Position numbers and translations under genes: made by a program. Shown here one piece after another: positions 1-64,000 of a DNA stretch of 64,000 bases. This stretch comes from Mariprofundus sp. EBB-1 (lineage in GTDB: Bacteria; Pseudomonadota; Zetaproteobacteria; Mariprofundales; Mariprofundaceae). The notes beneath the pieces were generated by a model that worked only from the letters and a program-made list of their open reading frames with translations, did no database searches and was not told the origin of the DNA. The stretch is taken from assembly GCF_003665155.1 (NCBI RefSeq), contig NZ_RCFQ01000012.1, positions 1 to 64,000 on the forward strand. Reading direction: 5' to 3'. Position 1 is the stretch's first letter, and each line of letters opens with the position of its first letter.

Positions 1-126
1 TGCTGGAAAGGAGCAACTTAATTCTATCTGCCACCGCACCAGCAGATCCATCTCTCATTGTGCATCAATCATGCTGCACGTCAAAGGGCCAGCGTTAGCT
101 AAAGGTATATCCGACAGTGGTAGAAC
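1..126 (-). repeat. Element A, first copy of a ~120-bp duplicated intergenic element
   Basis: Read on the minus strand, this stretch matches 4081-4195 on the plus strand over almost its whole length. Both copies share the 16-mer GCCACCGCACCAGCAG, the block GTCAAAGGGCC, a CGTTAG segment and the end TGCTGGAAAG. Differences and small gaps are scattered, so it is an old duplication. The copy touches the window edge and may continue beyond it. In both copies the element follows a CACCGC/GCAAAG repeat on the same strand. I do not recognise its function. Confidence 0.75.
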
Positions 127-149
127 TATCCATTAAAAAGAATTGCATA

Positions 150-187
150 TGACTTACTCTGCGAAACTTTGCGTACTCTGCGGTGAA
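150..187 (-). repeat. Short 3'-end repeat, copy 1 (overlaps the end of folA)
   Basis: On the minus strand this reads TTCACCGC, then CGCAAAG and CGCAGAG units, then GTCA. That is the same plan as the copies after acnA, gshA, the methyltransferase gene and hda. Here the element lies inside the end of folA and supplies its stop codon. Confidence 0.8.
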
Positions 188-675
188 TGCCTTTTGCGTT
201 TCAGCGTGATGAACCTGTGAGGATAGATATTCTTTTCATCCACGACACCGGACTGGCTGGAAACCACCTGCCAATCATCGCGATTAAATATCGGGAACCA
301 GGCATCCCCTTCAAAGGCCGCATCAATTTCAGTGATATAAAGGTAATCGGCCTGATCAATGAGCAAGGCATAGATCTCTGCGCCCCCCATGACCATAATC
401 TCCTCAGCATCTGGCACAGTCGCCCGCGCTTCGGCAAGCGAGCTAACCACCGTACAGCCATCAATATGCAGATCGGCTTGTCTGCTCAAGATAATGTTTA
501 CGCGCCCCGGTAGTGGCCGCCCAATAGATTCATAGGTCTTGCGCCCCATCAAAATAGGCTTACCCATGGTATTCTGTTTAAACCAAACCATATCAGCCGG
601 CAGCTTCCATGGCAGCGCGTTCTCCCGCCCGATCAAACGATTGCTATCCATGGCCCAAATCAAAGAAATTTTCAT
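154..675 (-). CDS. folA: Dihydrofolate reductase
   Basis: Reduces dihydrofolate to tetrahydrofolate with NADPH in the cytoplasm, feeding thymidylate, purine and glycine/methionine synthesis. The 173-aa protein has the family N-terminus (MKISLIWAMDSNRLIG), the substrate-site segment ALPWKLPADMVWFK with Asp28 as the proton-donor equivalent, and the cofactor motif GRKTYESIGRPLPGR. The start at 675 is chosen over an upstream in-frame ATG at 690 because family homology begins there. The domain naturally ends near residue 162 (HRFITLKRK). The last 11 residues, HSPQSTQSFAE, are translated from an intergenic repeat, so the gene has lost its original stop and borrowed one from the repeat. No neighbour is close enough to suggest an operon. 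Confidence 0.95.
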   Translation of the reverse strand: MKISLIWAMDSNRLIGRENALPWKLPADMVWFKQNTMGKPILMGRKTYESIGRPLPGRVNIILSRQADLHIDGCTVVSSLAEARATVPDAEEIMVMGGAEIYALLIDQADYLYITEIDAAFEGDAWFPIFNRDDWQVVSSQSGVVDEKNIYPHRFITLKRKRHSPQSTQSFAE

Positions 676-700
676 ATAGACCACCCTCAATCAATAATAT

Positions 701-853
701 TTTACCGCAGTCCCCCAGGGGAGTATCTCTTGCTACGCAATTCACCTTCAGTACGCAAAGTTCACCCCAGGGTGCCTTCTCCCCTAGGGGATACTCTCTC
801 GCTTTGCGATTCACCTGATCTTGCGCAAACGCAATTCACCTTGTCGCAAAGTA
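701..853 (+). repeat. Long modular form of the intergenic repeat
   Basis: Begins TTTACCGCAG and carries two CCCC(A/T)GGGG palindromes (713-721 and 782-789), each followed by a (T)ATCTCT-type segment and an ATTCACC segment. It ends ATTCACCTTGTCGCAAAGTA. The first part aligns with 3898-3976 and the last part with the reverse complement of 4219-4298. It fills much of the 676-1123 gap between folA and the 3' end of acnA. The rest of that gap shows no gene I can support. Confidence 0.7.
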
Positions 854-1071
854 GAACCAAACAATATAAATGTAATTTTCGATCGCTGTCATTGTCGCGA
901 TGCTTTTTTAATGCATCACAACTTGTGATTTTGGCCTATTATAATTGCATTCCGAAACCTACAACACAATGATTTTAACTTACTTTGTGGTGAATCGTTT
1001 TGACCATAATGGAACTGTCAGTCTGGAGTTTGCCTTATCATCTTCACCAGCCACATCTATTTTATTGCCTT

Positions 1072-1110
1072 TGACTTACTTTGCGTAACTTTGCGTCCTT
1101 GGCGGTGAAA
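1072..1110 (-). repeat. Short 3'-end repeat, copy 2 (after acnA)
   Basis: On the minus strand, 13 nt past the acnA stop, the sequence reads TTTCACCGCCAAGGACGC, then AAAGTTACGCAAAGTAAGTCA. It is one of the cleanest copies and can serve as the family reference. It has the same orientation relative to its upstream gene as the other 3'-end copies. Confidence 0.85.
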
Positions 1111-1123
1111 AGCTTTTGACCCG

Positions 1124-3793
1124 TTATTTACTTGCAGCTAATTGACGCAGGACATACTGCAGGATACCGCCGTGTTGGTAGTACTCAACCTCTTTCGGGG
1201 TATCGATACGCACATCAACCACAAACGATTTCACCGAGCCATCACTCGCTGTTGCAGTCACATGAAGCTCTTTGGCTGATCCATCTTTGATGCCTGAGAA
1301 ATCATAAGACTCCTGACCAGTAAGACCAAGTGATTCAGCCGATTCGCCCGCCTTGAACTGCAATGGCAGAATTCCCATACCAACAAGATTAGAGCGATGG
1401 ATGCGTTCGTAGGTTTCAGCAATCACCGCCTGCACACCCTGCAACCTTGGGCCTTTGGCAGCCCAGTCACGCGAGGAGCCTGAGCCATACTCTTTACCTG
1501 CCAGGATGATACTCGCCACACCCTCATCTCTGTATTTCATAGCCGCATCATAGATGCTCATTTGCAAACCGGATGGCTGATGCAGCGTTACACCACCCTC
1601 TGTACCCGGCGCCAAACGATTGCGCAGGCGAATATTGGCGAACGTACCGCGCATCATGATCTCATGGTTACCACGGCGAGAGCCGTAGGAATTGAAATCT
1701 TTGGCATCAACACCGCGTTCCTGCAGATAACGACCGGCCGGAGAGTCGGCTTTAATAGCACCAGCTGGTGAAATGTGGTCGGTCGTGACCGAATCACCCA
1801 GCAACGCCAGTACTCGTGCGTTCTTGATATCGATGATCGGATCAAGATCAAATGTCATACCTTCGAAATATGGCGGATGCTGGATATACGTTGAATCTGC
1901 ATCCCATGCGAAGCGGTCACCTGTAGGTGCTTCCAGATTCTGCCAGCTGGCATCACCATCATACACATTACCGTAAGAAGCTTCGAACTGCTCAGCGGTT
2001 ACACATGAAGCAACCACATCGGCCACCTCTTTCTGGGTTGGCCAGATGTCTTTCAAAAAGAGATCATTGCCATCACGATCCTGACCAATCGCATCGTGAT
2101 AGAGATCGATATTCATCGTACCTGCAATGGCATAAGCCACCACCAGCGGTGGAGAGGCCAGATAGTTCATGCGTACTTCTGCATGCACACGGCCTTCAAA
2201 GTTGCGATTGCCGGAGAGTACGGCTGTAACAGCCAAGTCACCTTCAGCAATAGCAGCAGACACTGCGGCAGGCAGTGGGCCTGAGTTACCGATACAGGTG
2301 GTGCAACCATAACCGACGGTGTTAAAGCCGAGTGCGTTCAGATCATCAGAGAGACCTGCTTTATCGAGATATTCAGTTACCACTTTGGAACCGGGGCCGA
2401 GGGAAGTTTTCACCCATGGCGCTGCAGTGAGGCCAAGAGCCACTGCTTTCCTTGCCACCAGCCCTGCCCCCAGCATGACAGAAGGGTTGGAGGTATTGGT
2501 ACATGAGGTGATAGCGGCAATAACCACTGCGCCGTTATCAATGGTGACCTCTTTGCCGTTGATCATCGTGGTTACAGCCTTGGTGGTAAGGCCAGCCTCA
2601 GCTTTAACCGCTTCAATCGTTTCAAGATATTTAGCTTTGGATTCGGTCAACGCAATACGATCCTGCGGACGTTTATGGCCAGCCAATGATGGCACAACAG
2701 ATGCCATATCCAGTGACAGATTCTCACTGTAGATCGCTTCAGGCGAGCCCGCTTCACGGAACATGCCCTGTGCTTTGGCATAGGCTTTTACCAGTGCAAT
2801 ACTTTCTTCACTGCGGTTGGAAAGGCGGAGGTAGTTCAGTGTCTCTTCATCAATCGGGAAGATGCCGCAGGTAGCACCATATTCAGGTGCCATATTGGCT
2901 ATAGTGGCACGATCCGCCAGCGGCAGAGAATCCAGCCCAGGACCATGAAACTCAACAAATTTACCCACCACGCCGTGGCTGCGCAGCATTTCAACAATGG
3001 TCAGTACCAGATCGGTGGCGGTTGCACCTTCAGGAATTTCACCGCTCAGTTTAAAGCCAACCACCTTAGGCACCAGCATAGAAACCGGCTGACCGAGCAT
3101 GGCAGCTTCCGCTTCAATACCACCCACGCCCCAGCCCAATACACCCAGACCATTGATCATGGTGGTATGTGAATCAGTACCAACCAGGGTATCAGGATAG
3201 GCCACGCCATCACTGTTCACAAACACGGTGCGGGCAAGGAACTCAAGATTCACCTGATGCACGATGCCGCAACCCGGAGGTACTGCTTTAAATGTTTCGA
3301 ATGCGTTCTGACCCCATTTGAGGAAATTGTAGCGCTCGCGGTTACGCTGAAACTCAATCTCGGTGTTTTTTGCAGCTGCGTCAGCAGAGCCGAAATTATC
3401 CACCTGTACAGAGTGATCGATCACCAGCTCGGCAGGAGCCAACGGCTCAATCTTTCTGGTGTCACCACCCAGGGCTGCCATCGCATCACGCATAGCAGCC
3501 AAATCCACCACCGCAGGTACACCGGTGAAATCCTGCATCAGCACACGCGCTGGCATGTAGGCAATCTCGTGGTTCGGTTCAGCCTTCTCATCCCAGTTAG
3601 CAAGAAAGCGAATGTCATCTGCAGTAACATTAATGCCATCTTCGCGGCGTAACATGTTCTCCAGCAGTACTTTCATAGAATAAGGCAGGCGGCTTACATC
3701 GCCTGCAGCATTCAGCTGATAATATGTGTAGGCCTTGTCGCCGACCTGAAGGCTTTGTTTGGCGTTAAACGTATTACTCATACTATCAGTCAT
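1124..3793 (-). CDS. acnA: Aconitate hydratase A
   Basis: Interconverts citrate and isocitrate in the TCA cycle using a [4Fe-4S] cluster. The 889-aa length matches the AcnA/IRP1 type. Cluster cysteines are visible in [13 protein letters not shown] and [13 protein letters not shown]. The substrate-loop segment [22 protein letters not shown] and the C-terminal swivel-domain segment [17 protein letters not shown] are both present. I chose ATG 3793 because AGGAGT lies 6 nt upstream; an in-frame ATG at 3826 lacks this support and adds an unrelated leader. The gene is monocistronic as far as visible. Its 5' region is the repeat-rich gap shared with the divergent gshA, and a short repeat directly follows its stop. 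Confidence 0.96.
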
Positions 3794-3897
3794 GTTAGGA
3801 CTCCTATTGCAAAAAAGAAGCCGCAAGCTAGCGATAACGCCACTATTTCAAAAGCTCCATCATTTAGAGCCTTCTGATCCAGTGTAATTCACAAGCG

Positions 3898-3976
3898 TTC
3901 ACCGCAATCCCCCAGGGGAGTCTCTCTTTCACAAGTGAAATTCATCTTCAGGACGCGAAGTTACGCAAAGTAAGTC
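3898..3976 (+). repeat. Long modular repeat in the acnA/gshA divergent gap
   Basis: Runs TTCACCGCAATCCCCCAGGG, then a TCTCTCTTTCACAAG module, an ATTCATCTTCAG module, and ends ACGCAAAGTAAGTC. The ends equal the short repeat and the middle is an inserted CCCCAGGGG module. It lies upstream of both flanking genes rather than after a stop codon. Confidence 0.75.
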
Positions 3977-4080
3977 AAAAGCATTAAAGAAATAAATGCC
4001 AGTCCTCAATTCTATTAATATTATCGCCAAAGGCTTTCAATTCTGAGTTGGTCATAGGTGCTTTCTTTAAAAGAGAGTTC

Positions 4081-4195
4081 GCTACTATTGCTTGGCGTTC
4101 CTTTTACTAACGCAGGCCCTTTGACGCACAAGTACAACAGAGAGATGGGCCTGCTGGTGCGGTGGCTGAGAGAATTAGTAGCACTCTTTCCAGCA
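4081..4195 (+). repeat. Element B, second copy of the ~120-bp duplicated element
   Basis: Matches the reverse complement of 1-126, with shared blocks CTAACGC, GGCCCTTTGACG, AGAGATGG, CTGCTGGTGCGGTGGC and CTTTCCAGCA. It lies between two long repeats of opposite orientation (3898-3976 and 4219-4298), inside the roughly 600-bp gap between divergent acnA and gshA. No gene is supported in that gap. A hairpin GCAGGCCC/GGGCCTGC in this copy is not preserved in element A. Confidence 0.75.
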
Positions 4196-4218
4196 ATCCC
4201 TCTCTTTGTTTGTTTTTG

Positions 4219-4298
4219 ATTTTACTTTGCGACAAGGTGAATTACGCTTGCGTAAGAGAGCGTGCCCTGGGGCAAACTCTGCGTACTTTGCGGTGAAA
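4219..4298 (-). repeat. Long modular repeat, inverted copy upstream of gshA
   Basis: On the minus strand it reads TTTCACCGCAAAGTACGCAG, then a GCCCCAGGGC module with CTCTCTTACGC, then AATTCACCTTGTCGCAAAGT. A decayed short copy with TGCG/CTGCG units may follow at 4313-4347. Its orientation is opposite to 3898-3976, so element B is bracketed by inverted repeats. Confidence 0.7.
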
Positions 4299-4390
4299 TA
4301 TTTTAAGTATTTTAATGCGATAACGCTGCGTTCTCTGCGATAAATATTATTTCTTTTATTAAATAAGACTTTTATAGCTAGAGTCGGCCC

Positions 4391-5743
4391 ATGTCCAAAT
4401 TACTCTCACCCCACATGACGTTTGATGATCTACCCACTTGGTTCGCCGAAGGCTGCAAACCCAGGGATGCTTGGCGCATTGGCACAGAGCACGAGAAGAT
4501 AGGTTTTTGCATGGATTCATTCAGGCCCATTCCGTATGCAGGAGAGCGTAGCATCAAAGGTCTGCTTGAGATGCTGGCAGGGCATGGTTGGGATCCTGTG
4601 CTTGAAACGGGTAATATTATAGCACTCAAACGCGGCATGGCCTCCATCACGCTCGAACCGGGCGGACAACTGGAACTGTCCGGAGCCCCCCTAGAAACCA
4701 TCCACCAAACTTGTCAGGAAACCACCGAATACCATCAGTTGGTGCGCAGTATTTCTGATGAACTGCGCATTGGCTTTCTAACCCTTGGCTTTCAACCCAA
4801 ATGGAAACGCGAAGATATCCACTGGATGCCAAAAGCCCGCTATGCCGTTATGCGTGATTATATGCCCCGCGTAGGTGATGGTGGACTGGACATGATGCTG
4901 CGCACCACAACCGTGCAGGCCAATCTTGATTTTGCATCGGAAACGGACATGGCTAAAAAAATGCGCATATCCCTCTGCTTGCAACCACTGATTACAGCCA
5001 TGTATGCAGCCAGCCCCTTTGAAGAGGGTAAACCCAGTGGCTTTTTATCACGCAGGGCAACCTGTTGGCTTGATACTGATCCGCATCGCACCGGCATTCT
5101 CAAGTGTGCATTTGATAATAACTTTGGCTTTGAGGCCTATACACAATGGGCGCTGGATGCGCCGATGTATTTTATCATGCGTAATGGTGCCTATATCGAT
5201 TGTACCGGCAGCAGCTTCCGCGACTTTATGCATGGAAAGCTGGCACAGCTACCCGGCGCATATCCCGACATGGATGATTGGGAGCTACATCTCTCCACCC
5301 TTTTTCCCGATGTACGCTTGAAACAATATCTGGAAATGCGCGGTGCCGACGCCGGTGCGTGGCCATGGATCTGCTCGTTACCGGCCTTGTGGAAAGGGCT
5401 ATTATATGATGAGCAGGCTGAATCTGAAGCATGGGATCTGGTCGCCGACTGGTCTTTTGATGAGGTCAATGCACTGCGTCAACAGGTGCCTCGCACAGCG
5501 CTACAAACGCCATTCCGTCAGACATCGGTGATCAAACTCTGTGAGCAGGTGCTCGAAATTTCCAGAGCTGGATTGGAGCGCTTACAGCAATGCAATGAAG
5601 CAGGTGAAGATGAGAGTAAATTCTTACAACCTGTCATCCAGGCTGTTGCAGCGGGAGAGACACAAGCCGATCACTGGTTAAAACTGTATAACAGTGAATG
5701 GAATCAGGATATTGATCGCGTATTTTTAGAAGCCATGCACTAA
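4391..5743 (+). CDS. gshA: Glutamate-cysteine ligase, GCS2/plant-type
   Basis: Joins L-glutamate and L-cysteine with ATP, the first step of glutathione synthesis. The 450-aa length and the segments EGCKPRDAWRIGTEHEKIGF, PGGQLELSGAP, GFQPKW and MLRTTTVQANLDF belong to the plant/alphaproteobacterial GCS2 class, not to the enterobacterial GshA. The Shine-Dalgarno sequence is weak, but family homology begins right at this ATG. The gene diverges from acnA across the repeat-rich gap. A short repeat follows its stop within 3 nt and is mirrored by a copy after the convergent methyltransferase gene. No gshB is seen in the window. Confidence 0.93.
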   Translation: MSKLLSPHMTFDDLPTWFAEGCKPRDAWRIGTEHEKIGFCMDSFRPIPYAGERSIKGLLEMLAGHGWDPVLETGNIIALKRGMASITLEPGGQLELSGAPLETIHQTCQETTEYHQLVRSISDELRIGFLTLGFQPKWKREDIHWMPKARYAVMRDYMPRVGDGGLDMMLRTTTVQANLDFASETDMAKKMRISLCLQPLITAMYAASPFEEGKPSGFLSRRATCWLDTDPHRTGILKCAFDNNFGFEAYTQWALDAPMYFIMRNGAYIDCTGSSFRDFMHGKLAQLPGAYPDMDDWELHLSTLFPDVRLKQYLEMRGADAGAWPWICSLPALWKGLLYDEQAESEAWDLVADWSFDEVNALRQQVPRTALQTPFRQTSVIKLCEQVLEISRAGLERLQQCNEAGEDESKFLQPVIQAVAAGETQADHWLKLYNSEWNQDIDRVFLEAMH

Positions 5744-5745
5744 TT

Positions 5746-5773
5746 TTTTCACCGCAAAGTTTCGCAGAGTAAC
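5746..5773 (+). repeat. Short 3'-end repeat, copy 3 (after gshA)
   Basis: TTTTCACCGCAAAGTTTCGC followed by AGAGTAAC starts 3 nt after the gshA stop. It faces the inverted copy at 5862-5891, so this convergent gene pair has one copy per gene. Between them, 5822-5836 also matches an ATTCACCTGATC module of the long repeat at 701-853. Confidence 0.75.
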
Positions 5774-5861
5774 CCCTTATATTTTATTGTGCTGAGGGTT
5801 TCTGATCTTAGCCGCACTATAGCGATCAGGTGAATGCCTCTTCTTTCACAAGGATAGCCTT

Positions 5862-5891
5862 TGACTTCCTTTGCGGAACTTTCCGGTGAAA
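5862..5891 (-). repeat. Short 3'-end repeat, copy 4 (after the methyltransferase gene)
   Basis: On the minus strand, just past the methyltransferase stop at 5904, the sequence reads TTCACCGGAAAGTTCCGCAA followed by AGGAAGTCA. This copy is more diverged but has the same order and orientation relative to its gene. Confidence 0.7.
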
Positions 5892-5903
5892 TGTTTTTTA
5901 ACT

Positions 5904-6851
5904 TTAGCTGTCTGCCTTTTTCAAACGACCCAGTAAATCCGCCACGAAGTCTTTTGCTTTCATATACTCCATCAAATATGAGGATACCTTACGCACCCGT
6001 TTGGAGAGATATGATGGCCGGGCATGATAGCTGAGTACATTATGCTGCTTAATGCGAGCGCGCACCCAATCGGCATGGTCAGCCGAAACAACAGCGGCTT
6101 TCGGCACATCACATTTCTTAAATAACATATGAAGATCGGGATCATCATCGTTTGAAAAACATTCAACCAACTTAAAACCACACTGCTCAACCGATGCCTG
6201 CAATGTTTTGGGAGAAAAGTTATAGATATGCGCGTAATGAAACATGCGATCATAAGTCGCAAAAGGGCCTGTTACATTCGGGCATTCAACATAAAGTAAG
6301 CCATCATCATGAATCAATTCACGCATGTGCGTTAATGCCTTACGTGGTGAAGAGAAATGTTCAATCACATGAATCAACAGCAGCAAATCCGTTTTCGGCG
6401 TTTGCTCCAGATCAAACAAATTCACATTGTCCACATTGGCAAACAGGCTCTGGCGGGTAAAGGCATTAAAGTCATGATTCGGTTCGATGCCCGTTGCCTT
6501 AAAGCCTTCCGTTTCAAACTTTTTCACCGTACAACCAATACCCGCGCCAACTTCAAAGACGGTATCCACACCGTTTAAAGCTGGTTTCAGCTGCGCATGA
6601 ATGCGTTCTGCATTTTTCCATGCCCGCATAATACGCCGTTCCGAAGGCTGAGACTCGCCATGATAATCCTGACGATATCTGGAGGCATAATATTCATTTA
6701 CCTCGGCTTCACTTGGCACCGGCACATGCATCACCAGACCGCAGCCTAAACATAAGCCTGTATCCAGAGCTTGCTGGTGCCGGTCTGATTGAGAAATGAT
6801 TTCTAAATTATCGCAACCACAAAGATCGCATTGCACGGAAGGAGTAGTCAT
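5904..6851 (-). CDS. Class I SAM-dependent methyltransferase with N-terminal zinc ribbon
   Basis: The 315-aa protein starts with two CxxC pairs (CDLCGCDN about residues 9-12 and CLGCG about 34-37), likely a zinc ribbon. The SAM-binding motif DTVFEVGAGIGCTVKKFE lies near residue 95, followed by TDLLLLIHVIEHFSSPRKAL and DGLLYVECPN. This layout (a Cys4 knuckle, then a Methyltransf_23-type domain) is typical of sugar or small-molecule C/O-methyltransferases, but the substrate cannot be read from the sequence. The C-terminal 60 residues are basic. The gene diverges from the 7102 operon, with about 250 bp between them where I see no other gene. A functional link to that operon is only inferred. Confidence 0.8.
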   Translation of the reverse strand: MTTPSVQCDLCGCDNLEIISQSDRHQQALDTGLCLGCGLVMHVPVPSEAEVNEYYASRYRQDYHGESQPSERRIMRAWKNAERIHAQLKPALNGVDTVFEVGAGIGCTVKKFETEGFKATGIEPNHDFNAFTRQSLFANVDNVNLFDLEQTPKTDLLLLIHVIEHFSSPRKALTHMRELIHDDGLLYVECPNVTGPFATYDRMFHYAHIYNFSPKTLQASVEQCGFKLVECFSNDDDPDLHMLFKKCDVPKAAVVSADHADWVRARIKQHNVLSYHARPSYLSKRVRKVSSYLMEYMKAKDFVADLLGRLKKADS

Positions 6852-7101
6852 AGCGAAACACTAATCAATAGATCATGCTGCTGCCAGTCGAGACTTTTTT
6901 TATGCTCAGAGCCCATGACAAGGCTATACCTGATTATGGCATTCTTTCACCATAAACACCGCACTAAAAAACGTCCACAACAACAGTTCATTAAAAACAT
7001 ACAGCCTGGTCATTTCTGACATCAATAATCCTGCAAAATTCAGCACAAGCTGAATACTGCCAGCTATTGCACTCATGCTTTGGAGATGATGGAGTCGGGA
7101 T

Positions 7102-8295
7102 ATGGACAAACGATATGACATGATTGTGATCGGCGCAGGCATTAGTGGCTTGGCCATGGCTTTTGAAGCCAAACAGGCTGGCCTGAAGGTGCTGGTCTTG
7201 GAAAAAGAGGCACGCTGCGGTGGCTGCTTTGATTCAGCGGCGGTGGAAAATGCTCAGCAAGCGTTCTGGGTCGAAATGGGCACACATACCTGCTTTAACT
7301 CATACGCTCGTCTATTGAGTATATTAGACAGGTTGGGACTGATGGATCAACTGCAGGCCCGTGAAAAGCTGCGTTATCGCTTGCTGGTTGACGGTTCGCT
7401 CTATTCTATCCCGTCTCGCTTACACTTTGTTGAGCTGATGACCCATGCCTGGCGTATATTTTCACTCAAAAAGCAGAATCAATCGGTAGCCGATTATTAT
7501 GGCGCGCTCGTTGGCCCTAAAAACTATACAGAACTGTTTCAACACGCTCTAAGCGCGGTGGTATGCCAGGATGTAAATAATGTACCAGCCGACATGCTGT
7601 TCCGAAAACGGCCACGTGATAAATCTATTATGCGCAGCTATACCTTTTCCGGCGGTCTCCAGGATATTATTCAGGCTCTGGAACAACAATTGGATATTCA
7701 TACGAATCAGCATATTACATCCATTGCGAAGGATGAAAGTGGCTACGCCATCACAACAGCCGATGCCTGCTATCATAGTGATCGGCTGGTTTGTGCCACG
7801 CCTGGCCTGGCAGCATCACGCCTGCTCAAGCAAGCCCATCCCGAGATTGCAGCGCAACTTAACTGGATTCGTGAGGTAGAGATTGAGTCTGTCGCTGTGG
7901 TGATGCAAAAAGCCACCTTGTCACAAGAATCCATGGCAGGGCTTATCGCCGTGGATGGAGACTTTTATTCAGCCGTATCACGCGATTACATCGAGCACCC
8001 AACACTCCGAGGCTTTACGTTCCACTTTAAGCCAGGCCTGCTCAGCGAACAAGAAAAAGTGGAGCGCATATGCACTGCTTTACAGATCAGCAACTCCGAC
8101 ATTCAACATCTGTTTCATAAAACCAACCGATTACCCGCACCGGATATGGGACATTATCAACTCATCGAAGCACTGGATGCATCGTTGGCGGACACTCAAC
8201 TGTCCCTGATCGGCAACTACTTTAAAGGCGTGGCAGTAGAAGACTGTTTGGAACGGGTTGAAACAGAATTCCACCGCATCATGCCATCCGCATGA
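7102..8295 (+). CDS. FAD-dependent oxidoreductase, protoporphyrinogen-oxidase-like
   Basis: The 397-aa protein has an N-terminal dinucleotide-binding fold (DMIVIGAGISGLAMAFEA, then VLVLEKEARCGGC). A HemY/amine-oxidase style middle follows (SVADYYGALVGPKNY, LFQHALSAVVCQD, TFSGGLQDI). The C-terminus has an FAD-contact segment near SLIGNYFKGVAVEDCLE. It may oxidise protoporphyrinogen IX or another amine or polyene substrate; hemH at 29.6 kb makes a haem role conceivable but is not linked. It is the first gene of a rightward run: its stop overlaps the next start by 4 nt (ATGA), implying translational coupling. There is no signal peptide, so the protein is cytoplasmic or peripheral. Confidence 0.8.
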   Translation: MDKRYDMIVIGAGISGLAMAFEAKQAGLKVLVLEKEARCGGCFDSAAVENAQQAFWVEMGTHTCFNSYARLLSILDRLGLMDQLQAREKLRYRLLVDGSLYSIPSRLHFVELMTHAWRIFSLKKQNQSVADYYGALVGPKNYTELFQHALSAVVCQDVNNVPADMLFRKRPRDKSIMRSYTFSGGLQDIIQALEQQLDIHTNQHITSIAKDESGYAITTADACYHSDRLVCATPGLAASRLLKQAHPEIAAQLNWIREVEIESVAVVMQKATLSQESMAGLIAVDGDFYSAVSRDYIEHPTLRGFTFHFKPGLLSEQEKVERICTALQISNSDIQHLFHKTNRLPAPDMGHYQLIEALDASLADTQLSLIGNYFKGVAVEDCLERVETEFHRIMPSA

Positions 8296-8738
8296 GGGTA
8301 TGCGTAGTTTTGATGGCAACCACGCTGTTACTGCTCTCTGGCTGCAGCAGTGAAAAAACAGATATTATGTTTGAATGCCCTTCTCCATCAGGGAACAAGA
8401 CCGCCACCCTCTTCCGCATCTCTCACGGCGATAATCCGATCCATCAAGAAATGAAAATCAACATTCGCCAGGCCAATAAACAGTTCAATGATGACATGGC
8501 CAGCTTTTCCTTTAAATATGGTTATGATGCCCTTATACGATGGCAGTCCGATGATGCCATCATCATTGAATACCCCGTAGATTCCGAACTTACACATCAG
8601 GAAACTGTCATTTTCGGCACCACGTACAGCTTTAGCAGCAGTGATATCATCCATGTGACCTATCAAGAGAAACCATCTACTCACGGTTATTTCCTGATCG
8701 AACAACGTTGTTTTACAACCAATCCCCTCGCCAATTAA
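8292..8738 (+). CDS. Small putative lipoprotein of unknown function
   Basis: The 148-aa protein begins with a lipoprotein signal (MRVCVVLMATTLLLLSGC), lipidation being expected at Cys18. The mature part has alternating polar and hydrophobic stretches suggesting a small beta-rich domain, plus one further cysteine near the C-terminus (EQRCF). I recognise no family. The start overlaps the stop of the oxidoreductase gene (ATGA), so the two are probably co-translated. About 130 nt separate it from the next gene, where no terminator is evident. Confidence 0.7.
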   Translation: MRVCVVLMATTLLLLSGCSSEKTDIMFECPSPSGNKTATLFRISHGDNPIHQEMKINIRQANKQFNDDMASFSFKYGYDALIRWQSDDAIIIEYPVDSELTHQETVIFGTTYSFSSSDIIHVTYQEKPSTHGYFLIEQRCFTTNPLAN

Positions 8739-8867
8739 AGTATATATTTAAAAGAAACAGGACATCTCGCCACTGTCGCACCACCACCTGAAAAAAAGTT
8801 ATGGAGAATTCAATCAGGCTAGTACAAGATAGCTGCTGCACATAGCGTGGCAAGGGAGAGCATATCA

Positions 8868-10463
8868 GTGCCTTATACAAGCAAGCAGATCAGTGAAGAA
8901 CTAGCCCTGAATCATCTGGGCTTAAAAAACCTGGAAGATGTATTCTGGAATATGCCTACCCCTCTGTTTTATGAACATGCTCTGCGCAATAGAGAGGGAC
9001 ACTTAGCCCATCAAGGGGCTTTGGTGGTACGCAATGGACACTTCACCGGTCAGTCAGTAAAAGATAAATATATTGTAGGTGACTCGCTGAACAATTTCGA
9101 TGACGCCCATGGTGATTTTGACCGCTCTCTATCCAAATCGCAATTTGAAGCCTTGCTCAATCGCGTGCGCGGCTATCTGGAAGGGCGTCAACTGTATGTC
9201 GAGGACTGTTTGGTGGCAGCCGAATCAGAGCATCAAAAATCGATACGCATCATTACGCAAGACGCATGGCATGGCCTGTTTGCCAGAACTATGTTCATTC
9301 GACCTTCCGACCTTAGTCAAAAAACCGATTTCAAGGAACCAGAATTCACCATTATTCACGTTCCGCATTTTCACGCAGTACCTGGCCGTGACGGCACCAA
9401 TGCAGAGACGTTTGTCATTATCGACCCAAGCCAGCGCATTGCACTCATCGGTGGCACTGCCTATGCAGGTGAGATCAAAAACACTGTTTTCGCCATCATG
9501 AATCACCTGCTGGTGAAATCAGACGTACTGCAGCTGCATGCCGCCGTAAATGTGAGTGATAATGGCGATGCGACCCTATTTCTTGGCCCGGATGGCAGTG
9601 GCAAAACGGCACTGGCATCGGATCCATCCCGCAGCTTTCTTGGAGATGACATGCACGGCTGGAATAACGAGCATATTTTCAATTTTGAAGCAGGCTGTTA
9701 CGCCAGCATCAAGCAGCTCGACAAAGACCGTGAACCTGTAATACATGCAGCCAGCCAGCAATTTGGTTCGATTCTGGAAAATGTTGGTATGGATACTCAA
9801 GAGCGTCGCATTGACTTTACTGATACCACACTGACTGAGAATACCCGGGCAGCTTACCCGATTAGCGCCTTATCCAACGCTGCCTCTCCTCCTTACACGA
9901 TCAGTAGTCCAACAAACCTTATTTTACTGGCCTCTGATGCCTTTGGTATATTGCCGGCCATCTCGCGCTTAACGCCGGAACAGCTTATCTATTATTATCT
10001 ATTGGGTTATGGATCTCACCCTGCCGATAACCATGAAACGAATGCTGAACCCATTGCCACATTCAGCCCCTGCTGCGGCATACCATTGATGGCGATGCAT
10101 CCTTCCGTTTCTGCAAAAGTGCTCGGTGCCAAAGTACGTCGTGGAAATGTTCAGTGTTGGTTGATTAATACAGGCTGGAGCGGCGGCCCTGCCGGCGTTG
10201 GCGAACGCATGAACATTGAATTAACACGCACATTAATCACCGCCGCATTAAACGGCAATCTGGATGACCTCAGCTATCAGGCACACCCCGTTCTGGGCAT
10301 GCAAATGCCAGATCAGCTTGATCCGATTGCGACCTGGCATGATCAGGAAAACCCGAAAACATATACAACAGCGGCCAAACAATTGGCTGCAAAATTCAAA
10401 CAAGCTTTTGCCCGGTTCACAGATCATGTGCCTGCAGAAGTGACAGCAGCGGGGCCTCGTTAA
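8868..10463 (+). CDS. PEP carboxykinase (ATP)-like protein with altered active site
   Basis: The 531-aa protein aligns end to end with ATP-type PckA (540 aa in E. coli). Retained features are a P-loop GPDGSGKT (residues 240-247), LGDDMHGW (metal Asp261), His224 in LHAAVN, NTRAAYPI (Arg327) and the NTGWSGG segment. Two canonical residues are changed: the TGRSPKDK motif reads TGQSVKDK (Gln62 where E. coli has substrate-binding Arg65), and GEMKKG reads GEIKNT (Asn205 where E. coli has metal-ligand Lys213). Normal carboxykinase chemistry is therefore doubtful; a kinase or nucleotide-dependent role on another substrate is an inference. GTG 8868 has AGGGAG nine nt upstream; GTG 8847 is in frame without a ribosome site. 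Only 2 nt separate it from the next gene, so they are coupled. Confidence 0.75.
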   Translation: MPYTSKQISEELALNHLGLKNLEDVFWNMPTPLFYEHALRNREGHLAHQGALVVRNGHFTGQSVKDKYIVGDSLNNFDDAHGDFDRSLSKSQFEALLNRVRGYLEGRQLYVEDCLVAAESEHQKSIRIITQDAWHGLFARTMFIRPSDLSQKTDFKEPEFTIIHVPHFHAVPGRDGTNAETFVIIDPSQRIALIGGTAYAGEIKNTVFAIMNHLLVKSDVLQLHAAVNVSDNGDATLFLGPDGSGKTALASDPSRSFLGDDMHGWNNEHIFNFEAGCYASIKQLDKDREPVIHAASQQFGSILENVGMDTQERRIDFTDTTLTENTRAAYPISALSNAASPPYTISSPTNLILLASDAFGILPAISRLTPEQLIYYYLLGYGSHPADNHETNAEPIATFSPCCGIPLMAMHPSVSAKVLGAKVRRGNVQCWLINTGWSGGPAGVGERMNIELTRTLITAALNGNLDDLSYQAHPVLGMQMPDQLDPIATWHDQENPKTYTTAAKQLAAKFKQAFARFTDHVPAEVTAAGPR

Positions 10464-10465
10464 TC

Positions 10466-11584
10466 GTGAGTATTCAATATCTTAAACAGACAGATGCACC
10501 TGATTACAAAGCATTAATACGCCGTGGCTTTCAACTTGGCTGGGTCAAACAACCACTGCGCCCGCAGATGCCCGAACAAGCTGTGATTGTCGCTGCCTGG
10601 AAACAAGATAAAGCCGTGATGCTACCCTCACTCTTGCAACTGGATGACTGGCAAGCCGATATCGAACAATCACATCAGTTGATGCTGAACACACTCGAAT
10701 CCGGCGAACTCTCTCCTAGTCTGGATCTACCTCCCTACCCTGATCGACTCGGTGATCAGCTGCCTCTGGTAGCATCCTCCATGGAAGAACACGATGAGCA
10801 GGCCATCGAAAAAGTCTATTTTGACGCCATTGCCAAGCCCAATGATGATCAGGCGCTGGCGGAAGATCTCTGGTGCAAAGCATCATGGTTATCCTTCCTT
10901 GAAGATGATGCATCGCTACGTTTTCGATTCTCTTTTGGCATGGAATCGCTGGAAGATGTCGCAGCTGATCCTTTGCGCCAGCTTTGGGCGGGCAAACTAT
11001 GCGATGCAATATTCCCTGAATCAGCAGCCTTAACCGAGAATCTTCAACTCTTACCTGTTTTGCAGGAACTGCTTGGCGGTCAGCCTGCTTTTGTGGAACG
11101 CATCGTTTATTTCAATGCGCCCGGCGGCGGCGCCCAGATGCATCACGATGTTGAGCGTGGTCATGATGGTGTGGTGTTTGCCCAGCTATCCGGTAGCACA
11201 TTCTGGCTGGCTCTGTCCAAGCCTCGCTTGATGGATGAACTGATTAGTTTTACGAATGATCCAACATTTACAGCCGATATTGCACTATTGATCCCATCTG
11301 AAAATGATCAAAACGATTTGCATCAGCTATTGAAAGATAAAGCAGCCTTGTCTGACTACATGGATGAAAATGATCATGAGCTTATCGAAGCGATCATGGA
11401 TAGATGCCCTGCTTTTATTGAACACCTCATTGCGCAAGGTTTTGCCTATATTCTGCATGCTGGTGATGTACTGTTAATGCCGCAACGCGACTTTGATACC
11501 TGTGTCTGGCACTCGGTCTGTTGTTTAGGAGATGAACCCGGTGAGGCTGTATCGTTTGCGATTAGAAAAGAGGCACATGTATAA
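10466..11584 (+). CDS. JmjC/cupin-like protein, putative Fe(II)/2-oxoglutarate oxygenase
   Basis: The 372-aa protein has an N-terminal half without recognised motifs. Its double-stranded beta-helix-like half carries [20 protein letters not shown], giving an HxD pair at His226/Asp228, then [14 protein letters not shown] and a late AGDVLLMPQ...WHSV with His349. That HxD...H arrangement is the metal triad of JmjC and cupin_8 oxygenases; iron binding and the substrate are inferred. A long acidic helical insert (residues about 265-330) separates the motifs. It starts with GTG 2 nt after the PEPCK-like gene and overlaps the next gene by 8 nt, so the three are made together. One hypothesis is hydroxylation of a partner protein; nothing in the sequence identifies it. 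Confidence 0.65.
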
Positions 11585-13703
11585 CCTGATTATAGCTTCG
11601 CTGATTTCACTCATGCTGATTTCAGTCGCCAATAGCCAGGAGGTCAATCTGATGAAAGAGCAGCCCCCTTACACCAATGCCCTTATTCATGAATCCAGCC
11701 CCTACCTGCAACAACATGCCCACAATCCTGTGCTCTGGCTGCCGTGGGGAGAAGATGCCTTCACTCTGGCGCGTTTGCAGAATAAGCCGGTATTCCTCTC
11801 CATCGGTTATTCAACCTGCCACTGGTGCCATGTGATGGAGAATGAATCGTTTGAAGACCCCGCTGTGGCTGAACTGCTCAATCGATATTTCATTAGCATC
11901 AAAGTAGATCGGGAGGAACGCCCTGATATTGATGCAATTTATATGCGTGCGGCACAATTGATGAATGGTAGCGGCGGCTGGCCACTCAATCTGTTACTCA
12001 CGCCGGACAAAAAACCATTTTATGCCTCCACCTACCTGCCCAAGCAGAGCCGCTTTGGGCGTCTGGGTCTGATGGAATTGGCAGAGCGAGCTGGCACCAT
12101 GTGGCAGCAGGATCGTGAAAACGTTGAAGCATCAGCTGATTCCATTGCCGCCGCACTCAAGCACAGTATCAAAATCATCACTCCGGCTATTTCATCCAAT
12201 GGCAGCACGGCTAAAATTGATACCGCACTGATTGATCAGGCTTATCTTGCCACTGCTAAACACTTTGATATCAGCCATGGCGGTTTCGGTGAAAAACCAA
12301 AATTTCCAAGCGCACAACGACTCCTGTTTCTGCTGCGTTACGCAAGCCTGAAAGAGAAACCTGAAGCGCTGGCCATGGTTGAGAAAACCCTGGATGCCAT
12401 GCAGCGCGGTGGCATTCACGATCAGCTTAGTGGCGGTTTTCATCGTTACTCCACTGATGCAGCGTGGTTACTGCCTCATTTCGAAAAAATGCTCTACGAT
12501 CAGGCCATGCTGATGATGGCCTATGCCGAGGGATGGCAGGCCACCGGCAATGCCAGCTTCGCCTATACAGCCCGACATATCGCCGATTATCTACTGCGAG
12601 ATATGCGCCATACCAATGGTGCTTTTTATGCTGCCGAAGATGCAGACTCCGAAGGCGAGGAAGGAAAGTTTTATCTCTGGAATTCAGTAGAAATCAACAC
12701 GCTTTTAGGCAAGCGTGCTGCTGCATTCATGCAGGCCTACGGCGTAGAAAAGAATGGCAATTTCAACGATGAAACGAAGCGCAAAAAAAACGGCGAAAAT
12801 ATCCTGCATCAATCAGGCACAATAGATCTGGAACGCTTTGCTGCGGACAGAAAACGACTCATGGATGCTCGCGACCAGCGCATTCGCCCCTTTCTTGATG
12901 ATAAAATATTAACGGATTGGAACGGCTTAACCATCGCAGCCCTCTCTATTACCGGACGCATCCTCAATGAACCGCATTATATCGAGGCAGCCTCGAAATC
13001 AGCTGATTTCATTCTCAAACACCTGCATAAAGACGGTGTGTTAAAACACCGTTGGCGAAAGGGTCAAGCCGCCATCCACGGGCAACTGGAAGATTATAGC
13101 TCCATGGTTTGGGGTTTAACCGAGCTCTACGAAGCAAGCCTTGAACCGCGCTGGTTAGCATCTGCACTGTCGCTGAACAAAACCATGCTTCAACGCTTCA
13201 AGGGGAAGGATGGTGGTTTTTACCAGGTGGAAGAGAATGCTGAGCTGATTGCGCGCCCCATGGAGGTGTTCGATGCAGCTCTGCCATCCGGTAATGCTGT
13301 TGCCATGCATAACCTGTTGCGTTTATCCCGATTAACCGGTGATGCCAGCCTGGCAAAAGAAGCTGCTACCCTGGCCGATCACTTTGCCGGCACTGCACAG
13401 CGCGCTCCTAGCGGCGTACTTCACATGCTTTCTGCCGTTTTATTGGCACAATCCACTGGCAAGGAAATAGTACTAGCAGGTGACCGAAACTCCGATGAGG
13501 CAAAAAAGATGCTGGCGCTTATTCACAACCGATATCGCCCCAACACAGTGGTGTTATGGCATGATGAGGACATCGAAGCACTGGCTCCATTCACCCGTGG
13601 GCAATCTTCCATCGATGACACAGTCACCGCTTACGTCTGCGAACACTTTCAGTGCAATCGCCCCACAACAGATCTGAATGAACTGAAACAATATTTAAAC
13701 TAA
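11577..13703 (+). CDS. Exported thioredoxin-domain protein, YyaL/DUF255 family
   Basis: The 708-aa protein starts with a signal peptide ([20 protein letters not shown]). The thioredoxin-like DUF255 domain follows, with [16 protein letters not shown] and the redox motif CHWCHVM (Cys81, Cys84), then an alpha/alpha-barrel region resembling cellobiose-2-epimerase folds ([45 protein letters not shown]). Homologues occur from bacteria to mammals (SPATA20), but their reaction is not established. Most relatives lack a leader; here a hydrophobic N-terminus suggests export. ATG 11577 has AGAGG upstream and overlaps the JmjC-like gene by 8 nt. It is the last gene of the rightward operon. Confidence 0.85.
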
Positions 13704-14013
13704 TCAGCTACAGCGTGAATTTGATTTATTTGCTCACAGCTCATAAAACAACTATTTCATGGTAAGCATTTCCCCGCTTAAACATAGTGGCAATCGCATT
13801 ACAATAATAAACGGATTTACCGCCAAGTACTGAATAAGCTGTAAAACATAGGGGGTGTTTTAGTGCGACTGCCCTGCACTTAAACATGCACCATTGGCAA
13901 ATCGCCCTGATTAGGCATAGATTATTCAGAACTAAAATAACTGAGTCTTACCCTTGACTGCTATTTAATATTCAAGCTCAAATACCATATAGGTGAACAG
14001 AGAAAGGTAACAC
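13704..14013. other. Intergenic stretch without a recognised gene
   Basis: I see no supported gene in these 310 bp. There is a 7-bp hairpin TAAAACA/TGTTTTA at 13842-13862 without a T-run, and a TTGACT box at 13954 without a convincing -10 partner at standard spacing. It probably holds the end of the DUF255 transcript and the promoter for the small genes that follow. Confidence 0.5.
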
Positions 14014-14097
14014 ATGAAGATCTGCATGCATTATCAAATCAGGTATTCGAAACCCAGGAGAATTCAATGGCATATTCAAAAGACCTGCTTGTATTGA
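14014..14097 (+). CDS. Possible 27-aa leader peptide
   Basis: An ATG with AAAGG eight nt upstream opens a 27-codon frame encoding a basic, Cys-containing peptide (starts MKICMHYQIRYSKPRR). It overlaps the next gene by 31 nt in another frame and covers that gene's ribosome site AGGAG. It could couple or regulate translation of the 14067 gene. No homology supports it, and chance is a real alternative. Confidence 0.25.
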   Translation: MKICMHYQIRYSKPRRIQWHIQKTCLY

Positions 14098-14396
14098 GAG
14101 ATGGTCAAGCGCAGTCAGGTAAAGTAATAAAAAATGAATTTAAAATTAAAACTGCATTTGGTGATGTCACTGTAAAAAAAGAAAATATTGTGCACATTCA
14201 CTTTGCGCGCCCGGATGGCACAGGCTACCCTCTCAGTGATGAAATCAAGACCAATACCGGTGATGATATAAGAGGAAAACTGGTGCAAACACAAGCGATT
14301 TCCTTTGTATCTGCAGAAAACAATCAATCAGAAAGAGTACATAGGGACAACATCAACACACTCCTTTTCCTAGGTTCGCAAGACGCTCCCGCCTGA
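14067..14396 (+). CDS. Small hypothetical protein with Sm-like look
   Basis: The 109-aa protein has no signal peptide and a good ribosome site (AGGAG, 6 nt before ATG). Its pattern of a short strand, a DG turn and strands (LLVLRDGQAQSGKV, FKIKTAFGDVTVKKENIVHI) recalls small beta-barrels of the Sm/SH3 type that respond to fine changes in surface loops. That fold reading is only inference from strand spacing. It sits first in a group of three short unknown genes between the DUF255 gene and lipA. Confidence 0.6.
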   Translation: MAYSKDLLVLRDGQAQSGKVIKNEFKIKTAFGDVTVKKENIVHIHFARPDGTGYPLSDEIKTNTGDDIRGKLVQTQAISFVSAENNQSERVHRDNINTLLFLGSQDAPA

Positions 14397-14545
14397 AAAC
14401 ACAACAAAGATTTCCAGCGAACAAATAGACAGCTCCCTTCTCAGCGTTCACCATACCGCCTTATCAGAGTTGAACGTATGTAATCAAAACTGAGGAATGC
14501 TGATTACGCCTATTAGGATAGTGATAACTTTAAAGGATACCAACA

Positions 14546-14815
14546 TTGAAAGAATCTAACTTAACTACCAAATATGTTTTAGAAATATATGAACCCAACG
14601 ATGATAGTCGTATAGCCGCTGTTTTTACTAGTGATACTCCCTTTATGACCATTGCAAAGGGCGAGTATATCAACTCCTCTGCATTCACCATGTCAAATCC
14701 TCATAAAGTATTAGAGGTTGTTAGTGTTGAACATATTCTTTGGGTCATTGAAGGTCATCACCGAAGCCAAAAGGTTTGTGTTCGCACCACTACAGTGGAA
14801 AATCCATTTAAATAA
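14546..14815 (+). CDS. Small hypothetical protein with TTG start
   Basis: The 89-aa protein starts at TTG, which has AAGGA seven nt upstream; no ATG exists in a better place. The sequence alternates strands (KYVLEIYEPNDDSRIAAVF, VLEVVSVEHILWVIEG) and ends in a short polar tail. It has no signal peptide, no cysteine pair and no motif I recognise. The mixed beta pattern and the neighbouring small beta-rich gene suggest related roles, but this is a guess. Confidence 0.5.
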   Translation: MKESNLTTKYVLEIYEPNDDSRIAAVFTSDTPFMTIAKGEYINSSAFTMSNPHKVLEVVSVEHILWVIEGHHRSQKVCVRTTTVENPFK

Positions 14816-14865
14816 ATATATCCTATAGCAACATTTTGGCATTCACCCTAAGTCAAACGGCCCTA

Positions 14866-15102
14866 CTAACCCTGTTTTTTCACGGCTTGTAGGGCGCGTT
14901 TATAGGCCAGGGATATCATCTTTTTACTGTACTGGGTCTTGGGGACTTTGATGCCGTACTGTTCAATAATCATATCAATTCCCAATGGATCAGGATCGCC
15001 ATCGATCAATTCACTGAGCGCGGATTTGGCAAAGCGTTTGCGCCTTGTCAACTCAAAGATACGAACCGCTCTAGCTAAACAGACATGATGTTGAACGTTC
15101 AT
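14866..15102 (-). CDS. Small basic hypothetical protein
   Basis: The 78-aa, largely helical and basic protein starts MNVQHHVCLARAVRIFELTRR and ends SKKMISLAYKRALQAVKKQG. GAGG lies 9-10 nt upstream of its ATG. It could be a nucleic-acid-binding or adaptor protein, but nothing specific is visible. It lies on the same strand as lipA, upstream of nothing obvious, about 50 nt after the lipA stop. Confidence 0.5.
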   Translation of the reverse strand: MNVQHHVCLARAVRIFELTRRKRFAKSALSELIDGDPDPLGIDMIIEQYGIKVPKTQYSKKMISLAYKRALQAVKKQG

Positions 15103-15153
15103 TCAGCTTGCCTCACTGCGTAAGACAAATGACAAACAGGGAAACAGAACAGT

Positions 15154-16074
15154 TTATTTGTTCCTGCGCAGTTTCAACGCCTTGAATACTTCATCCGCAT
15201 GAAATGATGAACGCACCAGAGGACCAGAGGCAACCATGCCAAAGCCTTTTTTCTCGGCGATGTATTTAAAATCGTCAAACTCTTCCGGCGTCCAATATTT
15301 CATGACCGGATGATGCTTTTCACTCGGTCGTAGATATTGCCCGATGGTAAGAATATCGATATTCGCTTCACGCATATCATCGAGCACCTGCAACACTTCA
15401 TCCCGTTCTTCACCAAGTCCCAACATAATGCCTGACTTGGTTACCACATCAGGATCAACTTCTTTGGCGCGCTGTAATAACCGTAAGCTGGTAAAATAAC
15501 GCGCACCCGGACGCACGGAACGGTAAAGGCGCGGTACTGTTTCCAGGTTATGGTTAAAGATATCCGGTTTTGCATCCATAATGGTATTCAGGCAGGAGTC
15601 CGCCTTGCGTTGGAAATCAGGTGTGAGGATTTCAACCGTCACATCCGGTTGACGCGCTTTAAGCTCTCTGATCACCGTTGCATAGTGACCAGCCCCACCA
15701 TCTTTAAGATCATCACGATCCACCGATGTAATCACCACATGTTTCAGGCCAATCTGGGCGACAGCCTTGGCTAGATTCACCGGTTCATCAAGATCTACCG
15801 CATCAGGACGACCGGTTTCCACATCACAAAATGCACATGTGCGCGTACAAACACGTCCTAAAATCATGAACGTGGCCGAACCCTGCTTCCAACAGCCCCC
15901 GATATTGGGGCACGAGGCCTCTTCACAAACGGTATTCAGCTTCAAATCACGCATCATCTGTACAATATCTTTATACTCTTTCGACATCGGCGCGCGCACT
16001 TTTAACCATGAGGGCTTACCCACCATAGGTTCGCCTTGTATTTCTGTTTGGATAGGGATCACTTTACGACTCAT
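15154..16074 (-). CDS. lipA: Lipoyl synthase
   Basis: Inserts two sulfurs into protein-bound octanoyl chains to make lipoyl cofactor for pyruvate and 2-oxoglutarate dehydrogenases and the glycine system. The 306-aa radical-SAM protein has both cluster motifs: the auxiliary [13 protein letters not shown] and the radical-SAM [10 protein letters not shown]. The C-terminal RSSFHADE segment coordinates the sacrificial cluster. ATG 16074 is chosen because homology begins near MSRKVIPIQ; an upstream in-frame ATG at 16122 adds a leader absent from relatives. No lipB is beside it. The RRM gene diverges from it with a gap of about 160 bp. Confidence 0.95.
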
Positions 16075-16235
16075 GGGCGTATTGTATGGGGCAACTTTTT
16101 TTTTGCATCCACAATAACGCAATGCCTATTACTATTTTCCACACGTCACATGGATAAGCCGTGCTTTTCATCACCATTGTTGGCATTCTTCGATTTCAAT
16201 TCGCTGCGCATTTCTGCAGCTTTCAGGGAGAAAAT

Positions 16236-16703
16236 ATGAGTAGTACGTGTTTCGTTAAATTATTGGCAGTCAGTCTGGTTGTATCGCTGGTCGGTTATCT
16301 GTTGGGTAACATGTTTGGATTTACAGGTGTACCTGCGGGTTCTGTATTGGCAACCGGACTATTCATCGGCACTGTTTTCGGTGGCCTGTTGGTTGCTCTG
16401 GCACCAAAAGCGGGGGAAAAGAACAGCAATTCAAATGACGCCGCCAATGCCGAGAGCAGAAACATCTATGTTGGCAACTTACCATTTAATGCAGGAGAAG
16501 ATGATATCAAAAATATCTTCTCGCCCTATGGTGACGTGCTCGACATTCGTCTGGTAAAAGACCGTCGCAGTAAACGTTTTAAAGGTTATGGTTTTGTTGA
16601 AATGTCAGCCAATGGTGCAAAAGCAGCGATTGAACACCTCGATGGTACTGATTACGCTGGTCGCACACTGCGCATCAATGAGGCTAAAAAGAAAGAAGAC
16701 TGA
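16236..16703 (+). CDS. RNA-recognition-motif protein with N-terminal membrane segments
   Basis: The 155-aa protein has two hydrophobic segments (about residues 7-27 and 33-56, GLFIGTVFGGLLVALAP) before a polar linker and a full RRM. RNP2 reads IYVGNL (about 76-81) and RNP1 reads KGYGFVEM. Bacterial RRM proteins are normally short and soluble, so this one should tether RNA binding to the inner membrane. ATG 16236 has AGGGAG 6 nt upstream. The target RNA and partners are unknown. A strong hairpin terminator follows the stop. Confidence 0.85.
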   Translation: MSSTCFVKLLAVSLVVSLVGYLLGNMFGFTGVPAGSVLATGLFIGTVFGGLLVALAPKAGEKNSNSNDAANAESRNIYVGNLPFNAGEDDIKNIFSPYGDVLDIRLVKDRRSKRFKGYGFVEMSANGAKAAIEHLDGTDYAGRTLRINEAKKKED

Positions 16704-16749
16704 TAACAGATGCGCTTAATATTCAACATCTCATGAGCACAAACAGAAA

Positions 16750-16775
16750 GGAAGGGCCTAAGGCCCTTCCTTTTT
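16750..16775 (+). terminator. Rho-independent terminator after the RRM gene
   Basis: A perfect ten-base inverted repeat GGAAGGGCCT/AGGCCCTTCC is followed by TTTTT. It lies between the convergent RRM and DAHP synthase genes, and the A-rich left flank gives some T-richness for the opposite strand, so it may serve both. Confidence 0.9.
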
Positions 16776-16777
16776 AT

Positions 16778-17839
16778 TTACCCTTGGCGGCGTTTACGAA
16801 CCGCTGCTGCCAATGTGCGCAACAGCGCTTCAGTATCATCCCAACCCAGACATGCATCAGTCACACTGATACCAAAAGCTGGTTTTTCGCCCACAACCAC
16901 ATCCTGACGCCCTTCATTCAGATGAGACTCAATCATCACACCGGTAATCGAAGCGTTTCCTGCAGCAATTTGTCCAGCCAGATCTTCGCCCACCTCTATC
17001 TGACGCTTGAACTGTTTACGGCTGTTAGCGTGACTGCAATCCACCATCAAATGCGTAGCTAAGCCTGCCGATTCCAGTTCTGCACTGGCTTTAGCAATAC
17101 TGGCTGCATCATAATTCGGCTCTTTACCACCGCGCAGAATGATATGACAATCATCATTTCCGGCTGTAGAGAAAATGGCCGATTTACCCTGTTTCGTCAG
17201 CGAAATAAACACATGCGGATGCCGTGCTGCCTGAATGGCATCAACAGCAATCTTAAATCCACCATCTGTACCATTTTTGAATCCCACAGGACAAGATAGC
17301 CCACTGGAAAGCTCACGATGCCCTTGCGATTCAGTAGTACGCGCACCAATAGCACCCCAACTGACCAGATCAGCCACATATTGCGGCGTAATCAGATCAA
17401 GGAACTCTGTACCGGCAGGCACGCCGATCTCATTCAAATCAAGCAATAACTTGCGCGCCAGGCGAATGCCTTTATTGATTTCAAACGAATCATCCAGATT
17501 AGGATCATTGATCAACCCTTTCCAACCGACAGTGGTTCGTGGTTTCTCAAAATAGACACGCATCACAATCAACAGGTCATTACCCAGCTCTTCGCGCATG
17601 CGTTTGATATGCTGAGCATACTCCAGGGCGGCATCCGGGTTATGAATAGAACATGGTCCAACAATGGCCAACACACGATCATCTTCACCCTGTAAAATAT
17701 CATGAATGGCCATGCGCGTATCATGCGTAGTGCGCGCAGCGATTTCGCTCATCGGATACTCACTATGTACCTGTTCAGGTGCTGCAATTTCACTCATACC
17801 ATTAATGCGTATATCGTCAGTATTATACTTCATCGCCAT
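16778..17839 (-). CDS. aroG: DAHP synthase, class I (AroF/G/H type)
   Basis: Condenses PEP with erythrose 4-phosphate to DAHP, the entry step of the shikimate pathway. The 353-aa protein shows LAIVGPCSIHNPDAALEYA, MRVYFEKPRTTVGWKG, GAIGARTTESQGHRELSSGL and VMIESHLNEGRQD, all from the class I alpha-alpha type. Which feedback inhibitor it senses cannot be read, so aroG is only a generic symbol. ATG 17839 follows AGGA closely and is preferred over an upstream ATG at 17956 that adds a non-homologous leader. It ends at the bidirectional hairpin. Confidence 0.93.
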   Translation of the reverse strand: MAMKYNTDDIRINGMSEIAAPEQVHSEYPMSEIAARTTHDTRMAIHDILQGEDDRVLAIVGPCSIHNPDAALEYAQHIKRMREELGNDLLIVMRVYFEKPRTTVGWKGLINDPNLDDSFEINKGIRLARKLLLDLNEIGVPAGTEFLDLITPQYVADLVSWGAIGARTTESQGHRELSSGLSCPVGFKNGTDGGFKIAVDAIQAARHPHVFISLTKQGKSAIFSTAGNDDCHIILRGGKEPNYDAASIAKASAELESAGLATHLMVDCSHANSRKQFKRQIEVGEDLAGQIAAGNASITGVMIESHLNEGRQDVVVGEKPAFGISVTDACLGWDDTEALLRTLAAAVRKRRQG

Positions 17840-17994
17840 TATTCCTGATCCCTTTCTACCCTTTAATCGCCACCAGCTCACACCGATGGCGGCGCAGTAT
17901 CGCAGAAAATCCACCAAACTGTTAGTACTGTGACGACTCAGCTTATTTTTTAGCACACTTGCACAGGCACCCTAAGAAAAGTTACATTACAGTC

Positions 17995-19005
17995 ATGTCC
18001 CGCCTGCTGTTTATATTCATCACCACTGCGCTGCTGATCAGCTGCTCATTTGATCCTATCCGGATTGATCTGGCTGGTGGCTGGTCGGTAAAATCATTGG
18101 TCGCATTTCGACACACCAACCCCCAATCGATTACGGCATCCAAGGATGGGAAATGGCTCTATATCAGTCTAGAAAACAGTGCAGGACTCTCAACACCGAG
18201 CCTTGCGACCATCAACATGGCAACAGGTCATCACCAGATCCTTCTCAACGGCCTGCATCTGGCGCACGGGCTGCAAATAGCACCAGACACCAGCCTGTGG
18301 ATCGGCGAACAGTTTGAACAAGGCATGATCTGGCGCATCTCCGAACCTGGAAAGCTACCGGAGGATCAACGGATAGAGCGCACCACACTTGCTGTCACTC
18401 ACCCATCCATTGCACCCTTACCAGCAGCAGGTCGCTTTACCCACAGCGGCTTTGCCTTCTCCCAAGATGGCCGTTTTGCCTACATGGCTGGTGCCGACAG
18501 CCAGGGCAGACTCTATCGATATACGCTGCGCAGCCGAAAACTGCAGGTGCTACATGCTCAAGAGGGCTGGCTCTCCATTACCAACCCGGAAAGTGCCGAC
18601 GCTGAAGCGACTCACCTCAAAGCCCGTGCTTTTACACCGCTGCGGGGGGTCACCGTGCTTCCGAATGGCCATATACTCATCGCTGAACCCGCTAAAGGAA
18701 GGCTGCTGGAGCTGGATGACAGTAGTGAGCACCCTGAACTGTCCACCTATCTTGATGATGCTGAACTCCAGCAACCAGTGGATCTGGCTTGGGATACTGC
18801 TCGACAGTGGTTATGGATCAGTGATGGCTACAAACCATCGCGTCTTTGGGCCTATGATGGCAATCGACTCAACCGCATAGCCAGCCACAAAGAAGCACGT
18901 ATCACAGGTCTCGCTGTACATGGAGAAACAGTGTATCTGAACCTCCGAGACAATGGGCAGTCCCCGGAAATAACACTGAAATTAACCGAAACTGATACGC
19001 CCTAG
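17995..19005 (+). CDS. Beta-propeller lipoprotein, SMP-30/NHL-like
   Basis: The 336-aa protein begins with a lipoprotein signal (MSRLLFIFITTALLISC, Cys17). The mature part is built of repeating blade-like units with IT(A/V)-DG, WLYIS, HILIAEP and LWISDG motifs, typical of SMP-30/gluconolactonase and NHL six-bladed propellers. The reaction or ligand is not identifiable. It is expected to sit in the periplasm, attached to a membrane. The ribosome site is weak. It diverges from the DAHP synthase gene and converges with trhP; no terminator is evident in the 19006-19122 gap. Confidence 0.75.
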   Translation: MSRLLFIFITTALLISCSFDPIRIDLAGGWSVKSLVAFRHTNPQSITASKDGKWLYISLENSAGLSTPSLATINMATGHHQILLNGLHLAHGLQIAPDTSLWIGEQFEQGMIWRISEPGKLPEDQRIERTTLAVTHPSIAPLPAAGRFTHSGFAFSQDGRFAYMAGADSQGRLYRYTLRSRKLQVLHAQEGWLSITNPESADAEATHLKARAFTPLRGVTVLPNGHILIAEPAKGRLLELDDSSEHPELSTYLDDAELQQPVDLAWDTARQWLWISDGYKPSRLWAYDGNRLNRIASHKEARITGLAVHGETVYLNLRDNGQSPEITLKLTETDTP

Positions 19006-19122
19006 AAACGCTGCATGCCTGACCTGTGCGCAGCTGACCTAATGCTGAACATACCTCTCTAGCAAAACAGATAAGAGCCGTTATTTTCCCGGGCTATTAG
19101 ATAGCGCTTTCAGACATATCGC

Positions 19123-20478
19123 TTAAGCAGAAGCATTCACCGCCAACAGAGCATGCATATCCGGCCTTACCGGCACCGGAATTTTCACCTGGTGCCCACT
19201 ACCTGGCGCGACATCCATCGGCCGGCCATAACGCGCATCATTGATGGATTCGACAATAAATGTGGCATTGCCCGTCGGATTTACCAATTCAACGGTATCA
19301 CCCACTGAAAATTTATTCTTCACGATCAATTCAGCCAATTTTGTCTCTTCATCATAAGCAACCACTTCTCCAACAAAACGTTGCACATCAAAGCTGGAGT
19401 TGCCGGTGTCATAATTCTGGGTAGATGATGAACGCTTGCGGGTATAAAAACCGTCCGTATAGCCACGATTTGCCAAGCCATCGAGTTGAAACATCAGAGC
19501 CGGATCAAACGGTTTTCCGGCCATGGCATCATCAATAGCCCGGCGGTAAGTCTGGGCTGTACGCGCTACATAATAATGCGATTTGGTACGCCCTTCGATC
19601 TTCAATGAATCCACACCAATATTCACCAGGCGCTCCACATGCTGCACGGCACGCAGATCTTTCGAGTTCATAATATAGGTACCATGTTCATCTTCAAAAA
19701 TGGGCATCTGCTCATCGGGACGGTTCGGCTCAGTCAGCGTATAAACCTGATCAGCTAAAGGGTGACGTTGAACATTGCCTGTTTCGGAAAACGGCTGAGC
19801 ATCCATACCATCAAGCACCTGAATTGGAATAATATCTCCCGAAATATCCTCTGTGGCTTTTTCCATCCCGTAGTCCCAACGGCAGGCATTGGTACAGCTG
19901 CCCTGATTGGCATCCCTGTGATTGAAGTAACCGGAGAGCAAACAACGCCCTGAATAGGCCATGCATAGTGCGCCATGTACAAACACTTCCAACTCAATAT
20001 CCGGACACTGCTGACGAATTTCTTCTACTTCATCCAGGCTCAATTCACGCGACAGAATAATGCGACTCACACCGACCGACTGCCAGAATTTTACAGCCGC
20101 ATAATTCATAGTATTGGCTTGCACCGACAAATGCACCGGCATCTCCGGCCAACGCTCCCTAACCATCATAATCAGACCGGGGTCCGCCATAATCAATGCA
20201 TCCGGCTTCATATCAATCACCGGCTGCATATGCTCAAGATAACGTTTTATTTTATTGTTATGCGGTAACAGGTTGCTAGCCACAAAAAACTTCTTACCCA
20301 AAGCATGTGCTTCATTTATGCCTGTTTGTAAGTTATCCAGTTGGAAATCATTGTTGCGCACCCGCAAGGAGTAACGCGGTTGGCCGGCATATACTGCATC
20401 TGCACCATAGGCAAATGCATAACGCATATTTTTAATGGTACCGGCAGGAGCCAGTAGCTCTATTTTTCTGTTATTCAT
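19123..20478 (-). CDS. trhP: tRNA 5-hydroxyuridine modification protein, peptidase U32 family
   Basis: Takes part in prephenate-dependent hydroxylation of U34 in tRNA, as established for E. coli TrhP (formerly YegQ). The 451-aa length is the family standard. Characteristic segments are LLAPAGTIKNMRYAFAYGAD, VHLSVQANTMNYAAVKFW, FVHGALCMAYSGRCLLSGYF, GSCTNACRWDY and DSLKIEGRTKSHYYVA. The cysteines in the last-but-one segments probably bind an iron-sulfur cluster. Its ATG overlaps the stop of the upstream TAXI gene by 4 nt, so it ends a leftward operon. Confidence 0.92.
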   Translation of the reverse strand: MNNRKIELLAPAGTIKNMRYAFAYGADAVYAGQPRYSLRVRNNDFQLDNLQTGINEAHALGKKFFVASNLLPHNNKIKRYLEHMQPVIDMKPDALIMADPGLIMMVRERWPEMPVHLSVQANTMNYAAVKFWQSVGVSRIILSRELSLDEVEEIRQQCPDIELEVFVHGALCMAYSGRCLLSGYFNHRDANQGSCTNACRWDYGMEKATEDISGDIIPIQVLDGMDAQPFSETGNVQRHPLADQVYTLTEPNRPDEQMPIFEDEHGTYIMNSKDLRAVQHVERLVNIGVDSLKIEGRTKSHYYVARTAQTYRRAIDDAMAGKPFDPALMFQLDGLANRGYTDGFYTRKRSSSTQNYDTGNSSFDVQRFVGEVVAYDEETKLAELIVKNKFSVGDTVELVNPTGNATFIVESINDARYGRPMDVAPGSGHQVKIPVPVRPDMHALLAVNASA

Positions 20479-21776
20479 GATTGATTCCTTCTCTGCCTAT
20501 GTTTATCCGGAACGCCGACTTTCGCCTGTTCAAGCTGGTCACGCACCAAAGCCAGATGCAGACGCAAATCATACAGTTCTTCTGCATAAGAAAGCGGCAC
20601 TTTCACCTTACGAATTTCCATCTCTATACGATCCAGATCCAGCTGCAGCGACTCCGAATACCCAGCCATCATCTCCGCATCTATTTTGCCAATCTCCTCA
20701 TACCAGCGATAAATACCCGAACGAATACGCCAGCGATAGAGTGGAGGCATCACTTTAAATAGTGGAATAAGCAGCACAAGGAAGGGCAACAACATCACTT
20801 TCAGTCGATTTACCAATGTGGCGGCCCAAAATGGTAAATATCGCTGCAAAAGCGGCGGCCCCGATTTGTAATAGTTCTTCGCCACTGTACTCAAACCAAG
20901 TCCTGCATACTGCGCTGTAGGAAAGGCTCCTGCTGTTGAAAACAGGCTACTACCAGCATGAATATCCGTAGCAGCCTGCATCATCAATGCCTGTAACGCA
21001 GGATGCATAGATTCATTCACAATCAGGGTCGCGGCACTGGCCAATAAGGGTGTATCGGTAGCAGGTACGTTAGCCGCCAGATTCAATGCACCTTGTGGCA
21101 GCAGTACCGATGAAATCGAATCCATACGACGGGTATATGCCATAGCCCGCTTAATCGGCATCAAATGAACATTTGTGTTTTGCTGCAGGTTTTGCACCGC
21201 TGCGCTGGTGGCCGCAGATACAATCATAACCGCATCAATCTCTGCCGCGATCAGTGCTTTGGAAGCATCTAATGAAGACAATGGCAATAACGCACTATTC
21301 TTTTCATCAATTCCATTCTCAGATAAAAGCTGCAAAGCCAATACTCGTGTACCACTACCCGGCAAGCCAATAGCGATACGTTTTCCTTTTAATTCACTTA
21401 AAAACTGAGCCTTCACACCCTGACGTAAAAACACCCAGAGTGGTTCATAATACATGCTTCCGAGTGATTGCAACACGCCTGTCTTCGCTGTTTTGGTTGA
21501 GACCAGACCACTTTGCACAAAGGCGACATCAGCAGCTCCGGATTTCAATCGTTCTATATTTTCCATGGAGCCTGCCGAGTCAAAAATTTCAACACGAATA
21601 CCATGCTGCCGCAGATAATCACGGTAAGACTCAGCATGTGCATAATACGCACCACCCTTCTGACCAGCTGAAAATGTCAGCGTCATCGGTGGAGCGGGAT
21701 CAACAAACTGAAAAGCAATCACAAACCCGAACAGGGCCAGCAATGTCGCCGGCACAAATAATTTAATTTTATCCAT
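20475..21776 (-). CDS. Membrane-anchored TAXI-family solute-binding protein
   Basis: The 433-aa protein has an N-terminal membrane segment (ALFGFVIAFQF), then a TAXI/NMT1-type periplasmic-binding domain (MTLTFSAGQKGGAYYAHAE, SGAADVAFVQSGLVS, KGKRIAIGLPGSGTRVLA). A second membrane segment near residue 330 (VMLLPFLVLLIPLF) and a helical tail end it. Typical TAXI proteins are free and work with TRAP permease subunits; here the binding domain is fixed to the membrane and no permease is nearby, so it may sense rather than transport. ATG 21776 is preferred over 21800 because the hydrophobic segment then sits near the N-terminus. It is coupled to trhP by a 4-nt overlap. Confidence 0.82.
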   Translation of the reverse strand: MDKIKLFVPATLLALFGFVIAFQFVDPAPPMTLTFSAGQKGGAYYAHAESYRDYLRQHGIRVEIFDSAGSMENIERLKSGAADVAFVQSGLVSTKTAKTGVLQSLGSMYYEPLWVFLRQGVKAQFLSELKGKRIAIGLPGSGTRVLALQLLSENGIDEKNSALLPLSSLDASKALIAAEIDAVMIVSAATSAAVQNLQQNTNVHLMPIKRAMAYTRRMDSISSVLLPQGALNLAANVPATDTPLLASAATLIVNESMHPALQALMMQAATDIHAGSSLFSTAGAFPTAQYAGLGLSTVAKNYYKSGPPLLQRYLPFWAATLVNRLKVMLLPFLVLLIPLFKVMPPLYRWRIRSGIYRWYEEIGKIDAEMMAGYSESLQLDLDRIEMEIRKVKVPLSYAEELYDLRLHLALVRDQLEQAKVGVPDKHRQRRNQS

Positions 21777-21866
21777 AGTGCCGAAGTGTAGAGACAACAC
21801 TGCGATTCTACCATGCGTTACAACAGTGGTGAGATTATCCCGAACATGTTACCTGCTCTCGCCTCA

Positions 21867-22373
21867 CTAATGAACGCACTTCGCCTTGGGAAAATCGAAA
21901 TCAACGAAATCAGCCCAACTGCCGGCATCGAGCCAATGATCGACAGGAAATTCAATCGTCACCATGCTGCAGGTCGGCATGCTGCCAAAGAACTCACCCG
22001 TCAATTTTTCAGCCAGCTCCGTGATTCCGGGGTTATGCGCCACCAGCGCGACTGTTCTCGCATCATCCGGCAAATGGCGAATAATATCCTGAATGGTGTC
22101 AGGGCTGGATAGGTATAACTCCTTACGCCATTCAATAGATTGTTCGGGAAAACGCAAAGATTGTGCCAGCAAACGCGATGTTTGCTCTGCCCGAATTGCC
22201 GAGCTACTGATCAAAACATCCAACGACAGCTCCGCATTCGCTAAACGGGCAGACAGACGTTCTCCCATCAAAGGAGCATCGGATAAACCACGCCCATTCA
22301 GGCTACGTTCAAAATCTGTCACGCCTTCATTCCAACTCGATTTAGCATGACGAATCAATATAAGTCTTTTCAT
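21867..22373 (-). CDS. sixA: Phosphohistidine phosphatase SixA
   Basis: Removes phosphate from histidine in phosphotransfer proteins, as shown for E. coli SixA (HPt domain of ArcB, NPr). The 168-aa protein is a minimal histidine phosphatase with the catalytic RHAKSSW near the N-terminus, SSSAIRAEQTSRLLA and the second histidine in ALVAHNPGITELAEKL. It follows the ThiE-like gene with a 3-nt gap, and the TAXI gene follows about 90 nt later. The partner phosphoprotein is not in the window. Confidence 0.9.
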   Translation of the reverse strand: MKRLILIRHAKSSWNEGVTDFERSLNGRGLSDAPLMGERLSARLANAELSLDVLISSSAIRAEQTSRLLAQSLRFPEQSIEWRKELYLSSPDTIQDIIRHLPDDARTVALVAHNPGITELAEKLTGEFFGSMPTCSMVTIEFPVDHWLDAGSWADFVDFDFPKAKCVH

Positions 22374-22376
22374 AAA

Positions 22377-23033
22377 TCAGCTCTCCCTGATGCGCGCAGA
22401 TGCCGTATTAAACAGTTGCACCGCAGCATGTTCAGCATCATCAGCGGCCAGAATGGCACCAATCACAGCTAAAGCCCGGCCGTGTAACAAACTACAATTT
22501 TCCAGTGTAATCCCGCCCAGCGCAATTACGGGTAACTTAGCATCAGAAACCAGTTCTTCAAACAGCCCCACACCCATATGCGGTGCCCCGGGGTGTGAGT
22601 CGGTGGGAAAGACAGGAGAAAGCATAGCAAAGTCAGCGCCCATTTCATGGGCCAGAGCCAGTTCACAAGCGTCATGACATGAAACAGACACACTCATTTC
22701 AGGCGCTCTCAACCATTGTCGAATTGCCGCCACACTGGTGATTTCAGCGCTGGCCAAATGCACCCCGTCAGCTCCGACAGCCGCCGCAATATCGGCCTGA
22801 GAATGGATAATTAAACGGGCTTGGTGAGCAAGCGTCATCTGCCTGAGCCGTGATGCCAGCGCCAACAGCTTTGCAGATGTAAGACTCTTTTCCCGCACCA
22901 GCACAGCATCCACGCCACCACATAAGGCTTGTTCCACGTGATGAAACAGCGACTCTCCGGAAAATCGGGAGGAGTCCGTGATAAGGGTAAGTGCGGGTGT
23001 CGCCGCTGGCGAACGCGAAATGCTATCCGGCAT
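22377..23033 (-). CDS. ThiE/TenI-like TIM-barrel protein
   Basis: The 218-aa protein has the thiamine-phosphate-synthase fold: LTLITDSSRF, GGVDAVLVREK, AAAVGADGVHLAS and VIALGGI. The phosphate-loop segment reads SPVFPTDSHPGAPHMG instead of the ThiE-type TxTK, and the usual asparagine-aspartate of the third strand is LIIHSQ. It therefore looks like the TenI-like or Nudix-partner branch, not a proven ThiE. A role in salvage or clean-up of thiamine intermediates is an inference. It lies between the DUF2782 gene and sixA in a leftward run. Confidence 0.75.
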   Translation of the reverse strand: MPDSISRSPAATPALTLITDSSRFSGESLFHHVEQALCGGVDAVLVREKSLTSAKLLALASRLRQMTLAHQARLIIHSQADIAAAVGADGVHLASAEITSVAAIRQWLRAPEMSVSVSCHDACELALAHEMGADFAMLSPVFPTDSHPGAPHMGVGLFEELVSDAKLPVIALGGITLENCSLLHGRALAVIGAILAADDAEHAAVQLFNTASARIRES

Positions 23034-23094
23034 AATTCACTGCGGCTGCAACGCTAAAGTGATGGCTTTGTATAAAGTCATCGTACCTAATCCA

Positions 23095-23511
23095 TTAAAA
23101 CTCTTTTAAAATCCAGCTTGGCGGAACAATGCGTGTTGCTCCACCGGGCAAACGACGCTCGAATTCGCCACCTGCATTACGATAAAGGTAATAGGCCGGC
23201 ATCCCCCCGGGAGGTTGCACTTTGATCTCAAACACCTTTCCTTTTGGACCATACTCGGTAATGACCGTACCATCTTTGCGTTTATATGAGCGCACATCCA
23301 CCGCAGTACTGCTATCCGGTGCATTCAACTCATCATGTAAATTGGCTGCAGGATCCATACGCTCTTCTACTCTGTCCGAAGAGACCTCCACGTCATCCGT
23401 CACCTCAGGTGGGGCCATCGCATCATTGGCCGCCATCAATTGAGGCGGTGCCAATAACAAGGTACAGAGCAGTAAAATTAACTTTGGGAGGGAACAGGGG
23501 AAAGTATGCAT
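23095..23511 (-). CDS. Periplasmic DUF2782 protein
   Basis: The 138-aa protein has a signal peptide (MHTFPCSLPKLILLLCTLLL to LMAA), an acidic spacer, and a C-terminal DUF2782 domain with KDGTVITEYGPKGKVFEIKV and GGMPAYYLYRNAGGEFERR. The family is known from gammaproteobacteria, usually near cytochrome or polA genes, and has no assigned function. ATG 23511 was chosen so that the signal peptide comes first. It follows the cytochrome b561 gene by about 110 nt on the same strand. Confidence 0.8.
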   Translation of the reverse strand: MHTFPCSLPKLILLLCTLLLAPPQLMAANDAMAPPEVTDDVEVSSDRVEERMDPAANLHDELNAPDSSTAVDVRSYKRKDGTVITEYGPKGKVFEIKVQPPGGMPAYYLYRNAGGEFERRLPGGATRIVPPSWILKEF

Positions 23512-23622
23512 GCAAGCAGTATAGCGCTGAAAATCCAAATTGGTAATGGGAAATTTTCCACCGCCATGGGTGTTTTCAGGGCTATCGCACAACTCACATC
23601 ACCAGAGCGTTGCGAGACAGAA

Positions 23623-24300
23623 TCAAGCGGTTGGCTTGATCCTGTCGACAATATTGTGCCCCTGCCGCTGATGCAGAATGACAGCCAGAATATGTGCTGC
23701 AAGCAATGCCTCTAAAGCACCAACAAGCAATTCATGTGTTTCAGCTACCAACTCAATAAGGTCTGTCTGTGGAGCAGTCGTGCTCCAGCCGAAAAACAAC
23801 ACTGTTCCGGTAACAGCCATACCAATGCCGCCCAGCACAATAAAACCATGCACACTGCGCGCTACGGTCTCACCATCCTCAGGCGCAGCCAGTTTTCCCT
23901 GTTTCCAACCGGCCATCTGTGTCTTTATTTCATCGGCTAATTGCTTGCGTCCAGCGGCAAATAACCATGGCAATAACAAGCGCCAATTGGCTCCGGGTAG
24001 AGATGTCATGGCCAACATGATGCGAATCAGTAACAAGCCGGCAATCGTCAAGCCTAGAATCTCATGTACTTCGAAACCAAGTGTCTCTTCTACAGGCATG
24101 CCCGGAACAGTATGCTGATGAGCCTCATGTGCCATCGCAGGTGCAATCCACTGTACAGCTACAGCAGGATGATCTTCGACTTCAGGTACATCCATCAGCT
24201 CACCAATGGCCAGCTGGGTAAGCATACAGAGTGCTAAGATGCTATGTAAGATGCGAATAGGTTTTGCATATCCTTGATCTGTTTGGTCTGTCATATTCAT
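23623..24300 (-). CDS. Cytochrome b561-type membrane protein
   Basis: The 225-aa protein has four hydrophobic segments with histidines suited to haem b ligation ([69 protein letters not shown]). It probably passes electrons between quinones and a periplasmic partner. The loop between segments 1 and 2 is histidine-rich ([10 protein letters not shown]). The ATG overlaps the argG stop by 4 nt (ATGA), so the two are translationally linked although their roles are unrelated. Confidence 0.82.
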
Positions 24301-25514
24301 TTACCTGCCAGTTTTGCCATACGCAGACGCAATGCATTAAGCTTAATAAAGCCACCCGCATCCTTTTGATCATATGCGCCTTCATCATCTTCAAAGGTGC
24401 AGAGGCGCTCATCAAACATGGATTGATCAGAACGACGCCCCACAACCTCGACATTGCCTTTATAAAGCTTAAGGCGCACGTCACCATTGACGGTAAGCTG
24501 CGATGCATCAATCGCTGCCTGCATCATGACACGCTCAGGTGCGAACCAGAAACCGTTATAGATCATCTTGGCGTAACGTGGCATCAACTCATCTTTCAAA
24601 TGTGCAGCTTCACGATCGAGTGTGATCGATTCAATAGCACGATGTGCCTTGAGCATGATGGTGCCACCCGGTGTTTCATAACAACCACGTGATTTCATAC
24701 CGACAAAACGGTTTTCAACGATATCAATGCGGCCAATACCATGTTTTCCACCCAGACGGTTCAGCTCGGCAAGCACTGTTGCAGGTGTCATCGCAACACC
24801 GTTGATCGCAACAATATCACCAGACTGATAGCTGAGTTCGATATATTCAGGCGTGTTTGGTGCAGCTTCAGGCGACACACTCCAACGCCACATCTCTTCA
24901 GTGGGCTCACACCACGGATCTTCGAGGTCATAACCTTCGTAGGAGATATGCAGCAGGTTGGCATCCATGGAATATGGCGATTTGGAGCCTTCGCGTTTGC
25001 GTTCAACCGGAATGCCGTGTTTGCTAGCAAAGTTCAACATATCTTCACGCGAGACCAAATCCCACTCACGCCATGGCGCAATCACTTTCACATCAGGCTT
25101 CAAGGCGTAAAAACCAAACTCAAAGCGTACCTGATCATTACCCTTACCTGTTGCTCCATGCGAAACAGCGTTCGCACCTTCCGCTTCAGCAATTTCAATC
25201 ATGCGCTTAGCGATCAATGGACGGGCGATGGAAGTGCCCAACAGATACTCACCCTCATAAATAGCATTGGCACGAAACATCGGAAAGACATAATCACGCA
25301 CAAACTCTTCACGCAGATCTTCGATATAGATCGATTTTACGCCACCGGAAATGGCCTTAGCGCGAGCCTCTTCTACTTCATCGCCCTGACCAAGGTCAGC
25401 GGTAAAGGTCACCACCTCACAATCATAGGTGTCCTGCAACCATTTCAAAATAATTGAGGTATCGAGCCCCCCGGAATAGGCCAGAACAGCTTTTTTTACA
25501 TCGGAATGCGCCAT
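24297..25514 (-). CDS. argG: Argininosuccinate synthase
   Basis: Joins citrulline and aspartate with ATP in arginine synthesis. The 405-aa protein has the ATP motif [44 protein letters not shown] and the [22 protein letters not shown] segment. Its leader (25515-25612) holds an imperfect inverted repeat CATCCCT/AGGGATG that may matter for expression. It heads the leftward group through the cytochrome gene. No other arginine gene is nearby. Confidence 0.96.
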
Positions 25515-25612
25515 GTTAAATCCTTATAGTCCATCATATTTATCATCCCTCTGAATAGTTCATTAGGGATGTTGCAAACGCTACACGTGCCACCTGCACC
25601 TTTCCAAGCTCT

Positions 25613-26107
25613 TTACATCGAAGCTGCTGCCTCAAGACTCAACAGCTGCTGTTTCCATAGTGATCCAAAGGCAAATCCACCCAATCCGTCCGCTGCAACC
25701 ACACGATGACAAGGTATCATAACAGGCAATGGATTTGCCCCTAAAGCCTGCCCCATTGCGCGCGGTGAAGTGTGCAATGCCTTAGCTACTTCACCATAGG
25801 TACGCATTTCACCGACGGGTATCTTCAACAGCGCCACGCGCATACGCTGCTGAAATACCGTCGCAGCAGGAGCCAATGGCGGCAATGCTTGCATATCCCC
25901 ATTGAAATAATGCTCAAGCCATTCAGATACCGGATCAGCATGCGGCAATAGCAACGTCTCATCCTGGGCACCCGGCTCTTGCTGCAACATAAGGCGAGTA
26001 CAGCAGCAGCCATCCCACGCATAATGAATTTGTCCTAATTCACTAGAAAAGAGATACATCATGCAGAAAGGATAACACATGATTGGCTTGTACCCATACA
26101 TGGACAT
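25613..26107 (-). CDS. ogt: Methylated-DNA-protein cysteine S-methyltransferase
   Basis: Removes O6-alkyl groups from guanine by moving them to its own cysteine. The C-terminal domain is complete: FQQRMRVALLKIPVGEMRTYGEVAKAL, the helix-turn-helix region SPRAMGQALGANPLPVM and the active site IPCHRVVAADG. The N-terminal domain is short. The start is uncertain; ATG 26107 is taken because the divergent YqaA-type gene starts at 26149, but ATGs at 26101 and 26080 are possible. The adjacent cysteine-rich stretch (DGCCCTRLML) may be metal-reactive; that is a guess. Confidence 0.88.
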   Translation of the reverse strand: MSMYGYKPIMCYPFCMMYLFSSELGQIHYAWDGCCCTRLMLQQEPGAQDETLLLPHADPVSEWLEHYFNGDMQALPPLAPAATVFQQRMRVALLKIPVGEMRTYGEVAKALHTSPRAMGQALGANPLPVMIPCHRVVAADGLGGFAFGSLWKQQLLSLEAAASM

Positions 26108-26148
26108 AGATTCTGAAGTCTGCAAACACTCATCAACAAGGGCGTTAA

Positions 26149-26559
26149 ATGGACTGGACACTTTTTTTCTCAGCACTGATCTCTTCAACGTTATTTCCCG
26201 GCGGATCAGAAGCACTACTACTCTACCGTTTAAATGAAGGGGGAGCTGCCATCACGCTCGTATTCATCGCCACAGCCGGCAATGTATTGGGCAGTTGCAT
26301 CACCTATGCTATGGGACGCCTTGGTAATCAAGCCGTACATAAAAAATGGTTACGTATTTCAGCCGAGCAGACTGAACGGGCAGAAGTGTGGTTTCATCGT
26401 CATGGTCAAGCATCGTTATTACTGGCCTGGTTGCCCATCATTGGCGACCCACTATGTCTTATTGCAGGTCTGTTACGATGTAACCTTATTACGTTCCTGG
26501 TTCTGGTCACTATAGGAAAATTTATCCGTTATGCTGTGCTGGCTTTACCATTCTTTTAA
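26149..26559 (+). CDS. YqaA/DedA-type small membrane protein
   Basis: The 136-aa integral membrane protein has about four hydrophobic segments, an FPGGSEALLLY motif near residue 17 and an AGNVLGSCITYAMGR segment. These are characteristic of the YqaA branch of the DedA/VTT family, whose members are linked to lipid transport across membranes. It diverges from ogt with only about 40 bp between starts, so the two promoters must be compact or overlap. Confidence 0.8.
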   Translation: MDWTLFFSALISSTLFPGGSEALLLYRLNEGGAAITLVFIATAGNVLGSCITYAMGRLGNQAVHKKWLRISAEQTERAEVWFHRHGQASLLLAWLPIIGDPLCLIAGLLRCNLITFLVLVTIGKFIRYAVLALPFF

Positions 26560-26574
26560 CCATCACATCTTCCA

Positions 26575-27015
26575 TTACATTTTATATTGGCGCTGTAAAT
26601 TACGTTTAACATCCTTCTCTTTCAAATCATGGCGTTTATCATGTGCTTTTTTACCACGAGCCAGACCAATTTCCAGCTTCACATAATTGCGTTCATTAAA
26701 ATAGATTTTCAGGGGTACAAGCGTTAGCCCCTTCTCTTTAAGCTTACCCATCAGGCGATGAATTTCTTTAGCCTTTAACAACAGCTCGCGCGAGCGGGTT
26801 GGATCCGCAGGATTATTCATCGCGGCCGGCTTGTAAGGATTAATGTGACAGCCAATCAACAGCAAGCGATCCTTACGGATAATACAGTGCCCCTCATTCA
26901 GACTGGCTTGCCCAGCACGAATCGACTTTACCTCAGGGCCAAGCAGAATCATGCCTGCTTCATAGGTTTCTATAATATGATATTCATGCCGCGCACGACG
27001 ATTTACAATAGCCAT
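26575..27015 (-). CDS. smpB: SsrA-binding protein SmpB
   Basis: Binds tmRNA and brings it to stalled ribosomes for trans-translation. The 146-aa protein has the beta-barrel segment ARHEYHIIETYEAGMILLGPEVKSIR, NERNYVKLEIGLARGKK and the basic C-terminal tail HDKRHDLKEKDVKRNLQRQ that enters the decoding centre. No tmRNA gene is visible next to it. The 27016-27224 gap upstream shows nothing I can identify. Confidence 0.96.
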   Translation of the reverse strand: MAIVNRRARHEYHIIETYEAGMILLGPEVKSIRAGQASLNEGHCIIRKDRLLLIGCHINPYKPAAMNNPADPTRSRELLLKAKEIHRLMGKLKEKGLTLVPLKIYFNERNYVKLEIGLARGKKAHDKRHDLKEKDVKRNLQRQYKM

Positions 27016-27224
27016 TTGCGAATCCTAACCCAAACTGATCATGAGGCTAGCCCGAAATAGAACAGACTGGCCCGTATGATTCATAAACCGGCATGATGAT
27101 TGCGCAGGACCTATGTTTGCAACGGGTTACGAGGAGCGTTCGCACCCATATTTACGGACGGCCGACGAGAGCCCTTGGCAGATCAATGATAAGCAGCGGC
27201 GCTGCAACGTTTGTGCATTACTGG

Positions 27225-27854
27225 CTAGTATCTACCCCAACGCTCTTTGCGGCGAAATTTCAAATGCGGCGCCAATAAACCCAGCAATATGCCAAGTAAA
27301 ATCGCGCCACCACCAAGCATAAACCAGCGCTGTTGGGCCCCACTACGGATATCATGTGTATCCTGACGTAAATCCTCCAAGGCCCTTTCAGCATTCTGTG
27401 CACTGACCTGCAAAGCCTTATTTTCATCTGCAATAATCACTGCATTGGCTGCTACTTTGCGGATATGATCCAGTTCTTTCTGGATTGCTTTATTTTCCAC
27501 GCCTAACTTTGCATGCTCTAACTCGAGTGTTTGTTTAGCCTGCTTTAAACTTTTCAGTTGGCTCAACTCTTTCTCAGCCCAGGCCAGGCGATCTCTGGCG
27601 GCAGGAGACTTCATCAAATACCGACTTAAAATCCAGCCTTCTTTACCTTGAGGTGTGCGCACTCTCGTATAACCCGCTTCGGACTGCTCAAGCACCTCTA
27701 CAGCGACACCACTGGGCAGCATTTTCACAATAGTAAAACTGGTACCTTGTCCGGATCGCAACGGCAATTTGGCTTGATCTACGATATATCGGGTTTCAGC
27801 CTGCACCGACGAGATACCCACAAACAACGCAAAAATGATCATCAAGGCTTTCAT
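27225..27854 (-). CDS. Membrane-anchored SH3 protein, YgiM-like
   Basis: The 209-aa protein has a signal peptide (MKALMIIFALFVGISSVQA), an SH3_3-like domain (LPLRSGQGTSFTIVKMLPSG, GWILSRYLM), a coiled coil (about residues 95-170) and a C-terminal membrane segment (FMLGGGAILLGILLGLLAP). This order is that of the TIGR04211/YgiM family, anchored to the inner membrane with the SH3 domain in the periplasm. ATG 27854 follows GGAGAG. Function is not established; a cell-wall role is suspected from the fold. Confidence 0.85.
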   Translation of the reverse strand: MKALMIIFALFVGISSVQAETRYIVDQAKLPLRSGQGTSFTIVKMLPSGVAVEVLEQSEAGYTRVRTPQGKEGWILSRYLMKSPAARDRLAWAEKELSQLKSLKQAKQTLELEHAKLGVENKAIQKELDHIRKVAANAVIIADENKALQVSAQNAERALEDLRQDTHDIRSGAQQRWFMLGGGAILLGILLGLLAPHLKFRRKERWGRY

Positions 27855-28030
27855 AAAACTCTCCATACACTTACAACGAGCGGGCATCATAACATGAACT
27901 ATCAATCACTTAATATGTTTTATCAACATGCAGGAGCAAAAGCCCTTATGCATTGAACTATCTACTTGATAGCATCAAATATGTGATTTACTATCCGCTG
28001 GTTAGGGTTCTATAAAGGGAGTTTCTTTTC

Positions 28031-28684
28031 ATGCACAAGTTCAGGTTTTTTCTGATTTTTTTACTGTTTTCTGTGTCATCCTGTAGCACTATTGATTCAA
28101 TTTTTAACACGGATGAACCGGAAGTCGCTGTTCCGGCAAGTAACGACAAACTCGCCTCTGAAAACAATCGCTTAGAAACAGAAATTTCTGCTCTGCGTGG
28201 TTCGTTACAACAGCTCAAAGATGACATTGCACGCAAAAAAGCTGAAAAAGCCCGTGCTCTTGGAGCAGAACAGCAAGCCCCCACACAAAAAGCAATTCCA
28301 ATAGACCGTTTATGGGTGACCGTTTCATTTCGATCCGGCCACATGGCACTGACATCAGATTCGGGGAAAGCACTAAAACGACTGGCTGCAAAATTTCTAT
28401 CCAAAGACCGTGAGCAAACGATTGAAGTGCGTGGATACACTGATGATGAACCTATCGGTGGCTATGCCCGCAGCAGGCACACCCCACGTCACCCCTACAA
28501 AACCAACCTGGCACTGAGTCAGGCGCGTGCGGATAATGTGGCAGGAGCACTCATTAACGCAGGATTACCACAAAACATCGTGAAAGCGCAGGGATTCGGT
28601 GCTGCAGATTTTGCTGCCGATAACAACAGCGATGCAGGCCGTCAGAAAAACCGTCGGGCAGAAATACATCTGGTTAGTCGCTAA
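28031..28684 (+). CDS. OmpA-family lipoprotein
   Basis: The 217-aa protein has a lipoprotein signal (MHKFRFFLIFLLFSVSSC, Cys18), a short coiled coil (LASENNRLETEISALRGSLQ) and a C-terminal OmpA domain with EVRGYTDDEPIGG and NLALSQARADNVAGALINAGL. This domain binds peptidoglycan, so the protein probably links the outer membrane to the wall. AGGGAG precedes the ATG, and a clear terminator follows. The Pal-like order suggests an envelope role, but tol genes are absent here. Confidence 0.85.
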   Translation: MHKFRFFLIFLLFSVSSCSTIDSIFNTDEPEVAVPASNDKLASENNRLETEISALRGSLQQLKDDIARKKAEKARALGAEQQAPTQKAIPIDRLWVTVSFRSGHMALTSDSGKALKRLAAKFLSKDREQTIEVRGYTDDEPIGGYARSRHTPRHPYKTNLALSQARADNVAGALINAGLPQNIVKAQGFGAADFAADNNSDAGRQKNRRAEIHLVSR

Positions 28685-28696
28685 ACACATTATTCC

Positions 28697-28734
28697 AAAA
28701 AAACAGTCCTGTGAAAGCCGGGCTGTTTTTTTTT
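28697..28734. terminator. Terminator after the OmpA-family gene
   Basis: A-tract, ACAGTCC, a ten-nt loop, GGGCTGT and a T-tract form a strong stem with a final run of Ts on the plus strand. The A-tract on the left could make it bidirectional, but no convergent gene needs it. Confidence 0.85.
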
Positions 28735-28805
28735 GCCTACCTGCAGATATCATTGCATGATTGTTAGCATCCACAACACACAAACTAGATTTCTAGGGGA
28801 AAAAT

Positions 28806-29558
28806 ATGTCAGCGGATAATCAAATCACGGCAAAGATCGGCTTAAGCTTTCCCATGGTTATTGCTATCACGGCTCTCATCCTTTCTCTGGCCTCTGGCAT
28901 CGTCAACTACAGACAAAATAATCTTTCCAATCTGGAAAGTAGCCTGAGAGACACACGCGATCAGTTACAACTGGCTAAAAATGATATTACTGATATTCAA
29001 ATGAATACGATTCAACAGCTTGTAGATGCTGAACTCGCCATTAAAAACCAGGCTGAATTAAAACATGAAAATGAAACACTAACTGAAAAACTCAAAGAAT
29101 CGAAAATCCGTATGGGTGAATTAGAAAGGCAAATCAAACGCATGGATGACAAAATCAGCAGCCAGTCTTCCGCATTAAAAAAAGCACAAAAGAGAGCTAA
29201 AGCATCTCATTCAAAAACAAGGGCTAGCGCCAAGATCCCCCAGCCTGCTGACAAAAGCAGAGCAAGCAATGCCTCTGCCAGCGTGGAAATCTATTTAAAT
29301 AACATACCTACTGCATTGCAAAACAGTATTATAAAATCTATCAAAGAGGATAAATTTAGACCTACTTTCCCTGCCTTGACCAAATCGATGCATCTAAGCA
29401 AAAAAACTACTATTTTTTATTACAACGAAACCTATAAAAACATTGCAAACAATCTACGCAACATTTTGATGGCACAGAACAAAGGTAAAGTCCTGCTAAA
29501 AAAAGGTGCTAGCGCCTACGCTGCAAATAAAATCATTGTGCACCTGATCGGACAGTAA
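28806..29558 (+). CDS. Membrane-anchored coiled-coil protein of unknown function
   Basis: The 250-aa protein has one membrane segment near the N-terminus (FPMVIAITALILSLASGIV), then a long coiled coil (about residues 40-125), a basic serine/alanine-rich linker, and a compact C-terminal domain. That domain (VEIYLNNIP, then TTIFYYNETYKNIANNLRNI and NKIIVHLIG) resembles LytR_C or periplasmic spacer domains in strand order only. Its place after the OmpA lipoprotein suggests an envelope role. I recognise no named family. Confidence 0.6.
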   Translation: MSADNQITAKIGLSFPMVIAITALILSLASGIVNYRQNNLSNLESSLRDTRDQLQLAKNDITDIQMNTIQQLVDAELAIKNQAELKHENETLTEKLKESKIRMGELERQIKRMDDKISSQSSALKKAQKRAKASHSKTRASAKIPQPADKSRASNASASVEIYLNNIPTALQNSIIKSIKEDKFRPTFPALTKSMHLSKKTTIFYYNETYKNIANNLRNILMAQNKGKVLLKKGASAYAANKIIVHLIGQ

Positions 29559-29566
29559 CAGAGCAC

Positions 29567-29589
29567 GCCTGCGCCAACCCTTGGCAGGC
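29567..29589. terminator. Possible hairpin between convergent genes
   Basis: GCCTG and CCAA pair with TTGG and CAGGC around a CCC loop, with a two-base bulge. It lies between the coiled-coil gene and hemH, which converge. There is no T-run, so a terminator role is only likely, not proved. Confidence 0.45.
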
Positions 29590-29593
29590 ATGA

Positions 29594-30610
29594 TCATGAC
29601 CCCAGATGTTTCATCACTATCTGACTTAATGCCTTAATATGCGCATCACCATCATTTAAAGCAGGAATATAACGATACTGCTGACCGCCCGCCTCGAGAA
29701 AATAATCACGATTTTCCATGGCCACCTCTTCGATAGTCTCCAGGCAATCTGCTGCAAACCCAGGGCAAATCACATCAACAGATTTCACCCCTTCCTCACC
29801 CCACGCTTTCAACGTGGCATCGGTATATGGCTGCATCCATTGCTCACGGCCAAAACGCGACTGAAATGATACAAAGGAGCTCTCTTCATCCAGCTCCAGC
29901 TGCTCACGCAACAGCCTTGCTGTTTTTCGACAATGACAGGGATAGGGGTCTCCATTTTTGAAATAACGTTCAGGAATACCGTGATAACTCATCAGTAAGC
30001 GTTCAGGTTTACCATGTTCTGCCCAGTAATTTCGCACACTCTGGGTCAATGCTTCAATATAAGCCGGGTGATCATGATACGCGTCAATCATATGCAGCTC
30101 CGGAACGCGCCTCCATGACTTCAACACGTCGGATACAGCATCAAATGTAGATGCTGTCGTAGTCGCGGAATATTGTGGATAGAGTGGCAACACAATAATT
30201 TTCTTGCAGTTTTTTGATCGCAAGGTTTCCAGACCGGCCTGGATTGATGGATTACCATAACGCATCGCAAGCTCAACATGCACATGGTCGCCAGCGGCTT
30301 CGCGCAGACTATCGGCTAGTTTTTTCTGCTGATTTTTGCCAATCGCCAACAGTGGAGAGCCCTCATCTGTCCATACTTTACGATAAGCTGCCGCCGATTT
30401 GGCTGGGCGCACATTCAAAATAACAGCGTTTAGCACCAACCACCAGAGCCAGCGCGGTTGTTCTACCACACGCGGATCCCAAAGAAACTCTTTGAGATAG
30501 GCCCGTACAGCTTTTGTTGTGGGCGCATCCGGAGTACCAAGATTGGTTAACAACACCCCTGTTGAAACCGGCTGCTCATGATTAAATTCCTGTTGTGCAT
30601 TGAAACGCAT
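29594..30610 (-). CDS. hemH: Ferrochelatase
   Basis: Inserts Fe2+ into protoporphyrin IX, the last step of haem b synthesis. The 338-aa protein has GVLLTNLGTPDAP, KKIIVLPLYPQYSATTTAS, SYHGIPERYFKNGDPYPCHC (the metal-site histidine) and FQSRFGREQWMQPYT. The GDPYPCHCRKTA segment is rich in cysteines. AGGGG precedes the ATG. It follows acyP on the same strand by about 10 nt, so nadB-acyP-hemH form an operon. Confidence 0.95.
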   Translation of the reverse strand: MRFNAQQEFNHEQPVSTGVLLTNLGTPDAPTTKAVRAYLKEFLWDPRVVEQPRWLWWLVLNAVILNVRPAKSAAAYRKVWTDEGSPLLAIGKNQQKKLADSLREAAGDHVHVELAMRYGNPSIQAGLETLRSKNCKKIIVLPLYPQYSATTTASTFDAVSDVLKSWRRVPELHMIDAYHDHPAYIEALTQSVRNYWAEHGKPERLLMSYHGIPERYFKNGDPYPCHCRKTARLLREQLELDEESSFVSFQSRFGREQWMQPYTDATLKAWGEEGVKSVDVICPGFAADCLETIEEVAMENRDYFLEAGGQQYRYIPALNDGDAHIKALSQIVMKHLGS

Positions 30611-30619
30611 TATTACCCC

Positions 30620-30931
30620 TTACACCCTGTCGCATCTGTCATGACTTACATCAACATCACGCACACTAAAATCGCTCAGTGATCCTGTTATCTGAAGCGG
30701 TACAAATGTTACAGCATCGACGCTTGCACCCACGGGCCCGCGCCTCAGCCAATCCTGCATAGCTTGCATGGGCAGTGCATCACCACAAATACAACACTCC
30801 ACACTGCCATCCGCCCTGTTTCTCACCCAACCTCGAAGGCCCAGTTCTCGTGCCTTAAGGCGCGCATGATAGCGAAAACCGACACCCTGAACACGTCCGT
30901 GCAGGTGAACAAGAAGCCCTCTCTCTGACAT
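30620..30931 (-). CDS. acyP: Acylphosphatase
   Basis: Hydrolyses acyl phosphates. The 103-aa protein has the family motif VHLHGRVQGVGFRYHARLKA with the catalytic arginine, GWVRNRADGSVECCICGD with the asparagine, and the C-terminal strand FSVRDVDVS. The ATG overlaps the nadB stop by 4 nt (ATGA), so the genes are translationally coupled. Its extra cysteine pair CCIC is unusual. Confidence 0.88.
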   Translation of the reverse strand: MSERGLLVHLHGRVQGVGFRYHARLKARELGLRGWVRNRADGSVECCICGDALPMQAMQDWLRRGPVGASVDAVTFVPLQITGSLSDFSVRDVDVSHDRCDRV

Positions 30932-32550
30932 CAGTGCTCTGGCCGCAGCACAGTATCCGATGCCACTGCTGAGGATTGAGGATAATCAGTGGAGTAATGT
31001 AGCCCGCGAGACTCAAGGCGCTGCTCAGCACTGCGTATAATCAATTCGGCCAACAAAGCGATATTACGCAGTTCCAGAAGATCCTGACTCACCGGATGTT
31101 TCCAATAATAGGAGGCAATCTCATCCTGAATAATACGCAGACGGCGAGCTGCACGGCGCAGACGTTCATCAGAACGCACAATACCAACATAGTGTGACAT
31201 GGTAGCCCTGATTTCATCCCAGTTCTGTTTGATCTGAATACGTTCGATTTCCGGTACAATGCCTGAGTCATCCCAATTCGCTATTTCACAGGCAGGAGGC
31301 ACTGGCTGCTTGATCACATCAGCAGCACAACCATCAGCCATGACCAGGCATTCAAGTAACGAATTGCTGGCCAGTCGATTGGCACCGTGCAATCCCGTAC
31401 ATGCGGTTTCTCCAATCGCATACAGACCATCCAAACTCGTTTTACCAGTCACATCCGCTTGAATGCCACCACAAATATAGTGAGCCGCAGGCACCACCGG
31501 CACAAGCTCCTGAGTTAAATCTATACCCAACGCCAGCAGACGACTGTGAATATTACGAAAGTGATCCAGAATAAGATTCGCGTTTATCGGGCGGGCATCA
31601 AGATACATGCAATCAACGCCCTGTTTTTTTATCTCATGGTCAATCGCACGTGCGACAATATCGCGTGAAGCCAGTTCTCCGCGTTCATCATAATCAAACA
31701 GGAAACGGCGCCCATCAGCATCTACGATATGCGCACCCTCCCCCCGCAGAGCCTCGGACAACAACATATTGGAGCCTTCACGATGATACAGGCAGGTGGG
31801 ATGAAATTGGATAAATTCAAGATTCATCACCGCACAACCGGCACGCCACGCCATTGCAATGCCATCGCCGGTCGCGGCATGGGGATTGGATGTATAGAGA
31901 TAGACCTTACCTGTACCGCCGGTTGCCAAAATGGTTTGCCCGGCTGCAATCGTAATCACCTCACCATCTGGATTCAGTACATAGGCACCAACACAGCGCT
32001 TTTGACCGGCATCTGTAGATACTGACGTTACCAAATCAATGGCGACATGCTCTTCAAGCCGTGTCACATTGGCATGCGGAGCAATCTGTGCCAGCAGCGC
32101 CTCGCTAATCGCTCGCCCTGTTGCATCCTGAACATGAGCCACACGCCGACTACTATGGCCCCCTTCTCTGGTCAGGTGCAATGCGCCGTTTTCCTCATCG
32201 AAAGCAGTACCTATCTCAACCAGCTCATCAATAATCTCACGACCATGTCCAATAATGACACGCACCACATCCTCATGACAAAGTCCCACACCGGCATCCA
32301 GAGTGTCCTGTACATGCGAATCGAAAGAGTCACTCTCCGACATTACACCGGCAATCCCACCTTGCGCATTCCAGGTGCTGGAATCTTTAAACCTGCCTTT
32401 ATTCACCAACAACACCTGCCCATGTGCAGCAAGTCGATTGGCTGCCAACAAACCAGCAGCGCCACTACCAATAATCAGATAGTCCGCATGCAGGTGCTTA
32501 CATTCTGTCAACGACTGATTCGCAGACACAGGTTTATCGTGCAGGAACAA
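30931..32550 (-). CDS. nadB: L-aspartate oxidase
   Basis: Oxidises aspartate to iminoaspartate for NAD synthesis. The protein has the FAD motif ADYLIIGSGAAGLLAANRLA, STWNAQGGIAG, REGGHSSRRVAHVQDATG, FIQFHPTCLY and GLHGANRLASNSLLECLV. I chose TTG 32550 because AGGGA lies upstream and it gives 539 aa, close to the 540 of E. coli NadB; an ATG at 32607 would add 19 unrelated residues. The start lies within the last codons of the lpoA-like gene. It heads the nadB-acyP-hemH operon. Confidence 0.93.
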   Translation of the reverse strand: MFLHDKPVSANQSLTECKHLHADYLIIGSGAAGLLAANRLAAHGQVLLVNKGRFKDSSTWNAQGGIAGVMSESDSFDSHVQDTLDAGVGLCHEDVVRVIIGHGREIIDELVEIGTAFDEENGALHLTREGGHSSRRVAHVQDATGRAISEALLAQIAPHANVTRLEEHVAIDLVTSVSTDAGQKRCVGAYVLNPDGEVITIAAGQTILATGGTGKVYLYTSNPHAATGDGIAMAWRAGCAVMNLEFIQFHPTCLYHREGSNMLLSEALRGEGAHIVDADGRRFLFDYDERGELASRDIVARAIDHEIKKQGVDCMYLDARPINANLILDHFRNIHSRLLALGIDLTQELVPVVPAAHYICGGIQADVTGKTSLDGLYAIGETACTGLHGANRLASNSLLECLVMADGCAADVIKQPVPPACEIANWDDSGIVPEIERIQIKQNWDEIRATMSHYVGIVRSDERLRRAARRLRIIQDEIASYYWKHPVSQDLLELRNIALLAELIIRSAEQRLESRGLHYSTDYPQSSAVASDTVLRPEH

Positions 32551-34489
32551 TTTTTCCCTTTTTAATACTAAAAATATCCAACTGTTTTTGTCCAACCCCG
32601 GAAGCATCGAACAACACGTGTCCGGTCATAGCAGGGAAACCATCCGGATCGCGCAACTCACGAAACAGAGCCTGTTTTTCAAGCCCCAAACGACTCGTGA
32701 TCATCGTCGCAATACGCATTGTATCATATGCCAGACTCATCAATTGCGATGTATTTTCATCGCCCCATACACTGCGATGTACTTGATTGAATTGCCGGAT
32801 AGCAGGGTCTTTATGATCCATCTCTTGTGACAGATTGGAGATAGCAAATCGCGCCCGCGACAAATATCGTCCCCGATCATCCAACAGATGGCCATCCTGC
32901 CAACGGCTACTGCCATACAACGGCACACCTGAAATATCAGCATAGGCCAACTGCCCCGCCAACAGCGCAATCTGCTTACCATTTAAAGCTAGGTAGATTG
33001 CATCAAAATTCACAGGCACACGAAACTCCATCTCCATCTCAGGCAAAAAGACATTCAACTCTTCATCCAACTCAGCCAGGAGCTGATCATCATCTGTTTC
33101 AAAACGCAGCTGATTCAAAACGTCACGATAATCCAACGTTCCACGCTCCATTTTCAGTGTTTCAATGACTTCACCACCAAGCGATTCAAATGAAGCAACA
33201 AACATATCCGCTTCTTTCTGGCTTTCACCATCCGCAGCGATCACAACCATGCGCTTCGCATCATGTTTCCATGCATAATTGGCCATCACATCAATTTGAG
33301 CCAATGGTGAAAGTGTATGCACAAACAACGCATCTGATTTATGTGCCAGATGGGTTCGACCGGTCAGGCTGATGACTGGAATGCCATACTTCAAATAAGG
33401 CGCGATAGCTTCTGTCGTTTCAGCCAACAGTGGGCCAACAATAATATTGACCGATTCATTGGCCAGCTTGCGGTAGGCTTTTATTGCCGTCTCTGCATTC
33501 GAACCGGTATCTTCTACGCGTAGCGTAATATATTGATCAAACTCCGTTGCAGCCAAAGCCATGCGAACACCGCGCAGCGCCTGCTCCCCGAAACGGGCAT
33601 ATTTACCACTTAATGGGAGCAGCACACCGATTGTTGCAGCACTGATTTCTCCAGCAGCCCAGGATTGAAGCTGCCGACTCTCTGCACTACCCGGCATCAA
33701 TTTCGACAAGGAGCTGGCAATTTTATTTACCCCGACCATATCGCCACTCATCAAATGGGCGCGTCCGGCATACAGTGAAAAGGCAGGTAGAATATCAGGC
33801 GATAAGGAACCGTTTGTCATCAACATATCGATGGTATCCAACGAAGCACGGCGAGCGGCCATTCTCAACCAGCTATCACGTCCTGACACATCTATCTGCG
33901 CTGCCGACAACAGCCAGCTTATCGCTTCACCCTCGTCTGCATACTGGACAATGGCAGGGCCGATATCGAACACTTCATCCACCAGCTCACGGGTCAAACG
34001 TGGATGAACAAGTGCTTTTCTCAGGCTCGCCAGCGTAGCGTTGGCATCATCTTGCTGCATCCACCAGCGCGCCTTCCAAACATAGGCATACGGCACCAGA
34101 GCATGATCAGGGTATGCATCCATGGTTGCTTGCATCACCCTCGCCGCATCAGGTCGGTTACCGGCCAGCATCAACTGGGCTCTGCGAAATGCTGCCTCCT
34201 GATGCACAACAGGAGAGGGATCCAGCATCAATCGCTCCAACTCCTGAAACACATGTTCAATGTCGCCACCATCACGTGCCTGCTGCATCAAATATTTTAT
34301 TTCAGCGACACTCTCAGGAGCCACGGCCATACGAGAGACCGATTCAGCACCTTTTACAGCATGTCTGTTCGCCGTCTCAGTCGGCGTTTTGGGTTGGCAG
34401 GCGCTGAGTAATAACAGCACCCCCATAGCAACTAGCATCATGATAGGCATTGCAGCCGGAGGGGTAGGAAGATAACGTGTCCACAACAT
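32534..34489 (-). CDS. lpoA: LpoA-like penicillin-binding protein activator lipoprotein
   Basis: The 651-aa lipoprotein has a signal ending LLLLSAC (Cys31), a helical repeat N-terminal half (AAFRRAQLMLAGNRPDAARV, PYAYVWKARWWMQQDDA) and a C-terminal periplasmic-binding domain (IGVLLPLSGKYARFGEQALRG, NIIVGPLLAETTEAIAP). This is the two-domain plan of E. coli LpoA, which activates PBP1A. Its place beside rsmI and yraN, as in the yraLMN cluster, supports this. The ATG overlaps the divergent rsmI start. An alternative ATG at 34450 gives a lipoprotein start without a basic residue, so 34489 is preferred. Confidence 0.85.
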   Translation of the reverse strand: MLWTRYLPTPPAAMPIMMLVAMGVLLLLSACQPKTPTETANRHAVKGAESVSRMAVAPESVAEIKYLMQQARDGGDIEHVFQELERLMLDPSPVVHQEAAFRRAQLMLAGNRPDAARVMQATMDAYPDHALVPYAYVWKARWWMQQDDANATLASLRKALVHPRLTRELVDEVFDIGPAIVQYADEGEAISWLLSAAQIDVSGRDSWLRMAARRASLDTIDMLMTNGSLSPDILPAFSLYAGRAHLMSGDMVGVNKIASSLSKLMPGSAESRQLQSWAAGEISAATIGVLLPLSGKYARFGEQALRGVRMALAATEFDQYITLRVEDTGSNAETAIKAYRKLANESVNIIVGPLLAETTEAIAPYLKYGIPVISLTGRTHLAHKSDALFVHTLSPLAQIDVMANYAWKHDAKRMVVIAADGESQKEADMFVASFESLGGEVIETLKMERGTLDYRDVLNQLRFETDDDQLLAELDEELNVFLPEMEMEFRVPVNFDAIYLALNGKQIALLAGQLAYADISGVPLYGSSRWQDGHLLDDRGRYLSRARFAISNLSQEMDHKDPAIRQFNQVHRSVWGDENTSQLMSLAYDTMRIATMITSRLGLEKQALFRELRDPDGFPAMTGHVLFDASGVGQKQLDIFSIKKGKIVPAR

Positions 34490-35345
34490 GGATTCGCAGC
34501 CTAAACATCAATCGACATCCGGCCAACTGTTCGTCGTCGCCACGCCTATCGGAAATCTCGCCGATATGACCTATCGTGCCGTCGAAACACTGAAGCAGGC
34601 TGACATCATCGCCGCTGAAGACACACGCAACAGCCGTAAACTGTTGCAACATTATGGCATCACCACAGCCATGATTGCAGTGCATGAACATAATGAAGCC
34701 AACATGATTCAAACCCTGCTGCCACGTTTGCAACAGGGCGAAAACATCGCACTCATCTCTGACGCTGGTACGCCATTAATTTCTGATCCCGGTTATCGAC
34801 TGGTGCGCGGCTTGCGTGCTGAAGGTATTCGTATTGTCCCGATTCCCGGTGCCAGCAGTGTGCTTACATCCTTGTGTGCAGCGGGACTGCCAACGGATCA
34901 TTTTCGTTTTACCGGCTTTTTACCCCGCAGTGGCAAAACCCGTCAGCAGGCGCTCAACCGCATCAATGGTTCGGATGAAACCGTCGTGATCCTGGAATCA
35001 CCACACCGCCTGTTAAGTACACTACGCAATATCCAGACCTGTATGGATGCCTCCCGTGAACTGGTTGTGGCCCGTGAATTAACCAAGCTATTTGAAGAAT
35101 TCGTCGCTGGCAGTGCCACAGAACTCATCAGCCATTTTGAACAACATGCACCACGCGGAGAGATTGTCTTATTGATTGGCCCTGCCACGGAGGCCGCTGT
35201 GGAACTTACGGATCAACAAATTATTGAATGTTTAGCCAGCCCCGCCATGCAAGCCCTACCGCCCTCAGCTCGCGCAAAAGCGGTCGCCAATATGCTCGGT
35301 GTAGCCAAATCCCGCGCCTATGCGCTGATTACAGGCAACAACTAA
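34488..35345 (+). CDS. rsmI: 16S rRNA (cytidine1402-2'-O)-methyltransferase
   Basis: Methylates the ribose of C1402 in 16S rRNA. The 285-aa protein has LFVVATPIGNLADMTYRA, the SAM-binding NIALISDAGTPLISDPGYRL, PGASSVLTSLCAAGL, FTGFLPRSGKTRQQ and a C-terminal helical domain. Its start overlaps the start of the divergent lpoA-like gene by 2 bp, so its promoter must lie inside lpoA or the true starts lie further in. yraN follows after about 80 nt. Confidence 0.95.
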   Translation: MDSQPKHQSTSGQLFVVATPIGNLADMTYRAVETLKQADIIAAEDTRNSRKLLQHYGITTAMIAVHEHNEANMIQTLLPRLQQGENIALISDAGTPLISDPGYRLVRGLRAEGIRIVPIPGASSVLTSLCAAGLPTDHFRFTGFLPRSGKTRQQALNRINGSDETVVILESPHRLLSTLRNIQTCMDASRELVVARELTKLFEEFVAGSATELISHFEQHAPRGEIVLLIGPATEAAVELTDQQIIECLASPAMQALPPSARAKAVANMLGVAKSRAYALITGNN

Positions 35346-35428
35346 GAAGATGCTGATGCACTGCATCCTGCAAGAGAACAGCGTTTCCCTACACAACTAC
35401 TCCCCTTGTTGAATCCCCCTCTCCTTAC

Positions 35429-35791
35429 ATGAGCACCAAACTGGGACAAGCTGGTGAAGATCGTGCCGTCCGCTATCTACAGCGCCGCGGTTATACTATT
35501 TTAGGACGTAATATCCGTCTGGCTCGTGGTGAACTGGACATCATCGCCAAACGCGATGAATTACTGGTTTTTGTTGAAGTAAAAGCCCATCAAACCTATG
35601 AGTCAGCCCTGCTGGCTGTGCACCCGGACAAGTGTGCCAGACTACAATCAGCTGCTGAAACATGGTTAAGCCACCATCCAAACTACGCCCATTTACAATG
35701 CCGCTTTGATTTAATCATCCTCACCCCTAGAATCGGCTTACCAATGTGGGTTTCTCCTCGCATTGAACACATGGAGGATATTATCAGGTGA
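35429..35791 (+). CDS. yraN: YraN-family (UPF0102) putative nuclease-fold protein
   Basis: The 120-aa protein has the UPF0102 pattern LGQAGEDRAVRYLQRRGYTI, GELDIIAKRDELLVFVEVKA with the PD-(D/E)xK-like acidic residues, and CRFDLIIL. A nuclease fold is inferred from this family; the substrate is unknown. It overlaps the next gene by 4 nt (GTGA). The order rsmI-yraN-SIS protein is that of the E. coli yraL-N-O cluster. Confidence 0.88.
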   Translation: MSTKLGQAGEDRAVRYLQRRGYTILGRNIRLARGELDIIAKRDELLVFVEVKAHQTYESALLAVHPDKCARLQSAAETWLSHHPNYAHLQCRFDLIILTPRIGLPMWVSPRIEHMEDIIR

Positions 35792-36441
35792 GTGCTGAAG
35801 AGATTGCATCCAAGTCAATCGCGTCCAAAGCAGACGATACTAAACAATCAGTATCGCACGCATTGATTCAACAGGCCTTTGCCGATGGCATTGTACTGCG
35901 TCAACAATGCATGACAGAGCTTACTGAGCCATTATTAGCTGCCGCGGCTGTCATGATCGAATGCCTCACACACGGTGGTAAAATTCTGGCCTGCGGTAAT
36001 GGCGGCTCAGCTGCCGATGCTCAGCATTTTGCCGCTGAACTGGTTAATCGTTTTGAAATGAACAGACCTGGATTAGCCGCTGTAGCCCTGACCCATGATG
36101 CCTCTGTCATCACCAGCATCGCCAATGACTTCTCTTTTGCGCAGGTATTTTCGCGACAGGTAGAAGCACTTGGTCGCCCGGGCGATGTGCTACTGGCAAT
36201 TTCTACCAGCGGTAATTCTGAAAATGTAGTCGCCGCTGCAACTGCCGCGCATGCAACAGGTATGCAAACCATCGCCCTTACCGGCGGACATGATGGCGGA
36301 GATCTCGGACAGAGTAAGTATGTGCAACATCATCTGAATATTAATCACCCCTCCACTCCCCGTATTCAGGAAATGCATATCACCTGCCTGCATATCTTAT
36401 GTACAATAATTGATAGCGACATGTTTGGGGGCAGATCATGA
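35788..36441 (+). CDS. gmhA: SIS-domain protein, phosphoheptose isomerase (GmhA) or DiaA-like
   Basis: The 217-aa SIS protein has KILACGNGGSAADAQHFAAELVNRF, FSRQVEALGRPGDVLLAISTSGNSENV and IQEMHITCLHILCTII. GmhA isomerises sedoheptulose 7-phosphate; DiaA, in the same syntenic slot of E. coli, binds DnaA. Here rfaE2 is four genes along, and a GGDLG segment with an EMH metal motif is present, so GmhA is favoured. It begins with GTG overlapping the yraN stop and overlaps the next gene by 4 nt. Confidence 0.8.
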   Translation: MSAEEIASKSIASKADDTKQSVSHALIQQAFADGIVLRQQCMTELTEPLLAAAAVMIECLTHGGKILACGNGGSAADAQHFAAELVNRFEMNRPGLAAVALTHDASVITSIANDFSFAQVFSRQVEALGRPGDVLLAISTSGNSENVVAAATAAHATGMQTIALTGGHDGGDLGQSKYVQHHLNINHPSTPRIQEMHITCLHILCTIIDSDMFGGRS

Positions 36442-37391
36442 TTATTAAACCACTTTCATTGAAAAAGCTTAAAACGGTCCCCCTGTCGCAACGTAAAATT
36501 GATAGTGACAGTAAAGATTTTGGTGCCCCTTACAAGGCAGGCAACAGCCTGGAAGACTTCCTCTGCAGCCTACCCAATTTGGGCTGTGCAGGAGATCTGT
36601 TTCATATACGTGATGCCATAGTCTCAGCTTATCGCAACAAATATGCTGTCATTCTGGCCTGTGGTGGACATGTGTTCGACTCTGGTCTTGGCCCTATGAT
36701 TTGCCGGCTGATCGAGCAAAAGATCATTACCGGTCTGGCGCTTACTGGTGATGCATTGGAACAGGATGTTGAAATAGCCATCTCCGGTCGCACTGTCACA
36801 GCGCGCGAACGCGAACTCCGTGATGGTAACTACTGCATTACCGAAGAAACAGGCTGTTTGATTAACGATGCAATCAATTATGGCGCACTGGAAAATCAAG
36901 GTATTGGCAACAGCGTAGGCAAACGCCTGAATGAGACAGAGTTTGAGCATCTTGATCACTCTGTACTGGCCACAGCATTTCGTTATGGCGTGCCTGTTTC
37001 TGTGCATCCGTCCATCGGTGCCGATGCTTTTTGTTTGCACCCTGCTGCACGCGGTGAATCATTGGGTTCAACCAGCATCAAAGATTTCAGACTGCTGGCA
37101 GGCATGATGGCTGCATCCAGCCATGGTGTAGTCATCAACATTGCCTCCAGTGTTGTCTTGCCTCGTGTGTTACTACAGGGCGTGGACGCAGCCCGAAATG
37201 TTGGTAAAAATATTGAATCACTCACCACCGCGGTGATTGATCCCGCCGCCAGCTCTTCTGCTATTACCGATGTCGTAAATAGACTGTCCTCACCCAATGG
37301 GGCAGGTTTCTGGTTATCCGGCCCTGATGAAATCCTTGTTCCTCTTCTATTTGCTTCCGTAGTGGAAACATTGGGTGATGAAGTGATCTGA
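36438..37391 (+). CDS. Deoxyhypusine-synthase-like unknown in the heptose locus
   Basis: The 317-aa protein begins LKKLKTVPLSQRKIDSDSKD and has VILACGGHVFDSGLGPMICRLI, then GLALTGDALEQDVEIAISG, PVSVHPSIGADAFCLHP and a C-terminal glycine-rich segment. These recall the Rossmann-like DHS-type NAD-binding fold, but the eukaryotic catalytic lysine context is not visible and eIF5A does not exist in bacteria. The gene overlaps gmhA by 4 nt and lies just before dolP and rfaE2, suggesting a role in sugar-phosphate or LPS chemistry. Its reaction is unknown to me. Confidence 0.65.
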   Translation: MIIKPLSLKKLKTVPLSQRKIDSDSKDFGAPYKAGNSLEDFLCSLPNLGCAGDLFHIRDAIVSAYRNKYAVILACGGHVFDSGLGPMICRLIEQKIITGLALTGDALEQDVEIAISGRTVTARERELRDGNYCITEETGCLINDAINYGALENQGIGNSVGKRLNETEFEHLDHSVLATAFRYGVPVSVHPSIGADAFCLHPAARGESLGSTSIKDFRLLAGMMAASSHGVVINIASSVVLPRVLLQGVDAARNVGKNIESLTTAVIDPAASSSAITDVVNRLSSPNGAGFWLSGPDEILVPLLFASVVETLGDEVI

Positions 37392-37443
37392 TAAGATCAG
37401 TTAAATATAATAATAAACACCCACTAATTACTCAGGAGATCAC

Positions 37444-38028
37444 ATGCCCTTGTTACGTCTATTTATATTAGTTTTATTCACACTTTCTCTGTCCGGTTGC
37501 CTGGCCGGTGCCATTGTTGGTGGAGCCACGGCCGTGGGCAACACAACACAGGACGAACGCACTATTGGCCGACAGTTTGATGATACCGTTACCGCCTCCA
37601 AAATTGATGCACGTCTGATTGCAGAACGTGATATGCCTTCACGCTGGGTCAGTATTGAGGTCATCAATGGCCATGTAACCTTGATTGGGAATCTGCCCAG
37701 CAAATCCCATATTGATCGCGCCATCTTTATCACCAAACAGGTCAATGGCGTTGTTGATGTAAAGAACAAGCTTGAAATCGGCAAACCAAAATTGCGTGCA
37801 ATCATGTCTGACTCATGGATTACCGCCCAGGTAAAACGACAGTTCTGGAACGATAAACTGGTTTCCGGTTATAAAATTCATGTCGAAACAATCAATGGCA
37901 AAGTGTATCTGCAAGGTGTTGTCCACAAACTTGTTGAACGTCAGCGCGCCAAAGAGATTGCCCGCAAAACCAAGGGTGTTACGGCTGTCATTGATATGAT
38001 GCGATCCGGTAACGACAAAAATTCGTGA
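37444..38028 (+). CDS. dolP: BON-domain outer-membrane lipoprotein, DolP-like
   Basis: The 194-aa lipoprotein has the signal MPLLRLFILVLFTLSLSGC (Cys19), GGATAVGNTTQDERTIGRQF and two BON domains (about residues 45-110 and 118-190), including VNGVVDVKNKLEIG. E. coli DolP (YraP) supports outer-membrane integrity and the BAM complex and lies after diaA, which matches this order. A ribosome site AGGAGA lies 5 nt upstream. It overlaps rfaE2 by 4 nt. Confidence 0.9.
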   Translation: MPLLRLFILVLFTLSLSGCLAGAIVGGATAVGNTTQDERTIGRQFDDTVTASKIDARLIAERDMPSRWVSIEVINGHVTLIGNLPSKSHIDRAIFITKQVNGVVDVKNKLEIGKPKLRAIMSDSWITAQVKRQFWNDKLVSGYKIHVETINGKVYLQGVVHKLVERQRAKEIARKTKGVTAVIDMMRSGNDKNS

Positions 38029-38510
38029 GCCCGGCCTTGCTGCGCCATCAAAGCACCCTTCAGCAAGCCATCCAACAGGTTGAAGCCTGGAAAGCTGAAG
38101 GTAAAAAAATCGTTTTTACCAATGGCTGTTTTGATCTGTTGCATCCCGGCCACATCGATTATCTGGAAAAAGCAGCCGAGCATGGTGATATTTTTATAAT
38201 CGGCCTTAACGATGATGATTCCATTCGCCGTTTAAAGGGTGAAACACGCCCGATCAATCCACTGTCAGATCGCGCCATCATGTTGGCGGCCCTGCGTGCG
38301 GTCGATCTGGTTGTACCGTTTTCTGAAGACACCCCCTTGAACCTGATCTCAGCACTCATGCCCGACACCCTGATTAAGGGCGGGGATTATCAACCCGATG
38401 ATATCGTTGGTGCTTCCGAAGTACGCAACAACGGTGGCGAGGTACTGGTCATCCCCTTCGTGGAGGGTTACTCCAGCTCAAATCTCATTCTGCGTATTCA
38501 GAACAGCTAA
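38025..38510 (+). CDS. rfaE2: D-glycero-beta-D-manno-heptose 1-phosphate adenylyltransferase
   Basis: Makes ADP-heptose for LPS inner core. The 161-aa protein corresponds to domain II of HldE only: KIVFTNGCFDLLHPGHIDYL (the HxGH nucleotidyltransferase motif), GLNDDDSIRRLKG, RPINPLSDRAIMLAALRAVD and LIKGGDYQPDDIVGA. The kinase domain is absent, so it should be encoded elsewhere. GTG 38025 overlaps the dolP stop by 4 nt. The stop lies 4 nt from the stop of the convergent cysteine synthase gene. Confidence 0.93.
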   Translation: MSPALLRHQSTLQQAIQQVEAWKAEGKKIVFTNGCFDLLHPGHIDYLEKAAEHGDIFIIGLNDDDSIRRLKGETRPINPLSDRAIMLAALRAVDLVVPFSEDTPLNLISALMPDTLIKGGDYQPDDIVGASEVRNNGGEVLVIPFVEGYSSSNLILRIQNS

Positions 38511-38514
38511 ACAG

Positions 38515-39456
38515 TTATATTCCGTCGGCGTACGTCACACAATCATTACCGGAAAATACCGGTGTGGTTAGATATTTTTCGCCACCATCAGGAAAAATAG
38601 TCACGATTTCCCCAGCTTTACCTTCCGCCGCCAGTTTTTCAGCCACTTTCAATGCCGCCGCCAGAGAGCAGCCACAGGACTGACCACAAAGAATCCCCTC
38701 TTCAGAAGCCAAGCGCTGGGTAAAGCGATAAGCCACATCGGTATCAATACCAATCTTCTGATCATGTACGCTCGCATCATAAATACCCGGTACTATGCTG
38801 GACTCGATATGTTTCAGACCTTCAATACCATGAAAAGGAGAATCAGGTTCGGCCGCCACAATTTGGATATCGGCATTCATTTTTTTCAGATAACGGCCTG
38901 TACCTACCAATGTGCCGGAGGTGCCTAACGAAGCGATAAAGTGTGTCACTTTACCATCACTGTCACGCCAGATTTCAGGGCCAGTGGACTCTTCATGGGC
39001 ACGAGGATTGGCCGGATTATTGTACTGATCCGGTTTAAAATAGAGCTCTGGATTGGCTTCATAGATTTTGCGTGCATCCATAATGGCACCATCAGAGCCT
39101 TCCAGAGGATCGGAGAGCACCAGATCAGCGCCGAAAGCACGGCAAATGCATTTACGCTCTTCTGATACATTACCCGGCATCACCAGACGGACCCGGAACC
39201 CCATGGTGGCTCCAATCATCGCCATAGCGATGCCTGTATTACCGGATGTAGAATCAAGAATGGTTTTATCTTTACTCAACAACCCCTTCTTAAGGCCATC
39301 TCTGATCATCCACAAAGCGGGACGATCTTTTACCGAGCCCCCCGGGTTACAACGCTCAAGTTTGGCGAAAATGCGGATATTATCCGGCAAATGACTGGTG
39401 ATGTTTTGCAACTGCACCATGGGGGTATTACCGATTAAATCTAAAATTGCAGTCAC
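38515..39456 (-). CDS. cysM: Cysteine synthase family protein, CysM-like
   Basis: A PLP enzyme that makes cysteine from O-acetylserine (or O-phosphoserine) and a sulfur donor. The 313-aa protein has DLIGNTPMVQL, NPGGSVKDRPALWMI (PLP lysine), DSTSGNTGIAMAMIGA and SLGTSGTLVGTGRYL. CysK and CysM cannot be separated firmly; the active-site loop favours the CysM branch. GTG 39456 follows AGGTGAG and fits the family start, while ATG 39495 adds a leader. It converges with rfaE2. Confidence 0.87.
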   Translation of the reverse strand: MTAILDLIGNTPMVQLQNITSHLPDNIRIFAKLERCNPGGSVKDRPALWMIRDGLKKGLLSKDKTILDSTSGNTGIAMAMIGATMGFRVRLVMPGNVSEERKCICRAFGADLVLSDPLEGSDGAIMDARKIYEANPELYFKPDQYNNPANPRAHEESTGPEIWRDSDGKVTHFIASLGTSGTLVGTGRYLKKMNADIQIVAAEPDSPFHGIEGLKHIESSIVPGIYDASVHDQKIGIDTDVAYRFTQRLASEEGILCGQSCGCSLAAALKVAEKLAAEGKAGEIVTIFPDGGEKYLTTPVFSGNDCVTYADGI

Positions 39457-39526
39457 TACATTCTCACCTTTGTGCCTTTTCTTGATCTGCGCCATGCGCC
39501 TTTAAAAACGCGCCAATCATGGCAGA

Positions 39527-40456
39527 TCAAGGTCTCTTGCCAAGTACATCTAATATTTTATCTCTATCGGTATCGGAAAAAGGCCAGCTGTAGCGACCCG
39601 GTTCAGTTAAAAATGCGCGCAGCTTTTGTGGCTCTACGCCCAACTGGCGCAATCCTTTCAGCGTTGTGCTGCCATGCCGCTTGGCCAGCCTTTCACCGTC
39701 GATATCGCATAACAGGCCGTGATGCATATACACTGGTTCAGGCAGCTCCAACAAGCACTGCAACAGACGGTGAATGCCGGTACTCTCTCTCAAATCATCA
39801 CCACGAACGATATGCGTGATACCTTGCGCTGCATCATCAATAACAACCGCAAGATGATAACTAAAGCCAATATCTTTGCGCCCTATAATAATATCGTGAT
39901 CAATCGTATGCGCATGTCTCAGGCCTGACGAATCCAGCCAGCTCACATCATCACCAACCGCTTTTAATGCTCTCTCTACATTTAGCCGCCATGCAAAAGG
40001 TTCATCCTGCATACGCTGCGCTTGTTCATATATTGACCTGTCTCTGCATGTGCCAGGATATTCCACCAGCACATCTGCTGCATGTGGCGCAGATGCCATA
40101 CGTGCAGTCTCCTCCCGAATCTCTTTACGGGTACAGAAACAGGGGTAAATCACCTGCATCTCTCTAAGCTGTTCTATGGCCTGCATATAGGCCCCGGTAT
40201 GCTGGCTCTGATATTGAACCGGTTTACTCCATTCTAAACCCAACCAATGCAGATCTTCTATCAACGCATCCGTGTATATTGGTTTACAGCGGGTATGATC
40301 AATATCTTCGATACGCAATAGCAACTCAGCATCATGTTGTTTGGCCCAAGCTGCGCAAAACAGCGCCGAATAGGCATTACCAACATGCAACAAGCCGGTG
40401 GGACTGGGCGCAAAGCGTGTGCGATAGTGCAATGAATCAGGCTGTTTTTGGTTCAA
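39527..40456 (-). CDS. gluQ: Glutamyl-Q tRNA(Asp) synthetase
   Basis: Attaches glutamate to queuosine in tRNA(Asp). The 309-aa protein is a truncated GluRS: HIGH-like FAPSPTGLLHVGNAYSALF, LLLRIEDIDHTR, the zinc CxC-Y-C set (YPCFCTRKEI, YPGTCR) and KMSKS-like ERLAKRHGSTTLKGL. The anticodon domain is missing, as in all GluQ. It starts 20 nt inside the end of the antiporter gene, so the two are co-transcribed. Confidence 0.95.
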   Translation of the reverse strand: MNQKQPDSLHYRTRFAPSPTGLLHVGNAYSALFCAAWAKQHDAELLLRIEDIDHTRCKPIYTDALIEDLHWLGLEWSKPVQYQSQHTGAYMQAIEQLREMQVIYPCFCTRKEIREETARMASAPHAADVLVEYPGTCRDRSIYEQAQRMQDEPFAWRLNVERALKAVGDDVSWLDSSGLRHAHTIDHDIIIGRKDIGFSYHLAVVIDDAAQGITHIVRGDDLRESTGIHRLLQCLLELPEPVYMHHGLLCDIDGERLAKRHGSTTLKGLRQLGVEPQKLRAFLTEPGRYSWPFSDTDRDKILDVLGKRP

Positions 40457-42302
40457 TTTGGCGTGACGATGGAGGTAAAATCAACGGCTGATTTTCCTTA
40501 TTCCGCTCAGGCCGCATCAGCATTTTTATTTCATCACCTGCTTCAAAAGCAAGCGCATCATGCGGCACCAGAGTCAGCCCTTCCCGAACGATAGCCATCG
40601 GCTGTATGCCATGCTGAATACGGCAATCGGCCATACGCATACCAATCAGCGGTGAATCAGGCTCAATATAACGCGATTCATAGGTCAAGCGTTTGCGATA
40701 AGCCTGATCGTTCCAATAGGTATAATTATACGGTTTGGCAAACAAACGATGGGCTTGCAACTGATGAATCATGCTGGCGTGTTTTACTTCATCCTCTTCC
40801 TGCAACGCGATATATATCTCAGGGATATGGAACTGTTCATTCGCCAATCGTGCAATCAACAGATTGTGATCCGATGAACCCGTCATCACCAGAGCACAAC
40901 CAATCTCTTCGGCGTGACATATCTCCCAATACAGTGGGTCAAGCGCATTACCACACACTGCATCGTAACCTGAACGTTTTAGACCACCAATGACTTCAGC
41001 ATTCAAGTCCAAAAATCTGACTTCTCGATCTTCACCCAGCGCCCTACCAAGCTCTGCACCAATTTGCCCGCCACCGATAATCAACACCGAGCGTTCATCG
41101 CCACCTTGAATCTGCAACGCTTTCTTCAAACGCGCTGCAAACAGACTATAACCAAGCACAGATACAATAATGACGATATATACCATTGCCAGCAGCATCT
41201 CAGCCTGAGAATCACCATTTTCTTGCAGGATAAGCACAAAAAGAGAGGTAATTGCAGCCGCCACCACACCACGTGGCGCCATACCTGCCAAATACATAGA
41301 CTCATTCATGGTCAAACGACTACCTAAGGTCGATAAAAAGACAATCATCGGCCGCACAATCACTGCCAGGATCACGCACAACAACAAGCCCTGCCACAAG
41401 TATGCATACATTACCGACAAATCCATTTGACCTGCCAACAACACAAACAACACGGATATCAGCAGCATCGACAGACTGCCTTTGAAATGTTTAAGGCGCT
41501 GGATATCATGCACTTCCATGCGTTGCAGCGTTGCTCCCATCATTAACATTGCCAACAGACCAGCCTGTTCACTGATCGAATCTGCGACAAGAAACAGTCC
41601 CCATGCCGAACTCAGCGTTAAAACCGTTCGTATTTCGAAATCTTTGGCCCAATGTGTCCCTAGTAACCAACCCAACAAACGCCCACCAGCTAACCCAACA
41701 GCTGCGCCAACACCCACTTTATACAACATATCCAGAGCCACAGTCGATGCAGACATATTGAGTGTCATGGCAACCTGAAGCATCACAATTGCCAATATCG
41801 CCCCGATCACATCGATCAACATGGCTTCAGCTGTTAATATATGACTGATATTGCGACCCAATCGCATTTGACGAACTATTGGCATAATGACCGTAGGGCC
41901 ACCCACCGAAACCAGCGCACCAAACAGCAAAGCCAGCTGCCATTCCATGCCTACAATGTAATGCGCCGCAGCACCGCCTATTAACATGGTCAATAATGGC
42001 CCGATCAATACCAGCTTACCTACCACCCAGCCGTTTTCACGCAGCGCCTTGAGATTAAGGTTTAATCCACCCTCAAAAAGAATAATTGCCAGGCCAAGCT
42101 CAATAAGTGTGTGCAGTGCCGGGCCAATGGTTTCTACATGCAGGGCATGCAGGCCAAATGGGCCCAACGCCATGCCTGCAACGAGCCACAACAGAATAGG
42201 AGGAAACCGAAAACGGTACGCCAGCATCTGTGCTGTTGTGGCAATCACAACCGCAACAACAAATGTCGTAGTGGGGGTTACAGTTTCTGGAAACATCGCC
42301 AA
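40437..42302 (-). CDS. Cation/proton antiporter with TrkA-type domains
   Basis: The 621-aa protein has about 12 hydrophobic segments in a CPA-type domain (LFEGGLNLNLKAL, LTAEAMLIDVIGAILAI), then a cytoplasmic TrkA_N domain (VLIIGGGQIGAELGRALG) and a TrkA_C domain. It probably exchanges Na+ or K+ for H+ across the inner membrane, with the nucleotide-binding domain as gate. LFEGGLNL is typical of CPA1 (NhaP-like). No ribosome site is strong. It overlaps gluQ by 20 nt. Confidence 0.88.
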   Translation of the reverse strand: MAMFPETVTPTTTFVVAVVIATTAQMLAYRFRFPPILLWLVAGMALGPFGLHALHVETIGPALHTLIELGLAIILFEGGLNLNLKALRENGWVVGKLVLIGPLLTMLIGGAAAHYIVGMEWQLALLFGALVSVGGPTVIMPIVRQMRLGRNISHILTAEAMLIDVIGAILAIVMLQVAMTLNMSASTVALDMLYKVGVGAAVGLAGGRLLGWLLGTHWAKDFEIRTVLTLSSAWGLFLVADSISEQAGLLAMLMMGATLQRMEVHDIQRLKHFKGSLSMLLISVLFVLLAGQMDLSVMYAYLWQGLLLCVILAVIVRPMIVFLSTLGSRLTMNESMYLAGMAPRGVVAAAITSLFVLILQENGDSQAEMLLAMVYIVIIVSVLGYSLFAARLKKALQIQGGDERSVLIIGGGQIGAELGRALGEDREVRFLDLNAEVIGGLKRSGYDAVCGNALDPLYWEICHAEEIGCALVMTGSSDHNLLIARLANEQFHIPEIYIALQEEDEVKHASMIHQLQAHRLFAKPYNYTYWNDQAYRKRLTYESRYIEPDSPLIGMRMADCRIQHGIQPMAIVREGLTLVPHDALAFEAGDEIKMLMRPERNKENQPLILPPSSRQIEPKTA

Positions 42303-42694
42303 TGAAGCTGACGTTATGAAGTCAGGTCGGCAAGCAGCCTGTTAGCAACAACAATTAACATATTATATATTAATAGTTTATAAACATAACACTTGCTGTG
42401 CTTTCTCTTCAAAAGGTCCAGGAAAGATGGATTCTACAAGAAATTGACCATACACCACATCAGATAGTGCTTCTGTCATATAATGTTCACGATATTCCGT
42501 CGTTTAAATCGCACAAACAGCGGATTGATTGCTTCTCCAGCTGGGTAGATATTGTACAGTGTACTCAAGGGAAAGTGACCTGAAATAGCAAACGTAGCAG
42601 CCATAGTTGCCTATTGCACAACATGCGTCCCAGCTGATGACATGCTATGGTTCCGCCAACTTTACAAAAGCATATGGCAGAACAGGTGAATTCA
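42303..42694. other. Intergenic stretch between divergent antiporter and gpmI
   Basis: I support no gene here. The left half is AT-rich (42355-42395) and is the natural place for divergent promoters. A 61-codon frame at 42398-42583 has no ribosome site or recognisable composition. Confidence 0.5.
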
Positions 42695-44326
42695 ATGAAA
42701 GCAAACAGACATTTCAGCAAACCCGATGGGAGTAAGCGCCCGGTACTACTCATTGTAATGGATGGCTGGGGCATGGGCACAGGTGGCCCGGAAGATGCCA
42801 TTGCACAAGCCAAAACACCTGTATTTGATCGATTAATGCAAGATTATCCGAACACCCGCTTGATGACGCATGGCTCCTATGTAGGCCTGCCTTCAAACAA
42901 AGATATGGGAGGCTCGGAAGTAGGACATCTGACCATGGGTGCTGGCATGGTGCTGGATCAGGGTCCAACCCGTATCAACAAAGCCATTGCAGATGGCTCC
43001 TTTTTTGAATCCAAAGCACTGCAGAAGATAATGAAGAATATCGAAAGTAGCGGTACGCTACACCTGCTTGGCCTGCTATCTGATGGAAACATTCACTCTC
43101 ATATCGATCATTTCACCACATTGATTGCACACGCGTTTAAACGTGGTGTAAAAAAGTTGCGCATCCATGCCCTGCTTGACGGACGCGATGTAGGTATTCA
43201 GTCGGCTGAGCAATTTGTCTCTGTACTGGAAGATCAATTCACAACGATCAATCAACATGATGGTTTTGATTTCGCTTTTGCCTCTGGTGCCGGCCGTGAA
43301 CGCTTGATCATGGATCGTGATAACAACTGGCCTAAAGTCGAAGCGGGCTGGAATTTAATGGTGCATGGTAAAGCAGAGTTCCGTTTCACATCAATGCAGG
43401 CTGCGATTGACCAGTTCAGATCAGAGCAACCGGATCTGATCGATCAGGACATGCCAGGATTTGTCATCGTTGATGAAGAGGATAAAGCTATCGGTTCAAT
43501 CAATGATGGCGATGCTGTCATCATGATGAACTTTAGAGGTGACCGTGCTATTGAAATCACCGAAGCGTTTGAACTGAATGATTTTGATGGCTTTGATCGC
43601 GGCATACGGCCTAACATCACTTACGCAGGCATGATGGTTTATGATGAAGATAGAGACCTTCCCAGCTTGCAAATTATGGGCCCTACCAAAGTAGATAACC
43701 CGTTTGGTAAACGTATTCTTGCACTTGGCATTAAACAGTTCCGCCTGACCGAAACACAAAAATATCCACATGTGACCTTCTTTTTTAATGGTGGCTACCG
43801 TAAACCACTGGATGCCTCCATGGAAGATTATATCCTGATCGATTCGGATAAAAACGTATCCTTTGCTGATGCACCGCAGATGAAAGCTGCAGACATTGCC
43901 GACAAAGCCGTGCAACTGATAGAAAGTGGCGAATATGGCTTTGGGCTGATCAACTTTGCCAATGCCGATATGGTGGGGCATTGTGGAAAAATGGGGCCTG
44001 CCATACAAGCGATTGAAACCGTAGATACGTCTGTTGGACGTATTGTTACCGCTCTGCAAAAAGCAGGCGGCTGCGCGCTTATCACCGCCGACCATGGCAA
44101 TGCCGAAGAGATGTTGGTGTTTAAAGCAAATGGTGACTCCGAAGCCTGTACCAAACACTCCACGAATCCGGTTCCCTGTATTCTGTTTGACTCCGCCTAC
44201 GATGGCTCCTACCAACTTAGAAAAGGTAATATCACACATGGGCTATCGCATCTGGCCGCAACACTTTTTGAAATCATGGGCTATGATGTTCCGGATGATC
44301 TGGATCCTTCATTGATCTCATATTAA
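42695..44326 (+). CDS. gpmI: 2,3-bisphosphoglycerate-independent phosphoglycerate mutase
   Basis: Interconverts 3- and 2-phosphoglycerate in glycolysis with two Mn ions. The 543-aa protein has RPVLLIVMDGWGMG, NKDMGGSEVGHLTMGAG with the catalytic serine, LRIHALLDGRDV, FAFASGAGRERLIMDRDNNW, MMNFRGDRAIEI, FGLINFANADMVGHCGKM and ALITADHGNAEEM. It is about 30 residues longer than the usual 510-515 because of extra N-terminal and internal residues. ATG 42695 follows AGGTGA. An 11-bp unit repeats three times just after the stop. Confidence 0.95.
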   Translation: MKANRHFSKPDGSKRPVLLIVMDGWGMGTGGPEDAIAQAKTPVFDRLMQDYPNTRLMTHGSYVGLPSNKDMGGSEVGHLTMGAGMVLDQGPTRINKAIADGSFFESKALQKIMKNIESSGTLHLLGLLSDGNIHSHIDHFTTLIAHAFKRGVKKLRIHALLDGRDVGIQSAEQFVSVLEDQFTTINQHDGFDFAFASGAGRERLIMDRDNNWPKVEAGWNLMVHGKAEFRFTSMQAAIDQFRSEQPDLIDQDMPGFVIVDEEDKAIGSINDGDAVIMMNFRGDRAIEITEAFELNDFDGFDRGIRPNITYAGMMVYDEDRDLPSLQIMGPTKVDNPFGKRILALGIKQFRLTETQKYPHVTFFFNGGYRKPLDASMEDYILIDSDKNVSFADAPQMKAADIADKAVQLIESGEYGFGLINFANADMVGHCGKMGPAIQAIETVDTSVGRIVTALQKAGGCALITADHGNAEEMLVFKANGDSEACTKHSTNPVPCILFDSAYDGSYQLRKGNITHGLSHLAATLFEIMGYDVPDDLDPSLISY

Positions 44327-44330
44327 TCTC

Positions 44331-44363
44331 AGGTTGATCTCAGGTTGATCTCAGGTTGATCTG
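44331..44363 (+). repeat. 11-bp tandem repeat after gpmI
   Basis: AGGTTGATCTC occurs three times in direct succession (the last copy ends in G), beginning 5 nt past the gpmI stop. It is probably a slippage product. Confidence 0.9.
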
Positions 44364-44525
44364 ATCAGAATGTTGCTATTGGCGTAACTATTCCCCGCTG
44401 ATGAAGCCTTTACGCTTGCCTCATCTATTTGATCCGGCAACTATTCAGCAGTAAGCTGATCTCTTCATAGATAGTTTCCAATAATAAAGAGCTATCTGAA
44501 TTGATCACGCAACAGGAGTCGCCTT

Positions 44526-45227
44526 ATGGAACAGCTCGATCAAATTGCCGGCATACTCGCGCTAACCATGGGAGCGGCATGGGCTAGCGGCATCAATCTC
44601 TATGCCGCTATTCTGATGCTCGGCCTGATGGGCACAACGGGCAATATTGATTTGCCTCCAGGCTTGGAAATACTCACCGATCCGATGGTGCTAATGGCTG
44701 CCGGAGTAATGTATGCGGTTGAGTTTTTCGCAGATAAAATCCCCGGCGTAGATACTGGCTGGGACTCCATTCACACATTCATCCGTATTCCTGCCGGTGC
44801 CATGTTAGCAGCCGGTGCTGTCGGTGATGTGACCCCTGCTCTTAATCTGGCCGCAGGCATTATGGGAGGCGGTTTAGCCGCCGCCACGCATGCCACCAAA
44901 GCCGGTTCCCGCGCACTGATCAATACGTCGCCGGAACCGTTCAGTAACTGGACGGCATCTATCACTGAAGATGTGGCTGTGATTGGCGGTTTGTGGACCG
45001 CATTGAATCATCCGACCCTGTTTCTTGCATTGATGTTCGTGTTCATTGTCCTGATGATTTGGCTATTACCTAAATTATGGCGCGCACTTAAAACAGTCTT
45101 CAGAAAAATCCGCGGTTTTTTCGGTGCCAAAGAAGATCCTGCTGCCAGCCCCTCTCCTGCACCGCCATTAGAAACGACAGTAGACAAGCCATCTGAACAT
45201 CAACCGGCCCCGCCCGATAAAACGTAA
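44526..45227 (+). CDS. DUF4126 membrane protein
   Basis: The 233-aa protein has four or five hydrophobic segments (LALTMGAAWASGINLYAAILM, LFLALMFVFIVLMIWLLP) and the DUF4126 motifs GINLYAAI, DKIPGVDTGWDSIHTFIRIPAGA and GGGLAAATHATKAGSRA. Its C-terminus is a proline-rich tail. CAGGAG precedes the ATG. The family's function is unknown; the pore-like glycine/alanine-rich segments suggest a channel, which is a guess. Confidence 0.82.
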   Translation: MEQLDQIAGILALTMGAAWASGINLYAAILMLGLMGTTGNIDLPPGLEILTDPMVLMAAGVMYAVEFFADKIPGVDTGWDSIHTFIRIPAGAMLAAGAVGDVTPALNLAAGIMGGGLAAATHATKAGSRALINTSPEPFSNWTASITEDVAVIGGLWTALNHPTLFLALMFVFIVLMIWLLPKLWRALKTVFRKIRGFFGAKEDPAASPSPAPPLETTVDKPSEHQPAPPDKT

Positions 45228-45300
45228 ACGCGCTACTCTCGCTCAGAAGGCATCCTTCCTATGAATCGCTGATTTATCAACGTTCCTGAGCAGACCCTAA

Positions 45301-46095
45301 TCAGCGTTTACCCTGTTCCTCGGCCATATCACTTGCCATTGTTTCACCAATTTCAGCCGTTTCCGATCTGTTTAAACCTTCATACTCTGGCCATGATTTT
45401 GAGAAATCCTCTGTAATACCAACATGTGCAGGCTTCTCTTGAGCTTGTACGGGAGGAGCTTTTGATTCAATAATTTTTATCTCTGCTGGTTCAAGCTTTA
45501 CCGGCTTAACGCCTGTTGGCTGCGCATGGGTCAATACAGCGGGACGTTTCGCTGGATTCACCGGGGCATACTGTTTTGCTGGCTGAAGCGCCAACGGCTC
45601 AGCAAATGTTTCAATCTGCAGTGGCTGTTTCTTAGCTGCAGCCGGCGCTGGTACCGGAGCCTTTTCTATTGTTGTTTTTGCGATTTTTTCTTTGTTTTTT
45701 TGTTGTGGTGAGATCGGCTTATGATCAGTCCAGAATGATGATATCTGTTTTTTTCTAGCCTGCTCAGAGAGGCTATGTTCCAAATTTTGTAGCTTATAAC
45801 GGGCGGCCAGATGACCTTGCTGAGATGCTGCTGTAAGCCAGCGGCTAGCCTTTTGGAAGTCTCTTTGCACGCCATTGCCTTTTGCATACATCATGCCCAA
45901 TACAAATTGCGCCTGCTCATTCTCTGCCTGAGCTGCCGCCTTACACAGAGGCAATGCTCTGGCATAGGATTTCATATAATATGATTGTAAACACTCCTGA
46001 GCATCAACCGCAGCAACAGCATTGATGCTACTCACAACAAGTATCCCCAAACTGGCAATTACAGATAGAAATATGTTACCGATAGTGCGATTCAC
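45301..46095 (-). CDS. Exported Sel1-repeat protein
   Basis: The 264-aa protein has a signal peptide (IFLSVIASLGILVVSSINAVAA), Sel1-like repeats (YARALPLCKAAAQAENEQAQ, GMMYAKGNGVQRDFQKASRW) and a long proline/lysine-rich low-complexity C-terminus. Such proteins act as scaffolds in the periplasm. The GTG start overlaps the stop of the histidine phosphatase gene by 4 nt. No partner is identifiable. Confidence 0.75.
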   Translation of the reverse strand: MNRTIGNIFLSVIASLGILVVSSINAVAAVDAQECLQSYYMKSYARALPLCKAAAQAENEQAQFVLGMMYAKGNGVQRDFQKASRWLTAASQQGHLAARYKLQNLEHSLSEQARKKQISSFWTDHKPISPQQKNKEKIAKTTIEKAPVPAPAAAKKQPLQIETFAEPLALQPAKQYAPVNPAKRPAVLTHAQPTGVKPVKLEPAEIKIIESKAPPVQAQEKPAHVGITEDFSKSWPEYEGLNRSETAEIGETMASDMAEEQGKR

Positions 46096-46784
46096 TGGTT
46101 TATATCAAGCAGATGATAACTACCATCGTCTTTTTCAATCAGGTGGGATATTTTTCCATTAGATAGTTTATAGCGCCCATCCGGCTCCAGCTTCTGCAAT
46201 GTTTCCATCAGGCGCGAACCAATATGATAATGCGAAACAATCAGGATGCGCTTTCCAGTGCCTGCAAAACGTTTACGGATAAGCTGTACGGCCTTAAACA
46301 TCTGCAACAAACCATCACCATAATTTTTTGCCGCAAATCTCCGCTGGGCCTGATCATCAGGAAACATGAAATAGCGCCTCATCTTCGGCTCAAGACGAAT
46401 AGTGTCTCCCCGCTGTAAATTGAATGATGATAAACGGCTTGTTTTCGTCTGCCAGCAACACTCCTCTAATTCCGGCCATACCTCAGCCTTCAAATTGTGT
46501 TTTTTTAAATAAGGAAAAATGGTGTTTAGAGTGCGATATTTGGGACTGACGATAATATAATCAAAACGTAACGCATCAAGCTTCTGCGTTAAATCAGCCA
46601 CCTGTTTTAGCCCTTTTTCTGAAAATGTACGATCATTTTCATGCGTATGGTGATGGGTTACATTGCCCACGGTTTCACCATGCCGTGCAAAATAAATCTC
46701 TGTTGCAGGAGCCGCATATGCCGAAGCTGTTATTACAAAAAATGCACAACAAAGCGTCGCCAACAATACCTTCATCTTTTTCAT
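46092..46784 (-). CDS. Exported histidine phosphatase family protein
   Basis: The 230-aa protein has a signal peptide (MKKMKVLLATLCCAFFVITASAYAA), IYFARHGETVGN with the catalytic histidine, and VSHYHIGSR with the second histidine. An N-terminal HHHTHEN stretch follows the RHGET motif. It is a periplasmic branch-2-like phosphatase; the substrate is unknown. It and the Sel1 gene form a two-gene operon running leftward. Confidence 0.82.
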   Translation of the reverse strand: MKKMKVLLATLCCAFFVITASAYAAPATEIYFARHGETVGNVTHHHTHENDRTFSEKGLKQVADLTQKLDALRFDYIIVSPKYRTLNTIFPYLKKHNLKAEVWPELEECCWQTKTSRLSSFNLQRGDTIRLEPKMRRYFMFPDDQAQRRFAAKNYGDGLLQMFKAVQLIRKRFAGTGKRILIVSHYHIGSRLMETLQKLEPDGRYKLSNGKISHLIEKDDGSYHLLDINQ

Positions 46785-46835
46785 ATGCTTAGCTTAGCAG
46801 TTTTACTGCTGTAAAGTGAAAGGAAAATATTCCTA

Positions 46836-49619
46836 CTACAGCTCATGTGCTTCAAACCAGTTATCTCCCATTCCGATATCCACAGTCAACGGCACACTTA
46901 GTTGAACAGCCGATTCCATCGCTTCGCGCATGATCACAGACACCCTTTCGGCATCGGATTTCGGCGCTTCAACAATCAATTCATCATGCACCTGTAAAAT
47001 AATCGCTGATGCCGGTGCCTCTGCTTGCAATCGCTTATGCAGGTGAATCATGGCGATTTTGATAATGTCGGCGGCTGAACCCTGTAGCGGTGCATTAATC
47101 GCCGTACGCTCTGCATAGGAGCGGCGCATACCGTTGCTGCTATTGATCTCCGGTACATACACACGGTGACCCAATAATGTTTCAACATAACCACGCTCTT
47201 TGGCCTTCTCCATGGTCTCATCCATAAATGCACGCACGGTAGGATAACGCGCAAAATAGGCTTCAATAAACGCTTTTGCTTCATTGCGTCCAACCCCTAA
47301 CTGCTTGGCTAACCCAAACGCACTCATACCGTAGAGAATACCAAAGTTAATGATTTTTGCGCTTCGACGCTGCTCACCGGTCACATCAGCCAGATCAATA
47401 TCATTCACCGCAGCAGCTGTGGCAGCATGAATATCTTTACCATCAGCGAAAGCCTTTCTCAACACATCATCATCGGAGAAATGTGCCATCAGGCGCAATT
47501 CAATCTGCGAGTAATCGGCTGCAATCAACACATGCCCCGGCTCAGCAATAAAGGCTTTACGAATTTCACGTCCTTCTATGCTGCGTATCGGAATATTCTG
47601 CAAATTGGGATCGGAGGAAGACAAACGCCCTGTAGTCGTAATGGCCTGATTATAAGAAGTGTGCACGCGGCCTGTCTTGCTATGTACCAACTTTTGCAAT
47701 GCATCGGTATAGGTTGATTTTAACTTGGCCAATTGACGCACCTGCAAAATCAAACGCGGCACTTCATGTTCATCGGCAAACTTTTCCAACACCTCCTGGC
47801 CTGTCGCCCACTGACCGGATTTGGTTTTTTTGCCACCTTCGATGCCCAGCGTTTCAAACAATAACACACCCAACTGCTTTGGTGATTGGATATTAAAGGC
47901 CTGTCCAGCAGCAGCATGAATCTGTGTCTCCAGCTCAGCAATGCGCTGACCAAAAGAGACCGACAGCTTGCTCAGCAATGCAACATCAACATGCGCACCT
48001 TTCCATTCCATATCAGCCAGCACCAATGCCAACGGCAGTTCAATCGTATCATGACGATCCAAACGACGTTCATCGGTTAATTTGTCGCGTAACAGCCTGG
48101 TCAAACGCAAAGCAATTTCGGCATCTTCCGAGGCATAGGGCAGAGCCTCGGTGATATTCACCTGATCAAAACAGATCTGCTTTGCACCCTTGCCCGCCAC
48201 CGCTTCAAAAGGGATGCACTGATAACCCAGATAATCTTCCGCCACGCTATCCATCTTCGGTGCATATTTGGCCGGGTAGAGGCAGTACGCCAATAACATA
48301 GAGTCGGCAGAAATGCCGGCCAGCTCAATACCGACACGACGCAATACCTGCGTATCATATTTCAGGTTATGGCCGCATTTGGCTCTGCTCTCATCTTCTA
48401 ACACCGGTTTCAGCGCCGCCAGCACATCAGCCCGAGCTAGTTGTTTTGGTGCAGGCTCAAGCAGATCCATCGCCCGATGAGCAACCGGCACATAATACCC
48501 TTCACCCGGCTTCACCGAAAAAGAGAGCCCTACAATATCAGCATCATGGGTATTCAATGAGGTCGTTTCGGTATCCACGGCAATCAGTTCAGCTGTTTCC
48601 AACGTCTCTAGCAGGCTTTGAAATGACGCATCATCATTGACCAGTATATCAGTGCGCTCAGGTAGTGCTTCATGCACCACCCCATCATTCTCTTCCTGCC
48701 TGTCTTCATCCGCAGAAGCAGGAGCAGCAACGCTGTTTGTCTTTTCAATCACAGCACCGGCATCATCAACTTCGCTGAATTCAGCCAACAGGCGACGAAA
48801 TTCCAGACGCTCAAACAACTCAGCCAAACGTGGACGATTCGGTAAACTTACGGCCAAATCTTCCAGCTCGACACCCACATCAACCTGCTCATCGAGCGCC
48901 ACCAATTGATACGAAAGACGCGCGTTATCGGCAAATTCAATCAGATTTTCACGGCGTTTATTTTGCTTGATTTCAGGTGCATGACGCAAAACACCTTCCA
49001 GATCACCATAGGCTTCAAGCAGTTGCACCGCCGTTTTTGGCCCGATGCCCGGCACACCGGGGATGTTATCTGCTGAATCGCCTGCCAGTGCCAGCAGATC
49101 ATGAATACGATCAGGACCAACACCCCATTTCTCTTTCACCTCTTCCGGGCCATAGTCTTTTTTACGCATCGTATCGAGCATCCAGATACGATCATTCACC
49201 AATTGCATCAAATCTTTGTCGGTAGAGACCATGGTCACATCCCAACCCTTTGCCTCAGCCTGTTTGGCCAGCGTTGCGATCACATCATCGGCCTCATAAT
49301 CTTCAATACAAATCCGATTCAAATTAAAGCCATCAGTCACATCAAACACAGACGACCACTGCGCCGCCAGGTCTTCAGGCATGGGTGGTCGGTGTGCTTT
49401 GTATTCAGGGTAAAGGCGATTGCGAAACGTGCCTCCCTTAGGGTCAAATACGACAGCCACATGGGTAGGGCTCAGGTCTTTCATGATACTGCGCAACATC
49501 TGCACATAACCAAACACCGCATTGGTCGGCTCGCCCTTAGAATTGCTAAGATTGTGGCGCACAGCGTGAAAGGCGCGAAATACGTAATTGGGTCCATCGA
49601 TCAATACTAAATGAGGCAT
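46836..49619 (-). CDS. polA: DNA polymerase I
   Basis: Fills gaps and removes RNA primers. The 927-aa protein has all three domains: the 5' nuclease (LIDGPNYVFRAFHAV, GDSADNIPGVPGIGPKTAVQ), an intact 3'-5' exonuclease (ELIAVDTETTSLNTHDADIV with Asp/Glu), and the polymerase (ADYSQIELRLMAHFSDD, KIINFGILYGMSAFGLAKQL, LQVHDELIVEAP). The exonuclease is therefore active, unlike that of some relatives. It is monocistronic. Confidence 0.97.
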   Translation of the reverse strand: MPHLVLIDGPNYVFRAFHAVRHNLSNSKGEPTNAVFGYVQMLRSIMKDLSPTHVAVVFDPKGGTFRNRLYPEYKAHRPPMPEDLAAQWSSVFDVTDGFNLNRICIEDYEADDVIATLAKQAEAKGWDVTMVSTDKDLMQLVNDRIWMLDTMRKKDYGPEEVKEKWGVGPDRIHDLLALAGDSADNIPGVPGIGPKTAVQLLEAYGDLEGVLRHAPEIKQNKRRENLIEFADNARLSYQLVALDEQVDVGVELEDLAVSLPNRPRLAELFERLEFRRLLAEFSEVDDAGAVIEKTNSVAAPASADEDRQEENDGVVHEALPERTDILVNDDASFQSLLETLETAELIAVDTETTSLNTHDADIVGLSFSVKPGEGYYVPVAHRAMDLLEPAPKQLARADVLAALKPVLEDESRAKCGHNLKYDTQVLRRVGIELAGISADSMLLAYCLYPAKYAPKMDSVAEDYLGYQCIPFEAVAGKGAKQICFDQVNITEALPYASEDAEIALRLTRLLRDKLTDERRLDRHDTIELPLALVLADMEWKGAHVDVALLSKLSVSFGQRIAELETQIHAAAGQAFNIQSPKQLGVLLFETLGIEGGKKTKSGQWATGQEVLEKFADEHEVPRLILQVRQLAKLKSTYTDALQKLVHSKTGRVHTSYNQAITTTGRLSSSDPNLQNIPIRSIEGREIRKAFIAEPGHVLIAADYSQIELRLMAHFSDDDVLRKAFADGKDIHAATAAAVNDIDLADVTGEQRRSAKIINFGILYGMSAFGLAKQLGVGRNEAKAFIEAYFARYPTVRAFMDETMEKAKERGYVETLLGHRVYVPEINSSNGMRRSYAERTAINAPLQGSAADIIKIAMIHLHKRLQAEAPASAIILQVHDELIVEAPKSDAERVSVIMREAMESAVQLSVPLTVDIGMGDNWFEAHEL

Positions 49620-49802
49620 AGCGATAATCTGCCTATCAAATCATAAGGGTCAAATTTGTTATGATGAGCGCTGGATAATTACGGAGATGCGCCCTTCTTT
49701 TTCTTCATATTTATAAACACAGTCTTTAATTCACCGTTTATTTCTCAGGTTCTCAATTACAGCATCGAATGGTGAAAAAATGCCAACCACCAAACTATTT
49801 TG

Positions 49803-49842
49803 ATGTCGTTTTCTTGTCATGCAACTGACATAGGCTTGTCAC
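49803..49842 (+). promoter_or_regulatory. Pho box array upstream of phnF
   Basis: Four 7-bp direct repeats lie exactly 11 bp apart: ATGTCGT (49803), TTGTCAT (49814), CTGACAT (49825) and TTGTCAC (49836). The E. coli Pho box consensus is CTGTCAT repeated at 11-bp period, so this is a strong PhoB site. A weak -10 (CACAAT, 49853-49858) lies downstream. The array matches a second one before the porin gene. Confidence 0.85.
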
Positions 49843-49869
49843 AATAACATTACACAATGGCGGACATGG

Positions 49870-49883
49870 AGATATCTAGATGA
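49870..49883 (+). promoter_or_regulatory. Candidate PhnF operator overlapping the phnF start
   Basis: The palindrome AGATATCT followed by AGATGA overlaps the phnF start codon at 49880. The same palindrome, followed by GTATGA, occurs at 61134 before the porin. GntR-family repressors often bind such sites and PhnF is the likely ligand-responsive regulator, but binding here is inferred. Confidence 0.4.
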
Positions 49884-50635
49884 GTAGAAAAGTTTTATTG
49901 AGGTCAACAGGTGATAAGGCACTTTATAGGCAAATTGCTGAACTTCTTACCTTAGAAATCCGTAAGGAAAATAAACATGGGGATTTTCTTCCTTCTGAGA
50001 GTGATATGGCTGAACGCTTTGGCGTAAACCGACACACGCTGAGAAAGGCCATTGATGTTCTTGCGATCAAAGGATTAGTTCATCGGCAACATGGACGGCG
50101 TATTGTCGTCAACGAACGCCCAGTTCAGTACGAAATCCATTCTGGCGTACAGTTTTCTAAAAACATGGAAACGCTTGGTGTTGACTGGAGTTCCGAGGTG
50201 GCTGAACTTGAATTCATCGAAGCTCCTGAAGAAGTTAGTCAAGCAATGGGCAGAGATATCGATGATATGGTTTTCATGCGAACAGTCCGTTATATCAATG
50301 AGACGCCTGCCTGCGTTTCAACCCATTACCTGACATCTGAATGCAGAAAAGCGCTTCAATCCTATGAAGGTGGCTCACTGCACGATTATCTCCAACAATC
50401 ATGCGGCCTACGCCTCCGGCGAGGGTCCTGCCACGTATCGGTTGCCCTAATGGATGCTGAAGCGGCGATGTATCTCCATATGCCCATCGGCGCACCCATG
50501 CTCTGCGTCGATAGCATCAATTTCAACCGTAGCACTGGTGAAGCGGTTGAATTATCCAGATCCCTATTCAGGGGTGATTTGATAAAACTAAATATAGAAA
50601 TGAGTAACCACGGAGAAGAAAATGAACAAAATTAA
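49880..50635 (+). CDS. phnF: PhnF-type GntR-family regulator
   Basis: The 251-aa regulator has an N-terminal winged helix (FLPSESDMAERFGVNRHTLRKAIDVLAIKGLVHRQHGRRIVV) and a C-terminal UTRA ligand domain. PhnF proteins control phosphonate genes. GGAGA precedes the ATG. It is the first gene of the phn operon and overlaps phnD by 14 nt. Pho boxes lie upstream and a candidate operator covers its start codon, implying dual PhoB and PhnF control. Confidence 0.92.
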   Translation: MSRKVLLRSTGDKALYRQIAELLTLEIRKENKHGDFLPSESDMAERFGVNRHTLRKAIDVLAIKGLVHRQHGRRIVVNERPVQYEIHSGVQFSKNMETLGVDWSSEVAELEFIEAPEEVSQAMGRDIDDMVFMRTVRYINETPACVSTHYLTSECRKALQSYEGGSLHDYLQQSCGLRLRRGSCHVSVALMDAEAAMYLHMPIGAPMLCVDSINFNRSTGEAVELSRSLFRGDLIKLNIEMSNHGEENEQN

Positions 50636-51488
50636 ATTATCAATTCTCGCAGCATCATTGATGTGTTTGTTACCATCGCAACTGATGGCAAAACCACTTG
50701 TACTGGGCCTTATTCCTGCTGAAAACAATGAGGAAATGATCCGTACATTTGAACCGATGCGTCAGTACCTAGAACAGAAAACAGGTGAAAAGATCAAGGT
50801 TTATACGGCCACAAACTATGCGGGTGTGATTGAAGGCATGCGAAAGGGTCGTGTCGATATTGCATGGTTTGGTCCATTGTCTTATGTGTTGGCAGAAAAA
50901 GAAGCTGGCGCAGAAGCATTTGCGGTAGGCGTGCGTAAATCTTCAGGTAAATCAACGTACCGTTCACTGATGGTAGTACCTGGCGATTCAACCGCCCACT
51001 CTATCATGGATCTGAAAGGTAAAAGTGTTGCATTCGTTGACCCTGCATCCACATCTGGTGGTTTAGTGCCAACATATATGGTGAAAAAAGCTACCGGCAT
51101 GATGCCGAAACAATTTTTTGGTAAATTTACATATGCAGGTTCTCATGATGCAGCTGAAATGGCTGTTAAAAATAAAACCGTCGATGCAGCTGCTGATAAT
51201 GATATTACTTATCCGAAGTTGCTGAAGAAGGGAATGATTACCGAGCAGAGCAATCGTGTACTGGTTTATTCAGATCCTCTACCAGGTTCACCTATGGCTT
51301 ACCGCAAAAATTTGAGTGAAGATCTTAAGCGTAATATTCGCGATGCGATTCTTTATGCACATTACACAATTAAGCCAACAGGTTATGGCGATCTATCTAA
51401 ATATGAACAGGCTGCTCCTGCTGATTATCAAACCATTCGCGACCTAGTGAAACAGCTTGGCCTGACCCGTAATGATATCCTGAAATAA
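50622..51488 (+). CDS. phnD: Phosphonate-binding protein PhnD
   Basis: Binds phosphonates in the periplasm for PhnCE. The 288-aa protein has a signal peptide (MNKIKLSILAASLMCLLPSQLMA), LVLGLIPAENNEEMIRTFEPM, GKVDIAWFGPLSYVLA-type motifs (RVDIAWFGPLSYVLAEKEA) and the FVDPASTSGGLVP ligand loop. It overlaps phnF by 14 nt and is followed by a hairpin that may favour its own expression over phnC. Confidence 0.95.
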   Translation: MNKIKLSILAASLMCLLPSQLMAKPLVLGLIPAENNEEMIRTFEPMRQYLEQKTGEKIKVYTATNYAGVIEGMRKGRVDIAWFGPLSYVLAEKEAGAEAFAVGVRKSSGKSTYRSLMVVPGDSTAHSIMDLKGKSVAFVDPASTSGGLVPTYMVKKATGMMPKQFFGKFTYAGSHDAAEMAVKNKTVDAAADNDITYPKLLKKGMITEQSNRVLVYSDPLPGSPMAYRKNLSEDLKRNIRDAILYAHYTIKPTGYGDLSKYEQAAPADYQTIRDLVKQLGLTRNDILK

Positions 51489-51503
51489 ATACGAATGAGA
51501 TTG

Positions 51504-51539
51504 CCGGGGCACCAATTGAGTCGGTGCCCCGGTTATTTT
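51504..51539 (+). terminator. Intercistronic hairpin between phnD and phnC
   Basis: CCGGGGCACC and GGTGCCCCGG form a perfect 10-bp stem with a 9-nt loop, followed by TTATTTT. It looks like a partial terminator or 3'-end-stabilising stem. Such a structure would keep PhnD in excess over the membrane transporter. Confidence 0.8.
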
Positions 51540-51584
51540 GTAAATCATGGATCCATATATTTACGAGAACAGAAGGAATACAGC

Positions 51585-52364
51585 ATGGCATCTATCAAAA
51601 TAAATAGCTTGGCTAAAACATATGATAACGGATTTCAGGCACTTCAATGCCTTAGTCTGGATATTGACCCAGGCAGCTTTACCGTCATTTTAGGACCCAG
51701 CGGTGCAGGGAAATCAACCTTATTGCGCACCATAAATGGATTGGAAACTGCCACATCAGGAACTGTTTGTGTGTCCAATCTTCAGGTCAATAAACAGAAC
51801 CTGAAATCTATCAGAGAACATGTAGCCATGGTGTTTCAGCAATTTAACCTGGTAAGCCGTCTCAGTGTGATGACCAATGTATTAACCGGACGACTGGCTA
51901 AACGCCATTCTCTGCTCAGTTTATTATATCTGTTTCCCAAAGAAGATTATGCCATAGCACTCAAGGCACTTGAGCGGGTAGGTCTGGAAGAAAAGGTCTG
52001 GCATCGCGCCGATAAACTTTCTGGGGGGCAGCAACAGCGCGTAGGTATTGCCAGAGCATTAGCTCAGGAGCCGTTAGCCATTATTGCTGATGAACCGGTC
52101 GCAAGCCTCGACCCGCGAAGCAGTAAAGAAGTGCTTACCCTGCTCAGGGATATTTGCCGTGAGATGAATATCACGGTGGTAGCCAGCCTTCATCAGGTTG
52201 ATTTTGCCCGCGAATATGCTGATCGAATTATTGGCATGAATGCAGGGCGTATTGTGTTTGACGGCCCACCCAGTGCATTCACCAGTAGTCAGGAAATAAG
52301 TCTCTATCAACATGAGACAATGGAGGTGAAAGAAGATGCAAAAATGGCACTGGCCTACGCCTAA
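51585..52364 (+). CDS. phnC: Phosphonate ABC transporter ATP-binding protein
   Basis: Powers phosphonate import. The 259-aa ABC protein has Walker A GPSGAGKST, a Q-loop (MVFQQFNLVSRLSV), signature KLSGGQQQRVGIARALAQEP and Walker B LAIIADEPVASLD with SLHQVDFA. GAAGGA precedes ATG 51585; an upstream in-frame ATG at 51495 lies in the hairpin region. It overlaps phnE1 by 29 nt. Confidence 0.95.
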   Translation: MASIKINSLAKTYDNGFQALQCLSLDIDPGSFTVILGPSGAGKSTLLRTINGLETATSGTVCVSNLQVNKQNLKSIREHVAMVFQQFNLVSRLSVMTNVLTGRLAKRHSLLSLLYLFPKEDYAIALKALERVGLEEKVWHRADKLSGGQQQRVGIARALAQEPLAIIADEPVASLDPRSSKEVLTLLRDICREMNITVVASLHQVDFAREYADRIIGMNAGRIVFDGPPSAFTSSQEISLYQHETMEVKEDAKMALAYA

Positions 52365-53151
52365 CGGGCTACCCCCATTTCACATTAGCATAGTGGTTAT
52401 CTGTAGCATTCTGCTCTTGGCATTAAGTGCTTCCATGGTTGAAATATCATATAATCGTATTGTGAATGGTTGGCGTCCTATGGTGGATTTTCTCGGCCAC
52501 TTATTAGTTACACCCGACTGGAGCTATCTAGGACAACTCGGGGCCAAAATGTTGGAGACGGTTGAAATGACCGTGCTTGCTACAGCAATCGCAACAATAG
52601 TCTCCGTGCCTGTTGGCATTCTGGCGGCGGAGAATGCCAGCCCCCACCCTTTTGTGTATCGCATCATGCGGGAGGTTCTGAGCTTTGCCAGAGCCTTACC
52701 GGAACTGGTTTGGGCGCTGGTATTTGTATCTGCCGTGGGTCTTGGCCCTTTGCCCGGCGTGATGGCGTTGGCCTTTGTGACGGTTGGATTTATGGCTAAA
52801 TTCATTGCAGAAAGCATCGAAGTGGTGGGTAAAGGCGCAGTCGAAGGCATCCAGTCCACGGGTGGAGGGCGCCTTCAGACCATTATGTTTGCCATAATGC
52901 CACAGGCGTTGCCGGATTTTGCCGGAACGCTGCTCTATATCCTGGATCATAATCTGCGTGCGGCAGCCATACTCGGCCTGGTTGGAGCGGGTGGAATTGG
53001 CTATGACATGGTCATTTCCATGCGTATGTTTGAATATGATCGCATTATCATGATCGCCATCTCTATTTATTTGATCGTGACGCTGCTGGACCGCTTATCC
53101 GATAAACTGAGGAAACGTATTATCCATGGTAAAGTCAATGTTATCCGCTAA
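52336..53151 (+). CDS. phnE1: Phosphonate ABC transporter permease 1
   Basis: The 271-aa membrane subunit has about six hydrophobic segments and the ABC-coupling EAA-type loop (EGIQSTGGGRLQTIMFAIMPQ). GGAGGTGA lies 7 nt before the ATG, inside phnC, which fixes the start despite the 29-nt overlap. It pairs with PhnE2, a paralogue, to form the channel. E. coli has a single phnE. Confidence 0.93.
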   Translation: MQKWHWPTPNGLPPFHISIVVICSILLLALSASMVEISYNRIVNGWRPMVDFLGHLLVTPDWSYLGQLGAKMLETVEMTVLATAIATIVSVPVGILAAENASPHPFVYRIMREVLSFARALPELVWALVFVSAVGLGPLPGVMALAFVTVGFMAKFIAESIEVVGKGAVEGIQSTGGGRLQTIMFAIMPQALPDFAGTLLYILDHNLRAAAILGLVGAGGIGYDMVISMRMFEYDRIIMIAISIYLIVTLLDRLSDKLRKRIIHGKVNVIR

Positions 53152-53932
53152 TCACGCCATGGCCGGGCTTGAAGGCAGGCCGCGCAATCTGTTCCCGGTC
53201 TGGTTGTCGCTGATCCTTATCGTGCTGTGGCGAATCACGGTCGATCTGGATATTGATTTTTCCACGCTGGCCTATGGCGTCAGCGATATGGGCGAATATT
53301 TCAGCCGATACCGCACGCCTGATTTTTCCAGAATATCAACCTATCTGGAGCTTATCCTGCAAACGCTGGCGACAGCGTTCTGGGGTACAGTATTTGCCTT
53401 GATTGTATCCGTCGTATTAGCGCCACTTGCCGCCCGTAACCTCAGCCCGCACCCGCTGATCTATCGCTTGAGCAGAGAAATGCTCAACTTTATGCGCGCC
53501 ATGCCGGATTTGTTGTTGGCTCTGTTGTTTGTTGCGGCGATTGGCCTTGGCCCGCTGGCGGGCATTATTGCACTGAGTATTCATACGGCCGGCTTTCTGG
53601 GTAAATTTTTTGCCGAAAGCCTGGAACGCGTGGATGGCGGTGTTTATGAAGCATTGGAAGCTGTGGGGGCAGGCTTTTTGCAAACCGTGATGTTTGCAGG
53701 CTGGCCATCCATTAACCGCGAGTTTGTAGGTTACACGCTGTATATTATGGATCGAAACGTACGAGCAGCCAGCGTGTTGGGGCTGGTCGGAGCCGGTGGC
53801 ATAGGGCTCGAACTGAACGAAGCATTGGCGCTGTTTCGTTATGATCGTGCATCTGCAATCATGATTCTTATCATCACAGTCATTATCGTTATCGATCATT
53901 TATCGTCATATCTGCGTAAAAAATTAAATTGA
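53126..53932 (+). CDS. phnE2: Phosphonate ABC transporter permease 2
   Basis: The 268-aa paralogue of PhnE1 has conserved segments NFMRAMPDLLLALLFVAAIGLG, GGVYEALEAVGAGFLQTVMFA and LGLVGAGGIGLELNEALALF. It overlaps phnE1 by 26 nt, so a heterodimer is expected. The gap to phnG is about 115 nt, where no promoter is convincing. Confidence 0.93.
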   Translation: MVKSMLSANHAMAGLEGRPRNLFPVWLSLILIVLWRITVDLDIDFSTLAYGVSDMGEYFSRYRTPDFSRISTYLELILQTLATAFWGTVFALIVSVVLAPLAARNLSPHPLIYRLSREMLNFMRAMPDLLLALLFVAAIGLGPLAGIIALSIHTAGFLGKFFAESLERVDGGVYEALEAVGAGFLQTVMFAGWPSINREFVGYTLYIMDRNVRAASVLGLVGAGGIGLELNEALALFRYDRASAIMILIITVIIVIDHLSSYLRKKLN

Positions 53933-54047
53933 AAGCGTTGGTTATTAACTTATTCAATCGAACCCTGAGTCGATAAGCGGATGCATGGATTTCTATTGAC
54001 TGCACGCTTCTTGTTGCTTTCCCGAAATAAAAACAAAGAGAGGACGC

Positions 54048-54536
54048 ATGACAAACATTGCGATGGGGATATCACCCTCCGAACGATCAAGCAATCTGGA
54101 GACACTGATGAAAGTGTCGAAAGAAAAATTAAAACTGGCGGTAAAGCAACTGACTGATGACTGGCAGATTCAGCCTGTCGCCCTGCCTCAAGCCGGGCTT
54201 GGCCTGCTAAAACTCGAAGACGGTGCTTTTCATGAGCCGTTTTATCTGGGTGAATTTCCGGTTACAACCGCGCATCTGTCGATCACGTTGCCTGATGGTG
54301 AGTCCGTCGAAGGAGCGGCAGTCATGATGAGTGACGATATTTTGCACGTTGAGTCACTGGCCATGTGCGATGCTATTTTAACACATGAACTTTCAGGTTG
54401 TGAGACTATCCGTGAACTGCTTGTGGAGGGTCGGGCGCTGCAACAGCAGGAAACCAATAAGCGACATGCCATGCTAGCTAAAACGAGAGTGGATTTTTCA
54501 TTGCTCGGTGATGCAGGAGATGAAAATGAAGATTGA
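54048..54536 (+). CDS. phnG: C-P lyase core subunit PhnG
   Basis: Part of the PhnGHIJ core that transfers the phosphonate to ATP ribose. The 162-aa protein shows the family segments FYLGEFPVTTAHLSI, MSDDILHVESLAMCDAIL and a helical C-terminus. GAGAGGA lies upstream of the ATG. It overlaps phnH by 11 nt. Confidence 0.93.
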   Translation: MTNIAMGISPSERSSNLETLMKVSKEKLKLAVKQLTDDWQIQPVALPQAGLGLLKLEDGAFHEPFYLGEFPVTTAHLSITLPDGESVEGAAVMMSDDILHVESLAMCDAILTHELSGCETIRELLVEGRALQQQETNKRHAMLAKTRVDFSLLGDAGDENED

Positions 54537-55077
54537 TGCGATATGGCAGCCTGACAAACAGCAACAAATGTTTCGCGTGCTCCTGGAAGCGATGTCCCGT
54601 CCGGGAAGCATTCAGTCACTTCCGGCAGCCTTGCAAAGCAGCATGGCTGACAAGGCATTACTGGCGACGTTGCTAGATGGCGAAGTCTCCATGTGTGACA
54701 GACATGCGTTGTTAACGACATCGGACTGGCCATTATTGCAAGCCAGGCAAGCTGATGCTGAACAGGCTGATTATATTCTCTGTGATGGCGCACAAGCACC
54801 TGATTTCGAGCCGCGCCTGGGTACGCTTTCATGCCCAGATGAGTCGGCTACGCTGATTATCAAAGTACGTTCTCTATACGGAGGCGATATGGGATTGAAA
54901 CTAGAAGGCCCCGGTATCGAGGCGTCTACCCGAGTGGTAATCGATGGCTTGCATCCAGACTGGCTAAAAACTCGCCAAGATTGGGTCTGTTCTTTCCCGC
55001 TCGGTGTTGACTGTCTGTTCGTGGATGAGAGCCATGTTATTGGTTTGCCACGCACGACTATCGTGGAGGTGTGCTGA
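54526..55077 (+). CDS. phnH: C-P lyase core subunit PhnH
   Basis: PLP-transferase-like fold without PLP; it joins the PhnGHI complex. The 183-aa protein has FRVLLEAMSRPGSIQSLP, ALLATLLDGEVSMCD, GLKLEGPGIEAST and FPLGVDCLFVDESHVIGLPRTT. ATG 54526 follows AGGAG, inside phnG; ATG 54508 and 54520 are less fitting. phnI starts 1 nt after its stop. Confidence 0.93.
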   Translation: MKIDAIWQPDKQQQMFRVLLEAMSRPGSIQSLPAALQSSMADKALLATLLDGEVSMCDRHALLTTSDWPLLQARQADAEQADYILCDGAQAPDFEPRLGTLSCPDESATLIIKVRSLYGGDMGLKLEGPGIEASTRVVIDGLHPDWLKTRQDWVCSFPLGVDCLFVDESHVIGLPRTTIVEVC

Positions 55078-55078
55078 T

Positions 55079-56188
55079 ATGGGTTATGTTGCCATTAAAG
55101 GCGGTGGTAAAGCCATCGAAGCGGCGGAATCGTTACTGGATTTTCAACGAGCGGAGCAAGGTGCAGATGCATTGCCTTTAGATACCGATTCGATTGAACA
55201 TCAATTGCGCAATCTGACCAGCCGAGTGATATCCGAAGGCGGTTTATACCATCCAAAACTCGCTGCACTGGCCATTAAACAGTGTATGGGCGATTCACTT
55301 GAAGCTGCCTTTACGCTACGAGCTTATCGCTCTACGCGCCCACGCCTGCTCGAAACCGCGATTCATAATAGTTCGGGAATGCGTGTTACCCGCCGTATAT
55401 CAGCAGCTTTTAAAGATATTCCCGGTGGCCAGATGTTAGGCGCAACAACCGACTATTATTTGAGATTGTTGCGCATGAACCTACTGGATGAAAGCCCTGA
55501 ACAGTTCCAAAAAGTGGCATCTAACTGGTTTAAAGATATGCCGAAAGATGCCGTTCCAGAGACCTTTCCCAAGGTGGTGGATGCGCTTAGAGCCGAAGGC
55601 TTGCTGCCGCCTGTAAACAGAGATCCCAAAAGCGATGCCTTTGATATTACCCGTGACCCTTTGGTCTTTCCTGTGCCCAGGTCAGCCGCGTTGGCAACAA
55701 TGGCACGCGCTGAACAGGGCGGTTTGCTCACGATCGCGTATTCCAATATGCGTGGTTACGGCGATGTGCATCCCACGGTGGCAGAGCTGAGAGTCGGTTA
55801 TCTGCCCGTCTTTTTACCGCATCCAATCACCGGTGAACCGATTGAAATCGGTGAGGTGTTGATGACGGAATGCGAAGTGGTGGCGATGTACGAAAGCAGT
55901 GATGAAGGCAGCAAGCCCGTATTTACGCTCGGCTACGGTGCCTGTTTTGGACATAATGAGGTGAAGGCTATCTCCATGGCTATTCTTGATCGAGCCTTAC
56001 AAAAAGGTGCGATGGATGGCCCGCAGAATCCATCGGAAGATGCTGAATTTGTTTTACTGCATATTGATGGAATTGATTCAATGGGGTTTTGCACCCACTA
56101 CAAGATGCCGCACTACGTTACCTTTCAATCGGATATGGATCGTTTGCGCACTACCCAGAGCAAACGGCAAAGTGGGGATCAGGCATGA
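55079..56188 (+). CDS. phnI: C-P lyase core subunit PhnI
   Basis: Nucleosidase of the core; replaces adenine of ATP with the phosphonate. The 369-aa protein starts MGYVAIKGGGKAIEAAE and has RVTRRISAAFKDIPGGQMLGATTDYYLRLL, GYGDVHPTVAELRVGYLPV and LGYGACFGHNEVKAISMAILDRA. GGAGGTG precedes ATG 55079. It overlaps phnJ by 4 nt. Confidence 0.95.
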   Translation: MGYVAIKGGGKAIEAAESLLDFQRAEQGADALPLDTDSIEHQLRNLTSRVISEGGLYHPKLAALAIKQCMGDSLEAAFTLRAYRSTRPRLLETAIHNSSGMRVTRRISAAFKDIPGGQMLGATTDYYLRLLRMNLLDESPEQFQKVASNWFKDMPKDAVPETFPKVVDALRAEGLLPPVNRDPKSDAFDITRDPLVFPVPRSAALATMARAEQGGLLTIAYSNMRGYGDVHPTVAELRVGYLPVFLPHPITGEPIEIGEVLMTECEVVAMYESSDEGSKPVFTLGYGACFGHNEVKAISMAILDRALQKGAMDGPQNPSEDAEFVLLHIDGIDSMGFCTHYKMPHYVTFQSDMDRLRTTQSKRQSGDQA

Positions 56189-57054
56189 GTGCATCTGTAG
56201 GTTATAACTTTGGCTTTATGGATGAATATGCCAAAAAAGAAATTCGCCGCACTGTTCTTAAAGCAGTTGCGATCCCCGGTTATCAGGTACCCTACTCCAG
56301 TCGTGAAATGCCGATGGGGCGCGGATTTGGCACAGGCGGACTGCAACTGACGTTATCGTTGATTGGCGTGGGCGATAACCTGAAGGTGATCGATCAGGGT
56401 TCGGATGATTCTGTGAATGCGGTGAATCTGCGCAGTTTTATCGAAATGACCTGCCCCGGCATTGATACTACAACCAGCGTTGATGAAGCAAATCTGATTC
56501 AGTCACGTCACCGTATTCCGGAAAAACCGCTACGGGATGATCAGGTAATTGTGATGCAAGTGCCTTATCCTGATCCACTGGTGATTGTTGAACCATCGGA
56601 AGATAGGCGCAAAATTCAGCACGGCGAGGGCAACTATTCAAAGCTGCTGGTGAAACTGTATGAGGATATTGTCCAGTTTGATGAAATCACCATATCGCAT
56701 CGTTACCCAACCTGTATCAATAACCATTATGTGCTCGATCCCTCACCGATTCCACGTTGGGATGTTCCAAAAATGCATCAGTCTAGGGCGTTAATTCTAT
56801 TTGGCGCAGGGCGAGAGAAAAAAATCTATGCCGTCCCACCTTACAGCAAAGCTGAGCCGCTGGTGTTTGATGACGTGCCATTCCGAATCGAAGATTTCCG
56901 TGATGAACATAGCGTTCGTCGTCCGTGTGCCCGGTGTGGATGCACATCCAGTTTTCTTGATGAATTTATCGATTCGGAAAATGGTGAGAAAGTTTATCAA
57001 TGCTCTGATTCTGACTGGTGCGATGAACAGTTAGCGCAGCAGGGAGAATGCTGA
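56185..57054 (+). CDS. phnJ: C-P lyase radical SAM subunit PhnJ
   Basis: Breaks the C-P bond using a radical from SAM. The 289-aa protein has SREMPMGRGFGTGGLQLTL and the C-terminal C-x2-C-x21-C-x5-C cysteine pattern, which equals Cys241, 244, 266 and 272 of E. coli PhnJ (cluster plus catalytic Cys). ATG 56185 overlaps the phnI stop (ATGA); an earlier in-frame ATG lies in phnI. All catalytic cysteines are intact. Confidence 0.96.
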   Translation: MSASVGYNFGFMDEYAKKEIRRTVLKAVAIPGYQVPYSSREMPMGRGFGTGGLQLTLSLIGVGDNLKVIDQGSDDSVNAVNLRSFIEMTCPGIDTTTSVDEANLIQSRHRIPEKPLRDDQVIVMQVPYPDPLVIVEPSEDRRKIQHGEGNYSKLLVKLYEDIVQFDEITISHRYPTCINNHYVLDPSPIPRWDVPKMHQSRALILFGAGREKKIYAVPPYSKAEPLVFDDVPFRIEDFRDEHSVRRPCARCGCTSSFLDEFIDSENGEKVYQCSDSDWCDEQLAQQGEC

Positions 57055-57884
57055 TGAAAAAAGTTCTTGAAGTAGACGGCTTGTCCAAAATCTATGGCAA
57101 GGGTTGCTCTCAATGTGCGCAGCTAACAGGGCCTGATTGCGATACGAATATCTGTCCGCAGTGCGGTAGTGTCGTTGCCGCACATGACCTCTCGTTTGAT
57201 CTGTATGAGGGCGAAATTTTAGGCATCATTGGTGAATCGGGTTCAGGTAAATCAACCGCAGTAAAAACGCTCTATTTTGATGAGGAGCCAACAGCAGGTA
57301 GCGCAACCTTTTATGATGGCCAAACAAAGCATGATCTGTTTGAACTTAACAAAGCTCAGCAACGCCACCTAGCCAATCATCGTTTTGGCATGGTCTATCA
57401 GAATCCGCATCTCGGCCTGAATTTTGGTATCTCTGCCGGTGGAAATATCGCCGAGCGCCTGCTGATGTCGGGTGAACGCAGCTATAGCACGATCAGGGCG
57501 CGAGCCACTGCATTACTTACGCGCACGGAAGTGTTGCCTGAACGCATGGATGAATTACCCAAAAATTTCTCAGGAGGCATGCAGCAGCGTGTACAGATTG
57601 CCAAAGCACTGGCGATTGAGCCGCCGTTGTTGTTTCTTGATGAAGTCACTACCGGCCTGGATTTGTCCGTGCAGGCATCCATTCTCGATCTGATACTGGA
57701 AATTCAGCAAGAACTGAAAACATCGATGGTCGTTGTAACGCATGACCTGGGTGTGATTCGTCTGCTGGCAGGTCGAACTATGGTCATGAAATACGGACGC
57801 ATTATTGAATCAGGACTGACTGATCAGATTCTGGAAGATCCCCAGCACGCATATACACAGCGGCTGGTGGCGTCCTCTTTATAA
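57054..57884 (+). CDS. phnK: C-P lyase ABC subunit PhnK
   Basis: ABC-type subunit that docks on the core. The 276-aa protein has Walker A GESGSGKST, signature FSGGMQQRVQIAKAL and Walker B LLFLDEVTTGLD. It also has an unusual cysteine insert before Walker A: Cys18, 21, 29, 34 and 37 (CSQC, CPQC), which looks like a zinc ribbon absent from E. coli PhnK. ATG 57054 shares one base with the phnJ stop (TGATG). Confidence 0.93.
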   Translation: MKKVLEVDGLSKIYGKGCSQCAQLTGPDCDTNICPQCGSVVAAHDLSFDLYEGEILGIIGESGSGKSTAVKTLYFDEEPTAGSATFYDGQTKHDLFELNKAQQRHLANHRFGMVYQNPHLGLNFGISAGGNIAERLLMSGERSYSTIRARATALLTRTEVLPERMDELPKNFSGGMQQRVQIAKALAIEPPLLFLDEVTTGLDLSVQASILDLILEIQQELKTSMVVVTHDLGVIRLLAGRTMVMKYGRIIESGLTDQILEDPQHAYTQRLVASSL

Positions 57885-57896
57885 AAGGGAGCAATC

Positions 57897-58616
57897 ATGC
57901 AAAAACCTATTTTAAAACTTGAGGGCTTTTCAAAGCACTTCCTTTTACATGAACAGGATAAAGTCATCCCCTCCTCGCATGGCGTAAATCTGGAAGCCTA
58001 TGCAGGTAAGCTCACAGCCCTGATCGGTCCGACCGGTGCAGGCAAGTCCTCGGTGCTTAACGGCGTTTATCGCACTTATTTACCCAGCAGTGGAAGCATT
58101 CTTTATAAGACAAAGGATGAACGCTGTGTTGATTTAGCAACGGCAGATGAACATCAGATACTTGATCTGCGTCGCCATGAGATCGGATTTGTAACACAGT
58201 TTTTACGTTTCTTGCCACGCCAGGCTACACAAGATGTGGTGGCACAACCGTTATGCCGAAAGGGTGTCAGTTATGAAGTAGCGCTATCGAGATCTCAAGA
58301 GATGTTGGCAGCGATGAATATTCCTGAACGTTTGTGGAGTGTATCGCCTGCTACGTTTTCAGGCGGTGAAAAACAGCGTGTGAATCTGGCTCGTGGTCTT
58401 ATCGCAAAGCCTCGTTTGCTATTACTCGATGAACCAACGGCCAGCCTTGATCCTAAAACTACGGATGCCGTGGTTGAATTGATAAAAGACTTAAAAGCTG
58501 AAGGCAGTGCGCTGGTGGCTATTTTTCATGATCCATCGCTGGTGGAGCGAATGGCGGATGATGTGGTCGCTTTAACACCACCGCAGCAGATAGAAAAGAA
58601 ATCGGAGAAAATATGA
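57897..58616 (+). CDS. phnL: C-P lyase ABC subunit PhnL
   Basis: Second ABC subunit of the lyase pathway. The 239-aa protein has Walker A GPTGAGKSS, the Q-loop segment VTQFLRFLPRQATQDVV, signature FSGGEKQRVNLARGLIAKP and Walker B LLLLDEPTASLD. AGGGAG precedes the ATG. It overlaps phnM by 4 nt (ATGA). Confidence 0.94.
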   Translation: MQKPILKLEGFSKHFLLHEQDKVIPSSHGVNLEAYAGKLTALIGPTGAGKSSVLNGVYRTYLPSSGSILYKTKDERCVDLATADEHQILDLRRHEIGFVTQFLRFLPRQATQDVVAQPLCRKGVSYEVALSRSQEMLAAMNIPERLWSVSPATFSGGEKQRVNLARGLIAKPRLLLLDEPTASLDPKTTDAVVELIKDLKAEGSALVAIFHDPSLVERMADDVVALTPPQQIEKKSEKI

Positions 58617-59767
58617 GCCAAATGTATCTAACCCATGCGCGCATTATCCTAACCAACGAAGTGCTTGAAGATGCTTCTTTATTGATTAAGGACGGTCTCA
58701 TCGCAGCCATTAACCCGGACAACTGCGCTTCGGCATCTGAAATCGACCTGAAGGGAAAAACCATCATGCCAGGCATGATCGACCTGCACTGTGATGCGCT
58801 GGAAAAAGAGGTTGAGCCACGCCCCGGCGTTCATTTCCCTATGAATTTTGCCATTGCGCAGGCGGATAAACGCAACGCAGCGGCAGGTATCACCACGGTG
58901 TTTCATGCCATGGCCTTTGCCAATAATGAGTTGGGCGTGCGCAGTAATGAGATGGCTGCACAACTGGTTAGTGCCGTGCATGCATGGCAACCGCATGCAT
59001 TGGTGGATAACCGGGTGCATTGCCGTTACGAAATCACAGACGTAAGTGGCATGCCTGTCCTGCAATCCTTGCTTGAAAATAAGCAAATGGATCTACTTTC
59101 CCTGATGGATCACACCCCGGGTCAGGGGCAGTTTAAAAGTATGGCCGCTTATCGCGAATATCTGAAGCGAACCTATAAAAGAAGCGAATCAGAAGTTGAT
59201 GATATCCTTGAGCAGAAACAGGCAGCAGCAGAAGGTGCTTTTGAAAGAGTTGAATATTTAATTAAACTTGCTCATGCCAATGGCATCTCTGTCGCCAGCC
59301 ACGATGATGATAGCTCCGAGCGTATTGACACCATGACCGCATTGAATGTGCAGATTTCAGAATTCCCTATCAATCTGGAGACCGCACGCTACGCCCGTCA
59401 ACAAGGCATGAGTACCATCATGGGAGCACCTAATATTTTACGGGGTAAGAGCCAGTCTGGTTCCATGCGCGCGATTGATGGTATCCACGCAGATGTGGTG
59501 GACTGTTTATGTGCCGATTATGCACCTGCAGCATTGATTGTGGCTGTCTTCCAGATACCTGAAATATCCGAATTAAACCTCGCTGATGCCGTTCGCTTTG
59601 TTACAGCCAACCCTGCCAAGGCAGCAGGGTTGCACGATCGGGGTGAAATCGCGGTTGGTAAACGCGCCGACCTGATTGCCGTTGATTTTCCTGGCGGTCT
59701 TCCTCAAGTATCATCGGTGTGGGTGGACGGTGTTCAGGCATGCCAAAACAACTATGATCATGGCTAA
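58613..59767 (+). CDS. phnM: Alkylphosphonate triphosphate diphosphohydrolase PhnM
   Basis: Removes pyrophosphate from alkylphosphonate ribose triphosphate. The 384-aa amidohydrolase has PGMIDLHCDALEKEVEPRPG, GITTVFHAMAF, SLMDHTPGQGQF, VASHDDDSSERI and GAPNILRGKSQSGSM. Metal-binding histidines are visible in the first, third and fourth segments. It overlaps phnN by 8 nt. Confidence 0.95.
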   Translation: MSQMYLTHARIILTNEVLEDASLLIKDGLIAAINPDNCASASEIDLKGKTIMPGMIDLHCDALEKEVEPRPGVHFPMNFAIAQADKRNAAAGITTVFHAMAFANNELGVRSNEMAAQLVSAVHAWQPHALVDNRVHCRYEITDVSGMPVLQSLLENKQMDLLSLMDHTPGQGQFKSMAAYREYLKRTYKRSESEVDDILEQKQAAAEGAFERVEYLIKLAHANGISVASHDDDSSERIDTMTALNVQISEFPINLETARYARQQGMSTIMGAPNILRGKSQSGSMRAIDGIHADVVDCLCADYAPAALIVAVFQIPEISELNLADAVRFVTANPAKAAGLHDRGEIAVGKRADLIAVDFPGGLPQVSSVWVDGVQACQNNYDHG

Positions 59768-60299
59768 GATTTACTATGTGATCGGTGCATCAGGGGCAGG
59801 CAAAGATTCGATTATGGCTTATGCTCGCCAAAAAGTGAGTGGCGATACCCCAGCTATTTTTTGCCATCGCTACATCACACGAGCTGCGGATGCAGGCGGT
59901 GAGAATCATATAGCTCTAACTGACCGCGAGTTTGAAATCAGGAAAAACCGCGGTTGTTTTGCCATGAACTGGCAAAGCCATGGCCATCAATATGGTATCG
60001 GCGTTGAAATCCATGATTGGCTTAAGGCTGATTTGAACGTTATCGTGAATGGTTCACGCGCATATTTGAATGAAGCACTCATGGCATTTCCAGAGATGAT
60101 TCCCGTTCTTATCAATGTTTCAGATGACATGTTGTTTCATCGTCTCAAAGCCAGAGGAAGGGAGAGCGTGCCAGATATCAAGAGCAGGATTCAACGCTCT
60201 CAATCTCTTGAGCCTATTGTTCATTCAAATTTAATCATTATTGAAAATAATAGTGAATTGGCCACAGCCGGCGACGCGTTAGTTGAACTGATTGCATGA
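59760..60299 (+). CDS. phnN: Ribose 1,5-bisphosphate phosphokinase PhnN
   Basis: Phosphorylates ribose 1,5-bisphosphate to PRPP. The 179-aa protein has the P-loop IGASGAGKDSIM, CHRYITRAADAGGENHIALT and RLKARGRES, the guanylate-kinase-like pattern. ATG 59760 starts inside phnM; an ATG 6 nt earlier is also in frame. It overlaps phnP by 4 nt. Confidence 0.9.
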   Translation: MAKIYYVIGASGAGKDSIMAYARQKVSGDTPAIFCHRYITRAADAGGENHIALTDREFEIRKNRGCFAMNWQSHGHQYGIGVEIHDWLKADLNVIVNGSRAYLNEALMAFPEMIPVLINVSDDMLFHRLKARGRESVPDIKSRIQRSQSLEPIVHSNLIIIENNSELATAGDALVELIA

Positions 60300-61060
60300 G
60301 TATTAAGCTTACATTCCTGGGTACCGGTGATGCTGGCGGAGTTCCTCTTTTTGGCTGTAACTGCTCCATCTGCTTGCAAATGAAAAAGGATGGAATTAGG
60401 CGCAGCCCCTGTTCAGCAGTCATCAGCTTTGGCAGTTGTTCATTTCTAATTGATGCAGGCAGAACCGATCTTCTGGCTTTATTTGACCAATATCAGTTCA
60501 AGCGCATTCTATTGACGCATTATCATGCAGACCATGTACAGGGGCTGTTTCATATTCGCTGGGGAAATCCCGCGTTAAATATCCCTGTTCATGGCCCTGT
60601 CGATGAACAGGGATGTGCTGACCTGTTGAAACACCCCGGTATTCTTGATTTCACTGATCAGATGATTCCATTTCTTTGTCGTGAATTTAATGGAATCAGT
60701 ATTACCCCGGTACCTCTAAATCACTCTAAGCTTACCTTAGGTTACTGTTTTGATTACAAGGGAAAACGAGTGGCTTATCTCACAGATACGTTGGGCTTAC
60801 CGTTGGAGACAGAGTCATTCCTTCTTTCCTGGCAACCAGATATTCTGATTTTAGATTGCAGCCACCCACCTGGGCATGCACATATGAGAAATCACAATGA
60901 CCTTATGACAGCTTTATGCATTCACAACAAAATATCACCGGCTGAATCATGGCTTACTCATATCGGTCATGAACTCGAATTATACTGGCATGCGCAAGGG
61001 ATAGAGCTCCCTTCAAATGTATTTATTGCAACCGATGGATATCAATTAACAGTAAGGTAA
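60296..61060 (+). CDS. phnP: Phosphoribosyl cyclic phosphodiesterase PhnP
   Basis: Opens 5-phosphoribosyl 1,2-cyclic phosphate. The 254-aa metallo-beta-lactamase protein has the THYHADHVQG metal motif, a structural cysteine set CNCSIC, NHSKLTLGYCF and LILDCSHPPGH. It ends the C-P lyase genes. No phnO (acetyltransferase) is present. The ATG overlaps the phnN stop. Confidence 0.95.
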   Translation: MSIKLTFLGTGDAGGVPLFGCNCSICLQMKKDGIRRSPCSAVISFGSCSFLIDAGRTDLLALFDQYQFKRILLTHYHADHVQGLFHIRWGNPALNIPVHGPVDEQGCADLLKHPGILDFTDQMIPFLCREFNGISITPVPLNHSKLTLGYCFDYKGKRVAYLTDTLGLPLETESFLLSWQPDILILDCSHPPGHAHMRNHNDLMTALCIHNKISPAESWLTHIGHELELYWHAQGIELPSNVFIATDGYQLTVR

Positions 61061-61063
61061 TCA

Positions 61064-61103
61064 CGGTCATATTCCTGTCATGCATCTGCCTTTTTCTTGT
61101 CAT
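61064..61103 (+). promoter_or_regulatory. Pho box array upstream of the porin gene
   Basis: Four 7-bp repeats at 11-bp spacing: CGGTCAT (61064), CTGTCAT (61075), CTGCCTT (61086) and TTGTCAT (61097). A consensus TATAAT -10 lies at 61113-61118, 9 bp beyond, which is the Pho promoter geometry. The two central repeats align with those before phnF. The porin thus has its own PhoB promoter. Confidence 0.85.
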
Positions 61104-61133
61104 TTTCGTCCTTATAATCATATGTAGATATAT

Positions 61134-61147
61134 AGATATCTGTATGA
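61134..61147 (+). promoter_or_regulatory. Candidate second PhnF operator before the porin
   Basis: AGATATCT followed by GTATGA repeats the palindrome at 49870. It lies 16 bp downstream of the porin TATAAT, a good position for repression. Binding is inferred. Confidence 0.4.
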
Positions 61148-61172
61148 ATATAACATTACAGGAGAAACAATT

Positions 61173-62237
61173 ATGAAGAAACATATCATGCTATCTGCAC
61201 TGGCTTGCATCAGTTTTGCACCGTCAGCATTTGCAGGAGTAACTGTCTTTGATGATGGCGAAAGTAAATTAAAACTGAGCGGCTTAGTTCGCGTTGATGC
61301 AATTTCCAATAAAATAACATCGGTAGCTGGTGGCATTCCAACAACCACTAAAACTCAGGGCTTCGATCTGAACAGGGCATACCTGACTGCAAAATATACC
61401 ATTGATGCTGATAATATGATGAGAATCACCACCGATGTGAAATATGAATCAGCTCTTACAGGTAAGAAAAGTAACATCTTTCTTAAATATGCCTATCTTC
61501 AGAGTAAGCTGGCGGGTGATGCAGCCGTTCTTCGCTTGGGTGTATCGCATACTCCATGGGTAGATTATGAACTGGCACTCTGGAAGCACGCTTACTTCAT
61601 CGATGAGCCTTCATCCACATTTGGATATGAAGCCTCTTCTGATCTTGGTATTGGTCTAAAGGGTAAGCTCGCTAATGGCATGGTGAAATACTTTGTGACT
61701 GCAGTGAACGGTAAAGGCTATGCTGATATAAAAAAATCAAATGGCATAGATTACTCAGGCCGTATTGGTCTGGAACCTATTAAAGGGCTGACTTTTGATG
61801 TGGGTTATAGAACCGGATATAAAGGAACTAAAACCAGCGCTATTGTTCCTCTCGGTAAGCAAACGCTGACTCGGGCAATGATTTCCTATGGTACTGACTC
61901 TTTCAGAATTGGTGTCGATTATATGATCAACAAAGATAAAACTGTTGCTGCGCCATTCGAAGACAAACTTATGTCAGGTTGGGGTTGGGTAAAACTGGGA
62001 GCTGGTTTTGGTCTGGTTGCACGATATGACCAGGAAAAATCCAATAAACTAGTTGCGGTTCTCGGAGATGTGGAACAAAAAACAGATCAAATTGTTGCTG
62101 GCCTCACTTACAAACGCGCAAAAAATGTGAATTTCACATTGGGTTACATGGGTAAGAAGTTTACTGGTTATAAGTATGTTCTCAATGATACGTACAAAGA
62201 CACAAGGATTGGACTATGGAGCCAATTTGCTTATTAA
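61173..62237 (+). CDS. Outer-membrane porin, phosphonate/phosphate-regulated
   Basis: The 354-aa protein has a signal peptide (MKKHIMLSALACISFAPSAFA) and a run of amphipathic strands with aromatic girdles (GLVRVDAISNK, RAYLTAKYTIDADNMMR, IGVDYMINKD), ending with tyrosine (LWSQFAY) for BAM insertion. It is a beta-barrel porin like OprP/OprO in gene context; whether it binds phosphonate selectively is unknown. GGAG precedes the ATG. The Pho box and its place after phnP suggest it admits phosphonates or phosphate. Confidence 0.82.
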   Translation: MKKHIMLSALACISFAPSAFAGVTVFDDGESKLKLSGLVRVDAISNKITSVAGGIPTTTKTQGFDLNRAYLTAKYTIDADNMMRITTDVKYESALTGKKSNIFLKYAYLQSKLAGDAAVLRLGVSHTPWVDYELALWKHAYFIDEPSSTFGYEASSDLGIGLKGKLANGMVKYFVTAVNGKGYADIKKSNGIDYSGRIGLEPIKGLTFDVGYRTGYKGTKTSAIVPLGKQTLTRAMISYGTDSFRIGVDYMINKDKTVAAPFEDKLMSGWGWVKLGAGFGLVARYDQEKSNKLVAVLGDVEQKTDQIVAGLTYKRAKNVNFTLGYMGKKFTGYKYVLNDTYKDTRIGLWSQFAY

Positions 62238-62269
62238 AGTTTAATGTCCTCGTCAGATAATTAAAGGTT

Positions 62270-62323
62270 AGGGCACCTGCATTTCTTTCTTCTAAGATTG
62301 CTTTTAGAGAAATGCGGTGCCCT
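62270..62323 (+). terminator. Long hairpin after the porin gene
   Basis: AGGGCACC-GCATTTCT pairs with AGAAATGC-GGTGCCCT with one bulged T and a loop of about 20 nt. No T-run follows, so it could be a terminator, a 3'-stabilising stem or a small RNA end. Confidence 0.6.
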
Positions 62324-62487
62324 ATGCCTTTATAAATTCTCACCGGAGTTACACCTTCTGCGTTTGATTTTGTAATAGTACATCCAAATCAGCCAATAGA
62401 ATAAAATTTTCAAATCATTATTTTTTGTCTCATATAGATTATCATCCGAACCATGCAATTTTATACCAACTGCGCGTGCGAATCCTA

Positions 62488-63309
62488 ATGGCATATATAC
62501 TCAATATCAGATCATTTCCTTTACTCTTTTCCTTTCTTTTGCTGATCACACCGATGTCCGCAATGGCAGAACCGGAGCATGAACTCGATCAGATCGCCAA
62601 ACTCATATTCCAAAATGAATGCGCTTCAAAAAACAGCTGCCTAACCTCCTGGAACGAAGGCGAGGAGTTCGCGTCCCTCGGTATCGGGCACTTTATCTGG
62701 TATCCGGGTGCATCCAACAAAACCTTCAGCGAAAGCTTTCCGGCTCTGCTGCTGTTTATGCAACAACAGGGTGAACAGCTGCCCGCATGGTTGGCGGCTC
62801 ATCCTGAGCAAGCCAACCCCTGGTCGAACAGGGAGACCTTTCTAGCCGCCTATGATGGTAAAAAGATGCACGCTTTGCGTGACTTTCTGATACGCAGCAA
62901 AGCTACTCAGGCAACGTTCATGCAACAGCGCTTACGTGCCTCCTTACCGTTACTGCTCAAAGGACTCGATCAAGACGCACAACAGCATATTCGTCAGCAG
63001 TTTGAACGCGTAGCTAGCTCCCCCATGGGGATGTATGTGCTGATGGATTATGTGAATTTCAAAGGGGAAGGCACCAGCCTGAAAGAGCGTTACCAGGGTA
63101 AGGGCTGGGGCCTGCTTCAAGTCCTTCAATATATGTCGAGTGATGCGTCAGGCATTGCTACAATCAAAGCATTTGCCGATGCCGCGGACGCAATGTTGAC
63201 CCGCCGCGTACACTTATCGCCTCCTGAACGTAACGAGGCCCGTTGGTTAAGCGGCTGGCGTAAACGCCTGCACACCTATGTGCATGAAGCAGAGAAACCG
63301 GCACAATGA
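62488..63309 (+). CDS. Secreted protein of unknown function, lysozyme-like guess
   Basis: The 273-aa protein has a signal peptide (MAYILNIRSFPLLFSFLLLITPMSAMA), an ELDQIAKLIFQNECASKNSCLTSW cysteine pair and ASLGIGHFIWYPGAS. The Glu-x-Gly-x-Gly-type arrangement near the N-terminus recalls lysozyme-like folds, but no catalytic set can be shown. A helix-rich C-terminus follows. ATG 62488 is preferred because the signal peptide then comes first. It is separated from the porin by the long hairpin. Confidence 0.6.
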   Translation: MAYILNIRSFPLLFSFLLLITPMSAMAEPEHELDQIAKLIFQNECASKNSCLTSWNEGEEFASLGIGHFIWYPGASNKTFSESFPALLLFMQQQGEQLPAWLAAHPEQANPWSNRETFLAAYDGKKMHALRDFLIRSKATQATFMQQRLRASLPLLLKGLDQDAQQHIRQQFERVASSPMGMYVLMDYVNFKGEGTSLKERYQGKGWGLLQVLQYMSSDASGIATIKAFADAADAMLTRRVHLSPPERNEARWLSGWRKRLHTYVHEAEKPAQ

Positions 63310-63363
63310 TCAGAATACCAATGCCAAACAGAGCGTAAGAGGTAAGAATTGCATCTGTTTTTG

Positions 63364-63402
63364 TCTTTACTTTGCGTAACTCTGCGTACTTCGCGGTGAA
63401 AA
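63364..63402 (-). repeat. Short 3'-end repeat, copy 5 (after hda)
   Basis: On the minus strand, 32 nt beyond the hda-like stop, the sequence reads TTTTCACCGCGAAGTACGCA, then GAGTTACGCAAAGTAAAG. It is 58 kb away from the other copies and keeps the same orientation to its gene. Confidence 0.8.
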
Positions 63403-63434
63403 TACTGAATCATGATATTAAAACACAGGATATT

Positions 63435-64000
63435 TTAATGCGATTGCCCTTGCCTCTGCTCAGCAATACGCATCAACTGCTGTTTCACCCATGCCGGGCC
63501 CGGTTTATGTTTTTGTTCAAAGGAGAGTGCTTCCAGCTCTTTCAACGCACTCACCAATAGATCAAGCTGACGTGGCAAATAAATCAGCATCGCCTGTAGT
63601 ACCTGCTCACGAATATCCCACTGCAAATTGCCGGCGCTTGCACCCAAGATTTGCAACAGTTCATCATCAGAAGCAGGTGCGGCCATATCAACTTTTTCCA
63701 TAGCCAGCAGACGCGAAGAAAGCTCCGGAGGCAGTAATCCTATATTTCCACGCCAGCCAATAACCATGGGTCGCTGCTGATCACGCCCGCGTTCAATTAA
63801 GTGAAATAACGCGTGCGCAATGGGCAAAGAAATTGCTCCCGCAGGCACATCAATCAACCAACAGTGTTGGCCGTCCAAATGCTTTTCCCACTGCTGAGCC
63901 AGTTGCCAGCTGCTGTCATGATCGGCATCGGAGTCCACATACAGCATCGCGGTAATACCATGTTCCGTGGCAAGCGTTCGCAGTAGGTGACTTTTTCCGG
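63435..64000 (-). CDS. hda: Hda-like DnaA-regulating AAA+ protein, partial at 5' end
   Basis: The frame stays open to the window edge, so the N-terminus is missing. The visible start contains GKSHLLRTLATEHG, the Walker A end of DnaA/Hda proteins, then AMLYVDSDADH and a C-terminal AAA+ lid (IREQVLQAMLIYLPRQLDLLV, LKELEALSFEQKHKPG). Hda with the beta clamp turns DnaA-ATP to DnaA-ADP. No DNA-binding domain follows, which separates it from DnaA itself. A 3'-end repeat follows the gene. Confidence 0.8.
   Translation of the reverse strand, partial: GKSHLLRTLATEHGITAMLYVDSDADHDSSWQLAQQWEKHLDGQHCWLIDVPAGAISLPIAHALFHLIERGRDQQRPMVIGWRGNIGLLPPELSSRLLAMEKVDMAAPASDDELLQILGASAGNLQWDIREQVLQAMLIYLPRQLDLLVSALKELEALSFEQKHKPGPAWVKQQLMRIAEQRQGQSH

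Follow-up and report, generated by a model that had tools for sequence, protein, structure and literature searches.

In the ATP-dependent phosphoenolpyruvate carboxykinase (PEPCK, PckA; PF01293) of Escherichia coli, Arg65 binds oxaloacetate, PEP and CO2, and Lys213, His232 and Asp269 are ligands of the Mn2+ ion; Lys254 and Thr255 belong to the P-loop, and Ser250 and Lys288 lie in the region of the ATP phosphates. Core residues of the nucleotide site are shared between PEPCK and HPr kinase. Many pseudoenzymes arise after gene duplication. A clear precedent for a dispensable PckA comes from Brucella abortus and B. melitensis, in which pckA is frameshifted and PEP is made by pyruvate phosphate dikinase (PPDK) (PMC5896264).

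The PEPCK-family gene of Mariprofundus sp. EBB-1 described here resembles each of these systems in part. Like PckA of E. coli and Thermus thermophilus, its protein shows full-length homology, is encoded at the canonical Mariprofundus pck locus and keeps the P-loop Lys and Thr, Asp268, Asp269, His232, Arg333 and Arg449 (E. coli numbering). Unlike PckA, it has Arg65, Lys213, Ser250, Lys288, Phe409 and Phe413 replaced, and it scores below all six curated NCBIfam cut-offs for PEPCK (483 against 590 for TIGR00224, 579 against 636 for PRK09344). As in Brucella, the sole PEPCK would have been lost in place (PMC5896264), but the Brucella gene is truncated and non-functional, whereas the Mariprofundus frame is intact, under purifying selection and marked by recurrent active-site replacements. 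HPr kinase/phosphorylase (PF07475) is a relative in the P-loop fold with a similar nucleotide-site core; the protein has no PF07475 match, however, and the genome carries a separate HprK. Finally, as in pseudoenzymes and pseudokinases, invariant catalytic residues are gone while fold and ligand site are retained, but here the single Mariprofundus ortholog itself, rather than a duplicate, appears to have been converted.

The window, by which we mean the whole stretch of 64,000 nucleotides analysed (contig NZ_RCFQ01000012.1, positions 1 to 64,000), contains the gene in the following setting.

8854 to 8859, forward strand: Shine-Dalgarno-like GGGAGA, serving the GTG at 8868
8868 to 10463, forward strand: pck-like gene, 531 aa, GTG start, the sole PEPCK-family gene of the genome
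10466 to 11584, forward strand: downstream gene, 372 aa, beginning 2 bases past the pck stop

Membership of the PEPCK family by descent is certain. The frame matches PF01293 with 521.9 bits (E 1.8e-156; curated cut-off 26.5 bits) over profile positions 2–460 of 465, that is, over its full length, and this is the only Pfam domain reported in the protein. Judged by the residues tested (Arg65, Lys213, Ser250 and Lys288), membership as a PEPCK enzyme would fail. The GTG at 8868 is a better start than the GTG at 8847, because GGGAGA lies 8 nt upstream of it and the frame of the ortholog in genome G009 opens only at the equivalent codon. AlphaFold2 models, built from four-row alignments only, gave a pLDDT of 30 for the pck-like protein and 42 for its downstream neighbour. 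The genome itself (G000; 2.88 Mb, 99.5% complete) has a single PF01293 gene and lacks a GTP-type PEPCK (PF00821), and the idea that a second, canonical PEPCK elsewhere had freed the window copy was therefore rejected.

A sequence-only reading of this DNA had proposed that Gln62 and Asn205 stand in for two canonical catalytic residues, and the alignment confirms it: they fall on Arg65 and Lys213 (the second Lys of GEMKKG), both invariant in 41 of 41 aligned canonical PEPCKs, E. coli and Thermus included. Misalignment was rejected as their source, since the alignment is ungapped and unambiguous around both positions. The residues concerned are encoded as follows.

9051 to 9053, forward strand: codon of Gln62, at the position of E. 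coli Arg65
9480 to 9482, forward strand: codon of Asn205, at the position of E. coli Lys213
9537 to 9539, forward strand: codon of His224, equal to E. coli His232, Mn2+ ligand, kept
9585 to 9608, forward strand: P-loop GPDGSGKT (canonical GLSGTGKT), with Pro241, Asp242 and Ser244 altered and Lys246 and Thr247 kept
9645 to 9650, forward strand: Asp260-Asp261, equal to E. coli Asp268-Asp269, kept
9705 to 9707, forward strand: codon of Ser280, at the position of E. coli Lys288
9846 to 9848, forward strand: codon of Arg327, equal to E. coli Arg333, kept
10074 to 10088, forward strand: CGIPL (canonical FGAPF), with Cys403 at Phe409 and Leu407 at Phe413

The replacements go beyond the two first noticed and include Leu249Pro, Ser250Asp and Thr252Ser, all in the P-loop, as well as Glu270Met, Gly283Ala, Lys288Ser, Phe409Cys and Phe413Leu. 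Altogether 27 of 104 canonical-invariant positions are altered, against 0–1 in the canonical Mariprofundus proteins, a load far beyond chance. Sequencing error is excluded, because independently assembled relatives (loci L032–L034, from separate Mariprofundus MAGs) show these residues too. Apart from the residues already named, Tyr207, Gly209, Lys212, Tyr286 and Glu297 are kept. Read against the known residue roles, the replacements mainly hit positions that hold oxaloacetate or PEP and Mn2+, leaving the ATP-Mg core largely intact. The earlier statement that the nucleotide site looks functional holds for Lys254, Thr255, Asp268, Asp269, Glu297 and Arg449, but not for Ser250, which has become Asp, nor for the ATP-contacting Lys288, which has become Ser or Arg.

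The prediction that a clade would keep both substitutions was borne out by alignment and tree. In the genus, 22 further genomes were compared: 11 have a canonical pck, and three (G006, G009 and G012) carry the signature of the window gene, which is thus common to four Mariprofundus genomes. G014 has diverged further (386 bits, with Asn at both 65 and 213, His at 207 and Glu at 250) and forms a long branch in the pck tree, and the sisters G001 and G015 are intermediate, with Arg65 kept and K213T, S250D and K288R. The remaining five, including the single-contig G008 and G011, have no pck. Position 65 is thus Gln in four altered proteins and Asn in G014, position 213 is Asn in five and Thr in the two sisters, and positions 250 and 288 are occupied by Asp/Glu and Ser/Arg, respectively; His232, Asp269, Lys254, Thr255, Asp268 and Arg333 are kept in all seven. 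The seven altered proteins group together with support of 100/98, and the five lacking Arg65 with 100/100. In all seven altered loci, as in the canonical ones, the gene immediately downstream of pck is the same cupin-like gene. Tree, residue distribution and shared locus together indicate that the only ortholog changed stepwise at its own locus, with Lys213, Ser250 and Lys288 replaced first and Arg65, Phe409 and Phe413 later. The window gene is the PckA ortholog of a Mariprofundus subclade, present as a single copy and passed on by vertical descent. A search of public genomes for close relatives returned only three Mariprofundus MAGs.

Selection was assessed by dN/dS (Nei-Gojobori). The window gene gave 0.10 against G006, 0.10 against G009 and 0.08 against G012, of which the G006 value is the firmest, being from the closest pair (dS 0.23), as dS is saturated in more distant ones; G009 against G012 gave 0.07. 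These values are similar to those of the neighbouring genes (mostly 0.03–0.13) and somewhat higher than those of canonical Mariprofundus pck pairs (0.03–0.07). For G014 the ratio was 0.22, about twice that of its neighbours. Neither a frameshift nor a stop was found in the seven altered Mariprofundus copies or in 19 degenerate alphaproteobacterial copies described below. The contention that the change is not decay is supported by the ratios of 0.07–0.10 and the unbroken frames. Residues invariant in active homologs have been lost from an intact frame under purifying selection, which is the pattern of a pseudoenzyme.

How could such a gene lose its original task? Each of the 16 Mariprofundus genomes tested encodes a pyruvate carboxylase subunit of the PycB type together with one or more proteins that carry a PPDK_N domain (PPDK or PEP synthase type), and none encodes PEP carboxylase; the genome of the window has two PPDK-like frames, of 923 and 987 aa. 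Since these bypass genes can, as we infer, replace PEPCK at the PEP-pyruvate-oxaloacetate node, its loss would be tolerable in Mariprofundus. In the closed genomes G008 and G011 pck has been lost outright, with no remnant within 11–15 kb around the retained cupin-like gene.

A second, independent and more extreme case was encountered in a wider sample. PF01293 is present in 195 of 299 sampled genomes of the phylum, almost always above 600 bits; outside Mariprofundus, low scores were confined to two split or partial genes and to an intact frame of 498 aa with 144 bits in genome G133. In one otherwise complete genome from another family (G292), pck is split into two overlapping frames (L085 and L087), apparently by a frameshift. 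Among 25 sampled members of G133's genus (g72; loci L086, L114 and L117–L134), the single-copy pck frames range from 713 down to 134 bits; six are canonical and 19 degenerate but unbroken, with identity to canonical PEPCK down to about 35%. The degenerate copies have lost Arg65 (17/19), Tyr207 (19/19), Lys213 (16/19), His232 (14/19) and Asp269 (14/19), and retain Lys254 (17/19) and, in all cases, Thr/Ser255, Asp268, Arg333 and Arg449. K213N and S250D occur together in G330, as in Mariprofundus. In nearly all loci of the genus, canonical and degenerate, pck adjoins the same ChvI-like response regulator, mostly 98–100% identical; from this regulator and the pck tree we infer both the ChvI name and the class Alphaproteobacteria. 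Of 124 canonical-invariant positions, 55 are altered in most of the alphaproteobacterial set, Mariprofundus has 34 altered, and 28 are common to both (hypergeometric p 1.5e-7), an overlap expected in part simply because some sites tolerate change. Among the altered proteins, M231L is universal and S234A nearly so. A single-clade origin of the degenerate copies within the genus was not rejected (p 0.33). Their dN/dS of 0.08–0.53 is higher than in Mariprofundus, indicating that relaxation plays a larger part there.

We lean, by a little, towards the explanation that the protein has lost PEPCK activity and that purifying selection now keeps it as a pseudoenzyme that binds ATP. The half of the active site that handles oxaloacetate, PEP and Mn2+ appears to be dismantled, and the fold appears to be kept together with the half that forms the P-loop ATP-Mg site. 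Pyruvate carboxylase and PPDK or PEP synthase, whose genes are present, may first have made PEPCK dispensable. Residue distribution and tree show that Lys213, Ser250 and Lys288 were replaced in the common ancestor of the seven genomes; Arg65, Phe409, Phe413, Leu249, Thr252 and Gly283 followed in five of the seven. By the known roles of these residues, oxaloacetate and PEP would no longer be interconverted at a useful rate, and the protein, preserved by purifying selection, would act as an ATP-binding pseudoenzyme, most likely through a nucleotide-dependent conformation or the binding of a partner. This explanation draws on the residue pattern, the status of the gene as sole PEPCK, the clade support, the shared locus, the dN/dS ratios, the bypass genes, the clean losses, the scores below the cut-offs, the alphaproteobacterial parallel and Lys244 of rat PCK1 (see below). 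Against it, Tyr207, Lys212, His232, Asp268, Asp269 and Arg333 remain, a larger set than a completely inactive enzyme would require, and Asp at 250 could be a replacement metal ligand. No interaction partner of the pck-like protein or function-indicating gene context was found.

Altered chemistry, the conclusion of the sequence-only reading, is one interpretation of the replacements. A catalytically dead pseudoenzyme that binds ATP explains them at least equally well: what has gone are residues required for oxaloacetate/PEP and Mn2+, and the data point to no new substrate. In the specific form of altered chemistry, which we regard as unlikely, the protein would be an ATP-dependent phosphotransferase for another acceptor, a small molecule or a protein, with an HPr-kinase-like core kept and the decarboxylation-specific residues lost. 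The kept residues are indeed largely those that PEPCK shares with HPr kinase (P-loop Lys/Thr, Asp268, His232 and Arg333), and K213N, P249, S252, A283 and L413 are derived states that have become fixed and stay conserved, which a new site would lead one to expect. For the kinship of this core with HprK we rely on established knowledge: when the profiles of canonical PEPCK and Mariprofundus HprK were compared, the P-loop and Asp-Asp motifs did align, but the match was not significant (probability 0.9%). That PEPCK and HPr kinase have been filed in one kinase family (PMC1079889) also counts for a phosphotransferase. On the other hand, the changes of Lys288 to Ser/Arg and of Ser250 to Asp/Glu should disturb phosphate handling, no candidate substrate is co-localised, and most alphaproteobacterial counterparts lack His232 and Asp269 as well.

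A working PEPCK with compensation, for example with Asp250 and Asn205 rebuilding the Mn2+ site and Gln62 holding the substrate carboxylate, strikes us as quite improbable. It would accord with the strong purifying selection and with the retention of His232, Asp269, Tyr207, Lys212 and Arg333 in four of the five proteins lacking Arg65, but G014 has lost Tyr207 too, Phe409, Phe413, Ser250 and Lys288 are gone, and Arg65 and Lys213 do not vary in canonical sequences. E. coli PEPCK chains with changes at the same sites exist in the PDB, with Gln at 65 (6crt) and Ser at 213 (2py7); we take both to be engineered mutants, and as such they also speak against a working enzyme. No kinetic papers on Arg65 or Lys213 were found in the literature searched. 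Lys244 of rat PCK1 is presumably the equivalent of E. coli Lys213. It is described as a ligand of the oxaloacetate-bound Mn2+; acetylation of this Lys prevents the coordination and leaves about 1% of the activity (PMC7948413), which argues against a working PEPCK. Slow decay of an unneeded gene with no new role would suit the dispensability of PEPCK in the genus, the long branch and raised ratio of G014 and the wide alphaproteobacterial range, but is very improbable given the neighbour-like dN/dS in the window's clade, the 26 unbroken frames and the invariant nucleotide-site residues.

It is tempting to go beyond the pseudoenzyme explanation and to speculate, quite tentatively, that in bacteria PEPCK, while remaining a single-copy gene at its original locus, has on at least two occasions become a new regulator or kinase that depends on ATP and continues to sense the PEP/oxaloacetate node or the level of ATP, and that the residue changes on the way coincide in part (M231L, S234A, loss of R65 and K213, K288R). 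No described PEPCK pseudoenzyme was found in the literature searched, most subscription journals lying outside that search. Because these genes all clear the Pfam cut-off and would usually receive the annotation phosphoenolpyruvate carboxykinase, metabolic models of the Fe-oxidising Mariprofundus autotrophs and of the alphaproteobacterial genus may include a reaction that the cells lack. The graded series, from canonical through altered K213/S250/K288 and additional loss of R65 to the extreme forms, in two genera and with no duplication, is a natural experiment on a central enzyme that would be losing its chemistry while still under selection.

The product of the downstream gene is cupin/JmjC-like by its HxD...H motif only, with no Pfam or PDB match; the motif is suggestive of a JmjC/cupin oxygenase. 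The gene is nearly universal in Mariprofundaceae beside pck, canonical or divergent, and persists where pck is gone. A functional linkage between the two was not adopted, since the cupin-like gene pairs with canonical pck too and persists alone without it. One in-frame TAA is reported for it in G030, G037 and G039 (loci L074, L079 and L077), which are related genomes within the same family. A second, larger HPr-kinase-like protein (339–402 aa) with a partial PF07475 match occurs beside the regular HprK in G010, G012, G015 and G016. Directly upstream of the pck-like gene, at 7102–8738 of the window, are a FAD-dependent amine-oxidase-like gene and a gene for a putative lipoprotein of 148 aa, a pair seen only in the five genomes whose pck lacks R65 and not beside canonical pck in the other loci searched.
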